NCBI GenBank assembly: GCA_020725805.1
Contig: DYEF01000046.1
Coordinates: forward strand, 1 to 64,000
Reading direction: 5' to 3'
Source of the DNA: Bdellovibrio sp.
Lineage (GTDB): Bacteria; Myxococcota; SpSt-1050
DNA: 64,000 nucleotides
This document shows, piece after piece, positions 1 through 64,000 of this stretch. Position numbers and translations under genes: made by a program. The notes beneath the pieces were generated by a model. The model made no database searches. It was not told the origin of the DNA and was given only the letters and a program-made list of their open reading frames with translations. Numbering within the stretch: position 1 is the stretch's first letter; each line of letters opens with the position of its first letter.

Positions 1-546
1 GGATATACGCCTGTTAACCGTGCAGGAGACACAATGACCGGTGCACTGAATCTTCCGTCAAATGGTCTGACTGTGGGAGGAAATCAGTTGGTTGTGACCG
101 GCGGGAATGTCAAGGCCGCGAATGCGATATACTGGGGAAGCGCAAGTCAGTTATCTACTGATCAGGAGGGTTCTATTGAACTCGGAAATTCAACAGTGAG
201 CGGAAAGACCCCTTTTATAGACTTTCACTATGGTACGGGTTCAAGTCAGGATTACAATGTAAGGATTATCAATGACGCAAATGGGAGACTGACGGTCAAT
301 GCCACAGACTTTTATGTAAATGGCAATATCAAGTCTTCGACGGGAACAGCCGTTTACAGACAGAGCACAGGGTGTGCAAGCGGTGGTGCACTTAGTACCA
401 ATGCGACATGTCAGACTATTTGCTGTGTATATGACGAATATAACAGTTGCTATGGATATTATAATTGCAGCGGTTCCTGTCAGTACTATGTTTATAGTCC
501 CTCTACCTGTACAAATACTATTTTAGGAAAACTCATAAGTCCGTAA
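1..546 (+). CDS. Tail-fibre-like secreted/surface protein with Cys-rich C-terminus (5' partial)
   Basis: The frame is open from the first base of the window, so the gene begins upstream; 181 residues are visible. Near the visible start is NRAGDTMTGAL, a motif common in phage tail fibres and related surface fibres. An ATG inside this motif (position 34) is unlikely to be the real start because the motif normally continues upstream. The middle is a Gly/Asn/Ser-rich beta-type sequence. The last 60 residues carry about ten cysteines in CC, CxxxxC and CxGxC arrangements with many Tyr, probably a disulfide-stabilised tip. The stop at 544-546 overlaps the convergent HMA gene end by 14 bases. A prophage remnant or a cell-surface adhesin are both possible; no other phage gene is visible. 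Confidence 0.6.
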   Translation, partial: GYTPVNRAGDTMTGALNLPSNGLTVGGNQLVVTGGNVKAANAIYWGSASQLSTDQEGSIELGNSTVSGKTPFIDFHYGTGSSQDYNVRIINDANGRLTVNATDFYVNGNIKSSTGTAVYRQSTGCASGGALSTNATCQTICCVYDEYNSCYGYYNCSGSCQYYVYSPSTCTNTILGKLISP

Positions 547-757
547 TCTTTGAAACGGTCGGAATATATCCGAGCTCCTCGATCTTGTCGAGTGCCATCT
601 GAATATCTTCATTCTTATCCGCATAGAAAACGGCTATTTTATTCCTGTAATCGACGGTAATATTTCTGAATCTGTTGAGATTCTCAAGTGCACTTTTTAT
701 CTTTCTCTCACAGTGTTCGCAAATCATGTTGGTGATAGAAACATTTACGATTTTCAT
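533..757 (-). CDS. Heavy-metal-associated (HMA) domain protein
   Basis: This is a 74-residue protein made of one HMA fold. Near the N-terminus is the metal site MICEHC (MxCxxC), followed by the usual helix, beta strand and a GYIP end. Such proteins bind Cu(I) or another soft metal as chaperones or sensors. The frame is open further upstream, but the ATG at 757 has a good GGAGG 14 bases before it and overlaps the thyX stop as ATGA, so translational coupling to thyX is likely. No copper ATPase or metal regulator is nearby, so the link with thymidylate synthesis is unexplained. The metal-site reading is firm; the partner is unknown. Confidence 0.8.
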   Translation of the reverse strand: MKIVNVSITNMICEHCERKIKSALENLNRFRNITVDYRNKIAVFYADKNEDIQMALDKIEELGYIPTVSKITDL

Positions 758-2184
758 CTTATTATCCTCCCAAAATAATTTTCGAACTCGTCCTTGCCGC
801 AGCACATATCGAAGACAAGTGGTATTCTTTTCTTTGCTTCCTCGACCATCCTCTCCGATAATCTCCTTATTTCCCACTGTGCGTGGTGGTCCATCCTCAG
901 TCTGGATATATGATATAACTCCCTTGCGTTCAACAGCGAATAAACTCTCCTTCTGTGTCCGTTGAGAACGACATATTCGGCCGAATGCTGATTCTTTTTG
1001 GCAATCTTTTTATAAAGGTCAAAGGCTATATGGGAGTGTCTGAGGATCTTCTCCCTGAATCCGCATTCCAGTACAAGAGGAGGTATCTCTATTCCCAGTG
1101 CAAATGAATATGGCTGGGCAATCTGTGTCATCATACGGTGACGTTTGAACTGGGCATAGCAGCTTGCGCTCATTGTAAGTTCATATTCCGTTATTATTGT
1201 CTCGAAGAATCTCGGGAGCTGATTGTGCTTTGTGAGAGACCTGAAGATGTCGTAAATAATCTCCCTCTTTTTATCCTGACTGAGACCCTGTGAGTATTTC
1301 TGCGAGGCCTCAAAGGAATTAACTGACCTGAAAAAATTATAAACAGCTATCAGTGCATCGGTATTGTTTTTTACGGATATAAGATTTACCCCGTCGTCTT
1401 TTAATGAGCAGTCATCTGTAATTTCCGGACCGAGTCCGTTGTTGTATTCGGGATACCAGTACTTTTCGAAATATTTCTCCGGCTCTGTATATCTGATAAG
1501 TGAAGGGGCATATCTGATTGTTTCATTGAAAATCAGTTTTGATATCTCTTTCAGTTCTAAAACCGGTGATGATGCCAGAATTTTGATAATATACTCAATG
1601 TTTCTTGCGTTTGCTGTGAGGCCCAGCTGGGTTGTAACTGCGAGAGGGAGGACATACCTTGCATCCTCCATAGCAAGTCCTTCGATATCTCTCTTTTTTA
1701 ACTCCTCGTCTTTATATGCCTTTTTTGATTTTATTTGAGGAAGAATCGATTGATATATCTCTTCGTAGAGCGAGAACGAATCTTTTATAAAAGAGACATA
1801 TTCATCTTTTAATTTGTCGCTGAGTTCCTCAGGAATTACAAAATCCTCTCCAAGTTTGATATATCTCTGTGATTTTTCCGTGTAGGATGCGAGTCTGAAT
1901 CTTTCTACGTATTCTGCGGCAAGTCTTGATATTCCGATGATATCCAGATTGAAGACCGCGTGTTCGGCGATAGAGGAGTGTCCCATATCAAAGACCACTC
2001 TTCTATTTAGTTCTCTTGCACTCTTTACGTCTTCTCTTGCATCCTTTCGTATTTCCCATATAGGTCTTTTGTCTCTGGATATCTTTGCGTAACTCGATGC
2101 TATTGTCTCACAGGTCACATCAGAGAGATTTTTACTTTCAATGCTCTCGATGTCACAATTAAAGCCGGCAACCTTTATTATCAT
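754..2184 (-). CDS. thyX: FAD-dependent thymidylate synthase ThyX, tandem-duplicated form
   Basis: ThyX makes dTMP from dUMP with methylene-tetrahydrofolate and FAD. Most ThyX proteins have about 220-250 residues; this one has 476 and contains two ThyX-like halves. Half one (about 60-230) has HSSIAEH (69-75), the motif region RFRLASYTEKSQRY (95-108) with Phe replacing His in the usual RHR, then ARYVLP and NARN. Half two (about 320-460) has RHRMMTQIAQPYS (348-360), VVLNGHRRR and NARELYH. Each half keeps only part of the classical signature, so they may build a shared active site like that of the usual homotetramer. It lies in the nrf-yjbQ operon, 12 bases after the TPR lipoprotein gene, and overlaps the HMA gene by 4 bases. 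Confidence 0.9.
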   Translation of the reverse strand: MIIKVAGFNCDIESIESKNLSDVTCETIASSYAKISRDKRPIWEIRKDAREDVKSARELNRRVVFDMGHSSIAEHAVFNLDIIGISRLAAEYVERFRLASYTEKSQRYIKLGEDFVIPEELSDKLKDEYVSFIKDSFSLYEEIYQSILPQIKSKKAYKDEELKKRDIEGLAMEDARYVLPLAVTTQLGLTANARNIEYIIKILASSPVLELKEISKLIFNETIRYAPSLIRYTEPEKYFEKYWYPEYNNGLGPEITDDCSLKDDGVNLISVKNNTDALIAVYNFFRSVNSFEASQKYSQGLSQDKKREIIYDIFRSLTKHNQLPRFFETIITEYELTMSASCYAQFKRHRMMTQIAQPYSFALGIEIPPLVLECGFREKILRHSHIAFDLYKKIAKKNQHSAEYVVLNGHRRRVYSLLNARELYHISRLRMDHHAQWEIRRLSERMVEEAKKRIPLVFDMCCGKDEFENYFGRIIR

Positions 2185-2196
2185 AAAACCTCTTTT

Positions 2197-3264
2197 TTAG
2201 TTGACGTGTTCCTCGATAAAGAGCTCTTTGAGCTTGTCCATATGCTCCTTTGCATATGTAATCCATTTTGAATCCATTCCGGTCCTTTTGCCTACATCGA
2301 TTGTGGCCTCATACACTCTGACCGCCTTTGTAATAAGGACAGCGATCTTCTTTTTGAGTTCCTCTTTGTAGATTTCCTTCTGTTCGTCCGTCAGTTCTTC
2401 GGGGATTGGGGCGTTAATCAGATGGTCATAAAAGATTTCGTAAAGTTCTCCGGTCTTGAATCCGGCAGCAGTTGCCCAGTGAATATTTCCGGTCTTGATG
2501 ACCCTTAGATAATAGTTTTGTGCCGAGAGGAGTAGTTTTGCCTTTTCTTCGAGACGTCTCTCGAGGAGTTCCTGCGGAAATTCCAGAACTACATCTCTCA
2601 TCTTTGCCGCCTCGACCTCACCGAGATAGAAGATCGACTGTGCAACAAAGAAGTTGTTTTCAATGTATTTTTCCTTACTCAGTTTGGCATAATCAATTAT
2701 AGCCTGATTGAAATATTCTACAGCATCCTTGTATTCCTTTTTGTTGTACTTTACTACTCCCAGATTGGTCTTTGCCTCGATGATATCCATCTCGGATGCC
2801 GATGAGTCACTGATGAGAGCGGAAAACGCCTTCTCTGCTTCGTCAAAATCCTTAAGACATAGCGAAACATATCCGAGTCTGAATTTGTAGTCGAGGTCTT
2901 TTGTAGTATCCGTTAATTCGGAGTATTTCTGGTAGTACTTTTTTGCCTCTTCACACTGCTCCTGCATTTCGAGGGAGAGCGCAAGGTTATAAACCGCACT
3001 TTTGTAGTGAACCGATTTCGGATAATTCTCTATTATCTTTCTGAAGCAATCGGCAGCATTCTTGTAGTCTTTCTTTTCGAAATATTTTGAGCCGACCCTG
3101 TTTAGTTCTTCGTCATCATAGACGGTAAGCGGTCCGCTTCCGGGCTGGATAAATATAGGATGGTCGGTCATATCAATATGCTGTCTTGTCCGGGATGGAC
3201 AGGCCGTCAGGAATATGACAATGAGCGGAAAAAACAGAAATGTTTTAATTTGTGTCTTGTGCAT
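2197..3264 (-). CDS. TPR-repeat lipoprotein
   Basis: The protein is 355 residues from the ATG at 3264. That start gives a compact signal peptide ending in the lipobox LTAC, so the protein should be a lipid-anchored exported protein. The frame is open to a TTG at 3321, but that start would bury the signal sequence. After a short linker there are several tetratricopeptide repeats (FEKKDYKNAADCFRKIIENYP; KKEYKDAVEYFNQAI) and then a helical, charged C-terminal half. The layout resembles BamD/YfiO-like or gliding-associated TPR lipoproteins, which act as scaffolds in the periplasm, but I do not recognise a specific ortholog. It lies 75 bases after yjbQ and 12 bases before thyX. Confidence 0.75.
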   Translation of the reverse strand: MHKTQIKTFLFFPLIVIFLTACPSRTRQHIDMTDHPIFIQPGSGPLTVYDDEELNRVGSKYFEKKDYKNAADCFRKIIENYPKSVHYKSAVYNLALSLEMQEQCEEAKKYYQKYSELTDTTKDLDYKFRLGYVSLCLKDFDEAEKAFSALISDSSASEMDIIEAKTNLGVVKYNKKEYKDAVEYFNQAIIDYAKLSKEKYIENNFFVAQSIFYLGEVEAAKMRDVVLEFPQELLERRLEEKAKLLLSAQNYYLRVIKTGNIHWATAAGFKTGELYEIFYDHLINAPIPEELTDEQKEIYKEELKKKIAVLITKAVRVYEATIDVGKRTGMDSKWITYAKEHMDKLKELFIEEHVN

Positions 3265-3339
3265 AGACCCCAAAAAATCAGAGATAAAAATATCAATTAC
3301 TTTCAATAAAGTAAAGGGCAAAATTCTGGCAACACCTGT

Positions 3340-3729
3340 TTACAGCAATTTTATAAATACCTTCCTTGTCCGCGGGCCGTCGAATTCGCATAGAAAGATT
3401 CCTTCCCATGTGCCGAGGGCGAGTCTGCCGTTTTCTATAATCACGATTCTGCTGTTGCCGATAATAGATGCCTTGATGTGTGCGTCGCTGTTTCCCTCGG
3501 AGTGTGCATAATTGCCTCTGTGCGGGATGAGTTCACCAAGTTTTTGGGTAATATCCCTTACTACATCTGGGTCGGCGGATTCATTGATTGTAATTGCTGC
3601 GGTTGTATGAGGTACATATAGTATGCATATACCGTCTTTCTTACCCGATGTTTCGACAAGTGCATTGACGAGATCTGTTATATTAACAAAAGATTCCCTT
3701 TTGTTTGTCTTTGTTTCGATAAAAAGCAT
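3340..3729 (-). CDS. YjbQ/UPF0047 family protein
   Basis: The protein has 129 residues, the full length of the YjbQ (UPF0047) family. It shows HTTAAITINESADPDV and the later block AHSEGNSDAHIKASIIG, ending GTWEGIFLCEFDGPR; the His and Glu residues in these blocks form the conserved pocket. Some members have weak thiamine-phosphate synthase activity, but the physiological role is not settled. The ATG at 3729 follows a GGAGGAG site and lies one base after the nrfA stop, so it is co-transcribed with nrfHA. Confidence 0.9.
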   Translation of the reverse strand: MLFIETKTNKRESFVNITDLVNALVETSGKKDGICILYVPHTTAAITINESADPDVVRDITQKLGELIPHRGNYAHSEGNSDAHIKASIIGNSRIVIIENGRLALGTWEGIFLCEFDGPRTRKVFIKLL

Positions 3730-3730
3730 A

Positions 3731-5200
3731 TTATCTCTCCTCCGTTTTTTCCGGAATGAATTTATAAAGCAGATTGTACGGGTCTCTGAATTCCTGTTCG
3801 GGTTTGAAGTTGAGCTTCTTCTTTCCCCTGTTATTAAGGTGTTCAGAGAGTAGAAGTTTTATAGAGTTGTAATCCACATTGTTTTCTGTAAGAATCCTGA
3901 CCGTGAGTTTTTCACATTCCGATGCGAACGCGATTGAATCGGAAAGGATTCTCATTGTTTCGGTAGGGTTGTGAAAACCGACCGAATTTTCTGCGATAAT
4001 AAATATCAGTCTATAGACAGCCTCCTCGTAGAGGTCCTGAATCTTTGCAAGAACAGCATTGTCAATTTCTTTTCCATCCTTTGCAAGACCGTTTATTCTC
4101 TCTATGTATTTTGCCACATAGGCAAGCTTGTATCCCGCCTTCAGAAGGGTAGAAATAGTCCTGTCCTGAATGGTCAATACCTGATTCCTGAGATACTCTT
4201 CGCCCTCTGAATGACATACGATGCAGCTCTTCATACCGCTTTTCAGCGGACTTGTTATATTGTGGTCAGAGACCTTGAAACTACCTACTCTCTTATACGG
4301 CATATGGCAGTCTGCACAGGAGACATTTGCGTTGAAATGAACGGAATTTCTTGTATAGAGTTCATATTCGGGATGGCGGATAAAACCGAGTTTATACCCT
4401 GTTGTCTTATGTGTCCATTCCTTATATTTCGGGGAACTTTTTATAACCTTTATAATGTTTTCGATTGAAATATCACCGTATTTTGAACCATCCCATGGGA
4501 AGAATACATATTCGGATTTCTTGTTTTCATCTTTCGGGATAGTGTAGGTAACGTGGCACTGTGCACAGACAGCCGAGCGTAACTCCTGATGTTCGAGAAT
4601 CTGAGGGTCTTTGCCAATCTTTTTGAATGCCTCGATAGCGGTAAATTTGGTTATCCTGTTCCGCATCGTTTTCGGATTGTGGCATTCAATACAACTTACT
4701 CCGAGTTCTTTGTGTCTGTCAGGAATCTTCGAGTGAACCTCATCAAACGTCTTTTTAAAATAATCAATACCCAGCTGCTCTTTCAGCTGATCTGCATAAG
4801 GAGACTTACAGGTAAGACAGACACCTCCTGCCCCTCTTCTTAGCGGGTCGATTTCTAGTACATCTGTCAGCATAAAATAATGTCCTCTTGGCTCATTGTA
4901 TTCGACCGAAAATGCCATACCACTGTAAATCACAGCCAGAAAAGGATACTCGCTTATCTTGTCGTATGTTGTTCCGCCAAGGTCGGAGCCCTTCTTATAT
5001 CTGGAGAGACCGGAGGGCTTTGGTTCAGCCGTCTTCTTCCAGAGATCATACTCAACAGGATAATTCTTACCCCAAACAGACGGTTCAATCTCATTTTCTG
5101 GAATTTCAAATTTTTTTGGAGATTCGGGCTTTGGACCCTGACAGGCAAAGAGAAAGAGAATTACAAAGAAAACAACAGATAAAAATTTTGCTTTGTTCAT
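3731..5200 (-). CDS. nrfA: Cytochrome c nitrite reductase, catalytic subunit NrfA
   Basis: NrfA reduces nitrite to ammonium with six electrons outside the cytoplasmic membrane. All five heme sites are present: the catalytic CLTCK (128-132) with lysine as heme ligand, then CIECH (170), CAQCH (212), CADCH (295) and CIVCH (326). The active-site Tyr219 follows heme 3 and His276 lies in RHPEYE. Arg275 stands where calcium-binding NrfAs such as the E. coli enzyme have Gln, as in the calcium-independent NrfA group described from Geobacter. The signal sequence ends in the lipobox LFAC (Cys20), so this NrfA is predicted to be a lipoprotein. The start overlaps the nrfH stop (TGATG). Confidence 0.95.
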   Translation of the reverse strand: MNKAKFLSVVFFVILFLFACQGPKPESPKKFEIPENEIEPSVWGKNYPVEYDLWKKTAEPKPSGLSRYKKGSDLGGTTYDKISEYPFLAVIYSGMAFSVEYNEPRGHYFMLTDVLEIDPLRRGAGGVCLTCKSPYADQLKEQLGIDYFKKTFDEVHSKIPDRHKELGVSCIECHNPKTMRNRITKFTAIEAFKKIGKDPQILEHQELRSAVCAQCHVTYTIPKDENKKSEYVFFPWDGSKYGDISIENIIKVIKSSPKYKEWTHKTTGYKLGFIRHPEYELYTRNSVHFNANVSCADCHMPYKRVGSFKVSDHNITSPLKSGMKSCIVCHSEGEEYLRNQVLTIQDRTISTLLKAGYKLAYVAKYIERINGLAKDGKEIDNAVLAKIQDLYEEAVYRLIFIIAENSVGFHNPTETMRILSDSIAFASECEKLTVRILTENNVDYNSIKLLLSEHLNNRGKKKLNFKPEQEFRDPYNLLYKFIPEKTEER

Positions 5201-5628
5201 CAGAAAACTCCTGTATGTTTATGTGTGTGTCTTCTGTGACAATCTGTACAACTTCTGCTCTCTGTATTAATACGGCTTACCATCTCAGAGTGACAGAAAA
5301 GACAGTTTTCCTTAACAACTTTTTTGCCGTGATCTGAGATATTGATTGGTTCTTTATAAAGCCCGCCGTAGAAGTAGATTACATCCTTTGTCCCGTCTAT
5401 GCTCTTCCAGAGAATATGGTTTGCAAAATTATCATTCGGGAGATGACAATCAATACATCTTTTATTCTGATGTGCACCATTGTGAACGAAATTGTCGTAC
5501 TGGTAATTCATAACGTGGCAGGTGTTGCAGAACAAGGGAGACTCTGAGTAGTGATAAAGACGTTTACCGAAAGACAGACCAAACAGCAATGTCAGAACAA
5601 TGAAGATTATAGTAACTTTCTTAATCAC
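5200..5628 (-). CDS. nrfH: Cytochrome c nitrite reductase, membrane subunit NrfH
   Basis: NrfH is the tetraheme quinol dehydrogenase that anchors NrfA and passes it electrons from menaquinol. One N-terminal membrane helix is followed by four heme sites: CNTCHVM, CIDCH, CLFCH and CTDCH. The CxxCHxM form of the first site, with Met as the iron ligand, is typical of NrfH. I place the start at the GTG at 5628, which follows GAGGG by 10 bases and overlaps the marR end by 8 bases. An upstream in-frame GTG at 5652 has no ribosome binding site. The gene is coupled to nrfA by a one-base overlap. Confidence 0.93.
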   Translation of the reverse strand: MIKKVTIIFIVLTLLFGLSFGKRLYHYSESPLFCNTCHVMNYQYDNFVHNGAHQNKRCIDCHLPNDNFANHILWKSIDGTKDVIYFYGGLYKEPINISDHGKKVVKENCLFCHSEMVSRINTESRSCTDCHRRHTHKHTGVF

Positions 5629-6274
5629 TGGTTCGATGCCCTCTTGCTTCACAAATTGGCAGGACGGGTTTTCTGAGACTTATCTTCGACTCGGATGGCC
5701 TGTTGGATGAGCAGTCAATCTTTATGTCCTGATTACTCATTCTGATATTCAGCAGATTACAGAAATGCGGGTTATCTTCGCCCGTAAATTTATCCGGTTC
5801 GAAGTTTTCACAAAGTATGCAGGACCTGAGAATTTCTATGTTTCCGTTTTGTTTCAGTATCCTGAGGGTCTCTATCAGAAATGTGTATATGAGTGTCTTT
5901 TCTTTCTCATGGAAGACATCGACAGCCGAATAAAACCAGTTTTCGAACTCTTTAATGTCGGTAATTATCTTTTTTCCTTTCGGCGTCAGGTACAGATACT
6001 TTATCCTGTTGTCTTCCTTTGAACTTTTTCTTTTCAGGTATCCCTTTTTTATGAGGACATTTACGGCGTCACTGACTGTAGGTTTCGTAAGTGAATACTC
6101 AAGCGCAAGATTCGTTACCGTTCCGTTTGTCTCGTCGTGTTCGGATATGTATTTCAGAAACTGTATCATTATAGGTGAGACCGAATATTTTTTGTTGATA
6201 TCCCAGAGTCTTGAGCGGTATGCCGAAAAGAATTTCTCGAAAGCATAGTAAATCTTTCTGTTTAATTCTTTCAT
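5621..6274 (-). CDS. MarR family transcriptional regulator with Cys-rich C-terminal domain
   Basis: The protein has 217 residues. The first 145 form a MarR winged-helix domain (recognition helix SLTKPTVSDAVNVLIKKGYL; wing KSSKEDNRIKYLYLT). A C-terminal extension has the pattern CILC-x(18)-FC-x(16)-DC, a putative metal or Fe-S site seen in a subgroup of MarR proteins; sensing of nitrosative or redox stress is an inference. It is the first gene of the operon that continues into nrfHA, so it probably controls nitrite reduction. A dyad overlapping the predicted -10 region of its promoter (6291-6307) would allow autoregulation. Confidence 0.88.
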   Translation of the reverse strand: MKELNRKIYYAFEKFFSAYRSRLWDINKKYSVSPIMIQFLKYISEHDETNGTVTNLALEYSLTKPTVSDAVNVLIKKGYLKRKSSKEDNRIKYLYLTPKGKKIITDIKEFENWFYSAVDVFHEKEKTLIYTFLIETLRILKQNGNIEILRSCILCENFEPDKFTGEDNPHFCNLLNIRMSNQDIKIDCSSNRPSESKISLRKPVLPICEARGHRTSD

Positions 6275-6290
6275 ACTCCTCCGCGATTCG

Positions 6291-6307
6291 TTAGGAATGC
6301 AAACTAA
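6291..6307. promoter_or_regulatory. Candidate MarR operator (imperfect dyad)
   Basis: TTAG and CTAA are separated by nine bases, a spacing typical of MarR-family sites. The dyad sits between the marR start codon and its predicted promoter and overlaps the -10 hexamer, where a bound repressor would block transcription. Only the outer four bases on each side are symmetric, so support is modest. Confidence 0.35.
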
Positions 6308-6333
6308 ATAACACAGAAATCGGTGCTTGTCAA
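6305..6333 (-). promoter_or_regulatory. Sigma70-type promoter for marR-nrfHA
   Basis: On the minus strand a perfect TTGACA (6333-6328) is followed after 17 bases by TATTTA (6310-6305). The -10 matches only three positions of the consensus. It lies about 30 bases upstream of the marR start. Confidence 0.4.
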
Positions 6334-6405
6334 ATGAACTCTGCGGGAAGGCCGGTATAAAGGGCTGCTACTGTTTTGCGGCCGGATTTTTTACACAGAT
6401 TTGTC

Positions 6406-6435
6406 TTGACTCAAAATGATGCAACAGGTTATAAA
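6406..6435 (+). promoter_or_regulatory. Sigma70-type promoter for the SBBP protein gene
   Basis: TTGACT (6406-6411) and TATAAA (6430-6435) are 18 bases apart and each matches five of six consensus positions. The transcript would start about 60 bases before the GTG start of the next gene. Confidence 0.5.
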
Positions 6436-6499
6436 CAGATAGTTTAATAATCCTTATTCTAACCGTTTTCTTTTGTGAAATCAGTTAAAGGAGGTAAAC

Positions 6500-9187
6500 G
6501 TGAGAAGATTTCTGATTTCCTGTTTGTGTGTGTTTCCGTTGTTTCTTTTTGTCTTTTCTGTAAGGACGGATTACGAAAGACCGCAGGTCTTAGGCAGTGG
6601 CCTGAAACCGGGTTGGTATCTCAATCTGCCGCTGTATTTCATAAAGAATGACGGACAGACAGATGAGAGGGTTAGATATTACGAGAACGGATTCGGGAAG
6701 GGTATATTTTTTACCGATGACGGGATATATATAAGTATGTCCGGCATTGATACGGGAGACGGCAAGAGAACCGAAGAGTATGTAAAGATTACTCCTCTTG
6801 ATACAAGCAAAGAGAGCAGGATAGAGGCCGAGGAAATTCTTGAGGGCAGGGTGAATTACTTTACCGGAAATGATCCGTCGGGGTGGCACAGGGACATACC
6901 CGTATATGCAAAACTCAGGTATAAAGAGATTTACGAAAAGACGGATCTGGTTTTTTACGGCAATCAGGGTCAGCTGGAATACGACATCGTTGTAAATCCG
7001 GGAGCGGATCCGGGGAAAGTCGCTTTCAGGTACGACGGGATAAATGATTTGCGGGTAAACAGCCGGGGAGAACTTGTTGCGGTTCTTCCCTCAGGAAGGG
7101 AGATTATTCAGAGGAGACCTCACATATATCAGGTAAAAGATGGCAAAAAGGTCGAGCTTTCGGGTGAGTATTCGTTCAGAAAGGATGGTAATTCGTTCGT
7201 ATATGGTTTTGCTGTGCCGGAATATGACAGAGGTTATGCCCTTGTGGTTGATCCGGTAATGCTGATTGCATCGACTTATCTGGGAGGAACCGGTGAGGAT
7301 TTCGGGTCCGGAATAGCCCTTGATTCGGAAGGTAATGTATATCTGACCGGGAATACAAGCTCTGTTGACTTTCCTTTGCAGAATCCTCTTCAGTCCGAGC
7401 GATACTCGGTTGATGTATTTGTGACAAAAATGAACCCGTCGCTCAGTTCTCTCATTTATTCGACATATATCGGAGGTAGCAATCCTGATGTTGGAGCGAA
7501 AGTCGTTGTTGATAACCTCGGCAATGCGTATGTTACAGGCTATACAGATTCGTCAGACTTTCCTCTGAAGGATGCGGGACAGAACGCCTTTGGGGGCAGC
7601 AGAGATGCTTTCATGCTTAAACTGGGCCCTCTGGGAAATGAGCTGTTGTATTCGACATATATAGGTGGCTTGGGTTATGATCAGGGTTATGGAATTGCGG
7701 TTGACTCACTGGGCAATACCTATGTCTGCGGTTTTACAATGTCAGATACATTGCCGGGACAGTTGGATATCTTTAAGGGGGGAACGTCCGATGCCTTTGT
7801 TGCAAAGGTGAATAAGGAGGGTATTGTAACGTCGGGTTTTATAGGAGGGTCGGCGTCCGAATCTGCCGAGGCAATTGCGTTTGGCAAAGATGGGTATTTA
7901 TATATTGCGGGTTCAACAAATTCGGGAGATTTTCAGGTCAGTTCTGATGCCCTTCTGAAAAGTGCAAAGGGGATTGAAAACGGTTTTCTGATGAAGATCA
8001 ATCCGTCGGTACTTTCAATGGTGTATTCAACCTATATCAGCGGTAGTGACTGCGGGGCTGTCGAACAGGAGTTCGTTAGCGGTGTGGCCGTGGACTCATC
8101 GGGCCTCGTTTATCTAACCGGTCACTCGAGTTGTAACGATTTGCCCCTGAAGAACGCATATCAGGCTGCTGTTTCAGGGAGCGATGATATTTATATTATC
8201 AAGCTCGACCTGTCGAAGAGCGGAGAGGATGCAGTTCTTTATGCCTCCTTCATCGGGGGAAGCGGTATAGAAAGAGGGCGTGCTATTGCTGTCGATGATT
8301 TGGGGAATGCCTTTATTGCCGGTTATGCTGATTCAATGGATTTTCCGGTGAAGAATGCCTTTCAGACGAAGAAGAAAGGCTTTGATGAGGTTGTGGTTGT
8401 AAAGATGGATACGACAAAGAGCGGTGAAGAGAGCCTTGTATATTCCACATATCTCGGAGGGGAAGCCAGCGAAAGAGGGCACGGAATAGCGATAGATTCG
8501 GCGGGGAATGCCTATCTGACCGGACACACAGGTTCTCCGAATTTTCCCACAACCAGCGATACTTTTATGCCGAAATATAAGGGTTCGTATAAGGTTTTTA
8601 TTTCGAAACTCGGGGTTTCATATACTCTGAAAGTCTCGCTCCCGGGCACAGGGAAGGGCTCTGTTCGCAGCAGTCCGGCCGGAATAGATTGCGGAAGTGA
8701 CTGCGAAGAGATATATGCATCAGGTACAAAAGTAGAAATGACCGCGACCCCTGATGGTGATTCGGTTTTTATGGGCTGGGGAGACGACTGTCTATCCTGT
8801 GCCGGCAATGCGGTTTGCTCAATCTCTGTAACTTCTGACAGGAACTGCTCTGCAAAATTTGATATCAAGCAGGTAGAAGCAGACGCAGGAGAGGATATAA
8901 TCGATATTCCTGATGTCTCACAGGATACCGGCACAGAAGATATAACTGACGTGACTGAATCGACCGATATATCAGATACAGCAGAGGTATCCGATATTAC
9001 TGACCTGTCGGAACCGCAGGATATAAAGGATATTATTCAGACCGAGGACATAACGGATATTTCTGCGGATGTGTCAGTTACGGATGCCGGACAGGATACG
9101 GCTCAGAAGAATGACGGTTCTACAAATGTAACAGAAGATAAGAGCAAGGGAGATGAGAGCGGCTGCTCCTGCAGTCTGATTGAATGA
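6500..9187 (+). CDS. Secreted SBBP-repeat beta-propeller protein
   Basis: The 895-residue protein starts at a GTG preceded by AAGGAGG. Order of parts: a signal peptide; an N-terminal domain of the kind that precedes SBBP repeats (PLYFIKNDGQTDERVRYY; DUF7948-like) to about residue 250; then at least seven SBBP repeats with the recurring pattern YSTYIGG...D.A..IAVDS.GN.YVTG.T.S.DFP, predicted to fold as beta-propellers. A bacterial-repeat domain with paired cysteines (about 710-790; SPAGIDCGSDC, FMGWGDDC) follows. Last is an Asp/Thr/Ile-rich low-complexity linker and a short CSCSLIE end. It should be an exported surface or matrix protein; the ligand is unknown. It is transcribed alone, divergently from marR. 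Confidence 0.85.
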   Translation: MRRFLISCLCVFPLFLFVFSVRTDYERPQVLGSGLKPGWYLNLPLYFIKNDGQTDERVRYYENGFGKGIFFTDDGIYISMSGIDTGDGKRTEEYVKITPLDTSKESRIEAEEILEGRVNYFTGNDPSGWHRDIPVYAKLRYKEIYEKTDLVFYGNQGQLEYDIVVNPGADPGKVAFRYDGINDLRVNSRGELVAVLPSGREIIQRRPHIYQVKDGKKVELSGEYSFRKDGNSFVYGFAVPEYDRGYALVVDPVMLIASTYLGGTGEDFGSGIALDSEGNVYLTGNTSSVDFPLQNPLQSERYSVDVFVTKMNPSLSSLIYSTYIGGSNPDVGAKVVVDNLGNAYVTGYTDSSDFPLKDAGQNAFGGSRDAFMLKLGPLGNELLYSTYIGGLGYDQGYGIAVDSLGNTYVCGFTMSDTLPGQLDIFKGGTSDAFVAKVNKEGIVTSGFIGGSASESAEAIAFGKDGYLYIAGSTNSGDFQVSSDALLKSAKGIENGFLMKINPSVLSMVYSTYISGSDCGAVEQEFVSGVAVDSSGLVYLTGHSSCNDLPLKNAYQAAVSGSDDIYIIKLDLSKSGEDAVLYASFIGGSGIERGRAIAVDDLGNAFIAGYADSMDFPVKNAFQTKKKGFDEVVVVKMDTTKSGEESLVYSTYLGGEASERGHGIAIDSAGNAYLTGHTGSPNFPTTSDTFMPKYKGSYKVFISKLGVSYTLKVSLPGTGKGSVRSSPAGIDCGSDCEEIYASGTKVEMTATPDGDSVFMGWGDDCLSCAGNAVCSISVTSDRNCSAKFDIKQVEADAGEDIIDIPDVSQDTGTEDITDVTESTDISDTAEVSDITDLSEPQDIKDIIQTEDITDISADVSVTDAGQDTAQKNDGSTNVTEDKSKGDESGCSCSLIE

Positions 9188-9403
9188 CGTGATTGCCGAT
9201 AAAATACTGATTATCTGATTTACCTGTTTGCTCGCGGAAAAACCTTTATTTTAGAATGTAATCTGGCCGTTGTTCTGTATTAGACACCTGTTTACAATAT
9301 AATCCGATATGCTTATGTTCGTACACGGTTATTCCTTAAACACTTATTTTGCAGATGTCTTTTGGGTGTTAGGGATAAACAACTATATTCCGCTATGATA
9401 AAT

Positions 9404-9781
9404 CTATAATTCTTCCACTTCCCATTTTTCGTTTATATAGATTCCGAAAACGTCGATATCCTTGAGATGACTTTTTGCGACCTCTGTACTCTTCTTTACC
9501 AGTTCAATGTGTCTTTCCTTGCTGACCGGATTGCCTGCACAGTCGTGATGACCCACAATTATCAGCTTCTTTGAGCCGTGTTTTTCGGTCGAGATTCTAA
9601 TCTTTTTAAGTGTGTATTCGAGGAATTTCTGGTCCTCTGTCAGCAACACAAGGTCGGGACCCGGTTCATTGATCATATCGACATAATCTGCCCCGAACTT
9701 CTTCTTTGCCCAGTTTATAACAGGCTCCTGTGTCCTTCCGTCCATACAGTTGATAGATGTAACAAACTTTCCGTGACTCAT
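9404..9781 (-). CDS. Beta-carbonic-anhydrase-like protein
   Basis: The 125-residue protein shows the two zinc-site blocks of the beta-carbonic anhydrase superfamily: C12-M-D14-G-R16 near the N-terminus and GHHDCAGNP with His78 and Cys81. At about 125 residues it is shorter than classical beta enzymes (about 200) and belongs to the small clade with the GHHDCAGNP block, whose hydratase activity is not generally proven. Its start overlaps the S26 peptidase stop by 4 bases, so it ends the recA operon of this window. Zinc binding is well supported; the reaction is inferred. Confidence 0.75.
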   Translation of the reverse strand: MSHGKFVTSINCMDGRTQEPVINWAKKKFGADYVDMINEPGPDLVLLTEDQKFLEYTLKKIRISTEKHGSKKLIIVGHHDCAGNPVSKERHIELVKKSTEVAKSHLKDIDVFGIYINEKWEVEEL

Positions 9782-10266
9782 TTATTCCTCCTTAGTGACT
9801 CTGTTATATCTTTATGTGAGATTCTGAGTCCGAGCAGGGATTTGACCTGTCTTGCCCTGTTCAGAATAAATCTTGCAGCCGATATTACGATCGGATGAAA
9901 TGATGGTGGTGTGAATTCCCTGCTGCCCCTTATTACCTTAGTAGCCTTCCCTCCTATATCCTCCTCCCATACCGGCTGGTCTTCGTAAGAGAGGTTGTCG
10001 CCCCTGATGATAAAGAGCCTTCTTCCTTTTGCGGTTGTGTGGATTCTGATAATTCTGTGAACAATCATAACATTTTTTCTGACATACATTACAATATCAC
10101 CGGTTCTCAGGTCTTCCGGCAGTACTCTTTCTATAATCACCTCATCGCCGTCAATAAGAAAGGGGAACATAGAGACACCTTTTACCCTGAACCTGAATCT
10201 TCCGTGTTTTTCAATCGCATCTCTGATTGTTCTGACAGATATCTCTTCCCTCTTCCTTTTATTCAT
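9778..10266 (-). CDS. S26 (signal peptidase I-like) peptidase
   Basis: The protein has 162 residues. The catalytic serine lies in VKGVSMFPFL (Ser32). In place of the bacterial general-base lysine there is IVHR (His70), the SipW/ER-type arrangement, and the C-terminal block reads FIIRGDN. There is no clear N-terminal membrane anchor; a mildly hydrophobic stretch occurs near 135-150. Such soluble or poorly anchored S26 proteins recur beside radical SAM/SPASM and HprK-like genes in peptide-maturation clusters, where they may remove a leader. It overlaps the radical SAM stop by 8 bases and the next gene by 4 bases. Confidence 0.8.
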   Translation of the reverse strand: MNKRKREEISVRTIRDAIEKHGRFRFRVKGVSMFPFLIDGDEVIIERVLPEDLRTGDIVMYVRKNVMIVHRIIRIHTTAKGRRLFIIRGDNLSYEDQPVWEEDIGGKATKVIRGSREFTPPSFHPIVISAARFILNRARQVKSLLGLRISHKDITESLRRNK

Positions 10267-11305
10267 AGTACATCCTTGCTCTCTGGCAGGCGAGCTCCGA
10301 TGGTTTGTATATATCGTTATTATCTCTGAGATTCAGTCCCGGGCAGATAGAGCAGATACCCAGATATCTGCAAGACAGGCATTTTTTGTAGTCCTTTATT
10401 CTGAGGCCCTGAATCTCTTTGAGTCTTGATGAGTTCTTCCAGATGTCGGTAAGACTCTCTTTTCTGATGTCACCGAGCAGTTCGTTCCATTCCACGCAGG
10501 GGAAGACCTTCCCGTCCGGTGAAATATAAAGACCGGTAATTCCGGCGTAGCAGGTAACGGCCTCTTTTCCGACCTTCTTCAGTTCGGAATCTTCCATCTC
10601 TTCGACCTTTACCTCTTTCTTCTTTTCTATCTTCTTTATCTCTTTATACAGTCTCTTCTTCTCCTCAAAGGGTATGTTCAGCTCTTTTACACCCGGCCGC
10701 GATTTCATCGTGGGAGAGATGACCATATCGTATTGGGCGAGAATGTTCTCTCCCTGTGATTTGACCCATTTAAGCAGTTCCGGATACACTTTGTAGTTTT
10801 CTTTCATTACCGAGGTTTTGATTACGACGTTTATGCCTTTTTTGTGCAGAATTTCTATTGCCCTCATTGTCCTGTAAAAGGAACCTTTTACCCCTGTGAT
10901 ACTGTCGTGAATATCGGGTTGCAGGGCGTATAGGGAGACTCCCGCACTTACTGTGTTGTACTTTTTTAGAATCTCTGCCTCTCTCTCTCCGAGCAGATAT
11001 CCTGACGTGATAATCTTAATTGAAAAATTGAGTTTTCTTGTAATTTTGAGTATTTCCCCGAAGTCTTTTCTGGCAAAGACCTCTCCGCCGGAATATGTGA
11101 CGAACATAGCATTTAGTCTCAGAGCATCCCTTAAAACCTTTTCAATCTCCTTTGGTGTAAGCTCTCTGGTTCTTCTGTGGTCAATGTAGCAATGAATGCA
11201 TCTGAGAGGACATCTGTATGTAATATCGATGTGAAGTGAGAGGAGAGAACCACTCTTTCTCGCCTTCTTCCGCAGATATTCAAAGGCCGAAATCTTTTCT
11301 GCCAA
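10259..11305 (-). CDS. Radical SAM/SPASM protein (peptide-modifying type)
   Basis: The 348-residue protein starts at a TTG just after the upstream stop, with a near-perfect Shine-Dalgarno GGAGGTGATC. The radical SAM cluster is C32-PLR-C36-IH-C39. A C-terminal SPASM domain has Cys in VTCYAG, FPCVEW and the run CLSCRYLGICSICPG, giving auxiliary Fe-S clusters. This architecture is typical of enzymes that modify ribosomally made peptides or act as sulfatase maturases. A Lys/Glu-rich linker (about 205-245) separates the two parts. Its neighbours (HprK-like protein, S26 peptidase) support a maturation role, but no precursor peptide and no PqqD-like protein is visible. Confidence 0.88.
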   Translation of the reverse strand: MAEKISAFEYLRKKARKSGSLLSLHIDITYRCPLRCIHCYIDHRRTRELTPKEIEKVLRDALRLNAMFVTYSGGEVFARKDFGEILKITRKLNFSIKIITSGYLLGEREAEILKKYNTVSAGVSLYALQPDIHDSITGVKGSFYRTMRAIEILHKKGINVVIKTSVMKENYKVYPELLKWVKSQGENILAQYDMVISPTMKSRPGVKELNIPFEEKKRLYKEIKKIEKKKEVKVEEMEDSELKKVGKEAVTCYAGITGLYISPDGKVFPCVEWNELLGDIRKESLTDIWKNSSRLKEIQGLRIKDYKKCLSCRYLGICSICPGLNLRDNNDIYKPSELACQRARMYYE

Positions 11306-12097
11306 TCAGATCACCTCCAGAAATTTGGAGTCTTTCGTAAAGTAGAGGAAGGCATTTTCGGTCTTCCCGATAATCTTCTTCATACTGTCAAAGGCTTTGC
11401 CGAAACTATCATTATCAACAGATGCATAGAGCATATTCTCAAGCATGTTTTGTATTGCCTCGTCTCTTGTTGTACTCTTTTTGTAATTCTTTTTTGCCTG
11501 TCTTATGAAATAGATATTTGAAAGAGGGGCCTTTTTGTATTCTCCCCTGATTTTTGTATTCCCCCAGAAGGGAGTGGAGTACGCAAATACCTTTCCCCTT
11601 TCGATGGAGATATAGGAAATCTCGTCGGAGAGAACCGATATCTTAGGGTCGGCCGAGGCGGCAATTCTTGAAAGCGTGCTCTTGCCGGCACCTGATTTTC
11701 CGGGGAAGAGATACGCCCTGTCGTCTCTCACAAAGGATGCGGCGTGGACAAATAATCCTCCAGAATTGATGATTTTGATGGCATATATCATTCTGAGAAA
11801 AGACGTGAGTACATACGGCCTGCTGTTGATTTTAGCTGATGCAGAACCACTTGAGAGGTCGAATGTCCCTGAGAAGTAATACCATTTTATTTCGTACGTG
11901 TGCAAACCGGTCCTGACGGCGGGGGCCGGACCTTTATAGTCATCGTATCTGAGTCCGTCCGTGAGGTTTGCCCTGAGAACGATATCCGGCTTTTTGGTGG
12001 TCAGAAAACCCCTCAGGATATCCTTTATAAAATCTTCGTGGGCTGATGGTCTGATTATGATTTCGGTTGTAAACTTTCCTATTTTAATCCTGAACAT
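11306..12097 (-). CDS. HPr-kinase-like P-loop protein
   Basis: The 263-residue protein has the HprK-type Walker A FPGKSGAGKST (131-141) and a following LSDEISYI block, but it lacks the N-terminal HprK domain and has a different N-terminal half rich in beta strands. Proteins of this type, for example ScmC of SynChlorMet cassettes, accompany radical SAM/SPASM enzymes and PqqD in RiPP-like clusters. A role as an ATP-dependent partner in peptide maturation is inferred rather than shown. The stop TGA is directly followed by the TTG start of the radical SAM gene, and the start lies two bases after the polyprenyl synthase gene. Confidence 0.75.
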   Translation of the reverse strand: MFRIKIGKFTTEIIIRPSAHEDFIKDILRGFLTTKKPDIVLRANLTDGLRYDDYKGPAPAVRTGLHTYEIKWYYFSGTFDLSSGSASAKINSRPYVLTSFLRMIYAIKIINSGGLFVHAASFVRDDRAYLFPGKSGAGKSTLSRIAASADPKISVLSDEISYISIERGKVFAYSTPFWGNTKIRGEYKKAPLSNIYFIRQAKKNYKKSTTRDEAIQNMLENMLYASVDNDSFGKAFDSMKKIIGKTENAFLYFTKDSKFLEVI

Positions 12098-12099
12098 GG

Positions 12100-13035
12100 C
12101 TATTTTTTCCGTGCAGAGACCGATTCGAGAAGAGGGGCAAAGATATCTTCTGAAAAGCTGCTTACCAGTCTGAGATGCGCTCCGATCTCTTTTCTGTTTT
12201 TTTCGATAATTTCGTTTACTTCCTTTGTGAGAGATTCATCGCATATGGTCTTTTCTATCTCATTGATTGCTGTGTGGTTTTCACCCCTTGAGGCAAAGTA
12301 TTCCGAAACAAGCTCTCTGAATCCGGCATTCTTTTTCATAAGGAGAATTGCCGGGAGGGTGATATCACCTTCCGAGAGGTCCTTGAGCCTGCTCTTGCCG
12401 GTCTCCCGTCCTGTAAAGTCGAGAAGGTCGTCGGTGAGCTGGAATATCTCGCCGAAGAGCATTCCCGCCTCTCTGAGATGAAGTCTTTCGGATTCGTTCT
12501 TTCTGAAGATTATGCCGACGGATTCGAAGGCGGCAGAGAAGAGCGCGCCGGTCTTCCCCCTTATGATTTCGAAGTAGTCACCTTCGCCAAGACCTGTGTT
12601 CCATCTGAAAGATGCCTGTCTGAGTTCCATCAGCGTCATATATGAAACCGCATATGAATATATCTTTGCAACCTCTGAGTCATAGTTTTCAAGAACGAGG
12701 CGCGAGGCGGATGAGTAGAAGTAGTCTCCTGCGAGAATACTTATCAGATTTCCGTGTCTGGCATTGATAGTCGGTCTGTCTCTTCTGATTGTGCCGTTGT
12801 CTATGACGTCGTCGTGAAAGAGACTTGCAATATGTACGAGTTCGGTCGAGGCCGCGAGGGGGATGAGTCTTTCCGTCTCTTCTTCCCTTATGGAAGATGA
12901 CAGGGTATAAATGGTCTTAGGACGAATCATCTTCCCGCCGTTTATCTCATCGATAATATCCTCGAAGACTTCCTTGCTTCTGAGGAGTTTTATTGCTGTC
13001 TCTCTGACCTTATTGAGAAATTCTCTCTCCTGCAT
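12100..13035 (-). CDS. Trans-polyprenyl diphosphate synthase
   Basis: The 311-residue enzyme condenses isopentenyl diphosphate with allylic diphosphates to make a long-chain polyprenyl diphosphate, most likely the quinone side chain. The first Asp-rich motif is FHDDVIDNGTIRRDRP (D75, D76, D79) and the second is LTDDLLDF (near 198). The residue at the fifth position before the first motif is small (Ala70), which favours longer products. It lies six bases after recA and two bases before the HprK-like gene. A second, divergent polyprenyl synthase is encoded at 45390-46445. Confidence 0.9.
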   Translation of the reverse strand: MQEREFLNKVRETAIKLLRSKEVFEDIIDEINGGKMIRPKTIYTLSSSIREEETERLIPLAASTELVHIASLFHDDVIDNGTIRRDRPTINARHGNLISILAGDYFYSSASRLVLENYDSEVAKIYSYAVSYMTLMELRQASFRWNTGLGEGDYFEIIRGKTGALFSAAFESVGIIFRKNESERLHLREAGMLFGEIFQLTDDLLDFTGRETGKSRLKDLSEGDITLPAILLMKKNAGFRELVSEYFASRGENHTAINEIEKTICDESLTKEVNEIIEKNRKEIGAHLRLVSSFSEDIFAPLLESVSARKK

Positions 13036-13041
13036 AAATCC

Positions 13042-14097
13042 CTATTTCTTCTTCTCCTTTTCCTGTTTCTGCTCGGATGGTTTTGTGAGTCCGTATGATT
13101 CCTTTATTTTATTCTCTATCTCAGAGAGGATATCCTTGTGTTCCTTGAGAAGCATCCGGGCATTCTCCCTCCCCTGTCCGAGTCTCTCGCCTTTGTAGGA
13201 GTACCACGTGCCGGTCTTTTCGATTATGCCGAGGTTTGCGGCTGTATCCAGTATATCTCCCTCCCTCGACATACCCTCGTTGAAGAGTATATCGAATTCA
13301 ACCTCCCTGTGCGGCGGGGCGAGTTTGTTCTTTACCACCTTTACCCTCGTCCTTGCCCCTACTATATCCTCGCCGTTCTTGATTGTCCCGACCTTTCTTA
13401 TGTCGAGTCTGACCGATGAGTAGAATTTCAGAGCCTTTCCGCCGGTGGTGGTCTCGGGATTACCGTACATAACACCAAGCTGCATACGGATCTGGTTTAT
13501 AAAGACAACGAGGGTGTTTGAACGTGATATGGCGGCGGTAAGTTTTCTCAAGGCCTGTGACATAAGTCTTGCCTGAAGACCCATATGGGAATCGCCCATT
13601 TCTCCGTCTATCTCTGCCTTTGGTACGAGAGCAGCAACCGAGTCAACCACTATGAGGTCAACGGCACCGGAGCGGACCAGTGTCTCCACTATCTCGAGTG
13701 CCTCCTCCCCGTAATTCGGCTGTGAGAGGAGAAGGTCATCGACCTTTACTCCGAGCTTTGCTGCGTATTTCAGGTCAAGTGCGTGTTCTGCGTCGACGAA
13801 GACGGCTACACCCTGATTTCTCTGGCATTCTGCAATCAGATGAAGGGCAAGGGTTGTCTTTCCGGAAGACTCAGGTCCGTATATCTCCACAATCCTTCCC
13901 CGGGGGAGTCCGCCTGTGCCAAGGGCAATATCGAGAGAGAGAAGCCCTGTTGAAATGACTGGTATGTTCTTGCTGATTGCCTCAGTGTCCCTGAGTCTCA
14001 TTATAGAGCCTTTGCCGAACTGCTTTTCGATGGTGCTTATGGCTACATCGATTACTTTCTCTCTGTCGGCCTTCTTGGTTTTGTCATCCGCTGTCAT
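13042..14097 (-). CDS. recA: Recombinase RecA
   Basis: The 351-residue protein is a full-length RecA, which forms filaments on single-stranded DNA, drives strand exchange and stimulates LexA cleavage. It shows Walker [10 protein letters not shown], the Walker B strand [10 protein letters not shown], loop L1 [19 protein letters not shown] and loop L2 [26 protein letters not shown]. The C-terminus is Lys/Glu-rich. The ATG follows AGGAGGG. The 70 bases upstream hold a perfect 16-base palindrome in a region that resembles a promoter. Downstream genes follow with almost no gap. Confidence 0.98.
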
Positions 14098-14135
14098 TTT
14101 GCCCTCCTTTTGCCAGGGAATGGTTATTTAATTTT

Positions 14136-14151
14136 ATTATTTGCAAATAAT
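14136..14151. promoter_or_regulatory. Perfect 16-bp palindrome upstream of recA (candidate SOS operator)
   Basis: ATTATTTGCAAATAAT is fully self-complementary and lies about 40 bases before the recA start, within a weak promoter-like context (TTGATT then TTAAAT on the minus strand). It does not match the E. coli or Bacillus LexA boxes, but LexA sites differ between lineages. Confidence 0.4.
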
Positions 14152-14169
14152 CAATATTTTTTTGAGGTT

Positions 14170-15585
14170 TTACTTGTAACATAATCTGAGTATGTCGTCT
14201 GCAAAACTACTGTCCTGCTCGAATCTCTCCTTTTCATTTACACTTCCCCCGCATATGACTCTTCTTACGTATTTGTAATCGGTTCTGAACAGAGCGGTCT
14301 GGTAAAGGGTATCGAAGATATCCATTGTCGAGATTGTCAGATTCGGAAGTCCCGACAGGGATGTCTTTATCAGTGCATGTTTCTTTTCGAGATTTTCAAT
14401 ACTGTCCGGGTTGTGAATAAAGAGAGGGGTAAACGGAGACGGAACAAAATTGTTTATGGTGACTTTCAGTGTCCCGAGTCTCCCCCTGTTTCTCGACGAA
14501 TCTATCAGGACCTCCCGTACCTCCCTGATAAAATCGATCATCGCCCCGATATCCTCCATCGTCTCGGAGGGAAGACCGATCATCATATAGAGTTTTATAT
14601 TCATTACGCCGTTTGCGATGAGTTCTTTCAGCGCATCAAACAGCATGTTTTTATCGTAGAATTTATTTGTTACTCTCATCAGCCTCTCTGTTGCGACCTC
14701 CGGGGCAATGGTAAGCGTCTTTATGTTTGATTTAAGAATGAGGGAGATCTTTTTTGATGTAAGGTCTGCAATCCTTATGGACGCAAAGGCCGGGCGCTTT
14801 TTTCTGTAGATTATGTAATCCACGATGTCTGCAATTCTTGAATGTGAAAGAACTGCATCTCCGATAAGCCCGATAGTCTTTATGTCGGGAGGAGATAAAT
14901 CTATCGCACGTATTATGCTGTCGTATTCGAACTCCCTGTAGATGGCATAAAGATGTTTTGAGAGACAGAAATTGCAGTTCCCTTTACAACCCCTGCTGAT
15001 CTCTATGAGGTGCATATTGGCAAACTCTGCTTCGTCGGAGTAGATTATCGAGCGGGGCGGTTCATATTCCAGCGGCCCCGGGTCTTTGAATACCATATCA
15101 ACCCGGTCAGCCAGCGGTTGTACTGTCTCGATTATTCTCTTTCTTGAATAACCGGCTTTTACCATTTTGAATATCATATTTATGTGTTCGGTGTGAGATT
15201 CGATGGTCCCCGGAAAAACGACTGCATCAGAGAATTTGAACAGACCCGGATTTGCCGCGACAGCCACACCCCCGACACAGACCGCCCTGATTTCGTGATG
15301 TGGCAGGAGACCGTAATGACACAACTTGATTACATCGGGTGCATTAAGTATGAAAGGAGCTGTAATGAATGCAACCTTGATGTCTTTGAATTCCAGATTG
15401 TGTTCGATACTTCTACCGGTCTCTACGATGAATCTGTCACAAAGGACGCCGCTGAGATTGTTAACAAATGAATAGAGACTCTGGTATGCGAGTGAGGACA
15501 TCGCGGCTTCGTACGGTCCGGGGAAGAATAGCCCCGTATGAAGGTGACGGCCGCGCTGTTTGATTATTATACCTTTCTCTATCAT
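14170..15585 (-). CDS. Radical SAM protein of unknown function
   Basis: The protein has 471 residues. The radical SAM motif is C200-KGN-C204-NF-C207 after RG, with about 190 residues before it that resemble the N-terminal part of the TIGR03960-like group (LFFPGPYEAAMSSLAYQSLY) and may be a degenerate cobalamin-type Rossmann domain. The C-terminal part follows the elongator-like barrel (TIAPEVATERLMRVTNK; MMIGLPSE). The substrate is unknown. The start overlaps the DNA polymerase stop by 4 bases, so the two are co-translated; recA follows 72 bases later. Confidence 0.8.
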   Translation of the reverse strand: MIEKGIIIKQRGRHLHTGLFFPGPYEAAMSSLAYQSLYSFVNNLSGVLCDRFIVETGRSIEHNLEFKDIKVAFITAPFILNAPDVIKLCHYGLLPHHEIRAVCVGGVAVAANPGLFKFSDAVVFPGTIESHTEHINMIFKMVKAGYSRKRIIETVQPLADRVDMVFKDPGPLEYEPPRSIIYSDEAEFANMHLIEISRGCKGNCNFCLSKHLYAIYREFEYDSIIRAIDLSPPDIKTIGLIGDAVLSHSRIADIVDYIIYRKKRPAFASIRIADLTSKKISLILKSNIKTLTIAPEVATERLMRVTNKFYDKNMLFDALKELIANGVMNIKLYMMIGLPSETMEDIGAMIDFIREVREVLIDSSRNRGRLGTLKVTINNFVPSPFTPLFIHNPDSIENLEKKHALIKTSLSGLPNLTISTMDIFDTLYQTALFRTDYKYVRRVICGGSVNEKERFEQDSSFADDILRLCYK

Positions 15586-17486
15586 TTCTTCTCTTCGTTC
15601 AGAAGATTGTTCAAAGAGGAATCTCCCCAGTACTGACCTATACTAAGGTCGACGTCTATCTCTATCTCCCTGAGTATCTGTCTCGACGCCTCTTTCATTA
15701 AATCTCTGCCGGTTCCGGCAACCTCCGCCGCACACGCTCTGTCGGCCTCGATCAGAATTTCGTCGTGAACGATATTTACTATGTGCGCATTCAGACCCTT
15801 TTCAGTTAGTGCTTCATCTATATTGCTGATCGAGAGCTTCATAATGTCCGCCGCAGTCCCCTGAACAGGCATATTTCTTATGAAACGGTAAAGTTCCTGA
15901 ATCCTGAAATCGATATCGCGTACTGCCTTCCTTAACGGGGCATCCTCGTTTATTACATTCAGTAGTCTCCTGAGATACATTTCGTCGGACGGGACTCCTC
16001 TTTTGAAATACTCCTCCTCGAGTGCCTTGAGAACCAGCGTTTTGTATATCTCCGAGTCAGACCTGCCCGTTTTCCGTGCTATCTCACCAAGTATCTTTTT
16101 CCTCACATCTGTTATGGTCCCGAACGGATTCAGAAGGCATCTTCTGCCGGCAAGTGTGCGGAGTTCTCCCGTCTGCAACGCTGTATTGATTGTGTTCTGA
16201 ATATACGAATGAAGTGACGGAAAAACCATATAGTATGTATTGATGAGTTTTGTTGCCTCCATTTTATCGGTTCCTAATCTCCTTGCGAGTCCCTGCGCAG
16301 TCATACCATAGATGATTCCGAAGTTTATTGCCTTTGCGCGCCTTCTCAGTTCGGGGTTCTCTGTCTTGCTCACCTTTTTTGAAAACATCAGTTCCGCGAC
16401 ATATGAGTGCAGGTCGAGTCTCTTTCTGAAGGCCTTCAGAAAGTGCGGGTCTTTTGAGAGGGCGGCCAGAACACCGAGTTCGAAGGTCGAGAAATCGAGT
16501 GTGATTATCACTCGTCCCTGTGGTGCCGAAAAATACTCCCTGAATATCCTTGTCTTGGGAATGGCAAAGAGGTTTGGTGACTGGGATGATGTCCTTCCGG
16601 AGGCGGATGAAATCTGAATGAATCTGCTGTGAATCCTCGATTCGGGTAGTGTTATGCGCTTTATCAGTTCATTTGCATTCTGGCAGAGAATATGTGCCGG
16701 GTCCTTATAGTTTTTTTCAAACTCTAAGAGCAGATTTTCAAGCCGTATATTTCCCTTTACTCCGTAATTGAAGAGTTTTGCCACCTCTTTCTCGTCGAGC
16801 AGGCTTTCTTCTCCCAGAAGACTTGTTTCACGCGCGCCGCTCAGGAGTCTCGTAAAACCTTTTATGTCAAAATATATTCCGTAGTGCTGAATTCCGGCGA
16901 GACTCTTTATAAGATTGCTCTCGATTCTCGATACCCTCTCGAGCGAGGCGGCCTTGATCTTTTTTACCTGCTCCAGAAAAATTCTGTAAATTACCAGCAG
17001 CTCAATTCTCATATACTCGAGCATCTGCTCACTTATATCGCCGCTGAAATTGTCGAGCAGAATTCTCTTCCCCTTCTCGGCCTTAAAGCCGAGGTATTTC
17101 TCGGAGAGGTCATCCAGCCCTTTAAGTTCGGACGGAAAGAAGTAATTATTCGTAATCAGCTGTTCGAGCAGGAGGATGTCCGTGATATTTGTGATTTTTG
17201 TCTTTTTGTAGCGGTAGACATTGAGTATTATGTCGTATGCCGAAGACATAACCTTCAGGTTTTTTGAGCCGAGAATATCACAGAGTGTACCAGTTCCGCA
17301 CTTTCTGATGTCGAATACATAGTGAATCTTCTCTGTGCCTGCAAGAAGGAGTACAGGTTTTACGGTCTCCTTTTCGGAAAAAAAGAATATATCCAGAGCG
17401 ATGATTGGAAGAAGCGAAATCTCTTTTACGGAGTGAACCGCCTCATCGCTGTTGTTAATGAGTTTAAGACCTGTATTTCTCAGCAT
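15582..17486 (-). CDS. Family A DNA polymerase, Klenow-like, divergent
   Basis: The 634-residue protein corresponds to the Klenow part of DNA polymerase I and has no 5' nuclease. The N-terminal 3'-5' exonuclease region is degenerate: the first motif reads LDIFFF (Asp32 but no Glu), and the third lacks the catalytic Asp, so proofreading is probably absent. Polymerase blocks are recognisable: SGRTSSQSPNLFAIP (297-310), motif A DFSTFELG (331-338), motif B RRRAKAINFGIIYG (381-394) and motif C VHDE. In motif A the usual QIELR is TFELG, so the conserved Arg is replaced by Gly. A specialised repair polymerase is more likely than the replicative Pol I. Translation probably begins only about eight bases after the predicted transcript start. 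Confidence 0.85.
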   Translation of the reverse strand: MLRNTGLKLINNSDEAVHSVKEISLLPIIALDIFFFSEKETVKPVLLLAGTEKIHYVFDIRKCGTGTLCDILGSKNLKVMSSAYDIILNVYRYKKTKITNITDILLLEQLITNNYFFPSELKGLDDLSEKYLGFKAEKGKRILLDNFSGDISEQMLEYMRIELLVIYRIFLEQVKKIKAASLERVSRIESNLIKSLAGIQHYGIYFDIKGFTRLLSGARETSLLGEESLLDEKEVAKLFNYGVKGNIRLENLLLEFEKNYKDPAHILCQNANELIKRITLPESRIHSRFIQISSASGRTSSQSPNLFAIPKTRIFREYFSAPQGRVIITLDFSTFELGVLAALSKDPHFLKAFRKRLDLHSYVAELMFSKKVSKTENPELRRRAKAINFGIIYGMTAQGLARRLGTDKMEATKLINTYYMVFPSLHSYIQNTINTALQTGELRTLAGRRCLLNPFGTITDVRKKILGEIARKTGRSDSEIYKTLVLKALEEEYFKRGVPSDEMYLRRLLNVINEDAPLRKAVRDIDFRIQELYRFIRNMPVQGTAADIMKLSISNIDEALTEKGLNAHIVNIVHDEILIEADRACAAEVAGTGRDLMKEASRQILREIEIDVDLSIGQYWGDSSLNNLLNEEKK

Positions 17487-17500
17487 ATCGTCAATTCTGA

Positions 17501-17529
17501 TTTATATATTGAGGATTATTCTTTGTCAA
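17501..17529 (-). promoter_or_regulatory. Strong sigma70-type promoter for the family A polymerase gene
   Basis: On the minus strand a perfect TTGACA (17529-17524) and TATAAA (17506-17501, five of six matches) are separated by exactly 17 bases. The start codon at 17486 is only 14 bases after the -10, so the mRNA leader would be very short and there is no clear ribosome binding site. Confidence 0.55.
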
Positions 17530-17681
17530 AGACAGTTATTCTTCCGTTTTCCTTTTGCAGATTTGTGGTCTCTCTTTGTTCTGTCTACCTCTGATACCGG
17601 TCAGGTCATAGAGATGCAGTAAGAGACGTATTTAATTTCTGTAATCCCTTAATCTTACATATTTGCAGAAGAGACGGAAAA

Positions 17682-19001
17682 CTAATCGGACGGCTCTATC
17701 AGGATTTCACAATCCTCATTTCTGCACATAAGTATTTTGGATGCCTCCTCTCCATAGTATTTATCCAGTATTTCCGGAAGTTTCGGATTGCTGATATGAC
17801 CGGAAAAGATAAGTCTATTGGCCCTGATTCCGCACTCGCTAAGCCCTGCTACTGCCTCTTCCGAACTCCTTCTCGATATGACATATCTTGCCGACACGGG
17901 AGGACATACCGGGGTGTCGTTGTATATGTAGACATAAAAACCTTCAAAATTGATCAGAATATCTCCGCCTTCCGACCTGCTGATATTCGTATCCGCCTTT
18001 TGTATATAGAGATGGTCTTTGAGATATGTGTCATCCGGTAGTCCGGCATTTGTGTAAAAGACTTTAATAATTCTTTTCTTTCGCAGAAATTCAACGGAGC
18101 GTCTCTGGTCATTCCCTGTTGCATTTTTGTCGGCGATAAGATGCGCCCTGTGCTCACCGTCGATAAGGGTTATGATGCCGCCTCTCACCATAAGAAGGGG
18201 TTTTGTATTGTTTTTTGCAATCCTGTCCGTAACAAGTATTGTCAGAATCAGAACGGATATCAAAGCGGGTATAACGAATTTTTTCAGGGGAATCCTGTTT
18301 CTGAATATCAGGACAAAGAGCAGAACATAGAAAACCACTATCTCGGCAGACGAGGGTCTGAATACCTTAATATGGGAGAGCGGAATAGATGCAAAGAGAC
18401 TGTTGATTCTGTAAAAATGTTCAAGAGATATAAATGCCCCGTTCAGAAAGAATTCTGAGAGTGAGTGGGAAATGCCGAAAAATATCACACCGGCCGTAAT
18501 CATAGGGAGAGATATCAGTCCGGCAAAGGGTACGAGTATAATGTTTGCGATTATGCCAGATACGGATATTATTCCGAAGTGAAAGGCTACGGCGGGGAGT
18601 GTAAAGAGAGAGGCCGCAACGGAAGTCAATGTGAGTATTTTGAGATAACCGGATATTTTTTGGGGGATTGATGTTTCCGTTGATATATTATCGGGACTAA
18701 ACGAAGGGACGAATGTAATTATTCCGAGAACCGACAGGAAGGAGAGCTGGAAGCCGATATCTCGCAGCGAATCGGGTGCAAACGATGTAATAATGATAAA
18801 TGCAAAGCACAAAGAGGAGAGAATATCCCGTTCACGCTCTACAAGGACAGATATGAGATATACCACAACCATTATGGTCGCCCGGACTACCGAAGGGGAA
18901 TTCCCGAAGTAAAGGGAGACGATGATCATCAGCGGAATCAGAACTGCCGAGGATAACTTTCTGAGTGAGAATGGTTTTATGAATGTCAGAGGAAAAAGCA
19001 A
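17682..19001 (-). CDS. comEC: ComEC/Rec2 DNA-uptake channel, C-terminal part (frameshifted gene)
   Basis: ComEC forms the inner-membrane channel for incoming single-stranded DNA in natural transformation. A TTG at 19001 would give 439 residues, but the same frame stays open to 19277 and encodes the start of the competence domain there (RGDTGRILTALSTGN, SGTSHILAISGTHIGLI). The real gene therefore joins the fragment at 19223-19723 through a frameshift near 19230-19277. Multiple membrane helices follow. The C-terminal domain is beta-lactamase-like in position but lacks the HxHxDH metal motif, so it should have no nuclease activity. The joined protein would have about 690 residues, a normal ComEC length. 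Sequencing error and real pseudogene are both possible. Confidence 0.75.
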   Translation of the reverse strand: MLFPLTFIKPFSLRKLSSAVLIPLMIIVSLYFGNSPSVVRATIMVVVYLISVLVERERDILSSLCFAFIIITSFAPDSLRDIGFQLSFLSVLGIITFVPSFSPDNISTETSIPQKISGYLKILTLTSVAASLFTLPAVAFHFGIISVSGIIANIILVPFAGLISLPMITAGVIFFGISHSLSEFFLNGAFISLEHFYRINSLFASIPLSHIKVFRPSSAEIVVFYVLLFVLIFRNRIPLKKFVIPALISVLILTILVTDRIAKNNTKPLLMVRGGIITLIDGEHRAHLIADKNATGNDQRRSVEFLRKKRIIKVFYTNAGLPDDTYLKDHLYIQKADTNISRSEGGDILINFEGFYVYIYNDTPVCPPVSARYVISRRSSEEAVAGLSECGIRANRLIFSGHISNPKLPEILDKYYGEEASKILMCRNEDCEILIEPSD

Positions 19002-19222
19002 TACTTTCAGCAGATAATAGAGCAGGGCGGCAATTAGTCCTATGTGTGTCCCGCTTATGGCAAGTATGTGGGATGTTCCGGACTGCGCAAATATGCGGCG
19101 GACATCGTACGAAAGTTCCTTTGAATTTCCTGTTGAGAGGGCAGTCAGAATCCGGCCTGTATCTCCCCTGTATCTGGTAAATATAAATTCGCTGATATTC
19201 TTTTTGTATTCGTCGATGCTAT

Positions 19223-19723
19223 TTAAAAAGCCGAAACTCTTTCTTCCTCCCTTCCGATACAGGTCTTGAGGCCGTCTTCACCTGTAAAGTATCTGCATCT
19301 TCCCCGTATTAAATCTCCTCTGATTGCCTCTGCAAGCGGGACAGGAGCGATATACTGCATTCCGAAACTTTTTACGTAGAGTTTTTCATCCACTATATAA
19401 CGCTGTACGTTTATCTGATAAATGGTATTTCTGTTGCCGTATGCCGGACTCCCCGTTACATATCCGTCAAAGGTTATTACCGAATTTTTGATGTCGGGCA
19501 GGACCGGGTCCCGCATATTAACTGAAGGGATAAGTGCGCCATATAATATTCCGCCAACAAGTATAAAGATAATGTTGGGTCTTTTATTTCTGATTATCAG
19601 AAAAAGAGTTGTACAAAGATAAAGAATTATCAGCGGCAGTGTAAAACTGACAGGGAGCCTGTTGTCCGAAAACAGAAGGAGCGAAAAAAAGTATGCAGCT
19701 GAAAAAACGTAAATATGAGCCAT
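19223..19723 (-). CDS. comEC: ComEC N-terminal part (DUF4131 region), separated by a frameshift
   Basis: The 166-residue frame has three N-terminal membrane helices followed by an OB-like extracytoplasmic segment (SVITFDGYVTGSP; AIRGDLIRGRCRYF), which is the DUF4131 region at the start of ComEC. It ends out of frame at a purine-rich run (GGAAGGGAGGAAGAAAGAG on the minus strand). In the neighbouring frame the same bases continue as SFGFLNSIDEY and lead into the competence domain. See the C-terminal entry at 17682-19001. Confidence 0.7.
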   Translation of the reverse strand: MAHIYVFSAAYFFSLLLFSDNRLPVSFTLPLIILYLCTTLFLIIRNKRPNIIFILVGGILYGALIPSVNMRDPVLPDIKNSVITFDGYVTGSPAYGNRNTIYQINVQRYIVDEKLYVKSFGMQYIAPVPLAEAIRGDLIRGRCRYFTGEDGLKTCIGREEERVSAF

Positions 19724-19990
19724 ACTACGGTATATAAGTCGTTTGAACGTCAGTTCCTTATCAGAAAATGAAGAGTTTTCATATAAAAAATTCTGTTTTC
19801 TTTAATCTGCCGGCTGGACAGATATCAGATGTTCGGGGTCAGTATCAGGAGGTATATTGTGTAATGGTTGTGTAAATGTAATCGGTTACATATGGGTAAT
19901 GTCTGCTTTGAGAAATGTTTACTTTTTGCAAATTGTGCTTTACAAGTGTGTAATAATTGTATATACGGATATATGCTGTAAATTCTGGAA

Positions 19991-22405
19991 GTGAAGCTAA
20001 GTCTTTACATAATATTCTTTTTTATATTCTCCTTTTTGCTTTGGGCAGAGCCGGAAAAGATAACTGTAATTATTGATAATAATTACCCTCCGTATTCATT
20101 TACTGATGAAAAGGGGAATCTTCAGGGTATCTCCATCGACCTCTGGCGTGAATGGGAGAGAGAAACGGGTATCAAGGCAGCACTTACCGGTACGAACTGG
20201 TCTGATGCCCTTGCAAGAATGGAGAACGGGGAGTTTGATGTAATAGATACTATTTTTTATACGGAAGAACGGGCGAAGAAGTATGATTTTTCGAAACCGT
20301 ATGCAAGAATCGATGTTGTGATCTTCTTCGAAAATTCCATCTCCGGCATTACTGATGTACTATCCCTTAAGGGACTTATGGTTGGTGTAAAGAAGGGAGA
20401 CTCCGATATCGATTTTCTCAGAAAGAACGGGGTTGAGTATCTGACAGAGTTTGATAACTATGAGGATGTTGTAGTTGCAGCAAAGAACAGAAGGGTGAAG
20501 ATATTCGTTATTGATAAACCTCCCGGAATTTACTACCTGTTAAAACACAAGGCAGAGAATGACTTCAGGTTTTCGGACCCTTTGTACTACGGTGAGTTTC
20601 ACAGGGCAGTCAGAAAAGGGAATAGGGATCTTCTTGAGACTGTTGAAAAAGGGTTCGGAAAGATACAGGCAGAAAAGATTGCCGCAATAAATGAAAAATG
20701 GCTTGGCAGACCTATTGCAGGGAAGGGATATACAAAGGTACTCAAGATTCTCCTCTTTGCTGTGTCTGTTCTGGTAATACTGCTGCTGATGACATATCTC
20801 TGGATATTTTCACTCAGAAGGGCGGTCAGGGAGAGGACATTGCTTCTGAATATAGAAAAGGAGAGGGCTGAGAATTTTGCAAGAGAACTTCTGAAGAGCG
20901 AGAAAAGATTCGCAAATCTTTATAACAATATCTCCGATATCATCTATACAATCAGGCTTGACGGGCAGTTGCTCGAGATGAATCCGAGGGGGTTGGAGAG
21001 GCTCGGTTGCAGCGAAACAGAACTGAAGAAATTGCGGATGGAAGACCTTGTATTACCTGAGGATCTGGAGAAGGCAAAGGAAGGGATGCGGTCCAGACTG
21101 AAAGGTGACGACAATCCCAAAGAGTTCAGAATCAGGACCAAAAGCGGTGAAGTTATTACTCTGGAGACGAGAGGGACACTTTTATACGAAGATAATAAAC
21201 CTTATGCCATTCAGGCAATAGCAAGGGATATAACAAAGCAGAAGCTGATGGAGGAGAGACTTCTCGAGTCGCAGAAACTCGAATCTCTGGGACTTCTCGC
21301 CGGTGGTATTGCACATGATTTCAACAATATTCTTATGGGTATAATCAACTACATTGAGTTCATAAAGAAGGACTACGGGAATAAGGATCTGTTTATGTCG
21401 GATATCAATTACCTGAGAAATTCTGCGGACCGTGCTGCAAGACTTGTTCAGCAGCTTCTCGGCTTTTCCAGAAAACAGATGATTCTTCCACAGCCGCTAT
21501 ACATAAATGAACTGATTATGAATTTTCAGAATTCGCTCTTTAAGTTTCTGGGTGAAAATATAAAGATTATGTTCTCTCTCTCGGAAAAGAACCCTGTGAT
21601 ATTCGCCGACAAATCCCAGATCGAACAGATACTTATGAATATTGTGGTCAACTCGAAGGATGCAATGCCGAACGGCGGAAGGATTACTATTACTACCGAT
21701 GTCGTCTGTCTTGAAAACGAAGCTGAGGGTAACCGTCTCTATAACGGTGATTTCGTACTGGTCTCCGTCAGGGATACAGGGTGCGGAATAAGTGAGGAGA
21801 ATCTGAAAAGAGTCTTTGAACCGTTTTTTACAACCAAACCAGTCGGGAAGGGGACCGGTCTCGGATTGTCTATGGTCTACGGGGCAATGCAGCAGAACAA
21901 TGGATTTGTAAGAATTATGAGCAGGCTAAACAGCGGGACTGAGGTTAGGCTATATTTTCCTCTTTCGGAGAAGGTGTGTGATGAGAAGATATCCTTAAAA
22001 CCGACAGGTACATATTCCGGTAATTTTGCTACGATTCTCTTGGTCGAGGATGATGACGAGGTGCGCTCTGTAATCCGTCAGATTCTGAATGCACACAACT
22101 TCAACGTTATAGAGGCAAAAGACGCCGGAGAAGCCCTAAGGGAGTTCGAAAACAATTCGGACCTGATAAGGCTGGTAATCTCCGATATTATAATGCCGGA
22201 TAAAACAGGCGTTGAACTGAAAAATATAATTTCAGGAAAGTATAAGGATGTCAAATTCCTTTTTATAACAGGTTATTCGGAAGAGGTGCTCCTCTCAAAA
22301 GGAGTTGAGACAGGTAAGACCGAGATACTTTATAAGCCATTCAATTCCGAAAGGATTCTCTCGGCAATCGGAAAGATTCTGGGTCCCGACATCAGACCCC
22401 TGTGA
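19991..22405 (+). CDS. Hybrid histidine kinase with periplasmic solute-binding sensor
   Basis: The 804-residue protein begins at a GTG. Order of parts: signal sequence; a family 3 solute-binding domain (about 20-245; [21 protein letters not shown]) that probably senses an amino acid or similar solute; a membrane helix (about 255-280); a PAS domain (about 310-420); a HisKA domain with the phospho-acceptor in [11 protein letters not shown]; an HATPase domain ([22 protein letters not shown]); and a C-terminal receiver (LLVEDDDEV, acceptor Asp in [10 protein letters not shown]). It is transcribed alone from an AT-rich 267-base intergenic region. Its stop overlaps the convergent speB gene by 14 bases. 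No dedicated output regulator is adjacent. Confidence 0.9.
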
Positions 22406-23273
22406 TTTTCTTTATGAAATATTTGTAACCGATTAATTTGTAAGTCAGTTTTGCGGCCAGAAAATCGGAAGAGACGTCGGGCGGGAGGGGAGAGAGTTCT
22501 ACCACATCGGCGCCTACTACGTTTCTGGTGGCAAATACTTTTTTCAGAAGGGACGTAAGGTCATACCAGAGCATACCCCCGGGTTCCGGCGTACCGACTG
22601 CCGGCATAACAGAAGGGTCGAGACCGTCGAGGTCGATTGTGATATATACATTGTCACTCAGAAGGTTCAGGACTTCTTCAGAGTAATTCTGTTTTTCCCT
22701 GATGTAATCGGCATAGAATATCTTTATTTTGTTCTTTCTGATATAGACTGATTCCTCCTCGGACATAGAGCGGATTCCTACCTGAACGGCCGGACACATT
22801 TCCCTTATTCTTCTCATTACACAGGCATGATTATATTTCGTGCCCTCGTAGGTATCTCTCAGGTCCGAGTGGGCGTCAATCTGCAGAACAGAGAGATTTT
22901 TATATTTCTTTACGAGATTCCGCACTATACCTGTTGTAATTGAGTGTTCTCCGCCGAGGGTAATGAGAAACTTGTTCTCCTGAATAAATCTTTTTGAGGC
23001 CTTTTCGATTACCGAAATCATCTTCTCCGGCGAAGACATTACCGGCTCGAGTTCGTCCGTTGTGTGGATTCCGACCCTGTATGGCGAGGCAGCAAGTTCG
23101 ATGTCATAAAATTCAAGCGCCTTCGATGCCGAAATGATAGCCGAGGGACCGCCGCGTGAACCGGCCCTGTACGAGAGTGTGGAATCGTATGGAACCGGAA
23201 AGATTACGACCTTACTCTTTTTGTAATCTGTATATTCTGCGCTGAAACCGCCGAAGTTATATGGAATGAACAT
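22392..23273 (-). CDS. speB: Agmatinase (ureohydrolase family)
   Basis: The 293-residue enzyme hydrolyses agmatine to putrescine and urea with a di-manganese centre. Metal-ligand blocks are complete: GGEHSITTG, DAHSDLRDTYEG with the loop continuing NHAC, and DLDGLDPSVMPAVGTPEPGG. Arginase and guanidinobutyrase share the fold. The preceding pyruvoyl-dependent arginine decarboxylase gene, 12 bases away, makes agmatinase the natural reading, so the pair converts arginine to putrescine. Confidence 0.93.
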   Translation of the reverse strand: MFIPYNFGGFSAEYTDYKKSKVVIFPVPYDSTLSYRAGSRGGPSAIISASKALEFYDIELAASPYRVGIHTTDELEPVMSSPEKMISVIEKASKRFIQENKFLITLGGEHSITTGIVRNLVKKYKNLSVLQIDAHSDLRDTYEGTKYNHACVMRRIREMCPAVQVGIRSMSEEESVYIRKNKIKIFYADYIREKQNYSEEVLNLLSDNVYITIDLDGLDPSVMPAVGTPEPGGMLWYDLTSLLKKVFATRNVVGADVVELSPLPPDVSSDFLAAKLTYKLIGYKYFIKKITGV

Positions 23274-23285
23274 AAAGAACTCTGT

Positions 23286-23924
23286 TTACTTTTCTTCTAT
23301 TATGGGGAGGAGCTGCGGCTCGGCGACCTTCTTCCTCTGAATCTTACTTCTGAGTTCCTTCTTGACTTCATCGTCGATATATACAAATACCGCACCGGCA
23401 ACTACGGTCGTCCATAGTCCGTTTTTATCTCCCTCTGCTGACTGGGTGATGTTTCTTGTGCGGATTATCTTTCCGCTCATTCTGTATATCTCTTTTCGTT
23501 CATCGTAGGCGGTATTAGGATCGAACTGAATTCCGAGAGTGCTGGCAAGCATCGTGGCGGCAAGGTCCTCGGAGTAATCACCTGACTTCTTCTCGGTCTC
23601 TCCGTATCCATGATGCTCCGATATATATCCGTAGTGGTCTCCCTGTGCAGGTACTGCAAGGCCGATGGAGGCACATATCAGTCTGTTGGGCTCATTTGTG
23701 GAGTTCTGTGCGAGGACGATATATGTTATCTGGCCGGGTTTGAGCGCAGCGATTCCTCTCGAGCGCGGAATAATCTTGCAGTTGGGAGGAAATATGGAAG
23801 ATACCCGTACGAGATTGCATTTTTCGATTCCGGCATCCCTTAAGGCCATCTCGAATGACTGAAGTTTTTCCCTGTGTCTGCCTACTCCCCTCGTAAAAAA
23901 GACTCTGTTTGGTACAAAATTCAA
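23286..23924 (-). CDS. Pyruvoyl-dependent arginine decarboxylase
   Basis: The 212-residue proenzyme cleaves itself to create a pyruvoyl group and then decarboxylates arginine to agmatine. The self-cleavage site is RVSSIFPP (Ser42-Ser43), and the conserved block [11 protein letters not shown] follows. The start is a TTG at 23924, supported by AAGGAGGAGAAGAA before it. This family is common in archaea and patchy in bacteria. It forms a two-gene operon with speB for polyamine synthesis and is divergent from the lipoprotein gene at 24053. Confidence 0.93.
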
Positions 23925-24000
23925 TTCTTCTCCTCCTTAAGAAATCCCTGAGATGCTTTATCTAAATTAAATTTACAATTTGTCAATAAAATATTTATAT

Positions 24001-24029
24001 TTGCTTATAAGTAAGGGTTATAGTAAAAT
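24001..24029 (+). promoter_or_regulatory. Possible promoter for the Gly-rich lipoprotein gene
   Basis: TTGCTT (24001-24006) and TAAAAT (24024-24029) lie 17 bases apart in very AT-rich sequence just before the GGAGG site of the next gene. The -35 matches only three consensus positions. Confidence 0.3.
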
Positions 24030-24052
24030 ATATATATAAGTTCGGAGGAAGT

Positions 24053-26917
24053 ATGAAAAGACAGTTAAGTTCTATTTTCCTGCTGATATTTCTGTTCTTT
24101 CTGCTTTTCCTGTTTTCCTGTTCTTCTGATGTAAGCTCCATTTCCGATGTCCCTCTCGGAGAGGATGTGAATCTGAGGAAATGTACAACTAAGGCACAGT
24201 GCAACCCGAATGAGATTTGTGAAAACGGTTATTGCAAGAAGGAGGGCGTGAAGACCTGCAGGACGAAGGAGGATTGTATCTATCCCGATGATTGTATTCA
24301 GGGAATCTGCAAAACACCTGAGGATGCGGGTTACGGAGATATTAATGAAACAGATGTACTGACAGACATTTCTTCAGGCGGGAGGATTCTTGCCGAACCG
24401 TCATCGGTAGATTTTGGTGCAATGCAGTTCGGGGAGACGAAGAAGAAGATACTGACAGTAAAGAACGCCGGAAATGCAGATGTCGTGGTCTATAATTTCG
24501 AACTCGACCCGAATGCAGACAAAAATACATTTGCAATCAGCTCCTCGTTTGCAAAGAACTCAGTTCTCAGACCTTCCGAGAGTTTTGAAATCGAAGTAAG
24601 CTGTACCCAGACCGATGCGGAGCCTGACAATTCGAGTATTATCATTACCTCAAGCGACCCTGAATCGAGTACTTTGAGAATCCCGATATACAACAAATAC
24701 AAGGACAAGCCAAATCTGATGATAAAATATAAGACGATTGCCGGTATAGAGAAGACGTTCCCCCTGCAGGGAGATACCAACAGGCTGAATTATGAAATGG
24801 GGAATACCCTGCTCGATGCAGGAAAAAATACCAATACGGCCGAATTCGAAATTCTCAACACTGCAGAAGAGGGTATTTTCAGAATCGAAAAGATAACGGA
24901 TTTCATTAACACAAAGAACAAGTTCGAATACAAGCTCTTCAGCAGGATAAGTAATCAGGAAGTAAAGTGTCCCGTCTATCTCGCCGGTAAGGAATCTGTC
25001 TTCCTGATAATTACATTTACAGCTACTGTTAAATCGAACAATGAATCGGTTACGCTGAATATCAGTACAAACGACCCTGATATCAATAATGACGGCAATG
25101 AGAGTGAGAACGGGCTTCTTATAATAGAGGCATCCACAAGGGCGGGAATTTTTCCGGCCACACTATGGGCGAGCGAGAATCTCATTGATTTTGGTCAGGT
25201 CAGGCTCTTCGATACGGCACACAGACAGCTTCAGATATGCAATAAGGGAGATGAAGACCTCATTATCTACAACACGTCGAGGGTTCTCGGCTCGAAATTT
25301 TCTCTAACTCCGTCAAATATAGAGAAGGTCCTTCTGCCGAACCTCTGTTACAACATTGATATTGCCTTCTCACCGGCAAAGGAAGAGAAGGTAGAGGATA
25401 TATTGCAGATCGATTCGAATGATGCCGAAAAGTCGGCCTACAGTATTGTGCTGAAGGGGGAAGGGATCTCCTGTGTAAAACAGTCCGATACGGATGAGCC
25501 GGATGACCTTTTTGTGGATGCCAACTGCGACGGGATTGACGGAGAGGCGGCAAAGGCCATCTTCGTGGATACGGTCAGCGGGAGCGACAGTAACGCCGGA
25601 AATATTGGAAGCCCGCTCAAAACAATCAAGGCTGCCGTCTCGAAATCCTCGTCGGTGCCGCAGATCAAATATATTCTTGTGTCGGAGGGAAATTATTACG
25701 AGACTTTTGAGATAAATAGTGCAGTAAGCATCTACGGCGGATACAGCAAGACCAACAAATGGGCCCGTTCTGACTCATACAAGGTCAATATCTATCCGTC
25801 TCAGGACGGGATAAGGGTTTCTGATGTTTCTTCGGCAATCGTATTTGACAGGATTAATATCTCCTCTCAGGATGCGGTCCTTGCGTCGTCGAGTTCATAC
25901 GGTATGGTAATCAGCAATTCCCCGAATGTAAGGATTCATAAATGCTCCATAAAGTCCGGAAGGGGAGCAAACGGTGAAGACGGGGCAAACGGCCAGAACG
26001 GACCCGCAAATGACCTGAGTGCCGGAAAAGGGAAACAGGGTATTCCGGGGTGTGAGGATTCCGGAGGTGTTTTGTGCAGCAGCTGTTCGAGACCTGCAGG
26101 AGGTGCCGGCGGGACCAGCGTTTGCGGGATGCACGGAGGAAAAGGCGGGGATGCCGGCAAGAGCTCGGATTACGGATATGACGGGTCGGCGGGGATAGGT
26201 CCTTCAGGGAGCGGAGGAGTCGGAGGTAAGGGCGGACCGCCGGGCAGAGGGTCTGCATCACCGCTTTCAAGTCAGTTTGGACAGAACGGACCGGACGGCC
26301 AAAACGGTGATAACGGCTCCGGCGGACAGAGTTATGGCACTTTCACTCAATCAGGATATCTTGCAACTAATAACGGCGGAGATGGTCAGAACGGGGTAAA
26401 CGGAGCGGGTGGTGGCGGCGGAGGAGGTGGTGGAGGTGGTACTGCCGATTGTGATAGTTACGGAAGTTCTGCCGGAGGCGGTGGTGCGGGCGGTTGTGCC
26501 GGTACAGGAGGAAAGGGCGGAAAGGGAGGCGGGGCTTCTATAGGTTTGTATCTCTATAATTCGAACGTCCTAATTACCGATTCATCGGTCTCCTCGCAGA
26601 GCGGTGGGAGTGGCGGAAGGGGAGGGAACGGGGGAACGGGTAGTATGGGAGTTTCCGGCGGTGACGGAGGAGGTTATGGCGGAACATACGAACAGGACGA
26701 CGGCTCTATGGGAGGTCCCGGTGGTTCGGGCGGAAAGGGCGGAAACGGCGGCGCAGGTGGCGGCGGCGGTGGCGGACCTTCAATCGCAGTTTATAAAAAT
26801 GCAACGAGTGTATTCAATCAGAGCGGAACGGTTCTGACGCGGGGTAGCGGTGGTTCCGGCGGACAGAGCGCAGGTAATACAGGACAGAACGGACTCTCTG
26901 CCGAGATATATCCGTAA
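24053..26917 (+). CDS. Large surface lipoprotein: HYDIN-like domains, pectin-lyase-like part, Gly-rich tail
   Basis: The 954-residue protein has a signal peptide with the lipobox FSCSS. A Cys-rich segment follows (CTTKAQCNPNEICENGYC, CRTKEDC). Then come two or three choice-of-anchor D/HYDIN-type beta domains (ILAEPSSVDFGAMQFGET; LWASENLIDFGQVRLFD) to about residue 475. A MopE-like segment DTDEPDDLFVDANCDGIDG introduces a DUF1565/right-handed beta-helix part (FVDTVSGSDSNAGNIGSPLKTI). From about residue 635 the chain is dominated by Gly with Asn, Gln, Asp and Ser, interrupted by short beta-helix-like stretches (GLYLYNSNVLITDSSVSS). Exported, lipid-anchored and probably cell-surface exposed; function unknown. 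It stands alone, divergent from the arginine decarboxylase gene. Confidence 0.85.
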   Translation: MKRQLSSIFLLIFLFFLLFLFSCSSDVSSISDVPLGEDVNLRKCTTKAQCNPNEICENGYCKKEGVKTCRTKEDCIYPDDCIQGICKTPEDAGYGDINETDVLTDISSGGRILAEPSSVDFGAMQFGETKKKILTVKNAGNADVVVYNFELDPNADKNTFAISSSFAKNSVLRPSESFEIEVSCTQTDAEPDNSSIIITSSDPESSTLRIPIYNKYKDKPNLMIKYKTIAGIEKTFPLQGDTNRLNYEMGNTLLDAGKNTNTAEFEILNTAEEGIFRIEKITDFINTKNKFEYKLFSRISNQEVKCPVYLAGKESVFLIITFTATVKSNNESVTLNISTNDPDINNDGNESENGLLIIEASTRAGIFPATLWASENLIDFGQVRLFDTAHRQLQICNKGDEDLIIYNTSRVLGSKFSLTPSNIEKVLLPNLCYNIDIAFSPAKEEKVEDILQIDSNDAEKSAYSIVLKGEGISCVKQSDTDEPDDLFVDANCDGIDGEAAKAIFVDTVSGSDSNAGNIGSPLKTIKAAVSKSSSVPQIKYILVSEGNYYETFEINSAVSIYGGYSKTNKWARSDSYKVNIYPSQDGIRVSDVSSAIVFDRINISSQDAVLASSSSYGMVISNSPNVRIHKCSIKSGRGANGEDGANGQNGPANDLSAGKGKQGIPGCEDSGGVLCSSCSRPAGGAGGTSVCGMHGGKGGDAGKSSDYGYDGSAGIGPSGSGGVGGKGGPPGRGSASPLSSQFGQNGPDGQNGDNGSGGQSYGTFTQSGYLATNNGGDGQNGVNGAGGGGGGGGGGGTADCDSYGSSAGGGGAGGCAGTGGKGGKGGGASIGLYLYNSNVLITDSSVSSQSGGSGGRGGNGGTGSMGVSGGDGGGYGGTYEQDDGSMGGPGGSGGKGGNGGAGGGGGGGPSIAVYKNATSVFNQSGTVLTRGSGGSGGQSAGNTGQNGLSAEIYP
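25950..26914 (+). repeat. Gly-rich low-complexity coding region
   Basis: About 960 bases encode irregular GGxG, GxxG and NGxxG runs, including one uninterrupted run of eleven glycines. The GC content rises sharply here because of GGN codons. The repeats are degenerate rather than identical at DNA level. Confidence 0.7.
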
Positions 26918-27028
26918 CAAGGCGAACAGCAGAAGATTCTGTAAAATCTGTTTTCTGGTGCTTTGTCAAATTACTTGAACCAGACAAAAATATTTGGTAA
27001 TTAAAAATTCTGAGGAGGGATTAGAGAG

Positions 27029-28126
27029 ATGAATAAGTATTTATATTTTGCTGTTTTGCTTCTTCTTTCTGTAGTTCTTCTTTTTTCCTGCAAAAGCGAA
27101 CCAAAGGAGATTAAGATAGGTTTTATTGGTTCACTTACCGGAAATTTTTCGGCATACGGAAAGCGTGCCCTCGAAGGGACGAAACTCGCCATTGAAGAGA
27201 TAAACAAGGCCGGAGGGCTTGACGGAAAGAAGCTTGTACTCTATCTGGAGGACGACAGGTCGACGGGTGAACCGGCGCTCGAATCTGTTACCAAACTTGC
27301 CGAATTCGACAAGGTAAATGCCATACTTGCCTTCGTGTCTCCGCCGGCACTATCTCTTGGAGGTCCCAAGGCCGAGCAGGAGAAGATAGTCTTTATATCC
27401 TCGAGGACCATAACATCGACCGGAAACGAGGCGGGGGAATATCTCTTTCAGTCATATTCAGAAGGGACGGTCGAGGCTATAGAGCTTGCTGTTATTGCGA
27501 GGAGCAAACTTAAGGCGAGGTCTGCGTCTATTCTCTATTCGAATGTGCCGGTGGCGATCAATCTTGCACAGGTCTTCAAGAAGAATTTTCAGGAGAGAGG
27601 CGGAGAGATTGTAAGTTTCGACTTCTATCCTCCCAAGAGAACGAATTTCAAGGCCGATGCGGAGGCAATCAAGAGACACGAGCCCGATGTGGTCTATATT
27701 GTGGGTGATTTTGACGAGATGCTGCTGATTGCAAAGACGCTCTCCCAGATTGGTGTCAAGAAGCATATCATCGTATCAGGTATTTCCGGAACGGAGGTCG
27801 TGCAGGAGATTCAGAAGTATACCGAAAAGCTCATCTTTCTTGCGCCGGACCTCTCTATCTCGAGAAATCAGGCGGAGGTTGTAAAACTGAACGTGTCGAG
27901 GGAACAGATGGACCTTTTTGTGGGAGAGGCTTACGACATCACCTATTACCTTGCCTATATTATGAAGAAGTACGGAACTACTTCCGAGATGATAGCACAG
28001 GGTATTGTGAAGGAACCGCTCTTTTCCGGAGTAAATGGGAGACACAGGATGATAAGGGGCAGTTCCAATCCGCAGGTCCAGCCTGTAATGACTATCAAAA
28101 ACGGTCAGTATGTGCCGCTCGAATAG
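27029..28126 (+). CDS. ABC-type branched-chain amino acid-like solute-binding lipoprotein
   Basis: The 365-residue protein has a signal peptide with lipobox LFSC and a type I periplasmic binding fold (Peripla_BP_6, LivJ-like): IKIGFIGSLTGNFSAYGKRALEGTKLAIEEIN, then FISSRTITSTGNE and the hinge region. It should bind a small solute outside the membrane, but the ligand cannot be told from sequence. No LivHMGF permease or ATPase is adjacent, so it is either an orphan receptor or served by a distant transporter. It follows the Gly-rich lipoprotein gene after 111 bases that contain AGGAGG. Confidence 0.85.
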   Translation: MNKYLYFAVLLLLSVVLLFSCKSEPKEIKIGFIGSLTGNFSAYGKRALEGTKLAIEEINKAGGLDGKKLVLYLEDDRSTGEPALESVTKLAEFDKVNAILAFVSPPALSLGGPKAEQEKIVFISSRTITSTGNEAGEYLFQSYSEGTVEAIELAVIARSKLKARSASILYSNVPVAINLAQVFKKNFQERGGEIVSFDFYPPKRTNFKADAEAIKRHEPDVVYIVGDFDEMLLIAKTLSQIGVKKHIIVSGISGTEVVQEIQKYTEKLIFLAPDLSISRNQAEVVKLNVSREQMDLFVGEAYDITYYLAYIMKKYGTTSEMIAQGIVKEPLFSGVNGRHRMIRGSSNPQVQPVMTIKNGQYVPLE

Positions 28127-28185
28127 ATTTGAGATGGATAAAAACAGATAATCACCTTACAGCGAATCCCTTTAGTTGCCTCATA

Positions 28186-29271
28186 TCAGGGAGTTTTGCA
28201 GAGCAGTAATTCCCCTGAATCCGACATTACAATCTGAAATTTCTCTGATGAAGGCTGGGTGCAGGTATTGAGTGTTTCTGTGTCTGTTTTCAGAAGGTCG
28301 TTTGGGCGGATGGATTTGATTATCCTCTTTTCGCTGCTGTTTTTAATGTTTATCCTCAGGTTGTGGATTTTGTTGCCGCTGCAGATTTTCAGGTCATACC
28401 CGTATCTTCTTTCCGAAGGATATCCGAGGACTCTGGCGAGACCTTCTCTTCGGCTGACCGGGGATGACGAGAGAACGAGATAGTAGAACTTTGCAGTTCT
28501 GTGTCCGGCATTGATAACCGTTTCGAGAAGCATTGATATATCCTGTTTTATGCTGAAATGACAGATATCCTGTGTGTTTTCAGTAAGGGGACAGCCGTCC
28601 GTACTAACACAGGGGGCAATGATATATAAGGGAAATCTCTTTCTAAGCTCTGTCATTATTTCCCTTGCCCGTATCCCGGCAGGTTCGATTATGATTATGA
28701 GGTTCGGTTTGCCGGATTTCAGAATTTCCGGGACAAGATTAAATATCCGGTTTGTGTTTTTTGTGTTTTCGGATAATGTATTCATTATTATGTACAGTGC
28801 GGGTTTTTGGGAGGGCCGGAGACTGGTTATAAAGTCCGAACAGATATATCGTATATTCTCTTCGCCCGTTTTTTCGAATAGTTTATTAGCAAGACCTGTC
28901 ATCAGGCGGTTTCTGTCGATCAGCACGAGCGGTCTTTTGTCCTGCATAATCAGTCTCATACATATGGCACCTGTCCCGGGCCCGCAGCCGATATCGTATA
29001 TCTCTTCTATCTGACTGAATGTCTCTTTGAATCTTTTCCTGATTTCATTGAGTACAAAATAGATTTTCGGGATATGTTCCGGCAAAAAATAGAGGAGATA
29101 TCCGAGGGCCGCTCTCTCTTCGCTGATGTTGATTCTGCCGGATATATAATCCCTGCTCAGACCTTCGATTATGCTTTTCATTTCATGGGGCCTGATTCCG
29201 CTCTCTTCGAAGAGTGAATTCAGAAGAGTGCGGAGCCGCCCGAACTCATTCTCTGCTCTTTTTATATACAT
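28186..29271 (-). CDS. Rsm22/METTL17-like methyltransferase
   Basis: From the ATG at 29271 the protein has 361 residues; an in-frame TTG at 29298 is possible and neither start has a good ribosome binding site. The N-terminal helical part contains AALGYLLYFLPEHIPKIYFVL, typical of the Rsm22 family, followed by the SAM-binding motif YDIGCGPGTGA. The segment APCVSTDGCPL-x(6)-DICHF keeps the family cysteines, which in mitochondrial METTL17 contribute to a 4Fe-4S cluster. Family members assist assembly of the small ribosomal subunit. It is the last gene of the long 38.9-28.2 kb operon and overlaps the regulator gene by 26 bases. Confidence 0.8.
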   Translation of the reverse strand: MYIKRAENEFGRLRTLLNSLFEESGIRPHEMKSIIEGLSRDYISGRINISEERAALGYLLYFLPEHIPKIYFVLNEIRKRFKETFSQIEEIYDIGCGPGTGAICMRLIMQDKRPLVLIDRNRLMTGLANKLFEKTGEENIRYICSDFITSLRPSQKPALYIIMNTLSENTKNTNRIFNLVPEILKSGKPNLIIIIEPAGIRAREIMTELRKRFPLYIIAPCVSTDGCPLTENTQDICHFSIKQDISMLLETVINAGHRTAKFYYLVLSSSPVSRREGLARVLGYPSERRYGYDLKICSGNKIHNLRINIKNSSEKRIIKSIRPNDLLKTDTETLNTCTQPSSEKFQIVMSDSGELLLCKTP

Positions 29272-30637
29272 CCGGATATTTTTTGAGTAATTTTGCAAGA
29301 TTACTTCTGTCTATGCCGGCTATCTCAGATGCCCTTGAAATATTCCCGCCCGTCTGGTTCAGAAGCTGTGCGAAATAGTTTTTCTCGAATGACTCTATCA
29401 TCCGCCTTCTGGCATCCCTGTATTTCTCAGTGATTCTCTCCGTATTTGCCGGCTGGTAGCCCTTCGAGATGTGTGCCGGCAGGTCGTGGACCGTTATTAA
29501 GCTGCCTCTGCACATAACGACAGAACGTTCGATTGCATTTTCGAGCTCCCTGATATTGCCGGGCCAGCTGTAATTTTCAAGTATCGCCACCGTCTCGGGA
29601 GAAAACCCCTTAATATCCTTATTCTGTTTTGTAGAATATTTTCCGAGAAAATGAGATGCCAGAATAAGTATATCCTCCCTCCGTTCTCTGAGAGGAGGCA
29701 GATTGATTTCTATTACATTGAGACGGTAGAAGAGGTCTTCCCTGAATCTGCCTTCCTTTATCAACTGTCTCAGGTCCCTGTTGGTTGCGCTTATGAATCT
29801 CACATCTATCCTGATTGTTTCGTTGGAGCCGACCCTCCTGATTTCCCTCTCCTGAATCGCACGCAGAAGTTTGACCTGTATACTGAGCGGAATATCTCCG
29901 GCCTCATCGAGGAATACTGTACCGTTGTTTGCATATTCGAGGAGACCCTTCTTGTTGTCGAAAGCACCAGTAAAGGCACCCTTTATGTGACCGAAGAGTT
30001 CGCTCTCGAAGAGTGTCTCGGTAATTGCGGAGCAATTGATGGGTACGAGGGGCGAGTTCTTTCTGCTGCTCATTTTATGTATGGCCCTTGCAACGAGTTC
30101 CTTTCCGGTACCGCTCTCACCTGTAATCATCACACTCGAATCGGAGATGGCTACGGTCTCGATTGTGCTGAAGACCTTTTGCATTGCGGGTGTGTTGCCG
30201 ATAATCCCGCAGAATCCTTTCTCCGAATCGGTCTCCCTCAGGCGGGAAATCTCCTTTACGAGCCTTCTCTTCTCGAGCGCCCGCTCCATCGCGGATATGA
30301 CCAGCTGAAGATTTGCAAATGGCTTCTGTATGAGGTCGTACGCACCTTCCTTTATGGCAGTAATGGCATTCTCGACAGTTGCGACTCCGGATATTATTAT
30401 TACCTCTGTCTCCGGATACTTCTCCTTTGCCTTTTTCAGCAGCTCCAGTCCTGTTATTCCGGGCATATTTATGTCGAATATGCAGAGGTCTGGTTCTTCT
30501 GACTGAATATGTTCGAGGGCTTTCCGGGGGTCGGCATAGACAGAGACGATATGTCCTGTCTTTTTCCCGATGGCTCTGAATACCGCGAGTATGCTTTCGT
30601 CATCATCTGCAACAAGAATTCTGTATGACATGTTCAT
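29246..30637 (-). CDS. Sigma54-dependent response regulator (NtrC family)
   Basis: The 463-residue protein has a receiver domain (acceptor Asp in [10 protein letters not shown]), an AAA+ domain with Walker [13 protein letters not shown] and the sigma54 contact loop GAFTGA, the R-finger region [10 protein letters not shown], and a Fis-type helix-turn-helix ([24 protein letters not shown]). It should activate sigma54 promoters after phosphorylation. The partner kinase is not adjacent; the hybrid kinase at 19991 is a possible but unsupported partner. It overlaps the methyltransferase gene upstream by 4 bases. Confidence 0.92.
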
Positions 30638-31392
30638 ATGTTCTGCGGTGTTGTCTCCTGCCCGAATATTCTCCTGTATTCCTCGGTCGGACTGCCGTCG
30701 TGATTGTAGAGAATGAGCGGAGGCATTATATCGAGCGAGGACCTTCCGAACTTTACACCTTCAATAAGTGCAATATTCGACGGACTGTCCTGCCGGTGAT
30801 AGACAAGCCTTATTCTCTTTGGTTCTATCTTTCTCATTCTCATAAGGACAAAAAGGTCCACTAGTCTCATAGTCGGGTAAACAAGTTTGAGAATACCTCT
30901 GGATTTGAGAAGGTAACGTGAAATGTTGAGTATATCCTGTATTCGCAGCAGGATCTCGTGTTTGGCAAGGGCCTTTTCGGAGGCACTGCTGATTATTCCG
31001 TGGTCGACCTGCATATACGGAGGATTCGAGATGACGACGTCGAAAAGCTGTGGGGCAAAGTTTTCCTTGAGCTTCCTTATATCCTGACTGATGATTTCGA
31101 TGCGGCCATCCAGCCTGTTGAGTCTGACATTCTCGACGGCAATCTCCGATAATCTCTTCTGTATTTCCACCCCGTATATCTTTTCGACGGAAGGTGATTT
31201 TGTTGCCATAATGATAGGGATAATGCCGCATCCTGTCCCGAGGTCGATCGAGAGACCCTTTGTCATAGAACTGAAATCGGCCAGCAGAATCGAGTCTTCA
31301 CTGAAACGGTATCCCTCTTTCGGCTGATACAGCTTTATCCTGCCTCCGAAGATGCTGTCAAGACTTCTGTCGGTGTGGTTTGTCATACTCAA
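30634..31392 (-). CDS. TrmN6-like tRNA/rRNA adenine N6-methyltransferase
   Basis: The 252-residue protein begins IFGGRIKLYQPKEGYRFSEDSILLADF, typical of YfiC/TrmN6, which methylates A37 of tRNA1(Val). The SAM motif is IDLGTGCGIIPIIMA and the catalytic motif is VISNPPYM. Related enzymes modify other RNAs or proteins, so the target is inferred. It sits between the small membrane protein gene and the NtrC-type regulator with 4-base overlaps on both sides. Confidence 0.87.
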   Translation of the reverse strand: MSMTNHTDRSLDSIFGGRIKLYQPKEGYRFSEDSILLADFSSMTKGLSIDLGTGCGIIPIIMATKSPSVEKIYGVEIQKRLSEIAVENVRLNRLDGRIEIISQDIRKLKENFAPQLFDVVISNPPYMQVDHGIISSASEKALAKHEILLRIQDILNISRYLLKSRGILKLVYPTMRLVDLFVLMRMRKIEPKRIRLVYHRQDSPSNIALIEGVKFGRSSLDIMPPLILYNHDGSPTEEYRRIFGQETTPQNI

Positions 31393-31850
31393 AATCTTAT
31401 AAGTTCGAGAGTAAGGGTATTCCCCGTCCTGAGAGAGAGTTGCCTGCCGGGTCTTTCGGACTCAAAGAGGTCAAGTTCTCTCATAAGCGGATTCTTGTTG
31501 TAGTAATAGACTGCCTCTGCGGCGCTTACCGACTGATAGATCCTGTTTACGGCAGCGATCGCAATTGCAAATATTATCGATCTGTCACTGTAGTCGTCGA
31601 AGTAGAGCGTCAGAAATCCGAGTCCCAGACCTGCCAGGTCGTAGGCAATGTATCTTATGCCTCCCCATGTGTCCTTTGCATAGAAATGTCCTGTGCCGAA
31701 ACCTACAAAGAAGGCAAGCGGGACAGCCACAAAGTAGCTCTTTTCGGAATAGACCGGTTTAGTACTCTCCGGCTGAACGGACTGAAGGCTTTCCCCAAAA
31801 ATCACAAGAGGAAGAAGAATAAAAAGAATGAGTGCAGCAAGGGTTTTCAT
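31389..31850 (-). CDS. Small membrane protein, P13/DUF5683-like
   Basis: The 153-residue protein has a signal peptide and two or three hydrophobic segments; the central part FVGFGTGHFYAKDTWGGIRYIAYDLAGLGLGF resembles P13/DUF5683-type membrane proteins. It ends with a polar, Leu/Arg-rich tail. The function is unknown. It is coupled by 4-base overlaps to ybeY upstream and trmN6 downstream. Confidence 0.6.
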   Translation of the reverse strand: MKTLAALILFILLPLVIFGESLQSVQPESTKPVYSEKSYFVAVPLAFFVGFGTGHFYAKDTWGGIRYIAYDLAGLGLGFLTLYFDDYSDRSIIFAIAIAAVNRIYQSVSAAEAVYYYNKNPLMRELDLFESERPGRQLSLRTGNTLTLELIRF

Positions 31851-32281
31851 ATCCTGAAATCCTTTCTGTAGATATTATAAAGTATTTTTTCGTTTTTTTG
31901 CATAATCTTTCTTTCGGCAATCGATTTGTGGTCGAATCCCAGAAGATGAAGTATCCCGTGGATAACCGTCCTGAGAAGATAATCGGTATACTCCTTCTTT
32001 CCTCTGCTTCGCCTTTTTATGGTTTGCAATGAGATTACAATGTCTCCGAGCGGAATCCTTTTCTCTGTAACAAGGACAGGCTCCAGCAGTTCCCCCCTGA
32101 AGAATCTGTACTGGGGGAACGAGAGGACATCTGTTGTTTTGTCTATTCTGCGGTATTCTCTGTTGAGTTCTCTCATATGTATGTCTTCCGTCAGCGTATA
32201 AGAGACATCGAAAAAATCAAAGCCCAAGTCTCTTAAGATCGCTGTCGTTATTCTCCGGATCGTCTTCTCTGTCTGATTCAC
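31847..32281 (-). CDS. ybeY: Endoribonuclease YbeY
   Basis: The 144-residue protein carries the zinc-binding signature HGILHLLGFDH and the upstream block DKTTDVLSFP. YbeY works in 16S rRNA maturation and ribosome quality control. The start is a GTG at 32281 with AAGGA before it, which overlaps the end of the PgpH gene by 65 bases; a TTG at 32227 would shorten the overlap but removes conserved N-terminal helix residues. The order phoH-pgpH-ybeY is widely conserved. Confidence 0.93.
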   Translation of the reverse strand: MNQTEKTIRRITTAILRDLGFDFFDVSYTLTEDIHMRELNREYRRIDKTTDVLSFPQYRFFRGELLEPVLVTEKRIPLGDIVISLQTIKRRSRGKKEYTDYLLRTVIHGILHLLGFDHKSIAERKIMQKNEKILYNIYRKDFRI

Positions 32282-34655
32282 TGTTGCCTGTCCTTTCGTC
32301 CTGTGACTTCTTCTGCGGCTCTGATTGTTTTACCGCAGGCTCGAAATATTCCGGTCTCTGATGATATATTCCGTCCAGAACCTTTATAAATGCGCGGGCA
32401 ATCTTGTCGAGGTCCCTGAGTGTCAGGTCGCATTCCGACAGCTGTCCGTCCTTGAAAATGTTGTTGATTATTTTCTGAACAAGACCCCTTAGTCTTACAG
32501 CGTCGAGGTCCGGGACGGATTTGGCGGCCGCTTCTACTGCATCGGCAAGCATCACGAGGGCGGATTCCCGGGTCTGCGGTTTGGGTCCCGGGTATCTGAA
32601 GTCCTCCTCGTTGACGCTCTCCCCCAGATTTCTGGCCTTCTGGTAGAAATACTTAATCAGGGCCGTACCGTGATGCTGCTCTATGACATCGAGTATCGGT
32701 TGACCGAGTCTGTAATTCATACCCATATCGATTCCGTCCTTGACGTGGGATTTCAGAATGAGTGCGCTCATTGTAGGCTTCAGGTTGTCGTGTTTGTTTA
32801 TTCCGTCTTTCTGGTTCTCTCCGAAGTAATCGGGCTTGTTTACCTTGCCGATGTCGTGATAGTATGCACAGACCTTTGCCAGAAGCGGGTTGGCGCCGAT
32901 TTCCTCTGCAGCCGTCTCGACAAGGGAGGCCACAACGATCGAATGATGATATGTCCCGGGTGCCTTTACTATAAGCTCCTTTAGTAGCGGATGGTTCAGG
33001 TTTGCGAGTTCGAGGAGTTTGATATCGGTAATATACTCCATGGCCACTTCGAGAACCGGGGCAGAGGAGGTGACTATCATCGAAACCATAATTCCGTTTA
33101 CAAAACCGAGAAGACATCCCAGAAGAATCGTCGAGTTTATCTGTTCGCCGCGCATAAGGGCAAAAACTATAATCATAATTGCATTCATTATACCTGTTAT
33201 TAGTCCGCCTTTAAGTATGACGGCCCGGGTGGTTGCCTGTGCCACACTGTATGCCGCTATCATCGAGCCGATTAGTGTGTAGAATCCGTAGTACATGTCG
33301 TTTGCGGTGAGCAGATAGGAGAATCCGGAAATGACGACAGAGAAGATTATGGCAGTCTCACTGTTGAGAATGAATCTTACGAGCATTGCGCCTGCGGCAA
33401 ACGGAATCATATATTCCCAGATATACTGCGGCACGTTGGGGAAGTAATCACTCAGGGCAACGCAGACAGTAAGAAGGAGTTTGCCGAATATCACGGTAAA
33501 GGAGGAGAGGATACCCATAAGTAGTATATCTTTTGTCTTGGGGGCAAACTTTCTGATGTATGATTTTGCAAAGATATACGGGACGAGGATGATTATCGTG
33601 GAAAACAGGAACATACCGATTGTGGTTATTATATCCCTCAGTTTTGTTGTCTGACGGTAGATTCCCTTGAATAGCTTTATGTGTTCCTGCGAAATCTTCT
33701 CTCCGTCCCTTATCAGGATATCGCCTTTTTTTATGTTTATGGTTACGGGTGTTATCTGGTTGAGTGTCTCGTCCTTTCTCCTTTCGGTCTCCGCCGGATT
33801 GAAGAAGAGATTTGGCTTGATCAGTTTGGAGGCAATCGAGATAATCAGTTTCCTCTCATCCTTGTTGTAGTCTGCGAGCAGAAATATTATCTTCTTTTCG
33901 ATGAGTTTTCTTATCTCCGTGATGTCCTTAATGGTCGTGAGTGAGGAGACGATTCCCTCGGCGCGCTGCTCCTTTGCATATATTCTCTGAATCATTATGC
34001 CGGAGCCCTTCTCCTGTATGAGTCTGTTCTTGTCCTCGACAATCATCTCCTGCATAATCGGATGAATGACCGAAATTATACCATCTTCAATCTCCCGGGA
34101 AAAAACGAGTGATGTGAGTTTCGAGAATTCGTCATCTGTAAGTTTTATGCCAAGGCCTTTTTCGAATTCCTCACGGCTTGTCTGTGCAACCTCCCTTATG
34201 GTTTCCATCTCCTTCTTCTTCAGATTCTCTGCCGTCTTCTTGGGGAAACCCGCCTCAGGTGGTTCTCCGTCCGTATTCTGGTAGATGGCAATCTGTATAT
34301 TGTTGCGGATATAGTTGAACGCCTCTTTTACTGAATCGGTTATTGTATCCGCAAGTGAGGCATCGTAGAAGAAGATGGGTTTGACGTTCTTCAATGCGGT
34401 CTCCCGTGCCTGCTGTGTGGCCTCATAGTCAATGATGGAATAATCCCTGTCGGCCCTGATAGTAGCGGTCGCTACCTTCCCGAGATTGCTTTCGTCGGCC
34501 GGCAGTTCCATCTGTTTTATGAGCGGAGAGGTCGCTACTGTTACAGAGGCAACCGATATGAAAAATGCAACGAATCTGATGAAGCCGGAATGTCTTTCGG
34601 TAAATCTGAGTGTCCTTCCCGAGAGGGCCTTCTCTTTTCTGGTCTCTGTAGCCAT
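32217..34655 (-). CDS. pgpH: 7TM-HD cyclic-di-AMP phosphodiesterase family protein (PgpH/YqfF)
   Basis: The 812-residue protein has an N-terminal membrane helix, a large extracytoplasmic domain (about 50-355; 7TMR-HDED type), seven membrane helices (about 370-560) and a cytoplasmic HD domain with TYHHSIVVASLVE, AYYHDIGK and EQHHGT. PgpH proteins degrade c-di-AMP to pApA in the organisms studied. The last 50 residues are charged (Glu/Asp/Lys) and low in complexity. Its start overlaps the phoH stop (TAATG). Confidence 0.93.
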   Translation of the reverse strand: MATETRKEKALSGRTLRFTERHSGFIRFVAFFISVASVTVATSPLIKQMELPADESNLGKVATATIRADRDYSIIDYEATQQARETALKNVKPIFFYDASLADTITDSVKEAFNYIRNNIQIAIYQNTDGEPPEAGFPKKTAENLKKKEMETIREVAQTSREEFEKGLGIKLTDDEFSKLTSLVFSREIEDGIISVIHPIMQEMIVEDKNRLIQEKGSGIMIQRIYAKEQRAEGIVSSLTTIKDITEIRKLIEKKIIFLLADYNKDERKLIISIASKLIKPNLFFNPAETERRKDETLNQITPVTINIKKGDILIRDGEKISQEHIKLFKGIYRQTTKLRDIITTIGMFLFSTIIILVPYIFAKSYIRKFAPKTKDILLMGILSSFTVIFGKLLLTVCVALSDYFPNVPQYIWEYMIPFAAGAMLVRFILNSETAIIFSVVISGFSYLLTANDMYYGFYTLIGSMIAAYSVAQATTRAVILKGGLITGIMNAIMIIVFALMRGEQINSTILLGCLLGFVNGIMVSMIVTSSAPVLEVAMEYITDIKLLELANLNHPLLKELIVKAPGTYHHSIVVASLVETAAEEIGANPLLAKVCAYYHDIGKVNKPDYFGENQKDGINKHDNLKPTMSALILKSHVKDGIDMGMNYRLGQPILDVIEQHHGTALIKYFYQKARNLGESVNEEDFRYPGPKPQTRESALVMLADAVEAAAKSVPDLDAVRLRGLVQKIINNIFKDGQLSECDLTLRDLDKIARAFIKVLDGIYHQRPEYFEPAVKQSEPQKKSQDERTGNSESDREDDPENNDSDLKRLGL

Positions 34656-35608
34656 TACTCTCTCTTCTTTTCGAATGCCTTGATAATTTCCTGTACCAGA
34701 GGATGTCTTACCACATCCTGTTCAGACATAAAACAAAATTCTATACCGGGGACATCCTTCAGGATTCCTATCGATTCGGTCAGGCCGGACCGGATGTTTG
34801 CGGGCAGGTCTATCTGCGTTATATCTCCTGTTACGACCACCTTAGAGGAAAAACCCATCCTTGTGAGGAACATCTTCATCTGGTCGGTGGTTGTGTTCTG
34901 GGCCTCGTCGAGAATCACAAAGGAATCGTTGAGTGTCCTGCCACGCATGAATGCAAGCGGGGCAATCTCGATAATACCGCGTGAGACGAGTGACTGGAAT
35001 CTTTCGAACTCCATCATATCGTTGAGGGCATCGTATAGAGGTCTCAGATAGGGATTTACCTTCTCCTCGAGGTCTCCCGGCAGAAATCCGAGTTTCTCTC
35101 CCGCCTCGACGGCCGGCCTCGTGAGTATTATTCTCTTGACGGTCTTGCTGAAAAGGGCAGTGATTGCCATTGCCATGGCGAGGTATGTCTTCCCCGTTCC
35201 GGCAGGACCGATACCGAATACTATATCGTTTTTTCTGATGGCATCGACGTATCTCTTCTGTCCAAGCGTCTTCGGGGTAACTGATTTTGTCTTGGAAACG
35301 ATGAACACTGTATCCATATATATGTCTGCAAGCGAGACTTCGGGGTGATTTATCAGGGTTCTGATTCCGTATTCGATGTCCTGCGGTGTGATGGTATGTC
35401 CTGTATTCATAATTTCACAGAATTCGCGGATTACCCTCTTTGCAAACTCTGTCTTCTGGGGTTCTCCCTTGAGTATTATCTGGTTCCCTTTCGTGTCAAA
35501 CTGAACATTGAGTCTCTTCTTCAGGATGTTTGCAATATCGTTCTGGTTTACAAACAGGTGCCTTGCTGTTTCAATATTCGAGAGTTCTATCTTGAGTATC
35601 TCACTCAT
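34655..35608 (-). CDS. phoH: PhoH family ATPase
   Basis: The 317-residue protein has an N-terminal KH-like/PhoH leader region and a P-loop NTPase domain with GPAGTGKTYLAMAMA and FVILDEAQNTT. PhoH-type proteins are ATPases linked to RNA metabolism and, in this gene order, to ybeY. The start follows the DUF4388 gene after 11 bases. Length and motifs are normal for the family. Confidence 0.94.
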   Translation of the reverse strand: MSEILKIELSNIETARHLFVNQNDIANILKKRLNVQFDTKGNQIILKGEPQKTEFAKRVIREFCEIMNTGHTITPQDIEYGIRTLINHPEVSLADIYMDTVFIVSKTKSVTPKTLGQKRYVDAIRKNDIVFGIGPAGTGKTYLAMAMAITALFSKTVKRIILTRPAVEAGEKLGFLPGDLEEKVNPYLRPLYDALNDMMEFERFQSLVSRGIIEIAPLAFMRGRTLNDSFVILDEAQNTTTDQMKMFLTRMGFSSKVVVTGDITQIDLPANIRSGLTESIGILKDVPGIEFCFMSEQDVVRHPLVQEIIKAFEKKRE

Positions 35609-35619
35609 CGGTTGTTTCC

Positions 35620-36759
35620 TCAGTACAGGGGTGTCTCGAGCAGGATATCGTTATTCTGCACTCTGTATTTGTATTTCATCCTGAACGGGTAATAGAGGTC
35701 TCTCTCTTCGAGCAGACCGGTCTTTACAAGCTGTTCCGGCTGTTCGGGGAGAGTTCCGAACGAATATCTGTAGACATTTGCGGAATTTCTTATTCTCTCC
35801 TTGGTTATGTCTGATATGAGGTGTTTATATACCGACACCCTTACAGCAGCGTTGGGGCTCTCTTCCTTGAGTGACCTCACTCTCGAGAGAACTCCGCTTA
35901 TAAGAATTACAACAGTGAGGAAGGCGATTATCCCGAGAATTATATTGAGAATCAGAACGGATGGTATGATTATGCGCTTTGTGCTGAGCGGCCCGCCTTT
36001 GAGGGCATTGAACGGAACAGCGTTTTTTGGTTTTTTTGCAACCAGTATGCCGGTTCTGACGAGATTGTACAACGCCTTACAGGTTTCGAACTCTCCCAGT
36101 CTTGATATGTCGATAAGTTTCTGCACGTCGTAATCCGGGTTTTCTATCAGGAGGGTGTAAATCTTCTTCTCTCCCTCGCCAAATTCGTTCTGTCTGGCGA
36201 TCTTGTCGAAATCCTCTGACTGGGTGTTGAGTTCGAATCTCATATTTACGGCCGTAATTACGTTGTTGATGGACGGCCATTCATCCACGACCCTGAAGGT
36301 GTCCATAAGGACGCTGTCGGTCGGCTGGGGTGTATCATAGGCCGAATTGACGGATATCTCGGCAGGCTCGAATTCGAACTCTCCCTCTTTCCAGCCCATA
36401 AGTTTGTACAGAAGTTCGCTGTTTTTCAGCTTTATGAATACAATCAGGTCTTCACGACTCACAAAATTCTCGTCGAGCAGAATATCTTCTGTGCGCCGCA
36501 TAGATTTGGCTCTCTTGTCGGTAATGTACTGAAAATTCTTAGCTGATATCACTCCGGCTCTCAGAAGCATTGTCAGCAGAACGTCGGCAATCTTACCGGA
36601 TTCATAAACCTCAGACCTGACCACGTTTCCGTTGAAGAAGAAGACCCTCATTGTGAATCTTCCTGATTTTATGTGCAGTATCCCTGATTTTCCCTGCTGT
36701 GCTATAAGCTGGAATATATCGGCGAGATTGAAATCCTTCAGTGAACCGGCAAGTGCCAT
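35620..36759 (-). CDS. DUF4388 (PATAN-type) protein with membrane helix
   Basis: The 379-residue protein starts with MALAGSLKDFNLADIFQLIAQQGKSGILHI, the DUF4388 signature, a domain common in Deltaproteobacteria and Myxococcota and often linked with signalling or motility regulation. A helical middle (about 170-240) is followed by a single membrane helix (about 268-292) and a C-terminal segment of about 85 residues that would be extracytoplasmic. The role is unknown. It is four bases after the TPR/zinc-ribbon gene and 11 before phoH. A second DUF4388-like protein is at 52107-53162. Confidence 0.8.
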   Translation of the reverse strand: MALAGSLKDFNLADIFQLIAQQGKSGILHIKSGRFTMRVFFFNGNVVRSEVYESGKIADVLLTMLLRAGVISAKNFQYITDKRAKSMRRTEDILLDENFVSREDLIVFIKLKNSELLYKLMGWKEGEFEFEPAEISVNSAYDTPQPTDSVLMDTFRVVDEWPSINNVITAVNMRFELNTQSEDFDKIARQNEFGEGEKKIYTLLIENPDYDVQKLIDISRLGEFETCKALYNLVRTGILVAKKPKNAVPFNALKGGPLSTKRIIIPSVLILNIILGIIAFLTVVILISGVLSRVRSLKEESPNAAVRVSVYKHLISDITKERIRNSANVYRYSFGTLPEQPEQLVKTGLLEERDLYYPFRMKYKYRVQNNDILLETPLY

Positions 36760-36763
36760 AATA

Positions 36764-38944
36764 TCATTCCTTCCTGAAGCAGGTCCTGATATTGATTATA
36801 TATGCAATAAGTCCGCCGATTAAAAACGGACTCTTGAAGACTGTCTCAAAACCGGTCGTCGAAAAGTAGGGAAGCGGGTTGGGGCGATTGAAAAAGAAGA
36901 ACGAGATGAACCCTGTAACGGAGAAGAAGAGTATGAGCAACCCCTTTACCGGCTGGTTTTTGTGTATGAAAACCGTTCCGGGGATTACAAACGAGAGCAT
37001 CCTGACGATTATGTTGTGAACGAACTGATAATTGGAAATTTCCTTGTCCTTCAGGAATCTGTTCTTCGGGTCGGCCACATCTCTTCTGGTGAATATGTGA
37101 AAACACTGGGAGCACTCATCGTCACTGTGCAGTTCAGGACTGCAGACACTGCATACGGGTTTTCCGCATCTGTGACATATATGCGATGTGCGGATATACC
37201 TTGAGAGCAGTCCGACACCGACAATCGTGATAACCATAATCAGGAGCCAGAAGAGCACATCGGATGTGAGAATCCCTCCGGTAATATAGTGCTCGAACGG
37301 CAGATACATACGTTTTTCCGGAAAAAGGTCTCCTTTAAGGATTCCTGCCGGGTCGATGTTGTATGAGGGCTCGATGTCATATATGAATCTGTTGATATTC
37401 GGGCTGGAGTTTTTGAGAAGTGTGGAAACAAATTCTTCATTGAATCTCTTTGCCTCCGCAAGTTCCGAATTGCTCTTGTCGAGCTCCTTCTTTCTCAGAA
37501 AGAGTCTGGAGATATTGTACCTTATGATTTCTGACTGGGGTTCGAGGTTGAGTGCGCTGTTGTACTGTGCAAGGGCTTCGTCGTATCTGTCTGTAATGAG
37601 ATAGAGATTCCCCAGATTGTTGTATGCGGCAACGTTCGAGGCATTTGTCTCTATGGCCTTTTTGTACATCTTTTCAGCCAGCTCAAACTCGCCTTTTCTC
37701 TTGTTTATGAGCCCGTAGGTTACAAAGTCGTCGGTTCCCGCCTGACCCGATTCGATAATTTTTGAGAGTTTCTCGATTGAAGACTTGTCCTCGAATTTCA
37801 GGGCCTTGTAGGCATGCTGGGAGTCACTCTTGAAAAGATATAGCATTCTGTTGTAAAGCGAGAAATTGTACGGAAGAGCCGATATGAATATGATGAGGAC
37901 AATCAGTATTATCTTCTCTCTCTTTGTGAGATAGAGCCAGAGGATTATGCTGCTGATGAAGAAGAAATGGAAGACCGAGAGAAACCTTATAATCATTGTA
38001 AAGAAGAGCGAGAGCCAGATTATATCGGAAAGAAAGGGGGACCTGCCCGAGGGAAAGAGGTGAGAGAGGTCGTGGAGAATCCTGTTTGCATTTCTCAGAA
38101 GTAGTGAGACGATAAAGAGCAGTGCCGTAACGGATATAATGAGCGAAATCAGTGTAAGGATATTCCCGATTACGAGCGGGCCTGTAGTAATGGGGGTAAA
38201 TGTCCTCTTCAGTCCTCCCCAGACGAGTGAAAGCGGCTTTGAGATATCTGTCTTGTTTATGGTCCAGTGAAGATATGCACTGAAGAACCAGACTTCGTAT
38301 ATGTCTGGAGAGATTAGCATTGCTGCATCTGCGAGTTTCTGGGCGGTTACGAAGTCCTTTGCCTTCAGGGAGTTTTTTGCCTCGAGGATGAGTGAGAGAG
38401 ATACCGGAGGTATGTCGGGTATCCCGCTGTTGAGTTTCTCTTCGGTAATCTTCTTTAGTTTTTCGTCTGATAGTGCAAATTCCCTTTTCTTGAGATTTTC
38501 GAGCCTTTCAAACCAGATAGCGCTTATCTCCGGAAGTCTGCTCTGAGGTATTCTGAGTTTTGTTATATCCATTTCAGGGGGTGTCTGCTGGGGTGCTTCT
38601 TTTTTCTTCTCTTCTTCTGCAGTTTTTGTCCCCGCATCCGGCTGGGGCTTTGTCTCTCCCCTCGTTTCTTCGCCCGCCGCCTCTTTCTTCTTGTCCTCCT
38701 TCTTCTCTTCTTTCTTCTTTGGTGCGGGCCTGTCTCCTTCATCCACATACTCAAACGAACCCGACTGTGTCTCCTCCTCCTCTTCCTCTGTATGCTTCTT
38801 TGCGGCTTTCTTCTTTTCGGCCTTTTTCGGGGTATTCCATATCTCCTCTTCGCCTGTTGATTCCTCCTCCTCTTCCTGAGCAGATACGGGGCTATACAGC
38901 GCAATAAATGCCAGAATAGTAATTAATACAATGTAAATACGCAT
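36764..38944 (-). CDS. TPR membrane protein with C-terminal zinc ribbon
   Basis: The 726-residue protein has a signal peptide, then about 110 residues of Lys/Glu-rich low complexity. A helical part (130-230) follows, then several membrane helices (about 255-365), TPR repeats (about 385-490; NASNVAAYNNLGNLYLITDRYDEALAQYN), another membrane helix, a zinc ribbon (CHRCGKPVCSVC-x(9)-CSQC) and a final membrane pair. Zinc ribbons and TPRs both mediate protein contacts, so a membrane scaffold is plausible; I recognise no ortholog. It is the first gene of the operon that leads into phoH-pgpH-ybeY. Confidence 0.75.
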   Translation of the reverse strand: MRIYIVLITILAFIALYSPVSAQEEEEESTGEEEIWNTPKKAEKKKAAKKHTEEEEEETQSGSFEYVDEGDRPAPKKKEEKKEDKKKEAAGEETRGETKPQPDAGTKTAEEEKKKEAPQQTPPEMDITKLRIPQSRLPEISAIWFERLENLKKREFALSDEKLKKITEEKLNSGIPDIPPVSLSLILEAKNSLKAKDFVTAQKLADAAMLISPDIYEVWFFSAYLHWTINKTDISKPLSLVWGGLKRTFTPITTGPLVIGNILTLISLIISVTALLFIVSLLLRNANRILHDLSHLFPSGRSPFLSDIIWLSLFFTMIIRFLSVFHFFFISSIILWLYLTKREKIILIVLIIFISALPYNFSLYNRMLYLFKSDSQHAYKALKFEDKSSIEKLSKIIESGQAGTDDFVTYGLINKRKGEFELAEKMYKKAIETNASNVAAYNNLGNLYLITDRYDEALAQYNSALNLEPQSEIIRYNISRLFLRKKELDKSNSELAEAKRFNEEFVSTLLKNSSPNINRFIYDIEPSYNIDPAGILKGDLFPEKRMYLPFEHYITGGILTSDVLFWLLIMVITIVGVGLLSRYIRTSHICHRCGKPVCSVCSPELHSDDECSQCFHIFTRRDVADPKNRFLKDKEISNYQFVHNIIVRMLSFVIPGTVFIHKNQPVKGLLILFFSVTGFISFFFFNRPNPLPYFSTTGFETVFKSPFLIGGLIAYIINIRTCFRKE

Positions 38945-38998
38945 AACCAGAAATTCCTAATAACATAATAAGGGCTTTTTGTATAGTGTAAGTTGTGT

Positions 38999-39838
38999 TC
39001 AGATTGCAAATGTCTTTACTGAAAGGTCCTTGCTTATAAGCACTATGGTCCTGTCCGGTATTATCTCTTCCCTGTCCAGAAGTCCTTCCAGTGCCCCGCC
39101 GACCAGAGTTACGGCCCTGAAGTTTTTATGCTGCTCTGCCAGAATATCCGTATCTGTCCCCTTTGTCTTCTTTGCACAGAGCGGGCAATCCGGGATCGAA
39201 CTGAATCTCCCGATATATAGAGGCTCTTTAACGGCAATGCCGACCATATAGTCGCCGCAGCTGATTACGGAGGTAAAACTGCATCTGGCCGAGTTGTCTG
39301 TACCGGAGATATCCTCAACGATTTTAATTGAACGGGTAACCGCATTTACTATTGATTCGCCCTTTATTTCGGGTCTGTCAAGGTCTCCTGTTCTGAACAA
39401 CTCCGAGAGTATCAGATGGAAGAATAGCTCGCTGTCCGTCTCCCCCTGTATGTTTCGCATAAGAAAATCCGGGAGTTTGAAGAAAAGCTTCGTGTCTATC
39501 TTTGAAAAGTTGTATATGGAGCCGATATGGGCAAATACAAAATTGCGGAACCTGAAGGGATGGGTATTTTCTATCTTGAAAAGACCGGTCTCGGCAATTC
39601 TTATATGGACGATTAGTGTATCCGATTTTACATCACGGGCGATATCGAAGCAGCTTTTATCGAGCCTCTGCCTGTTGAGGGGCTTTTTGAAAATCAGAGC
39701 CCTGAAGTCGTTGAAATAACCCATTCCGTAACCATCATAGCTGACCTCCGGGTCCGGTCTGTAGATATCCTTCTTGCTGTAAAGAAAACAGCTCAATCTG
39801 TCCGGATTGTTGCACATTACACCGAGGAGTCTGCACAT
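38999..39838 (-). CDS. Class II glutamine amidotransferase domain protein
   Basis: The 279-residue protein begins MCRLLGV, placing the nucleophile Cys2 at the mature N-terminus as in YafJ/EgtC-type amidotransferases. Later blocks agree: LIVHIRIAETG, NTHPFRF, FAHIGSIYNF (Gly and Asn of the oxyanion hole) and GETDSELFFHLIL. It probably hydrolyses a gamma-glutamyl amide bond. The substrate is unknown and no biosynthetic partner lies next to it. GGAG precedes the ATG. Confidence 0.88.
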   Translation of the reverse strand: MCRLLGVMCNNPDRLSCFLYSKKDIYRPDPEVSYDGYGMGYFNDFRALIFKKPLNRQRLDKSCFDIARDVKSDTLIVHIRIAETGLFKIENTHPFRFRNFVFAHIGSIYNFSKIDTKLFFKLPDFLMRNIQGETDSELFFHLILSELFRTGDLDRPEIKGESIVNAVTRSIKIVEDISGTDNSARCSFTSVISCGDYMVGIAVKEPLYIGRFSSIPDCPLCAKKTKGTDTDILAEQHKNFRAVTLVGGALEGLLDREEIIPDRTIVLISKDLSVKTFAI

Positions 39839-39903
39839 AAACTCTCCTTCTCTTGAGGCCTAAAGATATTAAATCAAACAGGATTTTGTTTCAAGAAAAT
39901 AAG

Positions 39904-42432
39904 TTATTTTATCTTTTCGAACAGACGCTCTGCCTCGTCATTTATAGGTTTTTCGAGTTTGTCGATAGTGGGGGCAGATACAATTTTGACGCCCAGAAGG
40001 TCCGATGTCTTTGTGTCGAAGAGCTTCATCTTTATCTGGAGGTTTCTTCCGAACCGTCCGATCTCTCCCGAAACTATATAGTCTGCGCCTATATTCTTTC
40101 CGGTCTCTACCTCGCACTCTCCCTCACAGCTTTCGAGATTCTTTCCGGGCGGCAGCAGCTGAAGAATACTCTCCCTTGTCATAACCATAAACTGGGTTCT
40201 CGAGAGCACCTCTCTTGCGGCCATTCTGACCATGTCGGTAATTGCCTGAGCCTCATAGGTTGTAATCTTTGCGAAATTCAGGAATTCGAGAACGGCCACC
40301 TTCTTCTTCTCCTTCGGTTCTTCCTTGACCACAGCCGCCTGCTGCCCTTTTATGGCAGTTGGTGTAATTGCCTGTGCATCCGTGCAGCTGACCTGAATAC
40401 CGAGTTTGCAGGCCTGCTCGAAGGCCTTCTTTGCATTTTCAAGGTCGCCTGAGGCCTTGTAGGCAAGACCTAATCTGTCCCAGAGATTTCCGTTCGACGG
40501 GACGATCTTTGTTGCCTGAACATAGAATTCTATTGCCTTCTTGTGATTTCCGCTCATAGCGTATTCGAAACCTGCCTCTTCGAGGGCCTTTGCGTGTTTC
40601 GGGTCCTTCTCCACGGCCTTGAGGAACTGGTCAAGGGCGTCTGCATATTTTGCCTGTCCCTGATAGATCTTTCCCTGCTGGTAAAAATAGTCTGCTGTTC
40701 CGGGCGTAAAGGTATTTACAGTTGGTGTTGCCGTCTGCTTGCCGGTCTTTAGTGTCTGTGCGTCGGTGCAGGAGGCCTGAATACCGAGTTTACATGCCTC
40801 ATCGAAAGCCTTTATTGCCTCTGCCGTATTCCCTGCTGCTTTCTGGGCAAGTCCCAGCCTGTCCCAGAGATTTCCGCTTTTCGGGTTGAGTTTCAGTGCC
40901 AGATTGTAGTAGGAGATGGCAGTCTTGTTATCTCCCTTCATCGCAAATTCGAAACCGGCTTCTTCTAAGGCTGCGGCATTTTTCGGGTTAAGTTCCACGG
41001 CCTTGAGAAACATATTGAGCGCCTCTTCGTACTTTGCGGCGCTCTGGAGTTTCTTCCCTTCCTGATAATACCATTCTGATGTGTTCGGCACAGCATTATT
41101 TGCAGTAGCCGCAGGTTGTGCCGCGCTCTGTGGTGTGGCAGTCCCTGCCGAACCTTTGAGCTGGTTGGCATCTGTGCAGGAGACCTGAATACCGAGTTTG
41201 CAGGCCTGCTCGAAAGCCTTTATTGCCTCCGGAATGTTGTTCATTGATTTGTACGCAAGTCCCATCCTGTCCCATGCTGTTGAGTAGGTAGGGGCTATCT
41301 GAAGTGCCTTCGAGTAGTAGGATATGGCGTCATTGTATTTTCCCTTCATTGCCAGTTCGAATCCAGCATCTGTGAGTGCCTGATAGTGATTCGGGTTTAT
41401 GCTAATTGCCTTGAGAAACATATTGAGCGCCTCTTCGTACTTTGCGGCGCTCTGGAGTTTTTTGCCTTCCTGATAATATGTCTCTGCCTGACTGAGTCCG
41501 GTGGCGGTCTGCTGCGGTTGTGCTACGGGTTGTGTTGTGGCAATTCCTGTCGAACCCTTAAGCTGGCTGGCGTCGGTGCAGGAGGCCTGAATACCGAGTT
41601 TGCAGGCCTGCTCGAAAGCCTTTATTGCCTCCGGAATGTTGTTCATTGATTTGTACGCAAGTCCCATCCTGTCCCATGCATTCGCCGCTGACGGGTTTAC
41701 CTGTATAGCTTTTTTGTAGTAATCGATACCGGTCTGCGGTTTACCTGCCATGGCGTATTCATAGCCGGCCTCTTCAAGGGCGGCGGCGTGGGACGGATTT
41801 ACGGAGATGGCCTTGAGAAACATATTGAGTGCATCAGTGTATTTTCCCTGACCCTGATAGATCTTTCCCTGTTTGTAGTAGTAATCTGCCGACCCGGGGG
41901 TGTAGGGATTTACTGTGCCGGACTGGGGCTGTGTGTTCTGAACAGGCTGGGCCGGTTGTTCCTGCTGATTGCTGAATGATTTGGTCTTCAGGTCGTCACA
42001 GGAAGCCTTTACACCGAGGTCACAGGCCTTCTGGAAATACATCTTTGCCTTCTCTTCGTTTCCGAGATTCCTGTATATAACACCTGCCGTATCATTTAAT
42101 CCCGGGTAATTCGGTTTTATCTTGAGGGCCTTCTCGATATACAGTACTGCATCACTGTATTTGCCCTGCAAATTATAGATTTCCGCGAGCCGTTTGAGTG
42201 AACCTAAGTGTTTGGGGTTTTTGTTCAGAGCCTTTTTGTAATTCTCTATGGCATTTTCCTTGAAGCCTCCGGTATACTGGTCCTCTGCAAGGATATAATA
42301 ATCTTCCGCAGTCATTGTCGGCTTCGGCTTTGGTTTGGTCTGTTGGGTTTCTTCTGTCTGTGCATAAAGGATGGATGAAAAAAGGAAGAAAAGGGCTAAG
42401 CAGATAAAAAACTTTACTTTCTGATGATACAT
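39904..42432 (-). CDS. Exported TPR-repeat protein with FlgO/CsgG-like C-terminal domain
   Basis: The 842-residue protein has a signal peptide ending SILYAQ and then about ten TPR motifs arranged as four larger units of about 130 residues. Each unit closes with ACKLGIQ(A/V)SCTDA, which contains a pair of cysteines, and units are separated by Gln/Pro/Thr linkers. The last 150 residues (KKKVAVLEFLNFAKITTYEAQAITDM to GADYIVSGEIGRF) resemble the FlgO/CsgG-type alpha-beta domain seen in outer-membrane assembly factors. A periplasmic scaffold is likely. GAGGTG precedes the ATG. It is convergent with nothing; the glutamine amidotransferase gene lies upstream on the other side of 65 bases downstream. 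Confidence 0.78.
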   Translation of the reverse strand: MYHQKVKFFICLALFFLFSSILYAQTEETQQTKPKPKPTMTAEDYYILAEDQYTGGFKENAIENYKKALNKNPKHLGSLKRLAEIYNLQGKYSDAVLYIEKALKIKPNYPGLNDTAGVIYRNLGNEEKAKMYFQKACDLGVKASCDDLKTKSFSNQQEQPAQPVQNTQPQSGTVNPYTPGSADYYYKQGKIYQGQGKYTDALNMFLKAISVNPSHAAALEEAGYEYAMAGKPQTGIDYYKKAIQVNPSAANAWDRMGLAYKSMNNIPEAIKAFEQACKLGIQASCTDASQLKGSTGIATTQPVAQPQQTATGLSQAETYYQEGKKLQSAAKYEEALNMFLKAISINPNHYQALTDAGFELAMKGKYNDAISYYSKALQIAPTYSTAWDRMGLAYKSMNNIPEAIKAFEQACKLGIQVSCTDANQLKGSAGTATPQSAAQPAATANNAVPNTSEWYYQEGKKLQSAAKYEEALNMFLKAVELNPKNAAALEEAGFEFAMKGDNKTAISYYNLALKLNPKSGNLWDRLGLAQKAAGNTAEAIKAFDEACKLGIQASCTDAQTLKTGKQTATPTVNTFTPGTADYFYQQGKIYQGQAKYADALDQFLKAVEKDPKHAKALEEAGFEYAMSGNHKKAIEFYVQATKIVPSNGNLWDRLGLAYKASGDLENAKKAFEQACKLGIQVSCTDAQAITPTAIKGQQAAVVKEEPKEKKKVAVLEFLNFAKITTYEAQAITDMVRMAAREVLSRTQFMVMTRESILQLLPPGKNLESCEGECEVETGKNIGADYIVSGEIGRFGRNLQIKMKLFDTKTSDLLGVKIVSAPTIDKLEKPINDEAERLFEKIK
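40370..41870 (-). repeat. Tandem TPR-unit DNA repeats
   Basis: Four units of about 375-415 bases recur inside the TPR gene. The segments near 41166-41278 and 41570-41680 are almost identical for more than 100 bases, and the segments near 40998-41070 and 41408-41481 likewise. Such similarity indicates recent internal duplication or gene conversion. Confidence 0.75.
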
Positions 42433-42514
42433 GATTCACCTCGGGTCTTTTGGGATATAGGTTATTGGCCGTATCACCAGCCAGTTAGCACCCGATTAGT
42501 GCAATTGCAAATTT

Positions 42515-42536
42515 AAAAACGAATCTTTGGGATTCG
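42515..42536 (-). terminator. Possible Rho-independent terminator (minus strand)
   Basis: On the minus strand the stem CGAATC / GATTCG with a five-base loop is followed by TTTTTAAATTT. It lies in the 187-base gap between divergent genes, where it could stop antisense read-through from the TSUP gene. The stem is short and moderately GC-rich. Confidence 0.35.
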
Positions 42537-42619
42537 GTTACACGCATACGCCGGACCTGTTTTTTCTTTTATTCGGAATATTTGTCTGATATAGGTTTTT
42601 GTGTTCCTGGAGGGCAGAT

Positions 42620-43201
42620 ATGCTGATTATTGCAACTATTCTTACGACGGCATTTGCGTTTCTCTTTGCCTTTCTCTGGCTGAGCCAGAAGAGAGGATAC
42701 GCCGGGATACGGATAGGCAGAAGGGGGGGTTCCGTTTTTGCGGCAGAGACATCATTCGGGGGCGATTTTGAATTTGCAGAAAGTATTATTGGTCAGATAA
42801 ATGACCTGAATGATTACAGGATATATCTTGTATGTTCGGGTGTGCCGGAAAGACCGCCGAATAAAAACATATCGGACAAGGAGTACTTTGCAGGCAGGTT
42901 GAGTCCCGAAGAGACCGGAAGTCTTAAAATATACAGGCAGTTTAAGGATATTTCGTTCTTCTTCCTGAACGAAGAAGTGGAGGATACGGAGAAGATTCTT
43001 CTTACCCACGACCTTATTGTAAATTCGGCACAGATCCCCGACAGGGAACTCCTTCTGGAATCAGGTTTTATTGTTACCATCATATCCCGCAGCGATATTG
43101 TCGCGGTTACAGGGGTAAAGGGGGAGTTCGAGAAGATTCTCTTCGGAATCTCCGATTACTCTTTCTCCAAAGGCAGAAAGGTGATTCTCTCGAAGATGTA
43201 G
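42620..43201 (+). CDS. Hypothetical protein with one N-terminal membrane helix
   Basis: The 193-residue protein starts at the ATG at 42620, which follows TGGAGGG by eight bases; the frame is open to a TTG at 42599 that has no site. One membrane helix (about 2-23) is followed by a cytoplasmic or extracytoplasmic domain of mixed alpha/beta type with no motif I recognise. It ends one base before the convergent TSUP gene stop. The function is unknown. Confidence 0.6.
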   Translation: MLIIATILTTAFAFLFAFLWLSQKRGYAGIRIGRRGGSVFAAETSFGGDFEFAESIIGQINDLNDYRIYLVCSGVPERPPNKNISDKEYFAGRLSPEETGSLKIYRQFKDISFFFLNEEVEDTEKILLTHDLIVNSAQIPDRELLLESGFIVTIISRSDIVAVTGVKGEFEKILFGISDYSFSKGRKVILSKM

Positions 43202-43202
43202 C

Positions 43203-43946
43203 TTATCTGAAAAAGGTGAGAAAGAGACTCCTGAGACTCAGCAGAACAATGAGTAAACCCGTTAGTAGCATGATTTTCCGGGAGGAAATTTTTTTACACA
43301 GGTAAGCCGCAAGAGGTGCCGAGGCAACCCCTCCCAAAATAAGTGCGATTACAGTTCTCAGGTCCAGATCCTTTACGAGAACAATAAAAACCCCTCCCTG
43401 TGCGACGGTGATAAAGAATTCTGCCAGATTGACCGAGCCTATTATTTTCCTCGGTTCATAACCTCTGGCCATAAGTGTGGAGGTTACAATCGGGCCCCAG
43501 CCTCCTCCCCCGATTGCATCGAAGAACCCTCCGGCAAGTGCCAGAAAACCAGCCTTGTATTCTGTGGAGAGTGGTCTCTTCTTTCCGAAACTTCTGTACA
43601 GAATGATAAATCCCATTGCCAGAAGATATATCGAGACGAACGGTTTCATCTTTTCTGACGGCAGATTACAGAGGATAAAGGCACCGGTTACGGCGCCCGC
43701 ACTTCCCGGGATCAGCAGTCTGACAAAGAGCTTCTTGTCCACGTTTCCGAATCTTAAATGACTTATTCCGGAAGCTGCAGAGACAAATATCTCGGAGAGG
43801 TGAACCGTGGCACTCGAAAGAACAGGTGTAAGACCGATACCTATGAGCATGCTGGAGGAGATCACCCCGTAACCCATTCCGAGTGAGCCGTCGATAAACT
43901 CGGCGGCAAAACCAATAAGGAAGAATATTATCAGTCTTAAATTCAA
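43203..43946 (-). CDS. TSUP (TauE/SafE) family transporter
   Basis: The 247-residue protein has about seven or eight membrane helices with the family blocks FAAEFIDGSLGMGYGVISSSML near the N-terminus and GGFFDAIGGGGWGPIVTSTLM in the middle. TSUP proteins export or import sulfite, organosulfonates or related anions. The start is a TTG at 43946 preceded by AGGAT. It follows the radical SAM gene at 43956 by nine bases, so the two form an operon; whether they share a substrate is unknown. Confidence 0.9.
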   Translation of the reverse strand: MNLRLIIFFLIGFAAEFIDGSLGMGYGVISSSMLIGIGLTPVLSSATVHLSEIFVSAASGISHLRFGNVDKKLFVRLLIPGSAGAVTGAFILCNLPSEKMKPFVSIYLLAMGFIILYRSFGKKRPLSTEYKAGFLALAGGFFDAIGGGGWGPIVTSTLMARGYEPRKIIGSVNLAEFFITVAQGGVFIVLVKDLDLRTVIALILGGVASAPLAAYLCKKISSRKIMLLTGLLIVLLSLRSLFLTFFR

Positions 43947-43955
43947 GGGATTATC

Positions 43956-45182
43956 CTATCTGATTCTCACTTTTTTAATAAAGAAAGATGCCATAATCTG
44001 TTTGATTCTGTTTATGAGATGATATTTCTTCCACAGAAAGTCTCCGACCTCATCTCTTGCGGCAAAGACTTTTGACTCAAGCGGTGTAACAATTATACTG
44101 ACATTAATCCCCGGGGCAAGCCCTACCGGGATATTGTTTTTTATCATACTTACATAGGCAAATCCGAGTATTTCGCTCATCGTCCCGAAAGACGGGGGTC
44201 TCTCTGTCTCCATATCGGACCCCTCAAGCGGCCTGAAGACACAGATCGTGGGGAATGCCCCCAGACCGGTAATTCTCTGAATGATCTTTTTTGTCTCATC
44301 CGTACTCTCTATTCCGGCAATGATCTCTCCCGAGACAGAGCCGGCAGGGAAAATCCTTGCACAGTATTCTATGGCATTAAGATATTCTCTGTGGCCTATA
44401 TCAGCATATTTTCCGGGGCATACTTTTTTGAAATATTCTTCACTTCCGAATTCGATACAGAATGACATATGGTCAGCGCCGGCATCCCTTAATCTGTCAT
44501 ATACGGTTAGGTCTCCGAATGGCGGAAACTGAACACCTGTAAGGAGCCCGGTATTCTTCCTGATTTTACCTATCAGCCCGATAAATTCTTTTGGATCCCT
44601 GATGGCATTGTATCCGCTGTTGAAGTGAACGAATGTTATATCGCACTCCTTCTTTGCCTCTTCGATTACTTCCAGAATATCGGTTTCGGATTTTTCGATC
44701 TCTTCGTTCTTACCTACATTTATACCTGTTGTACAGAATCTGCACCTTCTTGAGCTGTTCCCTTTCCAGAATTCGCAGATCCCTCCGACATATACTGATA
44801 AAAGGCTTCCCTGCATTACCCCGATTCTCGACATCTGTTTCCCCGATGAGGTCTTCTTTTCATAAAAGGCGGGAGGGGTGAAGATTTCTATGTCAAAATC
44901 CGAAAACTGATTTAGTGTCTCGTTGACTACCCTTATTCTGCCGTCCTTTTGCGTGAGTATATAGGGCGATTCCTGTGCAAACTTCTCCCTGACAGGGGCA
45001 TTTACGCGGATTATTTTGTCAAAAATCAGTTCGATTCCCGAACCGAGTCCCGCTCTTGTCCTGAAGATTCTGAGGGAGCTGTTCTCCCTGAGGGAGTCGT
45101 CGATTCTGAGTCCCTTGCAGAAGATGTCGAGTTTCAAAAGTATCGGATTTTTCAATATGTCTGATTGTGTTATGCCGGTCAT
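43956..45182 (-). CDS. Radical SAM protein with CX10CX2C cluster motif
   Basis: The protein has 408 residues from the ATG at 45182, which is preceded by GGAAG; a TTG at 45203 is an alternative. Three Cys suited to a 4Fe-4S cluster are C136, C147 and C150 (CEFWK...RRCRFC), a CX10CX2C spacing rather than CX3CX2C. The later parts look like a radical SAM barrel: ITFVHFNSGYNAIRDPKEFIGLIGKIRK, GADHMSFCIEFGSEEYF, SGEIIAGIESTDET. About 130 residues precede the motif and resemble no known domain. It is co-transcribed with the TSUP transporter. Confidence 0.78.
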   Translation of the reverse strand: MTGITQSDILKNPILLKLDIFCKGLRIDDSLRENSSLRIFRTRAGLGSGIELIFDKIIRVNAPVREKFAQESPYILTQKDGRIRVVNETLNQFSDFDIEIFTPPAFYEKKTSSGKQMSRIGVMQGSLLSVYVGGICEFWKGNSSRRCRFCTTGINVGKNEEIEKSETDILEVIEEAKKECDITFVHFNSGYNAIRDPKEFIGLIGKIRKNTGLLTGVQFPPFGDLTVYDRLRDAGADHMSFCIEFGSEEYFKKVCPGKYADIGHREYLNAIEYCARIFPAGSVSGEIIAGIESTDETKKIIQRITGLGAFPTICVFRPLEGSDMETERPPSFGTMSEILGFAYVSMIKNNIPVGLAPGINVSIIVTPLESKVFAARDEVGDFLWKKYHLINRIKQIMASFFIKKVRIR

Positions 45183-45253
45183 ATTCTGCTTCCAGAAAGA
45201 CAAAAGAGTTCTTTACAAAGCAAAGCCATATTAGTCAAGGATTAATAAATGGT

Positions 45254-45315
45254 CCTTTGGATTCCCTGTAAATTCCTGTAAGGGAAATCAGGAACCCGGC
45301 TCTTTTTGCCAAAGG
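45254..45315 (+). promoter_or_regulatory. Nested inverted repeats in the polyprenyl synthase leader
   Basis: CCTTTGG (45254-45260) pairs with CCAAAGG (45309-45315), and inside it TTCCCT (45262-45267) pairs with AGGGAA (45281-45286). Together they could form a two-part RNA structure about 75 bases before the polyprenyl synthase start. Two very short frames with plausible ribosome sites overlap or follow it: 10 codons from 45250 and 12 codons at 45324-45362. Confidence 0.3.
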
Positions 45316-45389
45316 GGAAAATAATGATGAAAATAATTGAATTGCCGGAATTATTCGGATAGTAATCATCAGAAGGGCGGTTTTGCGGT

Positions 45390-46445
45390 ATGAAAGAGTC
45401 CAACGTACCCGGATTGATAGATTTAAGAGCAGTAAACAGAATGCTCCGACGATATAATGCCGGTCTTTTAAAAAGATATCTCGGACGAACGGTCTGTGAC
45501 AGCGTCAGGATTGATGCGGATGTGCTGAACAAGGGGATATTTACTCCGCTCTCAGACTTTCTCGGCCGCGGGGGAAAGAGGTGGAGGGTCTCTCTTTTCG
45601 ATACTGTTCTTAAGATAACAGGCGGCAGTAAGGAGAGATACAGGAAATATTCTGTCATAACCGAACTTATTCACAACGGGACTCTTATGGCAGACGATAT
45701 AGAGGATAACTCCCCGATGAGGAGAGGGCTTCCCGCACTTCATTTGATATACGGTACTGATATAGTCCTCAACCTCTCTCAGTTTCTGTATTTCTTCCCG
45801 CTCATTGAACTTCCGGAGCTTAAAGACAAGGACCTCAGGTCGAAACTGATGAACATCTATATAGAGGAGATGATAAAGCTCGCATCCGGACAGGCTGTTG
45901 ATATTGTCTGGCACAAAGGACTGTATGATATAGGGAAAATAACAGTCAGGGACTACCTCACTATGTGCTCGATGAAGACCGGATCTCTTGCAAGGATGTC
46001 GGTAAGGATGGCTTGTGCATTTGCCGGCACTGACAGGTCAAAGGAACGTTCTCTGGCCGGTTTCGCCACTGCGCTCGGAATCGCTTTTCAGATAAGGGAT
46101 GATATCCTCGACATTACGGAATCCGGTCTTTCGGCGAAGAAGGGTGGTACAGGTAATGATATTACCGAGGGGAAGATAACGCTTGTGGTTCTGAGAACGT
46201 TGAAAGTGGCAGACCGCTCTGACAGGAAAAGACTCCTTGGCATTCTTATGGCTCATACGAGGGACCGCAGAAAGATCATAAAGGCTCTGGATATTATTCA
46301 GCGATATGACGGTATCAGCTTCTCGCTTGAGACTGCCAGATCTGTTCTAAAAAGGTCTTTTTGTGGCCTCAAAAGAGAGTTTTCCGAAAATAAGGTAAAA
46401 AAACTGAGGGAGTTTGCTGATTTCTGTCTGAACAGAGACGTATAA
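45390..46445 (+). CDS. Polyprenyl diphosphate synthase, divergent second copy
   Basis: The 351-residue enzyme shows GGKRWR, LMADDIEDNSPMRRGLPA (first Asp-rich motif) and FQIRDDILDI (second), so the chemistry is intact. The insertion between them and the 40-residue longer chain set it apart from the copy in the recA operon. It is the only plus-strand gene of this block and converges on the UbiA gene. A geranylgeranyl or farnesylgeranyl product for that prenyltransferase is an attractive but untested idea. Confidence 0.88.
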   Translation: MKESNVPGLIDLRAVNRMLRRYNAGLLKRYLGRTVCDSVRIDADVLNKGIFTPLSDFLGRGGKRWRVSLFDTVLKITGGSKERYRKYSVITELIHNGTLMADDIEDNSPMRRGLPALHLIYGTDIVLNLSQFLYFFPLIELPELKDKDLRSKLMNIYIEEMIKLASGQAVDIVWHKGLYDIGKITVRDYLTMCSMKTGSLARMSVRMACAFAGTDRSKERSLAGFATALGIAFQIRDDILDITESGLSAKKGGTGNDITEGKITLVVLRTLKVADRSDRKRLLGILMAHTRDRRKIIKALDIIQRYDGISFSLETARSVLKRSFCGLKREFSENKVKKLREFADFCLNRDV

Positions 46446-46472
46446 ATATCTGAACCGGCTTTTTTTATTCCT

Positions 46473-47399
46473 CTAAAAGATATACGAGAGCATAAATCCT
46501 ATCTGTAAAGTAAACATAAGATAGTACATATGGTGCCAGCTGGGATGATTTTCTGTAAGTTTTTCGAACGGGTCCTTGTCTATCATTCTGACGACGAAAT
46601 GTCCCCAGACGGTACAGATGACTCCGAGGGAAACGAGCAGATACCTGTTGCCGGTGAAATAGCCTGATAATGTGAGAAGAATAATCAGCAGGAAGGGGAG
46701 TGTATAGAAGGGGTAGATAATCTTTACGGTCAGGTCCTTTCCGTACATGACCGGGAGGGTGTTGCAGCCGTTCGATTTATCCCCTTTTATATCTGCAAAG
46801 TCCTTGCTGTTTGTGGCGCCGAAGAGAAAGAGACCGAATATCAGTCCTATGAACCACGCCTCGGGGAGCAGGATAGACTTCGTGACAGACCATCCGGCGA
46901 CCTTCAGAAGGATGCCCCGCGGTATTGCGATTGTCAGATTCGCAACCCATCCGTTCTTCTTGAATCTGAAAGGAGGTGCGCTGTAGAGGATTGTGGCAAC
47001 CGCTGCCGCAAGAAACATCAGAAAGCATCCGGTGTTGATAAGCAGGGTTGAAAATACAGAGACAATATATAGTATCAGGGAGAATAATTTTGCCTCTTTT
47101 ATGCTCATATCTCCTCTGACCAGGACGCGTCCGGGCTTGTTGATACGGTCGATTTCGATATCATATATCTGATTGAGTACGTTCGATGCCGCATTCAGAA
47201 GGGATGCCATAACAGATGCTAAAGCGATTTTGATTATCCACAGTTCGGTTGTTTCCGAGTTGTGGGTAAATTTCGGACTTGCCCCGTAGGCAGTAATGGC
47301 TCCGCTTATTATCCCGAGGGCAGGGGCAATGAGGGTAAAGGGACGCATAATTTCTACGTATATTCCAACCGGACTTTTTGAAGTCTTTCTATCTGTCAT
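46473..47399 (-). CDS. UbiA family prenyltransferase
   Basis: The 308-residue protein has about nine membrane helices and both Asp-rich motifs: NVLNQIYDIEIDRINKPGR and DFADIKGDKSNGCNTLP. UbiA enzymes move a polyprenyl group onto an aromatic or glycerol-phosphate acceptor. The acceptor here is unknown; menaquinone, heme, archaeal-type lipid and secondary-metabolite enzymes share the fold. Its start overlaps the end of the radical SAM gene at 47389 by 11 bases, which joins it to an operon of two cobalamin-type radical SAM proteins. Confidence 0.9.
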   Translation of the reverse strand: MTDRKTSKSPVGIYVEIMRPFTLIAPALGIISGAITAYGASPKFTHNSETTELWIIKIALASVMASLLNAASNVLNQIYDIEIDRINKPGRVLVRGDMSIKEAKLFSLILYIVSVFSTLLINTGCFLMFLAAAVATILYSAPPFRFKKNGWVANLTIAIPRGILLKVAGWSVTKSILLPEAWFIGLIFGLFLFGATNSKDFADIKGDKSNGCNTLPVMYGKDLTVKIIYPFYTLPFLLIILLTLSGYFTGNRYLLVSLGVICTVWGHFVVRMIDKDPFEKLTENHPSWHHMYYLMFTLQIGFMLSYIF

Positions 47400-48915
47400 A
47401 CCATTTTGGCTTGTAGAGGAGGTGGTAGTTCTTCGGGTCGAGCGGATTGAGTCTCATGTAGAGATTTCTAAGACCTACCTTTGAAGCCACAAGGAGCCAC
47501 CAGATATACATATTTCTCTTGTATCTGTATTTTGAGGTAAGCCCTTTTACTATCCAGTCAAGCTGCAGGTATTCGGATGTTATTTCAGCCGTTATGTCGA
47601 GTATCTCCTCTCTTGTAAGATACTCTGAATCCATAACGGGTGTACTCCAGTCGAATTCGTCGAAGGATATCTCTTTTAGCCAGCCGTTGGTAATAGCCTC
47701 GTCGTACATAACTGTCCCGGGCACAGGTGTCAGAGGATGGAATGCCGGAAAGTCGAGTCCGAGCCCCTTTGCATATTCTCCGAGTTTTTTCAGAGACTCC
47801 CGGCTCTCTTTTCGGTGCCCCACAATGAAAGTGCCCTGCAGGAAGACCTGAGGGTATTTCCGTCTGAAAATACTGATTACCTCTTCGGTCACGGACGGTT
47901 TGTAGAATTTCTTGTTGAAAGAGTCCAGTACGTCCTTTTCGACCCGCTCAATCCCGATACATATATGGACGAGACCGGACCTTACCATCTTCTCGAGTAT
48001 CCCGTTTTTCTCGTCCCTCAGAAGGCAGTCCGCGCGCATAAAGGCAAACCACCAGACGGGGAGATTCTTTTTAAGAAGGAGTCCGGCGAATCTCTCATTC
48101 CATTCAGGGAGCAGATTGAACGAATCATCTACGAAGATCATCATTCTTTTGTTGTGAACCCTGTAGAGGTATTCTATCTCTTCGACCGTATATTCCGGAC
48201 TTTTGGTCCTGAACCGGGGAATCAGCTTTATCTTCCCGTTTTCGATTCTGCGCTCGGCGTTATTGACCCAGAAGGCACAGAACGAGCATTTTCCTGTGCA
48301 GCCCCTCGAGTGATGGATTGTGGTCCCGCCGGGGGAGAAGAGATAGTCGGACTTTCCGTAGAGATGCATCGGAAGCATATCGTATGCGGGCAGAGGGAGT
48401 GAATCCAGATTCTCAATAAGAGGTCTGGGCTCCGTCATAATAATTCCGGAATCCCGTCTGAAGGCAATCCCCTTTACCTTCTCCACGTCGCCGGGTTTGT
48501 CTCTCAGATAACTGACAAGTTCCAGAAGAGTCTCTTCCCCCTCGCCAATAACAATATAATCGACGACATTTGAGGAGAGGGTCCACTCAACGGTATTTGC
48601 AAAATGGGTCCCGCCGGTAATCGTGATGATATCTTTATCTATTCCCTTTGCGAGTTTGAGTACCCTGAGTGCCTCGGATGCATACATCGAGTGATTCTCC
48701 CCGACTGCAACAATGTCGGGCCGGTAGTCTATTATCTCTTTTGCAAGGGATTTATAGCCGATATGGAGCGGAAGGCAGTCGAGTATTTTCGTCTCAATCC
48801 CCGCTCTTCTGAGATAAGCCGCAAGGCAGATTAGGTTCTGCGGGACGAGATAATTATCCTGCTCGTGAATAAAAGGCCAGAAGGCCCTCGGGCCATGTAT
48901 GAACATTACCTTCAT
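47389..48915 (-). CDS. B12-binding-domain radical SAM protein (paralog 1)
   Basis: The 508-residue protein has an N-terminal cobalamin-type Rossmann domain (about 1-140; VIGEGEETLLELVSYL) and the radical SAM motif C206-TGK-C210-SF-C213. The DxHxxG cobalamin motif is absent, as is usual in this class. A DUF4080-like C-terminal part ends with the helical WIVKGLTSKYRYKRN region. Members methylate or rearrange unactivated carbons in lipids and secondary metabolites. It overlaps paralog 2 by 4 bases and UbiA by 11, so the three form an operon. Confidence 0.88.
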   Translation of the reverse strand: MKVMFIHGPRAFWPFIHEQDNYLVPQNLICLAAYLRRAGIETKILDCLPLHIGYKSLAKEIIDYRPDIVAVGENHSMYASEALRVLKLAKGIDKDIITITGGTHFANTVEWTLSSNVVDYIVIGEGEETLLELVSYLRDKPGDVEKVKGIAFRRDSGIIMTEPRPLIENLDSLPLPAYDMLPMHLYGKSDYLFSPGGTTIHHSRGCTGKCSFCAFWVNNAERRIENGKIKLIPRFRTKSPEYTVEEIEYLYRVHNKRMMIFVDDSFNLLPEWNERFAGLLLKKNLPVWWFAFMRADCLLRDEKNGILEKMVRSGLVHICIGIERVEKDVLDSFNKKFYKPSVTEEVISIFRRKYPQVFLQGTFIVGHRKESRESLKKLGEYAKGLGLDFPAFHPLTPVPGTVMYDEAITNGWLKEISFDEFDWSTPVMDSEYLTREEILDITAEITSEYLQLDWIVKGLTSKYRYKRNMYIWWLLVASKVGLRNLYMRLNPLDPKNYHLLYKPKWYDR

Positions 48916-50318
48916 TTCAGCATCGCATAGATTCCGTAAAGCAGATTTTTCGGAGTAATGGTCCTGATGACGAAGAGGTGTCTGAAGACCATTTTGAGCC
49001 TCAGATAAAATCTCCTTGTTGCTATTTTCTGAAGATACAATAGTCTCTCGGCGGAGATTCTGTCCGTTGCCAGTGCCATCTTTGAGGGGTCGGGGTTGAA
49101 GGTTGTGAAATTCTCCCAGTCCTTTCTGTTCAGTTTTCCGCCCGATGAGAGCATATCGTATAACTGAGAGCCCGGAAAAGGGACGGTTACTGCAAACTTT
49201 GCAAAATCCACATCCGAATCGATAGCAAATCTGATAGTCTCTTCTATCTCCTCTTCCGACTCGTCCGGGAGTCCTATCATAAAGAGTCCGACAATATGAA
49301 TCTTCTCCTCGTGCGCTGTCCGGATTATTTCTCTGGTAAGCTGGAGGTCGAGCCTCTTGTTTATGGAGTTGAGAACCCTCTGACTACCGGATTCTATTCC
49401 GAAGAGCAGTCTTCTGGCGCCGGCACGGTACATCAGGTTCAGAAGTTTTTTATTGAGTCTGTCGGGCCGTGTCTCTGATATCCATACGACCTTTTTATTT
49501 ATCCCCCTTCTGATTAGTTCCTCGCAGAAGAGGGTTGTATGTTCTTCCTCGAACGGAAATATCGGGTCGATAAAACCGACCTGCCTTACATTGAATCTTT
49601 TATGCAGATATTCGAATTCATCTGCGATCGATTCCGGTGACCGCTTTCTGTAGATCTTTCCCATATAGTCAAGGGAACAGTATGTGCATCTGTACGGACA
49701 TCCCCTCGAGCCGGAGACTGAGAGCGTAGGTTTTGCGATATCGGCAAAGGGGAGCATTCCGTATGATTTATAGGGAAAGAGTTCCCACGACGGAAACGGA
49801 AACGAGTCCAGATTTCTCGGAGGTTCCCTGTCGCCGGTATTAACTGTAGTACTTCCTTCCCTGAAAGCAATCCCCTTTATCTCCCTCAGAGGTTTTTTGC
49901 CTGTTATTGCGCTGATTATCTCAACAATGCTCTCTTCCGCCTCGCCGTGTGCAATTATATCGGCAAGTCCGCTTCCGAGAAAATCCTCATAAAAGAGACT
50001 TGCGTGGATTCCTCCGAGAATAATTTTTGTGTCTTTATTCTGTTCCCTGATTATTTTGCACATATTTTCGACAACGGGTGCCGACGGTGTGAGAGTGGTA
50101 ATGCCGACGATGTCGGGCTGAAAAAGAAGAAGTCTCTTTTTCAGGTCGTCATACGAGAGTTCCTGCCCGAAATAATCCATTACCTCGACTTCAAGTCCCT
50201 CTCTTTTCAGGATAGAGGCAATGTAGGCAAGTCCTATACAGGGCATTGCCTGCAGGAGTTTGGAAAATCTTCCAAATCTGTCCTTGACTATTGGCGGATT
50301 GATCAGTAGGGCGCGCAC
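48912..50318 (-). CDS. B12-binding-domain radical SAM protein (paralog 2)
   Basis: The 468-residue protein starts at a GTG whose first base is the last base of a preceding 16-codon frame (see 50318-50368). The Rossmann part spans about 1-140 and the cluster motif is C207-PYR-C211-TY-C214. The C-terminal half is closely related to that of the protein at 54720: both read GLFMIGLP(D/N)E and DFAKFA(V/I)TVP(F/L)PGS, and both finish with an FYLR block. The substrate is unknown. It is the first long gene of the operon leading to UbiA. Confidence 0.88.
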   Translation of the reverse strand: MRALLINPPIVKDRFGRFSKLLQAMPCIGLAYIASILKREGLEVEVMDYFGQELSYDDLKKRLLLFQPDIVGITTLTPSAPVVENMCKIIREQNKDTKIILGGIHASLFYEDFLGSGLADIIAHGEAEESIVEIISAITGKKPLREIKGIAFREGSTTVNTGDREPPRNLDSFPFPSWELFPYKSYGMLPFADIAKPTLSVSGSRGCPYRCTYCSLDYMGKIYRKRSPESIADEFEYLHKRFNVRQVGFIDPIFPFEEEHTTLFCEELIRRGINKKVVWISETRPDRLNKKLLNLMYRAGARRLLFGIESGSQRVLNSINKRLDLQLTREIIRTAHEEKIHIVGLFMIGLPDESEEEIEETIRFAIDSDVDFAKFAVTVPFPGSQLYDMLSSGGKLNRKDWENFTTFNPDPSKMALATDRISAERLLYLQKIATRRFYLRLKMVFRHLFVIRTITPKNLLYGIYAMLK

Positions 50319-50368
50319 TATTTCTTCGGTCTGATTCCTTTGGGTCTTGGATTCGGTCTCCAGTTCAT
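50318..50368 (-). CDS. Candidate 16-residue basic, Pro-rich microprotein
   Basis: An ATG at 50368 preceded by a near-perfect ribosome site (GGAGGTG, five bases away) opens a frame of 16 codons: MNWRPNPRPKGIRPKK. Its TAG stop shares one base with the GTG start of the radical SAM gene, so translation of the two is likely coupled. A strong promoter lies just upstream. The peptide has seven Arg/Lys, no acidic residue and four Pro. It may be a regulatory leader, a partner peptide or a peptide substrate; nothing in the sequence decides between these. The radical SAM GTG has no good site of its own, which supports real translation of this frame. Confidence 0.5.
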   Translation of the reverse strand: MNWRPNPRPKGIRPKK

Positions 50369-50394
50369 TAAAACACCTCCGATTAACAAATTGT

Positions 50395-50423
50395 TATATA
50401 CCAGTTGCAAATAATATTGTCAA
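50395..50423 (-). promoter_or_regulatory. Strong sigma70-type promoter for the microprotein-radical SAM-UbiA operon
   Basis: On the minus strand TTGACA (50423-50418) is perfect, the spacer is 17 bases and the -10 is TATATA (50400-50395). The spacer contains ATTATTTGCAA, which is also half of the palindrome upstream of recA. Confidence 0.55.
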
Positions 50424-50470
50424 TTTTTGTTACTATGACTTGAGGCATTTTTGCCATAAAAAACAAAGTT

Positions 50471-51877
50471 TTATCGCAGGATCTTTCTGAACTGGTTTGC
50501 AACAAGGTGAATACCGAATCTGACCAGAGTGGAAAGGTCTACTTTATAGAAGAGGTTTCTGATGCGCGAAGGTCTGAGATAGAATCTGATGTATCCGAGT
50601 GTCTGGAAGTATTCGAGTCTTGCACGCGGGACGGAGTCCAGTTCGAGGGTATTGCCTACGATTCTTCCGGTAGCCTCATACGATTCGCTTTTCAGTCTGA
50701 GTCCTCCGATTCCTCTCTTTGCCCACTCATATACCTCGGTGCTCGGAAACGGTGCAAGGATTGCGAGATTTATGAAATCCGGGTCTGTTTTCATTATAAA
50801 GTCAATTGTCTGTTTTATGGTCTCCTCGTTTTCGTACGGCAGACCGAGAATGAAATTTGTATCTACCTTTATTCCGGCCTCCTTCGTCCATCTGATCGCC
50901 TGTTCGGTCTGTTCGAGTGTAAATCCCTTTCTGATTCCGTCCAGTATCCTCTGGTTTCCGCATTCGGCACCGTATACAATCGAAAATACGTTTGCCTCTT
51001 TCATTGCCCTGAGCATCTCCTTGTTTACCCTGTCTATTCGTGTGGAGGCAATATATCTTACTTTGTTGAGACCCCTTTTGGCTATCTCGCTGAAAAGGCT
51101 GATTGTGTATTCGGGTTCGATTGTAAGAGTATCGTCTGCAAAGAATATCTGAGTGGCTTTGTACTCCCTTATGTCCCTTTCTATCTCGTCTGCCACCGAC
51201 TGAAAGGACCTCGTTCTGACATTGTGGCCCATAGGCTGGTAACAGAAGACGCATCTGTTTGGACACCCCCTTGCGGTAATTACAGGGATTTCAATACCTC
51301 TGAAATAGTGTGGTTTGTATTTTTCAAACGGGAAGCCTGTAAAATCCGGCATCGGGAATTTGTCTATCTCTGTCTCCAGCTCTCTGGGAGGATTTACACT
51401 GATTTCGTCTCCGGTTCTGTATGCAAGACCTTTGACCTTCTCCAATTCCGCATTGTTTTTCAGCGAGTTTATCAGTTCCAGAAGTGTATATTCACCTTCT
51501 CCGAACACAACGAAGTCAATGGATTTGTATCTCCTGAGTGTGTCTTCGGGGAGTGCGCTGGGGTGAGAGCCTCCGACAACCACTTTGATATTCTTGTTTA
51601 TTTCCTTGATTCTGTCGGCGAGATAGGCTCCGTCGTCCATCTCGGATGTGCAGTGGATATTTATTCCTGCAATATCAGGAGAAAATTCGTTTATTACATC
51701 CCTGAGAGCGCTTAATGGTTTTCTGTATGCACGGGCGTCGAATATCCTGCTCCCTATACCGCTGTTCTTCATAAATGCGTGCAGGTATGCAATCCCCAGC
51801 GGCGGACCCTTCTGGTTCATTCCGAGTTCCTTGTCGATTCCGAAAGTGTGATATGGCACAATAAAGAGTATTTTCAT
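50471..51877 (-). CDS. B12-binding-domain radical SAM protein (paralog 3)
   Basis: From the ATG at 51877 (AAAGGT eight bases before it) the protein has 468 residues; the frame is open eleven codons further to a TTG inside the promoter region. The Rossmann part (about 1-140; FVVFGEGEYTLLELINSL) is followed by C205-PNR-C209-VF-C212, with a YQP sequence after it. The last 40 residues contain FYLRPSRIRNLFYKV, the same C-terminal FYLRP block seen in paralogs 4, 5 and 7. It is transcribed separately from paralog 2 and divergently from the DUF4388-like gene. Confidence 0.88.
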   Translation of the reverse strand: MKILFIVPYHTFGIDKELGMNQKGPPLGIAYLHAFMKNSGIGSRIFDARAYRKPLSALRDVINEFSPDIAGINIHCTSEMDDGAYLADRIKEINKNIKVVVGGSHPSALPEDTLRRYKSIDFVVFGEGEYTLLELINSLKNNAELEKVKGLAYRTGDEISVNPPRELETEIDKFPMPDFTGFPFEKYKPHYFRGIEIPVITARGCPNRCVFCYQPMGHNVRTRSFQSVADEIERDIREYKATQIFFADDTLTIEPEYTISLFSEIAKRGLNKVRYIASTRIDRVNKEMLRAMKEANVFSIVYGAECGNQRILDGIRKGFTLEQTEQAIRWTKEAGIKVDTNFILGLPYENEETIKQTIDFIMKTDPDFINLAILAPFPSTEVYEWAKRGIGGLRLKSESYEATGRIVGNTLELDSVPRARLEYFQTLGYIRFYLRPSRIRNLFYKVDLSTLVRFGIHLVANQFRKILR

Positions 51878-52048
51878 ACAATACCTTTGCTTTTCATAAT
51901 ATAATGTCAAACACAGACAAAAACAACATTAAATATTGAATAACATATCCTAAATTCAAATCACAGGAGTGGCAGCTTTTCTTTGTTATAACTGAGAATG
52001 CGGATGTCCGGTACCTGTGCCGAAGTCAATCCCGACGATAGAATTTGC

Positions 52049-52077
52049 TTTACACAAAGTGGTTTGCCATATATCAT
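52049..52077 (+). promoter_or_regulatory. Sigma70-type promoter for the DUF4388-like gene
   Basis: TTTACA (52049-52054) and TATCAT (52072-52077) are 17 bases apart, each with five of six consensus matches, and lie just upstream of a strong AAGGAGG ribosome site. Confidence 0.5.
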
Positions 52078-52106
52078 TTTGCTATTCTGATTAAGGAGGT
52101 TTTGCC

Positions 52107-53162
52107 GTGCCAAATCCGGAGTTTGTCAATCAGGAAGAACTCTTGAATTCCATTCTGCACATAAGCCCCCGTGTCAACTGGGATACACTGAGACTCAACG
52201 AAATCGAGGCATTCATTCTCTCGCGTGCAACAGGTGTTCTGACGATAAAGGAAATCATTGAGCAGACGAGTATCGATGTCAGGCAGGCTGTCTCGATAAT
52301 CAATGACTATCTTGCAAAAGGAATTCTTCTGATTGAGAAGAAGCAGCAGATGGGCAGTGCCGACTTTTCACTCTCCGGGCTCAAGAGGGCGGAGCAGAAG
52401 GTTACACTGAAGAAGGTGCAGGAAATCAAGTCTTTCGAGAACTTCGAGATAAAATTTCCGTTCGGAGAGATTTCGGAGTATCATTTTCCCAAGATTCTTT
52501 TATACGCCGTTTATTCGAAACTGACCGGGAAGATAGAGGTCGAGAGCGGACAGAAGATGAGAATCATAGGATTCGACAACGGAATGGTCTGTGAGGTCAG
52601 AAGTATTCCGATTATCCTCGAGGAGTGTCTCGGAAGAATAATGCTTACGAGGGGAGAGATAACATACGAACAGTATCAGGAGAGTCTGAAACTTATGGCA
52701 AGGTCCCACAAGCGGCAGGGCGAGATTCTCGTGCAGATGAAGGCTGCCACAGAAAAGGGTATCGAGAATGCCTTAAGACTTCAGTCCGAGATAAAGATTA
52801 CAGACCTTTTTGGCTGGGAGACCGGCGAATACAGGATAAAGCCGGGTGTAAAAATCAACAGGGCGTTTACCGGCGGGATTGACCTTGTTGCGGTGGTATT
52901 TTCGGGTGTGAAGGAGAAGAGTTCACTCGAAAGAATCAGAAAAGAGATCAAGAGTGTGCAGCTTCTGGGTTATGAGTTTTCGAATGCCACGCTCTGTGAA
53001 CACCTGAAAAAGATTGTCAAGGGTCCGGATGCCGGTGTCATCGCTCAGGTCGAAAAGAACAAGAGCGGTCAGGTCAACGACCTTCTGTCAGATAAATCGG
53101 CAGGGGCATATATGATGGTTTATATCTGCCTTCTTCTGGGAATAATCAGAATAAAGAGATAG
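52107..53162 (+). CDS. DUF4388-like protein
   Basis: The 351-residue protein starts at a GTG with AAGGAGG eight bases before it. An N-terminal helical part (1-80; VLTIKEIIEQTSIDVRQAVSIINDYLAKGIL) resembles a winged helix. The middle (about 110-260) is a DUF4388/PATAN-type domain related to the one at 35620 (KIEVESGQKMRIIGFDNGMVCEVRS, then LFGWETGEYRIKPG). A hydrophobic end (MMVYICLLLGII) could anchor the C-terminus. The domain occurs with signalling and motility proteins; the specific role is unknown. It is followed closely by the membrane/propeller gene. Confidence 0.75.
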   Translation: MPNPEFVNQEELLNSILHISPRVNWDTLRLNEIEAFILSRATGVLTIKEIIEQTSIDVRQAVSIINDYLAKGILLIEKKQQMGSADFSLSGLKRAEQKVTLKKVQEIKSFENFEIKFPFGEISEYHFPKILLYAVYSKLTGKIEVESGQKMRIIGFDNGMVCEVRSIPIILEECLGRIMLTRGEITYEQYQESLKLMARSHKRQGEILVQMKAATEKGIENALRLQSEIKITDLFGWETGEYRIKPGVKINRAFTGGIDLVAVVFSGVKEKSSLERIRKEIKSVQLLGYEFSNATLCEHLKKIVKGPDAGVIAQVEKNKSGQVNDLLSDKSAGAYMMVYICLLLGIIRIKR

Positions 53163-53168
53163 ATACTG

Positions 53169-54650
53169 ATGTCCGACAGAAAAAAGACCATTCTGATAAT
53201 TGCAGCAGCAGTTGTCCTTCTGCCTCTCTTTCTCAAGATCGCAGACTTTACGAGATTTGTGGTTTTTACCACCCGTATTCACGAACTCTTTGCCGGAATT
53301 CTGAAATATCTCCTGAAAAATTATCTGATTCCTGTTCTGGTCATACTTGTTTCTGCAGTAAGTATTGCTGCCTGTCTTGTTTACAAAATATCGAAACGTA
53401 GATTATACAGGGATTTCTGGTTTATGTCCGGACTTCTCATATTTCTCTTCCAGATCTTTCCTCTGGCACTGCTTAAATCCGTAAAACCCGAATTGCTATA
53501 TGTTTATCTGGTCTGTTTCGTATGTCTCTTTATCTTTCTTCTTTTGAGAAGCGTCCCGTTTGATTTTTTAAGGTCGTTTTCATTTTCGGTAATCTTTCTC
53601 TTCCCGGTCTTTGCACTCTTTTTAATGATCGGTTTTAATGCAAGTGCGGCAAGACCCCAAAAGACGATATTAAACGGGGGTCCCGGGCACAACCTTCTGG
53701 ATGAGAGGTGCGACAGAAAGAGATTGCTCTCGCAGAAGGAGATAAAACCTGTCTGGCTTGAGGATGCCTGGTTATACGGAGGTGTTGCAACAAGGGACGG
53801 AAGGTTTATCTACTTTTCCGACAACGGATACGGGATTGTGGGTTTTGAAATCCGGGAGGACGGCACCTATGAAAAACTGCCTTTTGTGAGATATCCCGAA
53901 GGTTTTAATGCAGCCCTTTACAGCCACAGGCTCTATCTCACACCGGATGAAAAATATCTGTATTATTACGGGGCAAGGAGTGCGGAGTTCGTATTCATAG
54001 ACAGGGAAAAACTCGAAGTCTCCTATGTCATTCCTACAAAAAACGGACTGGACGGATTCTCTGCCGCTATGGATACAAAGAGAAATCTTATTTACGGATT
54101 CCCCTTTATCGGCAAAGAAGTCCCTGTACTTTCCTATGAGAACGGCGTTCCGAGACTGATAAAGTGGATTGATTTCTCGCAGATATCGGGGTGGCTTATT
54201 CAGGGGGTATATGATGAAAAAAGGGATTATTTTATTATCTCAACCAGCCAGTGGCTTGTGGTTTATAACGCGTCTTCAATGGGTCTATTAAAATATTTAT
54301 CCTTGGGCCCTATGGCCAATAGATTATTTATGATAGATAAAGATAACCTGCTTTTAACATATTATCACTCCGGATATTTTCAGGTTATCGATTTAAATAC
54401 ATTTAGTTTAAGCACAACTGATGCGCCAAAGGGAAAAACAGAAGCAGGATATGATAAAACAAACAATATATTAATGTTTGCCGATCTGGTATTTCCTTAT
54501 TTATATATTTATAGCCGCGATAAATTCCTTTGGAAATCTTTATATACGGGTCCGAAGACAAGAGGGGTTGTACAGACAGGTAAACTTGTCTTTGTTTCCT
54601 CCGCCTGCGGTATAGTTAGATTGGAACTGAAGGATGTTTTTGCAGACTAA
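53169..54650 (+). CDS. Membrane protein with C-terminal beta-propeller domain (copy A)
   Basis: The 493-residue protein has four or five membrane helices in the first 160 residues and a large exported domain with propeller-like repeats (VATRDGRFIYFSDNGYGIVGFEI; LTPDEKYLYYYGARSAEFVFIDR) ending in GPKTRGVVQTGKLVFVSSACGIVRLEL. The protein at 59684 has the same layout and a similar end (GPRPRG to VVSGCGVFEI), so the two are paralogs on opposite strands. Codon usage changes abruptly near base 54280: the last 120 codons are AT-rich (many TTA, ATA, AAA). No function is known. It begins six bases after the DUF4388-like gene. Confidence 0.7.
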   Translation: MSDRKKTILIIAAAVVLLPLFLKIADFTRFVVFTTRIHELFAGILKYLLKNYLIPVLVILVSAVSIAACLVYKISKRRLYRDFWFMSGLLIFLFQIFPLALLKSVKPELLYVYLVCFVCLFIFLLLRSVPFDFLRSFSFSVIFLFPVFALFLMIGFNASAARPQKTILNGGPGHNLLDERCDRKRLLSQKEIKPVWLEDAWLYGGVATRDGRFIYFSDNGYGIVGFEIREDGTYEKLPFVRYPEGFNAALYSHRLYLTPDEKYLYYYGARSAEFVFIDREKLEVSYVIPTKNGLDGFSAAMDTKRNLIYGFPFIGKEVPVLSYENGVPRLIKWIDFSQISGWLIQGVYDEKRDYFIISTSQWLVVYNASSMGLLKYLSLGPMANRLFMIDKDNLLLTYYHSGYFQVIDLNTFSLSTTDAPKGKTEAGYDKTNNILMFADLVFPYLYIYSRDKFLWKSLYTGPKTRGVVQTGKLVFVSSACGIVRLELKDVFAD

Positions 54651-54719
54651 TTTGTCAATCATTAACGGAATTTTATTAATGTTCATTTTGCAATATCGGG
54701 ATGTTTGGAACTAACAATT

Positions 54720-56099
54720 TCAGTTGTTTTTAAAGAGTAGTGAAAAAAGAACCTTTTTTATCTGCCTTGGTCTGAGGTAAAACTTTAAATGGGCCAGAAA
54801 CAAATTCCTGACGAGTTCTTTACTGCTCTGAAATCTGTTAATATTAACAAGTCCGTCCGGATGTGTAGTGAAAGTAAGATAATTGTTCCAGTCGGGTCGT
54901 TTGAGTCTTCCGCTTTTGTAATATTCATCGAAGAGAGGAGAGCCTGGCAACGGAACCGTGATCGCAAACTTTGCAAAGTCAAGATTGAGTTCGCAGGCAT
55001 ATTTTATGGTTTTCACAGTGTCCTCTTTTGTCTCATTAGGCAATCCGATCATAAAAAGCCCCGCTGCTTCTATGCCCTCGTCTTTGATAATCCTGCATGC
55101 CTCCTTGCCCTTATTCACAGACGTGTTTTTATTGATATCGTTTAGTAATTTGTCTACTCCTGATTCAAAACCAAGGTATATTCTTGCACATCCGGCTTTT
55201 TTTACCAGTCTTATCAGGTCTTTTTCAACATAATCTGTTCTCATTCCGCAGACCCATTTTATTTTTTTATGAATGTTACGGCTTATGAATTTTTCCAGTA
55301 GTTCTATAGTGTATTTCTTGTTTATTCCGAAGTTTGGCTCCAGAAACCATATATGGTCTATTCCAAAGTCTTTTATGAGATATTCAATTTCTTCAATAAT
55401 GTTTTCTGGCGATCTGTAACGAGGTATTCGTGCGTATTTGTCAAAGGAACAGAAGCTGCATTTATAGGGGCAGCCTCTGGCATTGAACATCGGCACGCCT
55501 CTTGCGCCCAGTTTCACAAGGGCATTCATATCGTATTTTAATGGATTAATCAGAGACCAGTCCGTAAATGGAAGTGCGTCGAGGTCCATTGGCGGAATTC
55601 CTCTCCGAGTACTTATACACTTCCCCTTTTCGAAATATGAAATGGAAAAAAGGGATGCCGGGTTTGATTTGCTTCCGGTTATGTCGATTAATCTAATTAT
55701 TGTCTCTTCACCTTCTCCGTGTACAACATAGTCACATAGTCCTTCACATATCCATTTTTCAGCCATAAAGCTCGAATGAAGGTTTCCGGTAATAATTATT
55801 GTATTTTTAGATACCTGCCTCGTTCCGATACATATTTGTTCTGCGATCCGGGCGGCTGGGGTCAAGACGCCGATTGCCAGAAAATCTGGTTGTCTTTTTT
55901 TTATTATTTGAATTACCTGATTTACGTTTAATTTCTGATATTCCATATCTATTAACTCAACATTGTGCCCCTTATTCTTTACAGCAGAAGCAACATGCAA
56001 AAGGCTTATTGGGTGAAAAGGTTTATAAAAGTATTTAAAAATACCGTATTTTTCTATATCTATTGACGGGTTGATAAAAAGAAAATTACAGCCTGCCAT
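54720..56099 (-). CDS. B12-binding-domain radical SAM protein (paralog 4)
   Basis: The 459-residue protein has a Rossmann part (about 1-140; VVHGEGEETIIRLIDI), the motif C210-PYK-C214-SF-C217 and a C-terminal part very close to paralog 2 (GLFMIGLPNE, DFAKFAITVPLPGS, KFYLRPRQI). Its codon usage is clearly more AT-rich than that of paralogs 1-3, in line with the composition break at 54280. The stop lies 69 bases from the convergent propeller gene, and the start is three bases after paralog 5. Confidence 0.87.
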   Translation of the reverse strand: MAGCNFLFINPSIDIEKYGIFKYFYKPFHPISLLHVASAVKNKGHNVELIDMEYQKLNVNQVIQIIKKRQPDFLAIGVLTPAARIAEQICIGTRQVSKNTIIITGNLHSSFMAEKWICEGLCDYVVHGEGEETIIRLIDITGSKSNPASLFSISYFEKGKCISTRRGIPPMDLDALPFTDWSLINPLKYDMNALVKLGARGVPMFNARGCPYKCSFCSFDKYARIPRYRSPENIIEEIEYLIKDFGIDHIWFLEPNFGINKKYTIELLEKFISRNIHKKIKWVCGMRTDYVEKDLIRLVKKAGCARIYLGFESGVDKLLNDINKNTSVNKGKEACRIIKDEGIEAAGLFMIGLPNETKEDTVKTIKYACELNLDFAKFAITVPLPGSPLFDEYYKSGRLKRPDWNNYLTFTTHPDGLVNINRFQSSKELVRNLFLAHLKFYLRPRQIKKVLFSLLFKNN

Positions 56100-56102
56100 C
56101 GT

Positions 56103-57500
56103 TTATTCTCGTGCTCTTCCAAGTGCTATTTGTGAAATCAGTTTTCCGCCCTGCAGAAGTCCTCGTGCCGGTGTGTCTCTCAATATTCTATATATTTGTC
56201 TTGGCCTCAGATAATATACAGGACCGGTAAACCGCTGAAGTACGTTCAGAATGCTGTCCGGTATGTTACTTAAATTTACATCAATATTGTGGTAATGGAG
56301 ATCACTTTTAAGAGATGTCATAATTATTCTTTTCTGTTCATCTGAGAGTATTTCAAACAATTCGGAACCTATGTGAGGTACAACCCTTAAAAAACTAGCA
56401 TAGGTAATCGGAAGTCCGAAAGCAAATCTGATAGATTTTATCAATTCGTTTAGTGTCTCTGTCGGAAGTCCGAAAAGAAATGTTGTGATAATAGGGATAT
56501 TATATCTTGACAGATATCTGATATTATTTTCGGCTTTTTCAAGGTTGATATTCTTTTTTAAAAGATTCTGCAATCTTTGGGAGGCTGTTTCAATAGCTAC
56601 GGAGAGAAATCTTGTATTGTTACAACCTATAAAATCCATAAATTTTTCAGACATAATATCTACACGAAAGCCGTTGGGATAGGAAAATTTAATATCTCTG
56701 TTTATTCTTCGGATTCCTGATATAATTTTCATTGCTCTTTCTTCGTCAATATTGAATATGTCATCTGAAAAATCAATCCACTCAAAATTGTATTTTCTTT
56801 GAAACTTCTCGAAAGACGAAAGTATTTTTTCTATTGGTATAAACCTGACCTTTCTTCCAAACAAGTGATGGCAATATATACAACTGTAGGGACAGCCCCT
56901 TGTGGTTATGGCATAATAGGTCTTTCTTGGTCCCAGCATCACATGAGAAAATCTTTTGAAATATTCAGGAAGTCTCAGAAAATCGAAATCGGGTATTTGT
57001 ATTTCTTCTTCATGAACGACCTGGGGTTCGTTTATCCTTATCTCATCTTTGCTTCTAAAGATTAGAGAGGGGACATCGCTGGGACTTCCTCCCCGGGAAA
57101 CATATTCTAAAAGTTTAAGAAAACCGATTTCACCATCTTTATATATTACATAATCAACGGAATCGTTTTCAAGAACCATATCCATAAGAGACGAAGGGCC
57201 GGCCCCTCCCATAACTATCGGGACTCCGGGCAGGATCTGTTTTAATCTTTTAGCAATTTCGATTGCAAGATAAAAATGCCGCAGCAAGGTTGAAATTCCT
57301 ATTAAAATCGGCTTTATGCCGGAATATTTTGTTTTAATAAACTCATCCAGATTATTATCGAGACAGTAATCAAAAAGATCAAAATCAAATTCTGTGCTTC
57401 TCTCTTTGACATATTCTACCAGTGAACCTATGCCAAGCGGAGGAAATACCGTCAGGGCGTTTTTATGATATACTCTTATCAATAATACTTTTTTTGTCAT
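56103..57500 (-). CDS. B12-binding-domain radical SAM protein (paralog 5)
   Basis: The 465-residue protein has the Rossmann part (about 1-135) and the motif C203-PYS-C207-IY-C210 followed by HHLFGRKVRF. The CHxxFGK block after the cluster is shared with paralog 7 at 58228, so these two form a subgroup. The loop YKDGEIGFLKLLEYV stands where the others have GEGE. The C-terminus has YYLRPRQIYRIL. AT-rich codon use as in paralog 4. Together with paralog 4 it is a two-gene operon. Confidence 0.87.
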   Translation of the reverse strand: MTKKVLLIRVYHKNALTVFPPLGIGSLVEYVKERSTEFDFDLFDYCLDNNLDEFIKTKYSGIKPILIGISTLLRHFYLAIEIAKRLKQILPGVPIVMGGAGPSSLMDMVLENDSVDYVIYKDGEIGFLKLLEYVSRGGSPSDVPSLIFRSKDEIRINEPQVVHEEEIQIPDFDFLRLPEYFKRFSHVMLGPRKTYYAITTRGCPYSCIYCHHLFGRKVRFIPIEKILSSFEKFQRKYNFEWIDFSDDIFNIDEERAMKIISGIRRINRDIKFSYPNGFRVDIMSEKFMDFIGCNNTRFLSVAIETASQRLQNLLKKNINLEKAENNIRYLSRYNIPIITTFLFGLPTETLNELIKSIRFAFGLPITYASFLRVVPHIGSELFEILSDEQKRIIMTSLKSDLHYHNIDVNLSNIPDSILNVLQRFTGPVYYLRPRQIYRILRDTPARGLLQGGKLISQIALGRARE

Positions 57501-57530
57501 GGGGAGACTGTCTTAAAAAATAAATACATA

Positions 57531-58147
57531 TCAAAAAATATAAAATCCGATTAACGCAATGTCATATTTTATATTAAACGATAAATGAATTTTATGCAAT
57601 AATTTCATTAAAATTTTTTGTTTTCTTTGGGTTAGCCTGTTGAGGTTATGCAAAAATTTACAGATAGTTCTTCCGTAACCAGGTAAACCCTCTTTTCCGA
57701 TAATTGCTTGCACGGTTTTAACGATGGTATTTCCCCTTCTCCGTCAATTACAAAATCGATAAAGTGAAATATTGACAAAATCTCTTTTTTGAAAACCGAT
57801 GCTGTTATACCACCAAGCACCACAACGGAATCGGGATAACCCTCTTTTATGGTTTTTGCCAGCTCAATTACATCGCAGATCTGGTAATGCCCCATAAGGG
57901 ATAATCCATATATCCTTGCCCTGCAGTCTCTGAGAATTTCTTTGTTTTCAATACCTGTGTTTTTAAGTCTCATTAAACCCGTATGGAGTATCTTTGTCCT
58001 GAACCCGTTCTTTGTAAGTATGTCTGCAATTGAAAATAGTCCCGTTGGTATGATGTTGATAAATTCCGTTTTACCAAGAGGATGGAAGTAATGATTAAGT
58101 TTGGGCGTATGAATCAGAACACAATCATATGTCCATTTGTTATCCAT
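57531..58147 (-). pseudogene. Decayed B12-radical SAM gene (only the B12-binding half remains)
   Basis: The frame from 58147 to 57632 encodes the N-terminal Rossmann half (FSIADILTKNG, VVLGGITASVF, FVIDGEGE) and then shifts: after DGEGE the family sequence continues in the next frame as TIVKTVQAIIGKEGLPGYGRT within 57531-57713. No radical SAM domain and no cysteine cluster follow. A family-wide comparison with the intact paralogs supports decay by frameshift plus deletion. The composition is AT-rich like its neighbours, and a promoter-like sequence is still present upstream. Confidence 0.7.
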
Positions 58148-58169
58148 ATAGTCAAAATTTAATATACCA

Positions 58170-58198
58170 ATTTTATGTTAAATTTATCTTTTGTACAA
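58170..58198 (-). promoter_or_regulatory. Promoter-like sequence before the decayed radical SAM gene
   Basis: On the minus strand TTGTAC (58198-58193) and TAAAAT (58175-58170) are 17 bases apart; the -10 matches five of six positions. The surrounding sequence is very AT-rich, so chance is possible. Confidence 0.35.
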
Positions 58199-58227
58199 TA
58201 CAGTATTAATTTTTTATTAAGAGATGC

Positions 58228-59637
58228 TCAGTAGGGAACATTTCTGAAGGCAGAGAGACGAAGAACGTTGACTGCATTTCTGAAAAGGGAGATATAATTC
58301 GGTACATCTCTCAGGTTCATCAGAATTCTTGAAGGCTTCAGGTAGAATCTCCTTATTGCAGTCTTTTTCAGGTCCATTAGCTTTTTCTCCGATACTTCAC
58401 ACAGACTTATCGGCTCGCTGTAAAATGTGTCGTACTTAAAGAGTCTGTCGAATATTATATCTCTCTCATACTTTTCTGTTGCCACCCCGAAAAACTCTGT
58501 ATCGGGATAGGGTGTTACAAAAGATACGCTTGCAGTGTGAAGCGGAAGGGAATCCATAAGTCCGATTGTTTCCGATATATCTGCCTCTGTCTCGGTCGGA
58601 AAACCGAACATAAAGAACCCGCCTATTAGTCGGGATATCTCCTTTATTTTATATGTATTTTCCGTGGTTTTTCCTATATCCATATTTTTTCCTGTGATAT
58701 CGAGTATTCTCTGAACAGCACTCTCAAAGGCAATATTTATTCGGAAGAATCGGAGTTCCTTCATCAAAAGGAGCAGTTCATCGGAAAAGAGGTCTCCCCT
58801 TACACCGGACGGTATTGCAAAGATTATCTCCCCTTTAAAACCCTGAAGTTTCTGAAATAACTCGGATGCCTTTCTGTTGTCTGCATTTATTGTATCATCT
58901 AAAAAGTCAATCTCTCTTATGCCGAAATTCTTCCTGACGTACCTGATCTCTTCGATGATCCTTTCTGGGCTGAAATATCGAATCCTCTTCCCGAAGATAT
59001 TGTGGCAGAATTTACAGCCGAATGGACACCCCCTTGAATACATAAGAGGGTATGTTCTGTCTGTCGCTGTCACAAGATTAAAGGCGGTTCCGAAATATCT
59101 GAAATACTCTTCTATCTTTATGAGCGAAAAATCCGGCACAGGCAGTGTGTCAAGATTCTCTATGAGTTCCGGCTGTCCCGTTTCGATAATCTCCTCCCCT
59201 TTTCTGTAGATTATTCCCCTGACACCCGACGGCTCGGCATTTTCATCAATATGTCTTATAAGTTCCGGTGTGCTCTTCTCTCCCTCGCCGACGACGCCGT
59301 AATCGATGTAAGGATTCTGTTCGAATTCTATTCTTTTGAATGATGATATATGAGGTCCTCCGAGTATTATTCTTTTCTCCGGATACGACATTTTTATCTT
59401 CTTTGTAAGGGAGCGCATATACATAGTCTCGCTCGTCATATTTGTAATACCGACGATATCCGGATTGAACTCCGCAATAAGGCTCATCAGTCTCTTTTCA
59501 CCGGTTCTGTTTATATGGGCGTCGATTACAGATACATTGTGTCCGTTCTTCTTCAGTATTGTTCCGATATACAGTAATCCGATCGGCAACGGGGCGATCG
59601 GTGTGTTGGTAAAAGGCTTTACAAGTAAAATTCTCAT
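58228..59637 (-). CDS. B12-binding-domain radical SAM protein (paralog 7)
   Basis: The 469-residue protein has a Rossmann part (about 1-130; GVVGEGEKSTPELI), the motif C204-PFG-C208-KF-C211 followed by HNIFGKRIRYF, and a C-terminal FYLKPSRILMNL block. Composition is back to the GC-richer norm. It follows the propeller gene at 59684 by 46 bases and may be its operon partner. Confidence 0.88.
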   Translation of the reverse strand: MRILLVKPFTNTPIAPLPIGLLYIGTILKKNGHNVSVIDAHINRTGEKRLMSLIAEFNPDIVGITNMTSETMYMRSLTKKIKMSYPEKRIILGGPHISSFKRIEFEQNPYIDYGVVGEGEKSTPELIRHIDENAEPSGVRGIIYRKGEEIIETGQPELIENLDTLPVPDFSLIKIEEYFRYFGTAFNLVTATDRTYPLMYSRGCPFGCKFCHNIFGKRIRYFSPERIIEEIRYVRKNFGIREIDFLDDTINADNRKASELFQKLQGFKGEIIFAIPSGVRGDLFSDELLLLMKELRFFRINIAFESAVQRILDITGKNMDIGKTTENTYKIKEISRLIGGFFMFGFPTETEADISETIGLMDSLPLHTASVSFVTPYPDTEFFGVATEKYERDIIFDRLFKYDTFYSEPISLCEVSEKKLMDLKKTAIRRFYLKPSRILMNLRDVPNYISLFRNAVNVLRLSAFRNVPY

Positions 59638-59683
59638 TTAACAGACATTAATACATTGCAGAGATTATATCAAATAATAAATC

Positions 59684-61147
59684 CTATTCTTCCCATTTTG
59701 CCTTCATACATTCGTCTGTCGGCTTTATCTCGAATACTCCGCATCCTGAAACAACGATTATTTTTCCGGTAACAGGGTCTTTGCCGATTCCTCGGGGTCT
59801 GGGACCTACCATGATATGTTTCAGGATAATATTTCTTTTTGTGTCGATTATCGTTACATTCCTTTCCGAATAATTGGATACATATAGCAGAGAGGCGGTA
59901 TCGTCATAGATGAGCCACCTCGGCCCTTTGCCGGAATAAAAAGATGTAATCCTGAAAGGGTCATCAAAACCGATACGTTCGACGCGGTTTAGCAGAAAAT
60001 TAGAAAAGAATATCTGTCTGCTCTCTGTTGATGAATATATTTCATGAAAGAATGACGGGTAGAATTTTTTATCTGCGACTGTATAATAGTCTTCCCTGCC
60101 ATTTCTGGCCAGTTTGTAAATGCCGAGTTCAGTAAGCAGAACAAGTGAGTCTTTACCGGTTCTGTGCCAGCGTAAATACGCACCTGTAATCTTATCGTAA
60201 TCAATGTTGAGATAACCTTTGTATCTGTAATCCCGGGTATCGTATCTTACGATCCTTTTACCGTGTCCGGCACCAAGCCAGTATTCGTTTATGTCGTATT
60301 CAGTAGTTACGAATCCGTCATCAAAGTCGAATATATCTTTCCACGGGAGTGAGGATTTATGGATTATCTGCATATCCGAGGCCCTCATTACAAACATCTC
60401 TTCGTAGTGATTTGCAAATACTATTTCATCCTTGAGGGTGTTGTATGTGATATTGGCGGTAAAGCTGTATTCAGCCGGCAGTCCGGATTCGGTAATATCC
60501 CCGTTCCCGTTTATGGAGTAGATTCCGTTCATCCTGTCGAAAACCACGACATCGGAATTTTTACTGACTGCGAAATTATATGGCCGGCCGATTCGGAATT
60601 TTACAGGATTTATACACCTGTTTTCCGATATGTTTCTTATATCCTCGTTTGAGCACATATCTGTCAGGGCATATTTTATCCTGAAGTACTTTTCTCCGGG
60701 GTTGTAGTGGTCCATCCCGAAGATATAGCTCGATGCAGAAAAGGAGATGAAGGATATGATAAGCATTGAGAGAAATACGGCAAGTCTTTGTCCCCTGCTT
60801 TGCCGCAGGAATATATATGCTGAGAATATCAAGATGAGAAACTGAATTACGGTAAAGAAAAGGTTTACCGAATATGTGATCACGGCATTTACTATGGAAA
60901 TGGATACAATGTTTATTGCGGTAAGAAAAGCAGATAAATACCTCTTTTCTGTGACAAAGTAATCCAGAATGAAGGTCAGAATCGGGGATACCGCTATTAT
61001 ATTGAGAACGACAAAGAGCGTTGTGCTGAGATATCCTCTGAATTCGTACAGATATAGGAATTTGTAATAGACAAAATTTACAAGGAATATATATCCGAGC
61101 AGGGTGTGGAATAAGGATATAATCAGTGAATAAATCTTACTTTTCAT
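59684..61147 (-). CDS. Membrane protein with C-terminal beta-propeller domain (copy B)
   Basis: The 487-residue protein has four or five membrane helices (about 5-165) and an extracytoplasmic propeller-like domain (PYNFAVSKNSDVVVFDRMNGIYSI; LLYVSNYSERNVTIIDTKRN) that ends GPRPRGIGKDPVTGKIIVVSGCGVFEI. The C-terminal motif and layout match copy A at 53169, which has the opposite orientation. Its start overlaps the GT39 gene end by 11 bases, so it belongs to a glycosyltransferase operon. The function is unknown; a role in displaying or modifying a lipid-linked sugar is speculative. Confidence 0.7.
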   Translation of the reverse strand: MKSKIYSLIISLFHTLLGYIFLVNFVYYKFLYLYEFRGYLSTTLFVVLNIIAVSPILTFILDYFVTEKRYLSAFLTAINIVSISIVNAVITYSVNLFFTVIQFLILIFSAYIFLRQSRGQRLAVFLSMLIISFISFSASSYIFGMDHYNPGEKYFRIKYALTDMCSNEDIRNISENRCINPVKFRIGRPYNFAVSKNSDVVVFDRMNGIYSINGNGDITESGLPAEYSFTANITYNTLKDEIVFANHYEEMFVMRASDMQIIHKSSLPWKDIFDFDDGFVTTEYDINEYWLGAGHGKRIVRYDTRDYRYKGYLNIDYDKITGAYLRWHRTGKDSLVLLTELGIYKLARNGREDYYTVADKKFYPSFFHEIYSSTESRQIFFSNFLLNRVERIGFDDPFRITSFYSGKGPRWLIYDDTASLLYVSNYSERNVTIIDTKRNIILKHIMVGPRPRGIGKDPVTGKIIVVSGCGVFEIKPTDECMKAKWEE

Positions 61148-62648
61148 ATCTGATAATCTCGTACTGCGAATCCTGATAAAGGTATTCGTTTTTATTGTAA
61201 AAGCTTTCGAAGAATCTGTATATCATCTTTTCCCGGTCGACCATCAGTTCCGACAGGGGTTTATTGTTCAGAAAAAGTATTCTTTCATACTTATTTGATA
61301 GTCTGGATATGAATTCGAGACAGGTCCCGTCCGGATTAACGAATGACGAACAGGTTGAGCCCTGTGTGTTGGATACATCTGCACAGACCGAGTAAAAATC
61401 ATCAAGTCCGTAAGTTTTAATGAGATATGCAAGTATTGGAGGATGAATTACTATAGCCGTATTGGCGTCCTTCTTCTCTCTCAGAATATCCGTAACCGGG
61501 TTCATATCCTTTGACTTTACCGGATGTCTGTTTGCAACTATTGCAGACGAGGATAAGATCATCAGTACAAAAACAGTCAGAGTCAGGGCCTTTCCTGCCT
61601 TAGTATGGATGATTCTTTCTGTCCCGCAGGATAAGAGTATCAGAAACGGAATCATCGATGAGATGAACATTCTGGGATAATATATGTATCCGTCGCCTTT
61701 TAGGCTTAGTATAAGTGAAAGGATAAACGGTCCGGTACCGGTTATCAGAAGGAATGTGCAGAATCTGTCCGGTCTCTCTTTCAGTATTTTATAGATACTG
61801 AAGAGTATCATAGGTGTGCTTATTGCGGCAAGCAGGAAGAGAATGGTTTTGGGCCAGAAGAACCAGTTTCCGTTGCAGACGAAGAATAGTATGTCCTGAA
61901 CAGTTCCCAAAAGACTGAACTTGAAAATATTACTGACATTTGGTGCCCAGCATCTTTTTATCTGATGGAACTGATACAGAAATGTAAAGAGCCACGGCAG
62001 GAGCACAAGCAATGTAGTAGCAGAAGCGGCAGATACTCTGAATAAATATCTTTTTAAGTTATTTCTTTCATACAGTACGAAGGCAAGACCCGTGAAAGCC
62101 AGCAGGATAAAATAGACGGTGTGATATGACCAGTAGAATAACAGAGCATTGAGTAATCCGAATAGTATCAGATGGTAATCCCTGTATTCATTTATTATTC
62201 TCAGAACCACCACTACTATAAGAGAGACAATAAAGAATTCGAAGATATACGGTTTGGCAAAGCGTGAATAAAAGAAGAGAAGGGGGTTGATTGCAATAAG
62301 CAGCAGTAATAATCTGTATGTTCCGTTGGTCAAATATTTTTTTACAGAAAAGATAACCACGAGGAAAGCAGCGATAAAGGCAAAAAGAGAGAAATATCTC
62401 ATTGAATAGAGAACGTTCAGGTTGAGCTTCTTGAATATGTTTGCAGCATAAAAAGAGACAGGTGGGTCGGGGGTCACTCTTACGACCTGGTCGAGAAGGT
62501 ATTTCGGATGTGCCATACTAAGCTGGACGAAGAGGGCTTCGTCTACATCGGGACTTGTCTGCCGTATGTTGTACACTCTCAGTATAAGAAACAGAAAAAT
62601 GAGTGAAAAAAGGAAATATTTTATTGTCTTTTCCCTGAAAGATTCCAT
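61137..62648 (-). CDS. GT39-like (PMT/ArnT family) membrane glycosyltransferase
   Basis: The 503-residue protein has about eleven membrane helices. The first loop contains SPDVDEALF, the acidic catalytic motif of the GT39/ArnT superfamily, which uses polyprenyl-phosphate sugars as donors outside the membrane. A C-terminal extracytoplasmic part of about 150 residues follows. The preceding gene is a GT2 enzyme, which suits synthesis of the polyprenyl-linked donor. The acceptor is unknown. Confidence 0.8.
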   Translation of the reverse strand: MESFREKTIKYFLFSLIFLFLILRVYNIRQTSPDVDEALFVQLSMAHPKYLLDQVVRVTPDPPVSFYAANIFKKLNLNVLYSMRYFSLFAFIAAFLVVIFSVKKYLTNGTYRLLLLLIAINPLLFFYSRFAKPYIFEFFIVSLIVVVVLRIINEYRDYHLILFGLLNALLFYWSYHTVYFILLAFTGLAFVLYERNNLKRYLFRVSAASATTLLVLLPWLFTFLYQFHQIKRCWAPNVSNIFKFSLLGTVQDILFFVCNGNWFFWPKTILFLLAAISTPMILFSIYKILKERPDRFCTFLLITGTGPFILSLILSLKGDGYIYYPRMFISSMIPFLILLSCGTERIIHTKAGKALTLTVFVLMILSSSAIVANRHPVKSKDMNPVTDILREKKDANTAIVIHPPILAYLIKTYGLDDFYSVCADVSNTQGSTCSSFVNPDGTCLEFISRLSNKYERILFLNNKPLSELMVDREKMIYRFFESFYNKNEYLYQDSQYEIIRYEK

Positions 62649-63328
62649 CTTAGTTTTATGATATCACATATAATTCTGAATATGTGTAAAATATTAAATG
62701 TCCGGGAATGTTCGAATACCCTTTTCCTGTGTACGATATCTGTCTGTCTTATCCTGATTCCGCTTTTGTGTGCCCTTATAACCTGCTCTGCCGATGAGAA
62801 GCCGCTGTCGCAGAGAGGAATTGTATCTTTAATCACGTCGTGTCTTATCAGTCTGAAGGCGCAGCCGAAATCGTAGGAGGGTATACCAAAGAGTATTCTG
62901 AGAAGCAGATTGTAGGTTCTGGTGACGACCTTCCTGATAAGACCATCTCTGTCCTTTCTTATGCCGGTATAGAAGTGTACCGATTCCTCGTAGATTGTGA
63001 GAAGATTGTCGATATTGGATATCGGATACTGCCCGTCTCCGTCGGTGTACAGAATCCAGTCACGGTCACAGGAGAGTAGTGCCGAACGGTGTGCCGCACC
63101 ATAGCCGAGGTTTCTTTCGTGGGTAACGATTCTTATTGTATCGGGGTATTTTGTCTTCAGCTCTGTCAGTACGTTTTTTGTGAATTCGTCAGAGCCGTCG
63201 TCAACTATGATTATGTCAAAGTCTTTGAAGTCGTATCGTCTGGCAACGGCAAAAATCTCCTCCGTCAGGGTTTTGATTATATATCCCTCATTATAACACA
63301 GCAGGGCAAAGGTTATATTATTTATCAT
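62621..63328 (-). CDS. GT2 family glycosyltransferase (polyprenyl-phosphate sugar synthase-like)
   Basis: The 235-residue protein has the GT-A fold with FALLCYNEGYIIKTL, DIIIVDDGSDEF, ILYTDGDGQYP (metal-binding DxD) and FGCAFRLIRHDV. It resembles dolichol/undecaprenyl-phosphate mannose or glucose synthases and has no C-terminal membrane part. It overlaps the radical SAM fragment upstream by 4 bases and the GT39 gene by 28 bases. A role in making the lipid-linked donor for the GT39 protein is likely. Confidence 0.88.
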   Translation of the reverse strand: MINNITFALLCYNEGYIIKTLTEEIFAVARRYDFKDFDIIIVDDGSDEFTKNVLTELKTKYPDTIRIVTHERNLGYGAAHRSALLSCDRDWILYTDGDGQYPISNIDNLLTIYEESVHFYTGIRKDRDGLIRKVVTRTYNLLLRILFGIPSYDFGCAFRLIRHDVIKDTIPLCDSGFSSAEQVIRAHKSGIRIRQTDIVHRKRVFEHSRTFNILHIFRIICDIIKLRWNLSGKRQ

Positions 63329-64000
63329 AATCCGAAATCTTTTATCGTCTTTTCCTTGAATTGTCTCACTGTTTCACTGACAATGTCGTTTTTGTTTTTT
63401 TGAAGCTTGTGTATAAACTCGACAAATGAATAAAAGTTCCAGTGTTTCATCGTATCGTAATATCCGTAGAGCATATTTGCCAGATGGTCAGACGAATCCT
63501 TCCTGAAAATGTGCGGGTCGAGGGTAACGAGAAAATATGTCATGGATTTGACAAGGTCGAATTTTCTCTGGTCGGTAAACCTCAGCCAGTAGAAGTTTTC
63601 GGGAGAATTGTATTTGTCACTCATACGGGTAAATTTGCGGGGTTTCCAGTCGGAATAAAGAAGGATATCGGCAACCTTCTTTCTGGGAAGACGGATTCTC
63701 TCCTGAAAGGGGAAACCCGTAAGATAGAATCCATAGACATATATCCCGAGGTTATGGAGTGTCTGATATATCTCCGGGTATCTTTCGACATATTCGCTTC
63801 CAATGTGTTTTCCCATTTTGTCTATGTCTTCCGGATTGTCGGATTCGAGACCCACAAAGACCTTCCGCAGTCCCGCCTTTGCTGCCATTTTTATCAGTTC
63901 AGGGTATCTGATGACGTGGTCAGCCCTCAGGAAGGAACCAAACAGAATGTCATTGAAGCCGTTTTTCACGAGATACTCGAAGATTCCGAAATCCCTTTCG
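63325..64000 (-). CDS. Radical SAM protein, C-terminal part (paralog 8, 5' beyond the window)
   Basis: The frame is open through the last base of the window, so the start and the cysteine motif lie outside. The visible 225 residues form the second half of a radical SAM barrel (FLRADHVIRYPELIKMAAKAGLRKVFVGLESD, GFYLTGFPFQE) and a C-terminal helical region (NFYWLRF, MTYFLVTLDPH). A GTG at 63969 is not the likely start. It overlaps the GT2 gene by 4 bases. Whether it carries an N-terminal cobalamin domain cannot be seen. Confidence 0.75.
   Translation of the reverse strand, partial: ERDFGIFEYLVKNGFNDILFGSFLRADHVIRYPELIKMAAKAGLRKVFVGLESDNPEDIDKMGKHIGSEYVERYPEIYQTLHNLGIYVYGFYLTGFPFQERIRLPRKKVADILLYSDWKPRKFTRMSDKYNSPENFYWLRFTDQRKFDLVKSMTYFLVTLDPHIFRKDSSDHLANMLYGYYDTMKHWNFYSFVEFIHKLQKNKNDIVSETVRQFKEKTIKDFGL

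What the first reader, a model, noticed from the sequence alone, without database searches (positions are those of the whole stretch)
50318..50423. Hidden 16-residue microprotein fused by overlap to a radical SAM gene
A perfect TTGACA promoter, a GGAGGTG site, and a 16-codon frame (MNWRPNPRPKGIRPKK) whose stop shares a base with the radical SAM start form a complete expression unit. The radical SAM start has no ribosome site of its own. The peptide is strongly basic and Pro-rich, with no acidic residue.
Basis: seen in the sequence. Interest (0 to 1): 0.65.

Follow-up and report, generated by a model that had tools for sequence, protein, structure and literature searches.

The report
Conserved 16-residue bacterial micro-gene
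A 16-amino-acid, proline-rich and strongly basic mini-protein gene in front of a radical SAM gene looks real, because nearly the same peptide is encoded again elsewhere in this genome and in a sister species, at the end of the type IV pilus tip operon; its function is unknown and it does not depend on the radical SAM gene.

Summary
The anatomy is confirmed on the minus strand: TTGACA, GGAGGTG, and a 16-codon frame whose TAG shares one base with the GTG start of a B12-binding radical SAM gene. Chance is excluded by two further copies: a paralogue (MNWRPNPRPKGIKPKK) elsewhere in the genome and an identical peptide in the only congener held, both with their own ribosome-binding site. Against the congener the finding's copy shows 7 silent and 0 replacement changes (P about 2e-5); against the paralogue 6 silent and one Arg/Lys. 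Both other copies are the last cistron of a minor-pilin/PilY1 operon, followed by a terminator-like hairpin, with no adjacent radical SAM gene. The order-level relative keeps the radical SAM gene (49%) and PilY1 without the peptide. So the microprotein is supported; a conserved partnership with radical SAM is not. Most likely it is a genus-restricted, trans-acting cationic microprotein whose ancestral home is the pilus operon; here a second copy acts as first cistron, coupling radical SAM translation by stop/start overlap. Its molecular function is inferred only. Silent codons of the pilus-linked copies are also unusually conserved, unexplained.

The parts
50418..50423 (-). -35-like box TTGACA
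   Evidence: read directly; consensus only, no transcription data
50395..50400 (-). -10-like box TATATA, 17-nt spacer (4 of 6 to consensus)
   Evidence: read directly; not listed by the stricter scan
50374..50380 (-). Shine-Dalgarno GGAGGTG, GGAGG ending 7 nt before the ATG
   Evidence: both other copies also carry GGAGG before the ATG
50318..50368 (-). 16-codon microprotein gene MNWRPNPRPKGIRPKK, stop TAG
   Evidence: paralogue in own genome and orthologue in congener, mostly silent substitutions
50318..50318 (-). single base shared by the microprotein stop (TAG) and the radical SAM start (GTG)
48912..50318 (-). B12-binding radical SAM protein, BchE/HpnJ-like, GTG start
   Evidence: Pfam PF04055 and PF02310; NCBIfam best BchE, below cut-off; gapless alignment with the G002 orthologue from residue 1

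Best explanation
It is a genuine 16-codon gene of a small microprotein family so far seen in one genus. The likely ancestral copy is the last cistron of the type IV pilus minor-pilin operon (four pilin-like genes, then PilY1, then the microprotein, then a terminator-like hairpin). In this genome a second copy sits behind its own promoter-like sequence as first cistron before a B12 radical SAM gene that lacks its own SD; the ribosome that ends the peptide probably reinitiates at the overlapping GTG (termination-reinitiation). Because peptide sequence, but not neighbourhood, is kept between copies, the peptide itself probably works in trans. Its composition (four Pro, three Arg, three Lys, one Trp, no acid) suggests an extended cationic peptide that binds an anionic partner such as RNA or an acidic protein surface. 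Shown: copies, conservation, SDs, overlap, operon context. Inferred: translation, reinitiation, direction of duplication, trans action, partner.
For: Second copy in the same genome after PilY1 and third in the congener in the same PilY1 position; minor-pilin operon order conserved in both. Substitutions: finding's copy vs congener 7 silent, 0 amino-acid changes (P about 2e-5); vs paralogue 6 silent, 1 Arg/Lys (P about 7e-4). DNA similarity of the finding's copy to the others stops at the start and stop codons, as expected if only the coding part is constrained. GGAGG precedes every copy. Synonymous sites are close to saturated between the two species (PilY1 fourfold-site divergence 0.70; ribosomal-protein and nusG-like genes similar), so the peptide's identity is not mere recency of the species split. 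1-nt overlaps are a known architecture for termination-reinitiation, and 15 nt of upstream gene can suffice (PMC10666635).
Against: Only three copies in two species. No convincing relative elsewhere among 195 genomes of the phylum and none in a relaxed exact-pattern scan of 84,980 species other than the congener, so the family is young, fast-diverging beyond the genus, or too short to find. No expression data. Molecular function is inferred from composition alone. The PilY1-linked copies are more conserved at silent sites than a peptide requirement explains.
Confidence: 0.7

Rival explanations
1. Leader peptide or attenuator: the peptide exists only to sense translation and regulate the gene downstream (radical SAM here).
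For: Short frame right before the gene with strong SD and overlapping start; the other two copies are followed by terminator-like hairpins.
Against: In the congener the terminator is followed by a convergent gene, so there is nothing to regulate; no terminator lies between the frame and radical SAM here; the order-level radical SAM orthologue has no such leader.
Confidence: 0.1
2. Precursor of a ribosomally made, modified peptide, matured by the adjacent B12 radical SAM enzyme or by an HxsC-like radical SAM enzyme encoded 2.3 kb from the paralogue.
For: Radical SAM genes lie near both copies in this genome; the HxsC-like enzyme has orthologues in the congener and in G002.
Against: The adjacent enzyme matches lipid/tetrapyrrole-type BchE and HpnJ best, all below curated cut-offs, and has no close orthologue in the congener (best 31%); no radical SAM gene among the ORFs within about 8 kb of the congener's copy; the HxsC-like gene lies on another contig there; 16 residues leave little room for leader plus core.
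Confidence: 0.06
3. The conserved object is mainly a DNA or RNA element (for example a regulatory RNA, binding site or recombining segment) that happens to be open.
For: PilY1-linked copies keep 11 of 13 degenerate codons against about 4.9 expected (P about 3e-4); none of 1283 PilY1 16-codon windows has as few differences.
Against: Over the three copies nearly all variable coding positions are silent third positions and the single other one is Arg/Lys; SD and a stop at the same place in all copies; no Rfam match; folding not better than shuffles.
Confidence: 0.1
4. Chance open frame with a chance SD before radical SAM.
For: None beyond the small size.
Against: Copies at two other loci with the same peptide.
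Confidence: 0.02

Closest known systems
Bacterial conserved intergenic microproteins (e.g. Fesenko et al., The Cryptic Bacterial Microproteome, PMC11188072; GMSC catalogue, PMC11364881)
   Same: Tiny unannotated frame under purifying selection, with conserved synteny (PilY1 operon) as support; the first catalogue covers 15-70 codons.
   Different: Those families are mainly hydrophobic; this one is hydrophilic, Pro/Arg/Lys-rich, and has a second copy in a new, probably translation-coupled context. I could not search the catalogues themselves.
Translation-coupled overlapping gene pairs (termination-reinitiation; PMC6728339, PMC10666635)
   Same: 1-nt stop/start overlap; downstream start without an evident SD.
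   Different: The upstream cistron is only 16 codons and its pairing with the downstream gene is not conserved.
Proline-rich antimicrobial peptides (PMC7736402)
   Same: 25% Pro, net charge about +5.5, one PRP motif, length similar to apidaecin.
   Different: Encoded in a bacterium without signal or pro-sequence; no evidence of antimicrobial, ribosome or DnaK activity; no homology shown.
Minor-pilin/PilY1 operon of type IV pili
   Same: Location of the two other copies at the operon's 3' end.
   Different: No 16-residue cistron after PilY1 in G002 or G008; one paper search found no report of such a cistron.

Membership tests
Conserved microprotein (protein-coding smORF) | Homologues with an excess of synonymous change | tested here: met
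   7 silent/0 replacement vs congener, 6/1 vs paralogue
Conserved microprotein (protein-coding smORF) | Start codon with ribosome-binding site kept in homologues | tested here: met
   GGAGG before ATG in all three
Conserved microprotein (protein-coding smORF) | Translation shown (Ribo-seq or mass spectrometry) | not testable with these tools
   no expression data available
Leader peptide / attenuator | Conserved position before a regulated gene | tested here: not met
   congener's copy ends the operon before a convergent gene; order-level radical SAM orthologue has no leader
RiPP precursor | Conserved neighbouring maturase | tested here: not met
   no radical SAM gene among ORFs near the congener's copy; HxsC-like orthologue on another contig
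Termination-reinitiation pair | Stop and start overlap by 1 or 4 nt, weak downstream SD | tested here: met
   TAGTG at 50320-50316 minus strand
Termination-reinitiation pair | Downstream translation depends on upstream translation | not testable with these tools
   needs a two-reporter assay
Proline-rich antimicrobial peptide | At least 25% Pro and net cationic (PMC7736402) | tested here: met
   4 of 16 Pro; charge about +5.5 at pH 7
Proline-rich antimicrobial peptide | Intracellular target (ribosome or DnaK) and antimicrobial action | not testable with these tools
   none; not filed as a member

The most novel reading that the evidence does not exclude
A bacterially encoded, PrAMP-like 16-mer that binds the producer's own ribosome or DnaK, made at the end of the pilus-tip operon and also used as a translated start cassette for another gene, with a sequence constrained both as peptide and as nucleic acid.
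Probability: 0.07. Interest if true: 0.75.

Novelty: new member of a known kind. Interest (0 to 1): 0.45.

Why it matters
Sixteen residues is near the lower limit for a gene whose protein-coding nature can be shown by comparison alone. A paralogue plus an orthologue make the case unusually clear, and tie an unannotated peptide to the tip operon of type IV pili. It also offers a testable example of a micro-gene acting as a translation start cassette for a gene without its own ribosome site.

Tried and rejected
N-terminal extension of the radical SAM protein or frameshift: rejected, different frame and the orthologue aligns from residue 1 without gaps. Known RNA element or riboswitch: no Rfam match in the window, the C80 contig or the congener's locus. 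Phage origin: relaxed pattern found nothing in viral contigs; plasmids were not searched. Distant homologues: profile search of 195 phylum genomes gave, besides the three copies, only weak matches (E 0.013-0.038 per genome, no more than 195 searches give by chance); the three loci were read and show G+C-rich frames without the start and peptide, judged chance. Literature: no paper of the library contains the peptide strings. High expression as cause of the silent-site conservation: ribosomal-protein and nusG-like genes are nearly as divergent at silent sites as PilY1. The ribosomal S12 control failed because it was not found in this assembly, so EF-Tu fragments and their neighbours were used; some frames compared are non-coding overlaps and were ignored.

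Full report
Anatomy. On the minus strand the sequence reads TTGACA (50423-50418), 17 nt, TATATA (50400-50395), GGAGGTG (50380-50374), ATG at 50368, sixteen codons, TAG (50320-50318), and the GTG of the radical SAM gene begins at 50318. The -35 box is perfect; the -10 box is 4 of 6 and the stricter consensus scan did not list it. The radical SAM protein has B12-binding and radical SAM domains and resembles BchE and HpnJ, far below their cut-offs. Its start is right: an orthologue of 49% identity in the order-level relative G002 aligns without gaps from residue 1. That orthologue has its own GGAG site and no 16-codon frame of this kind.

The test that decided it. A 251-base search of the own genome returned a second place, 87% identical over just the 16-codon frame. 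There, on contig C80, AAGGAGGTTAGTT ATG ... encodes MNWRPNPRPKGIKPKK, about 20 bp after a PilY1-like gene. The only held congener, G001, carries MNWRPNPRPKGIRPKK with its own SD, also just after PilY1. In the GTDB species scan this is JAOAFA010000010.1, Deltaproteobacteria MAG SKW273, the sole hit of a relaxed pattern in 84,980 species.

Coding evidence. Finding's copy vs congener: seven differences, all silent, plus TAG/TAA (P about 2e-5 against random placement). Versus the paralogue: six silent, one Arg/Lys (P about 7e-4). The two comparisons are not independent. Flanks of the finding's copy do not align with the others, and all three have GGAGG before ATG. A chance frame is excluded; a purely structural RNA is unlikely.

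Context. In both species the other copy ends an operon of pilin-like genes (N-terminal methylation motif found in the three tested) and PilY1, and is followed by a terminator-like hairpin. Downstream genes differ: co-directed in G000, convergent in G001. G002 and G008 have PilY1 homologues but no such frame after them. So the pilus operon is the shared home, and the radical SAM position is seen only in this genome.

How it most likely works. The peptide sequence is kept while the neighbourhood changes, so the peptide itself is probably the functional product, acting in trans (inference). In the finding's locus it probably also couples translation to the radical SAM gene: 1-nt overlaps are among the commonest arrangements for termination-reinitiation, and the last 15 nt of an upstream gene can suffice in E. 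coli (PMC10666635). What the peptide binds is unknown. Composition (pI 12, charge about +5.5, 25% Pro) points to an anionic partner. It meets the composition criteria for proline-rich antimicrobial peptides (PMC7736402), but this is resemblance, not membership.

Unexplained. Between the PilY1-linked copies 11 of 13 degenerate codons are identical, against 4.9 expected from codon usage if silent sites are saturated (P about 3e-4). PilY1 itself is 70% diverged at fourfold sites (48% in its last 50 codons), and no 16-codon window of it has as few differences. Ribosomal-protein and nusG-like genes are similarly diverged at silent sites. An overlapping nucleic-acid signal, codon requirement, or a recent exchange could explain this.

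Limits. Three sequences, two species, no expression data; scans used one genome per species, exact patterns or a 16-position profile; metagenome contigs and plasmids were not searched.

Noticed in passing
window 47389-56099 and onward on the same contig: Array of about 14 B12-binding radical SAM genes (BchE/HpnJ-like) on one 103-kb contig, beside a polyprenyl synthase (45390-46445) and a UbiA-type prenyltransferase (46473-47399); G002 contig C105 holds a similar array.
   Followed up: partly
L033:16432-18033 (own genome C80): HxsC-like radical SAM protein 2.3 kb from the second microprotein copy, on the opposite strand; orthologues in G001 (63%) and G002 (46%), in G001 on another contig than the microprotein.
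   Followed up: partly
L002:1501-1551 and the orthologous frame in L004 (minus strand, from 1532 down): Silent sites of the PilY1-linked microprotein copies are far more conserved than those of PilY1 or ribosomal-protein genes.
   Followed up: partly
L027:2896-3060: In G002 PilY1 is followed by a long imperfect inverted repeat (TTCGCGCAAAAATAAGTTCGCAT ... GTGAAGTTATTTTTGCGCGAGCC) instead of the microprotein.
   Followed up: no
window 52107-54650: DUF4388-domain protein followed by a 493-aa protein without Pfam match, on the strand opposite to the radical SAM genes.
   Followed up: no
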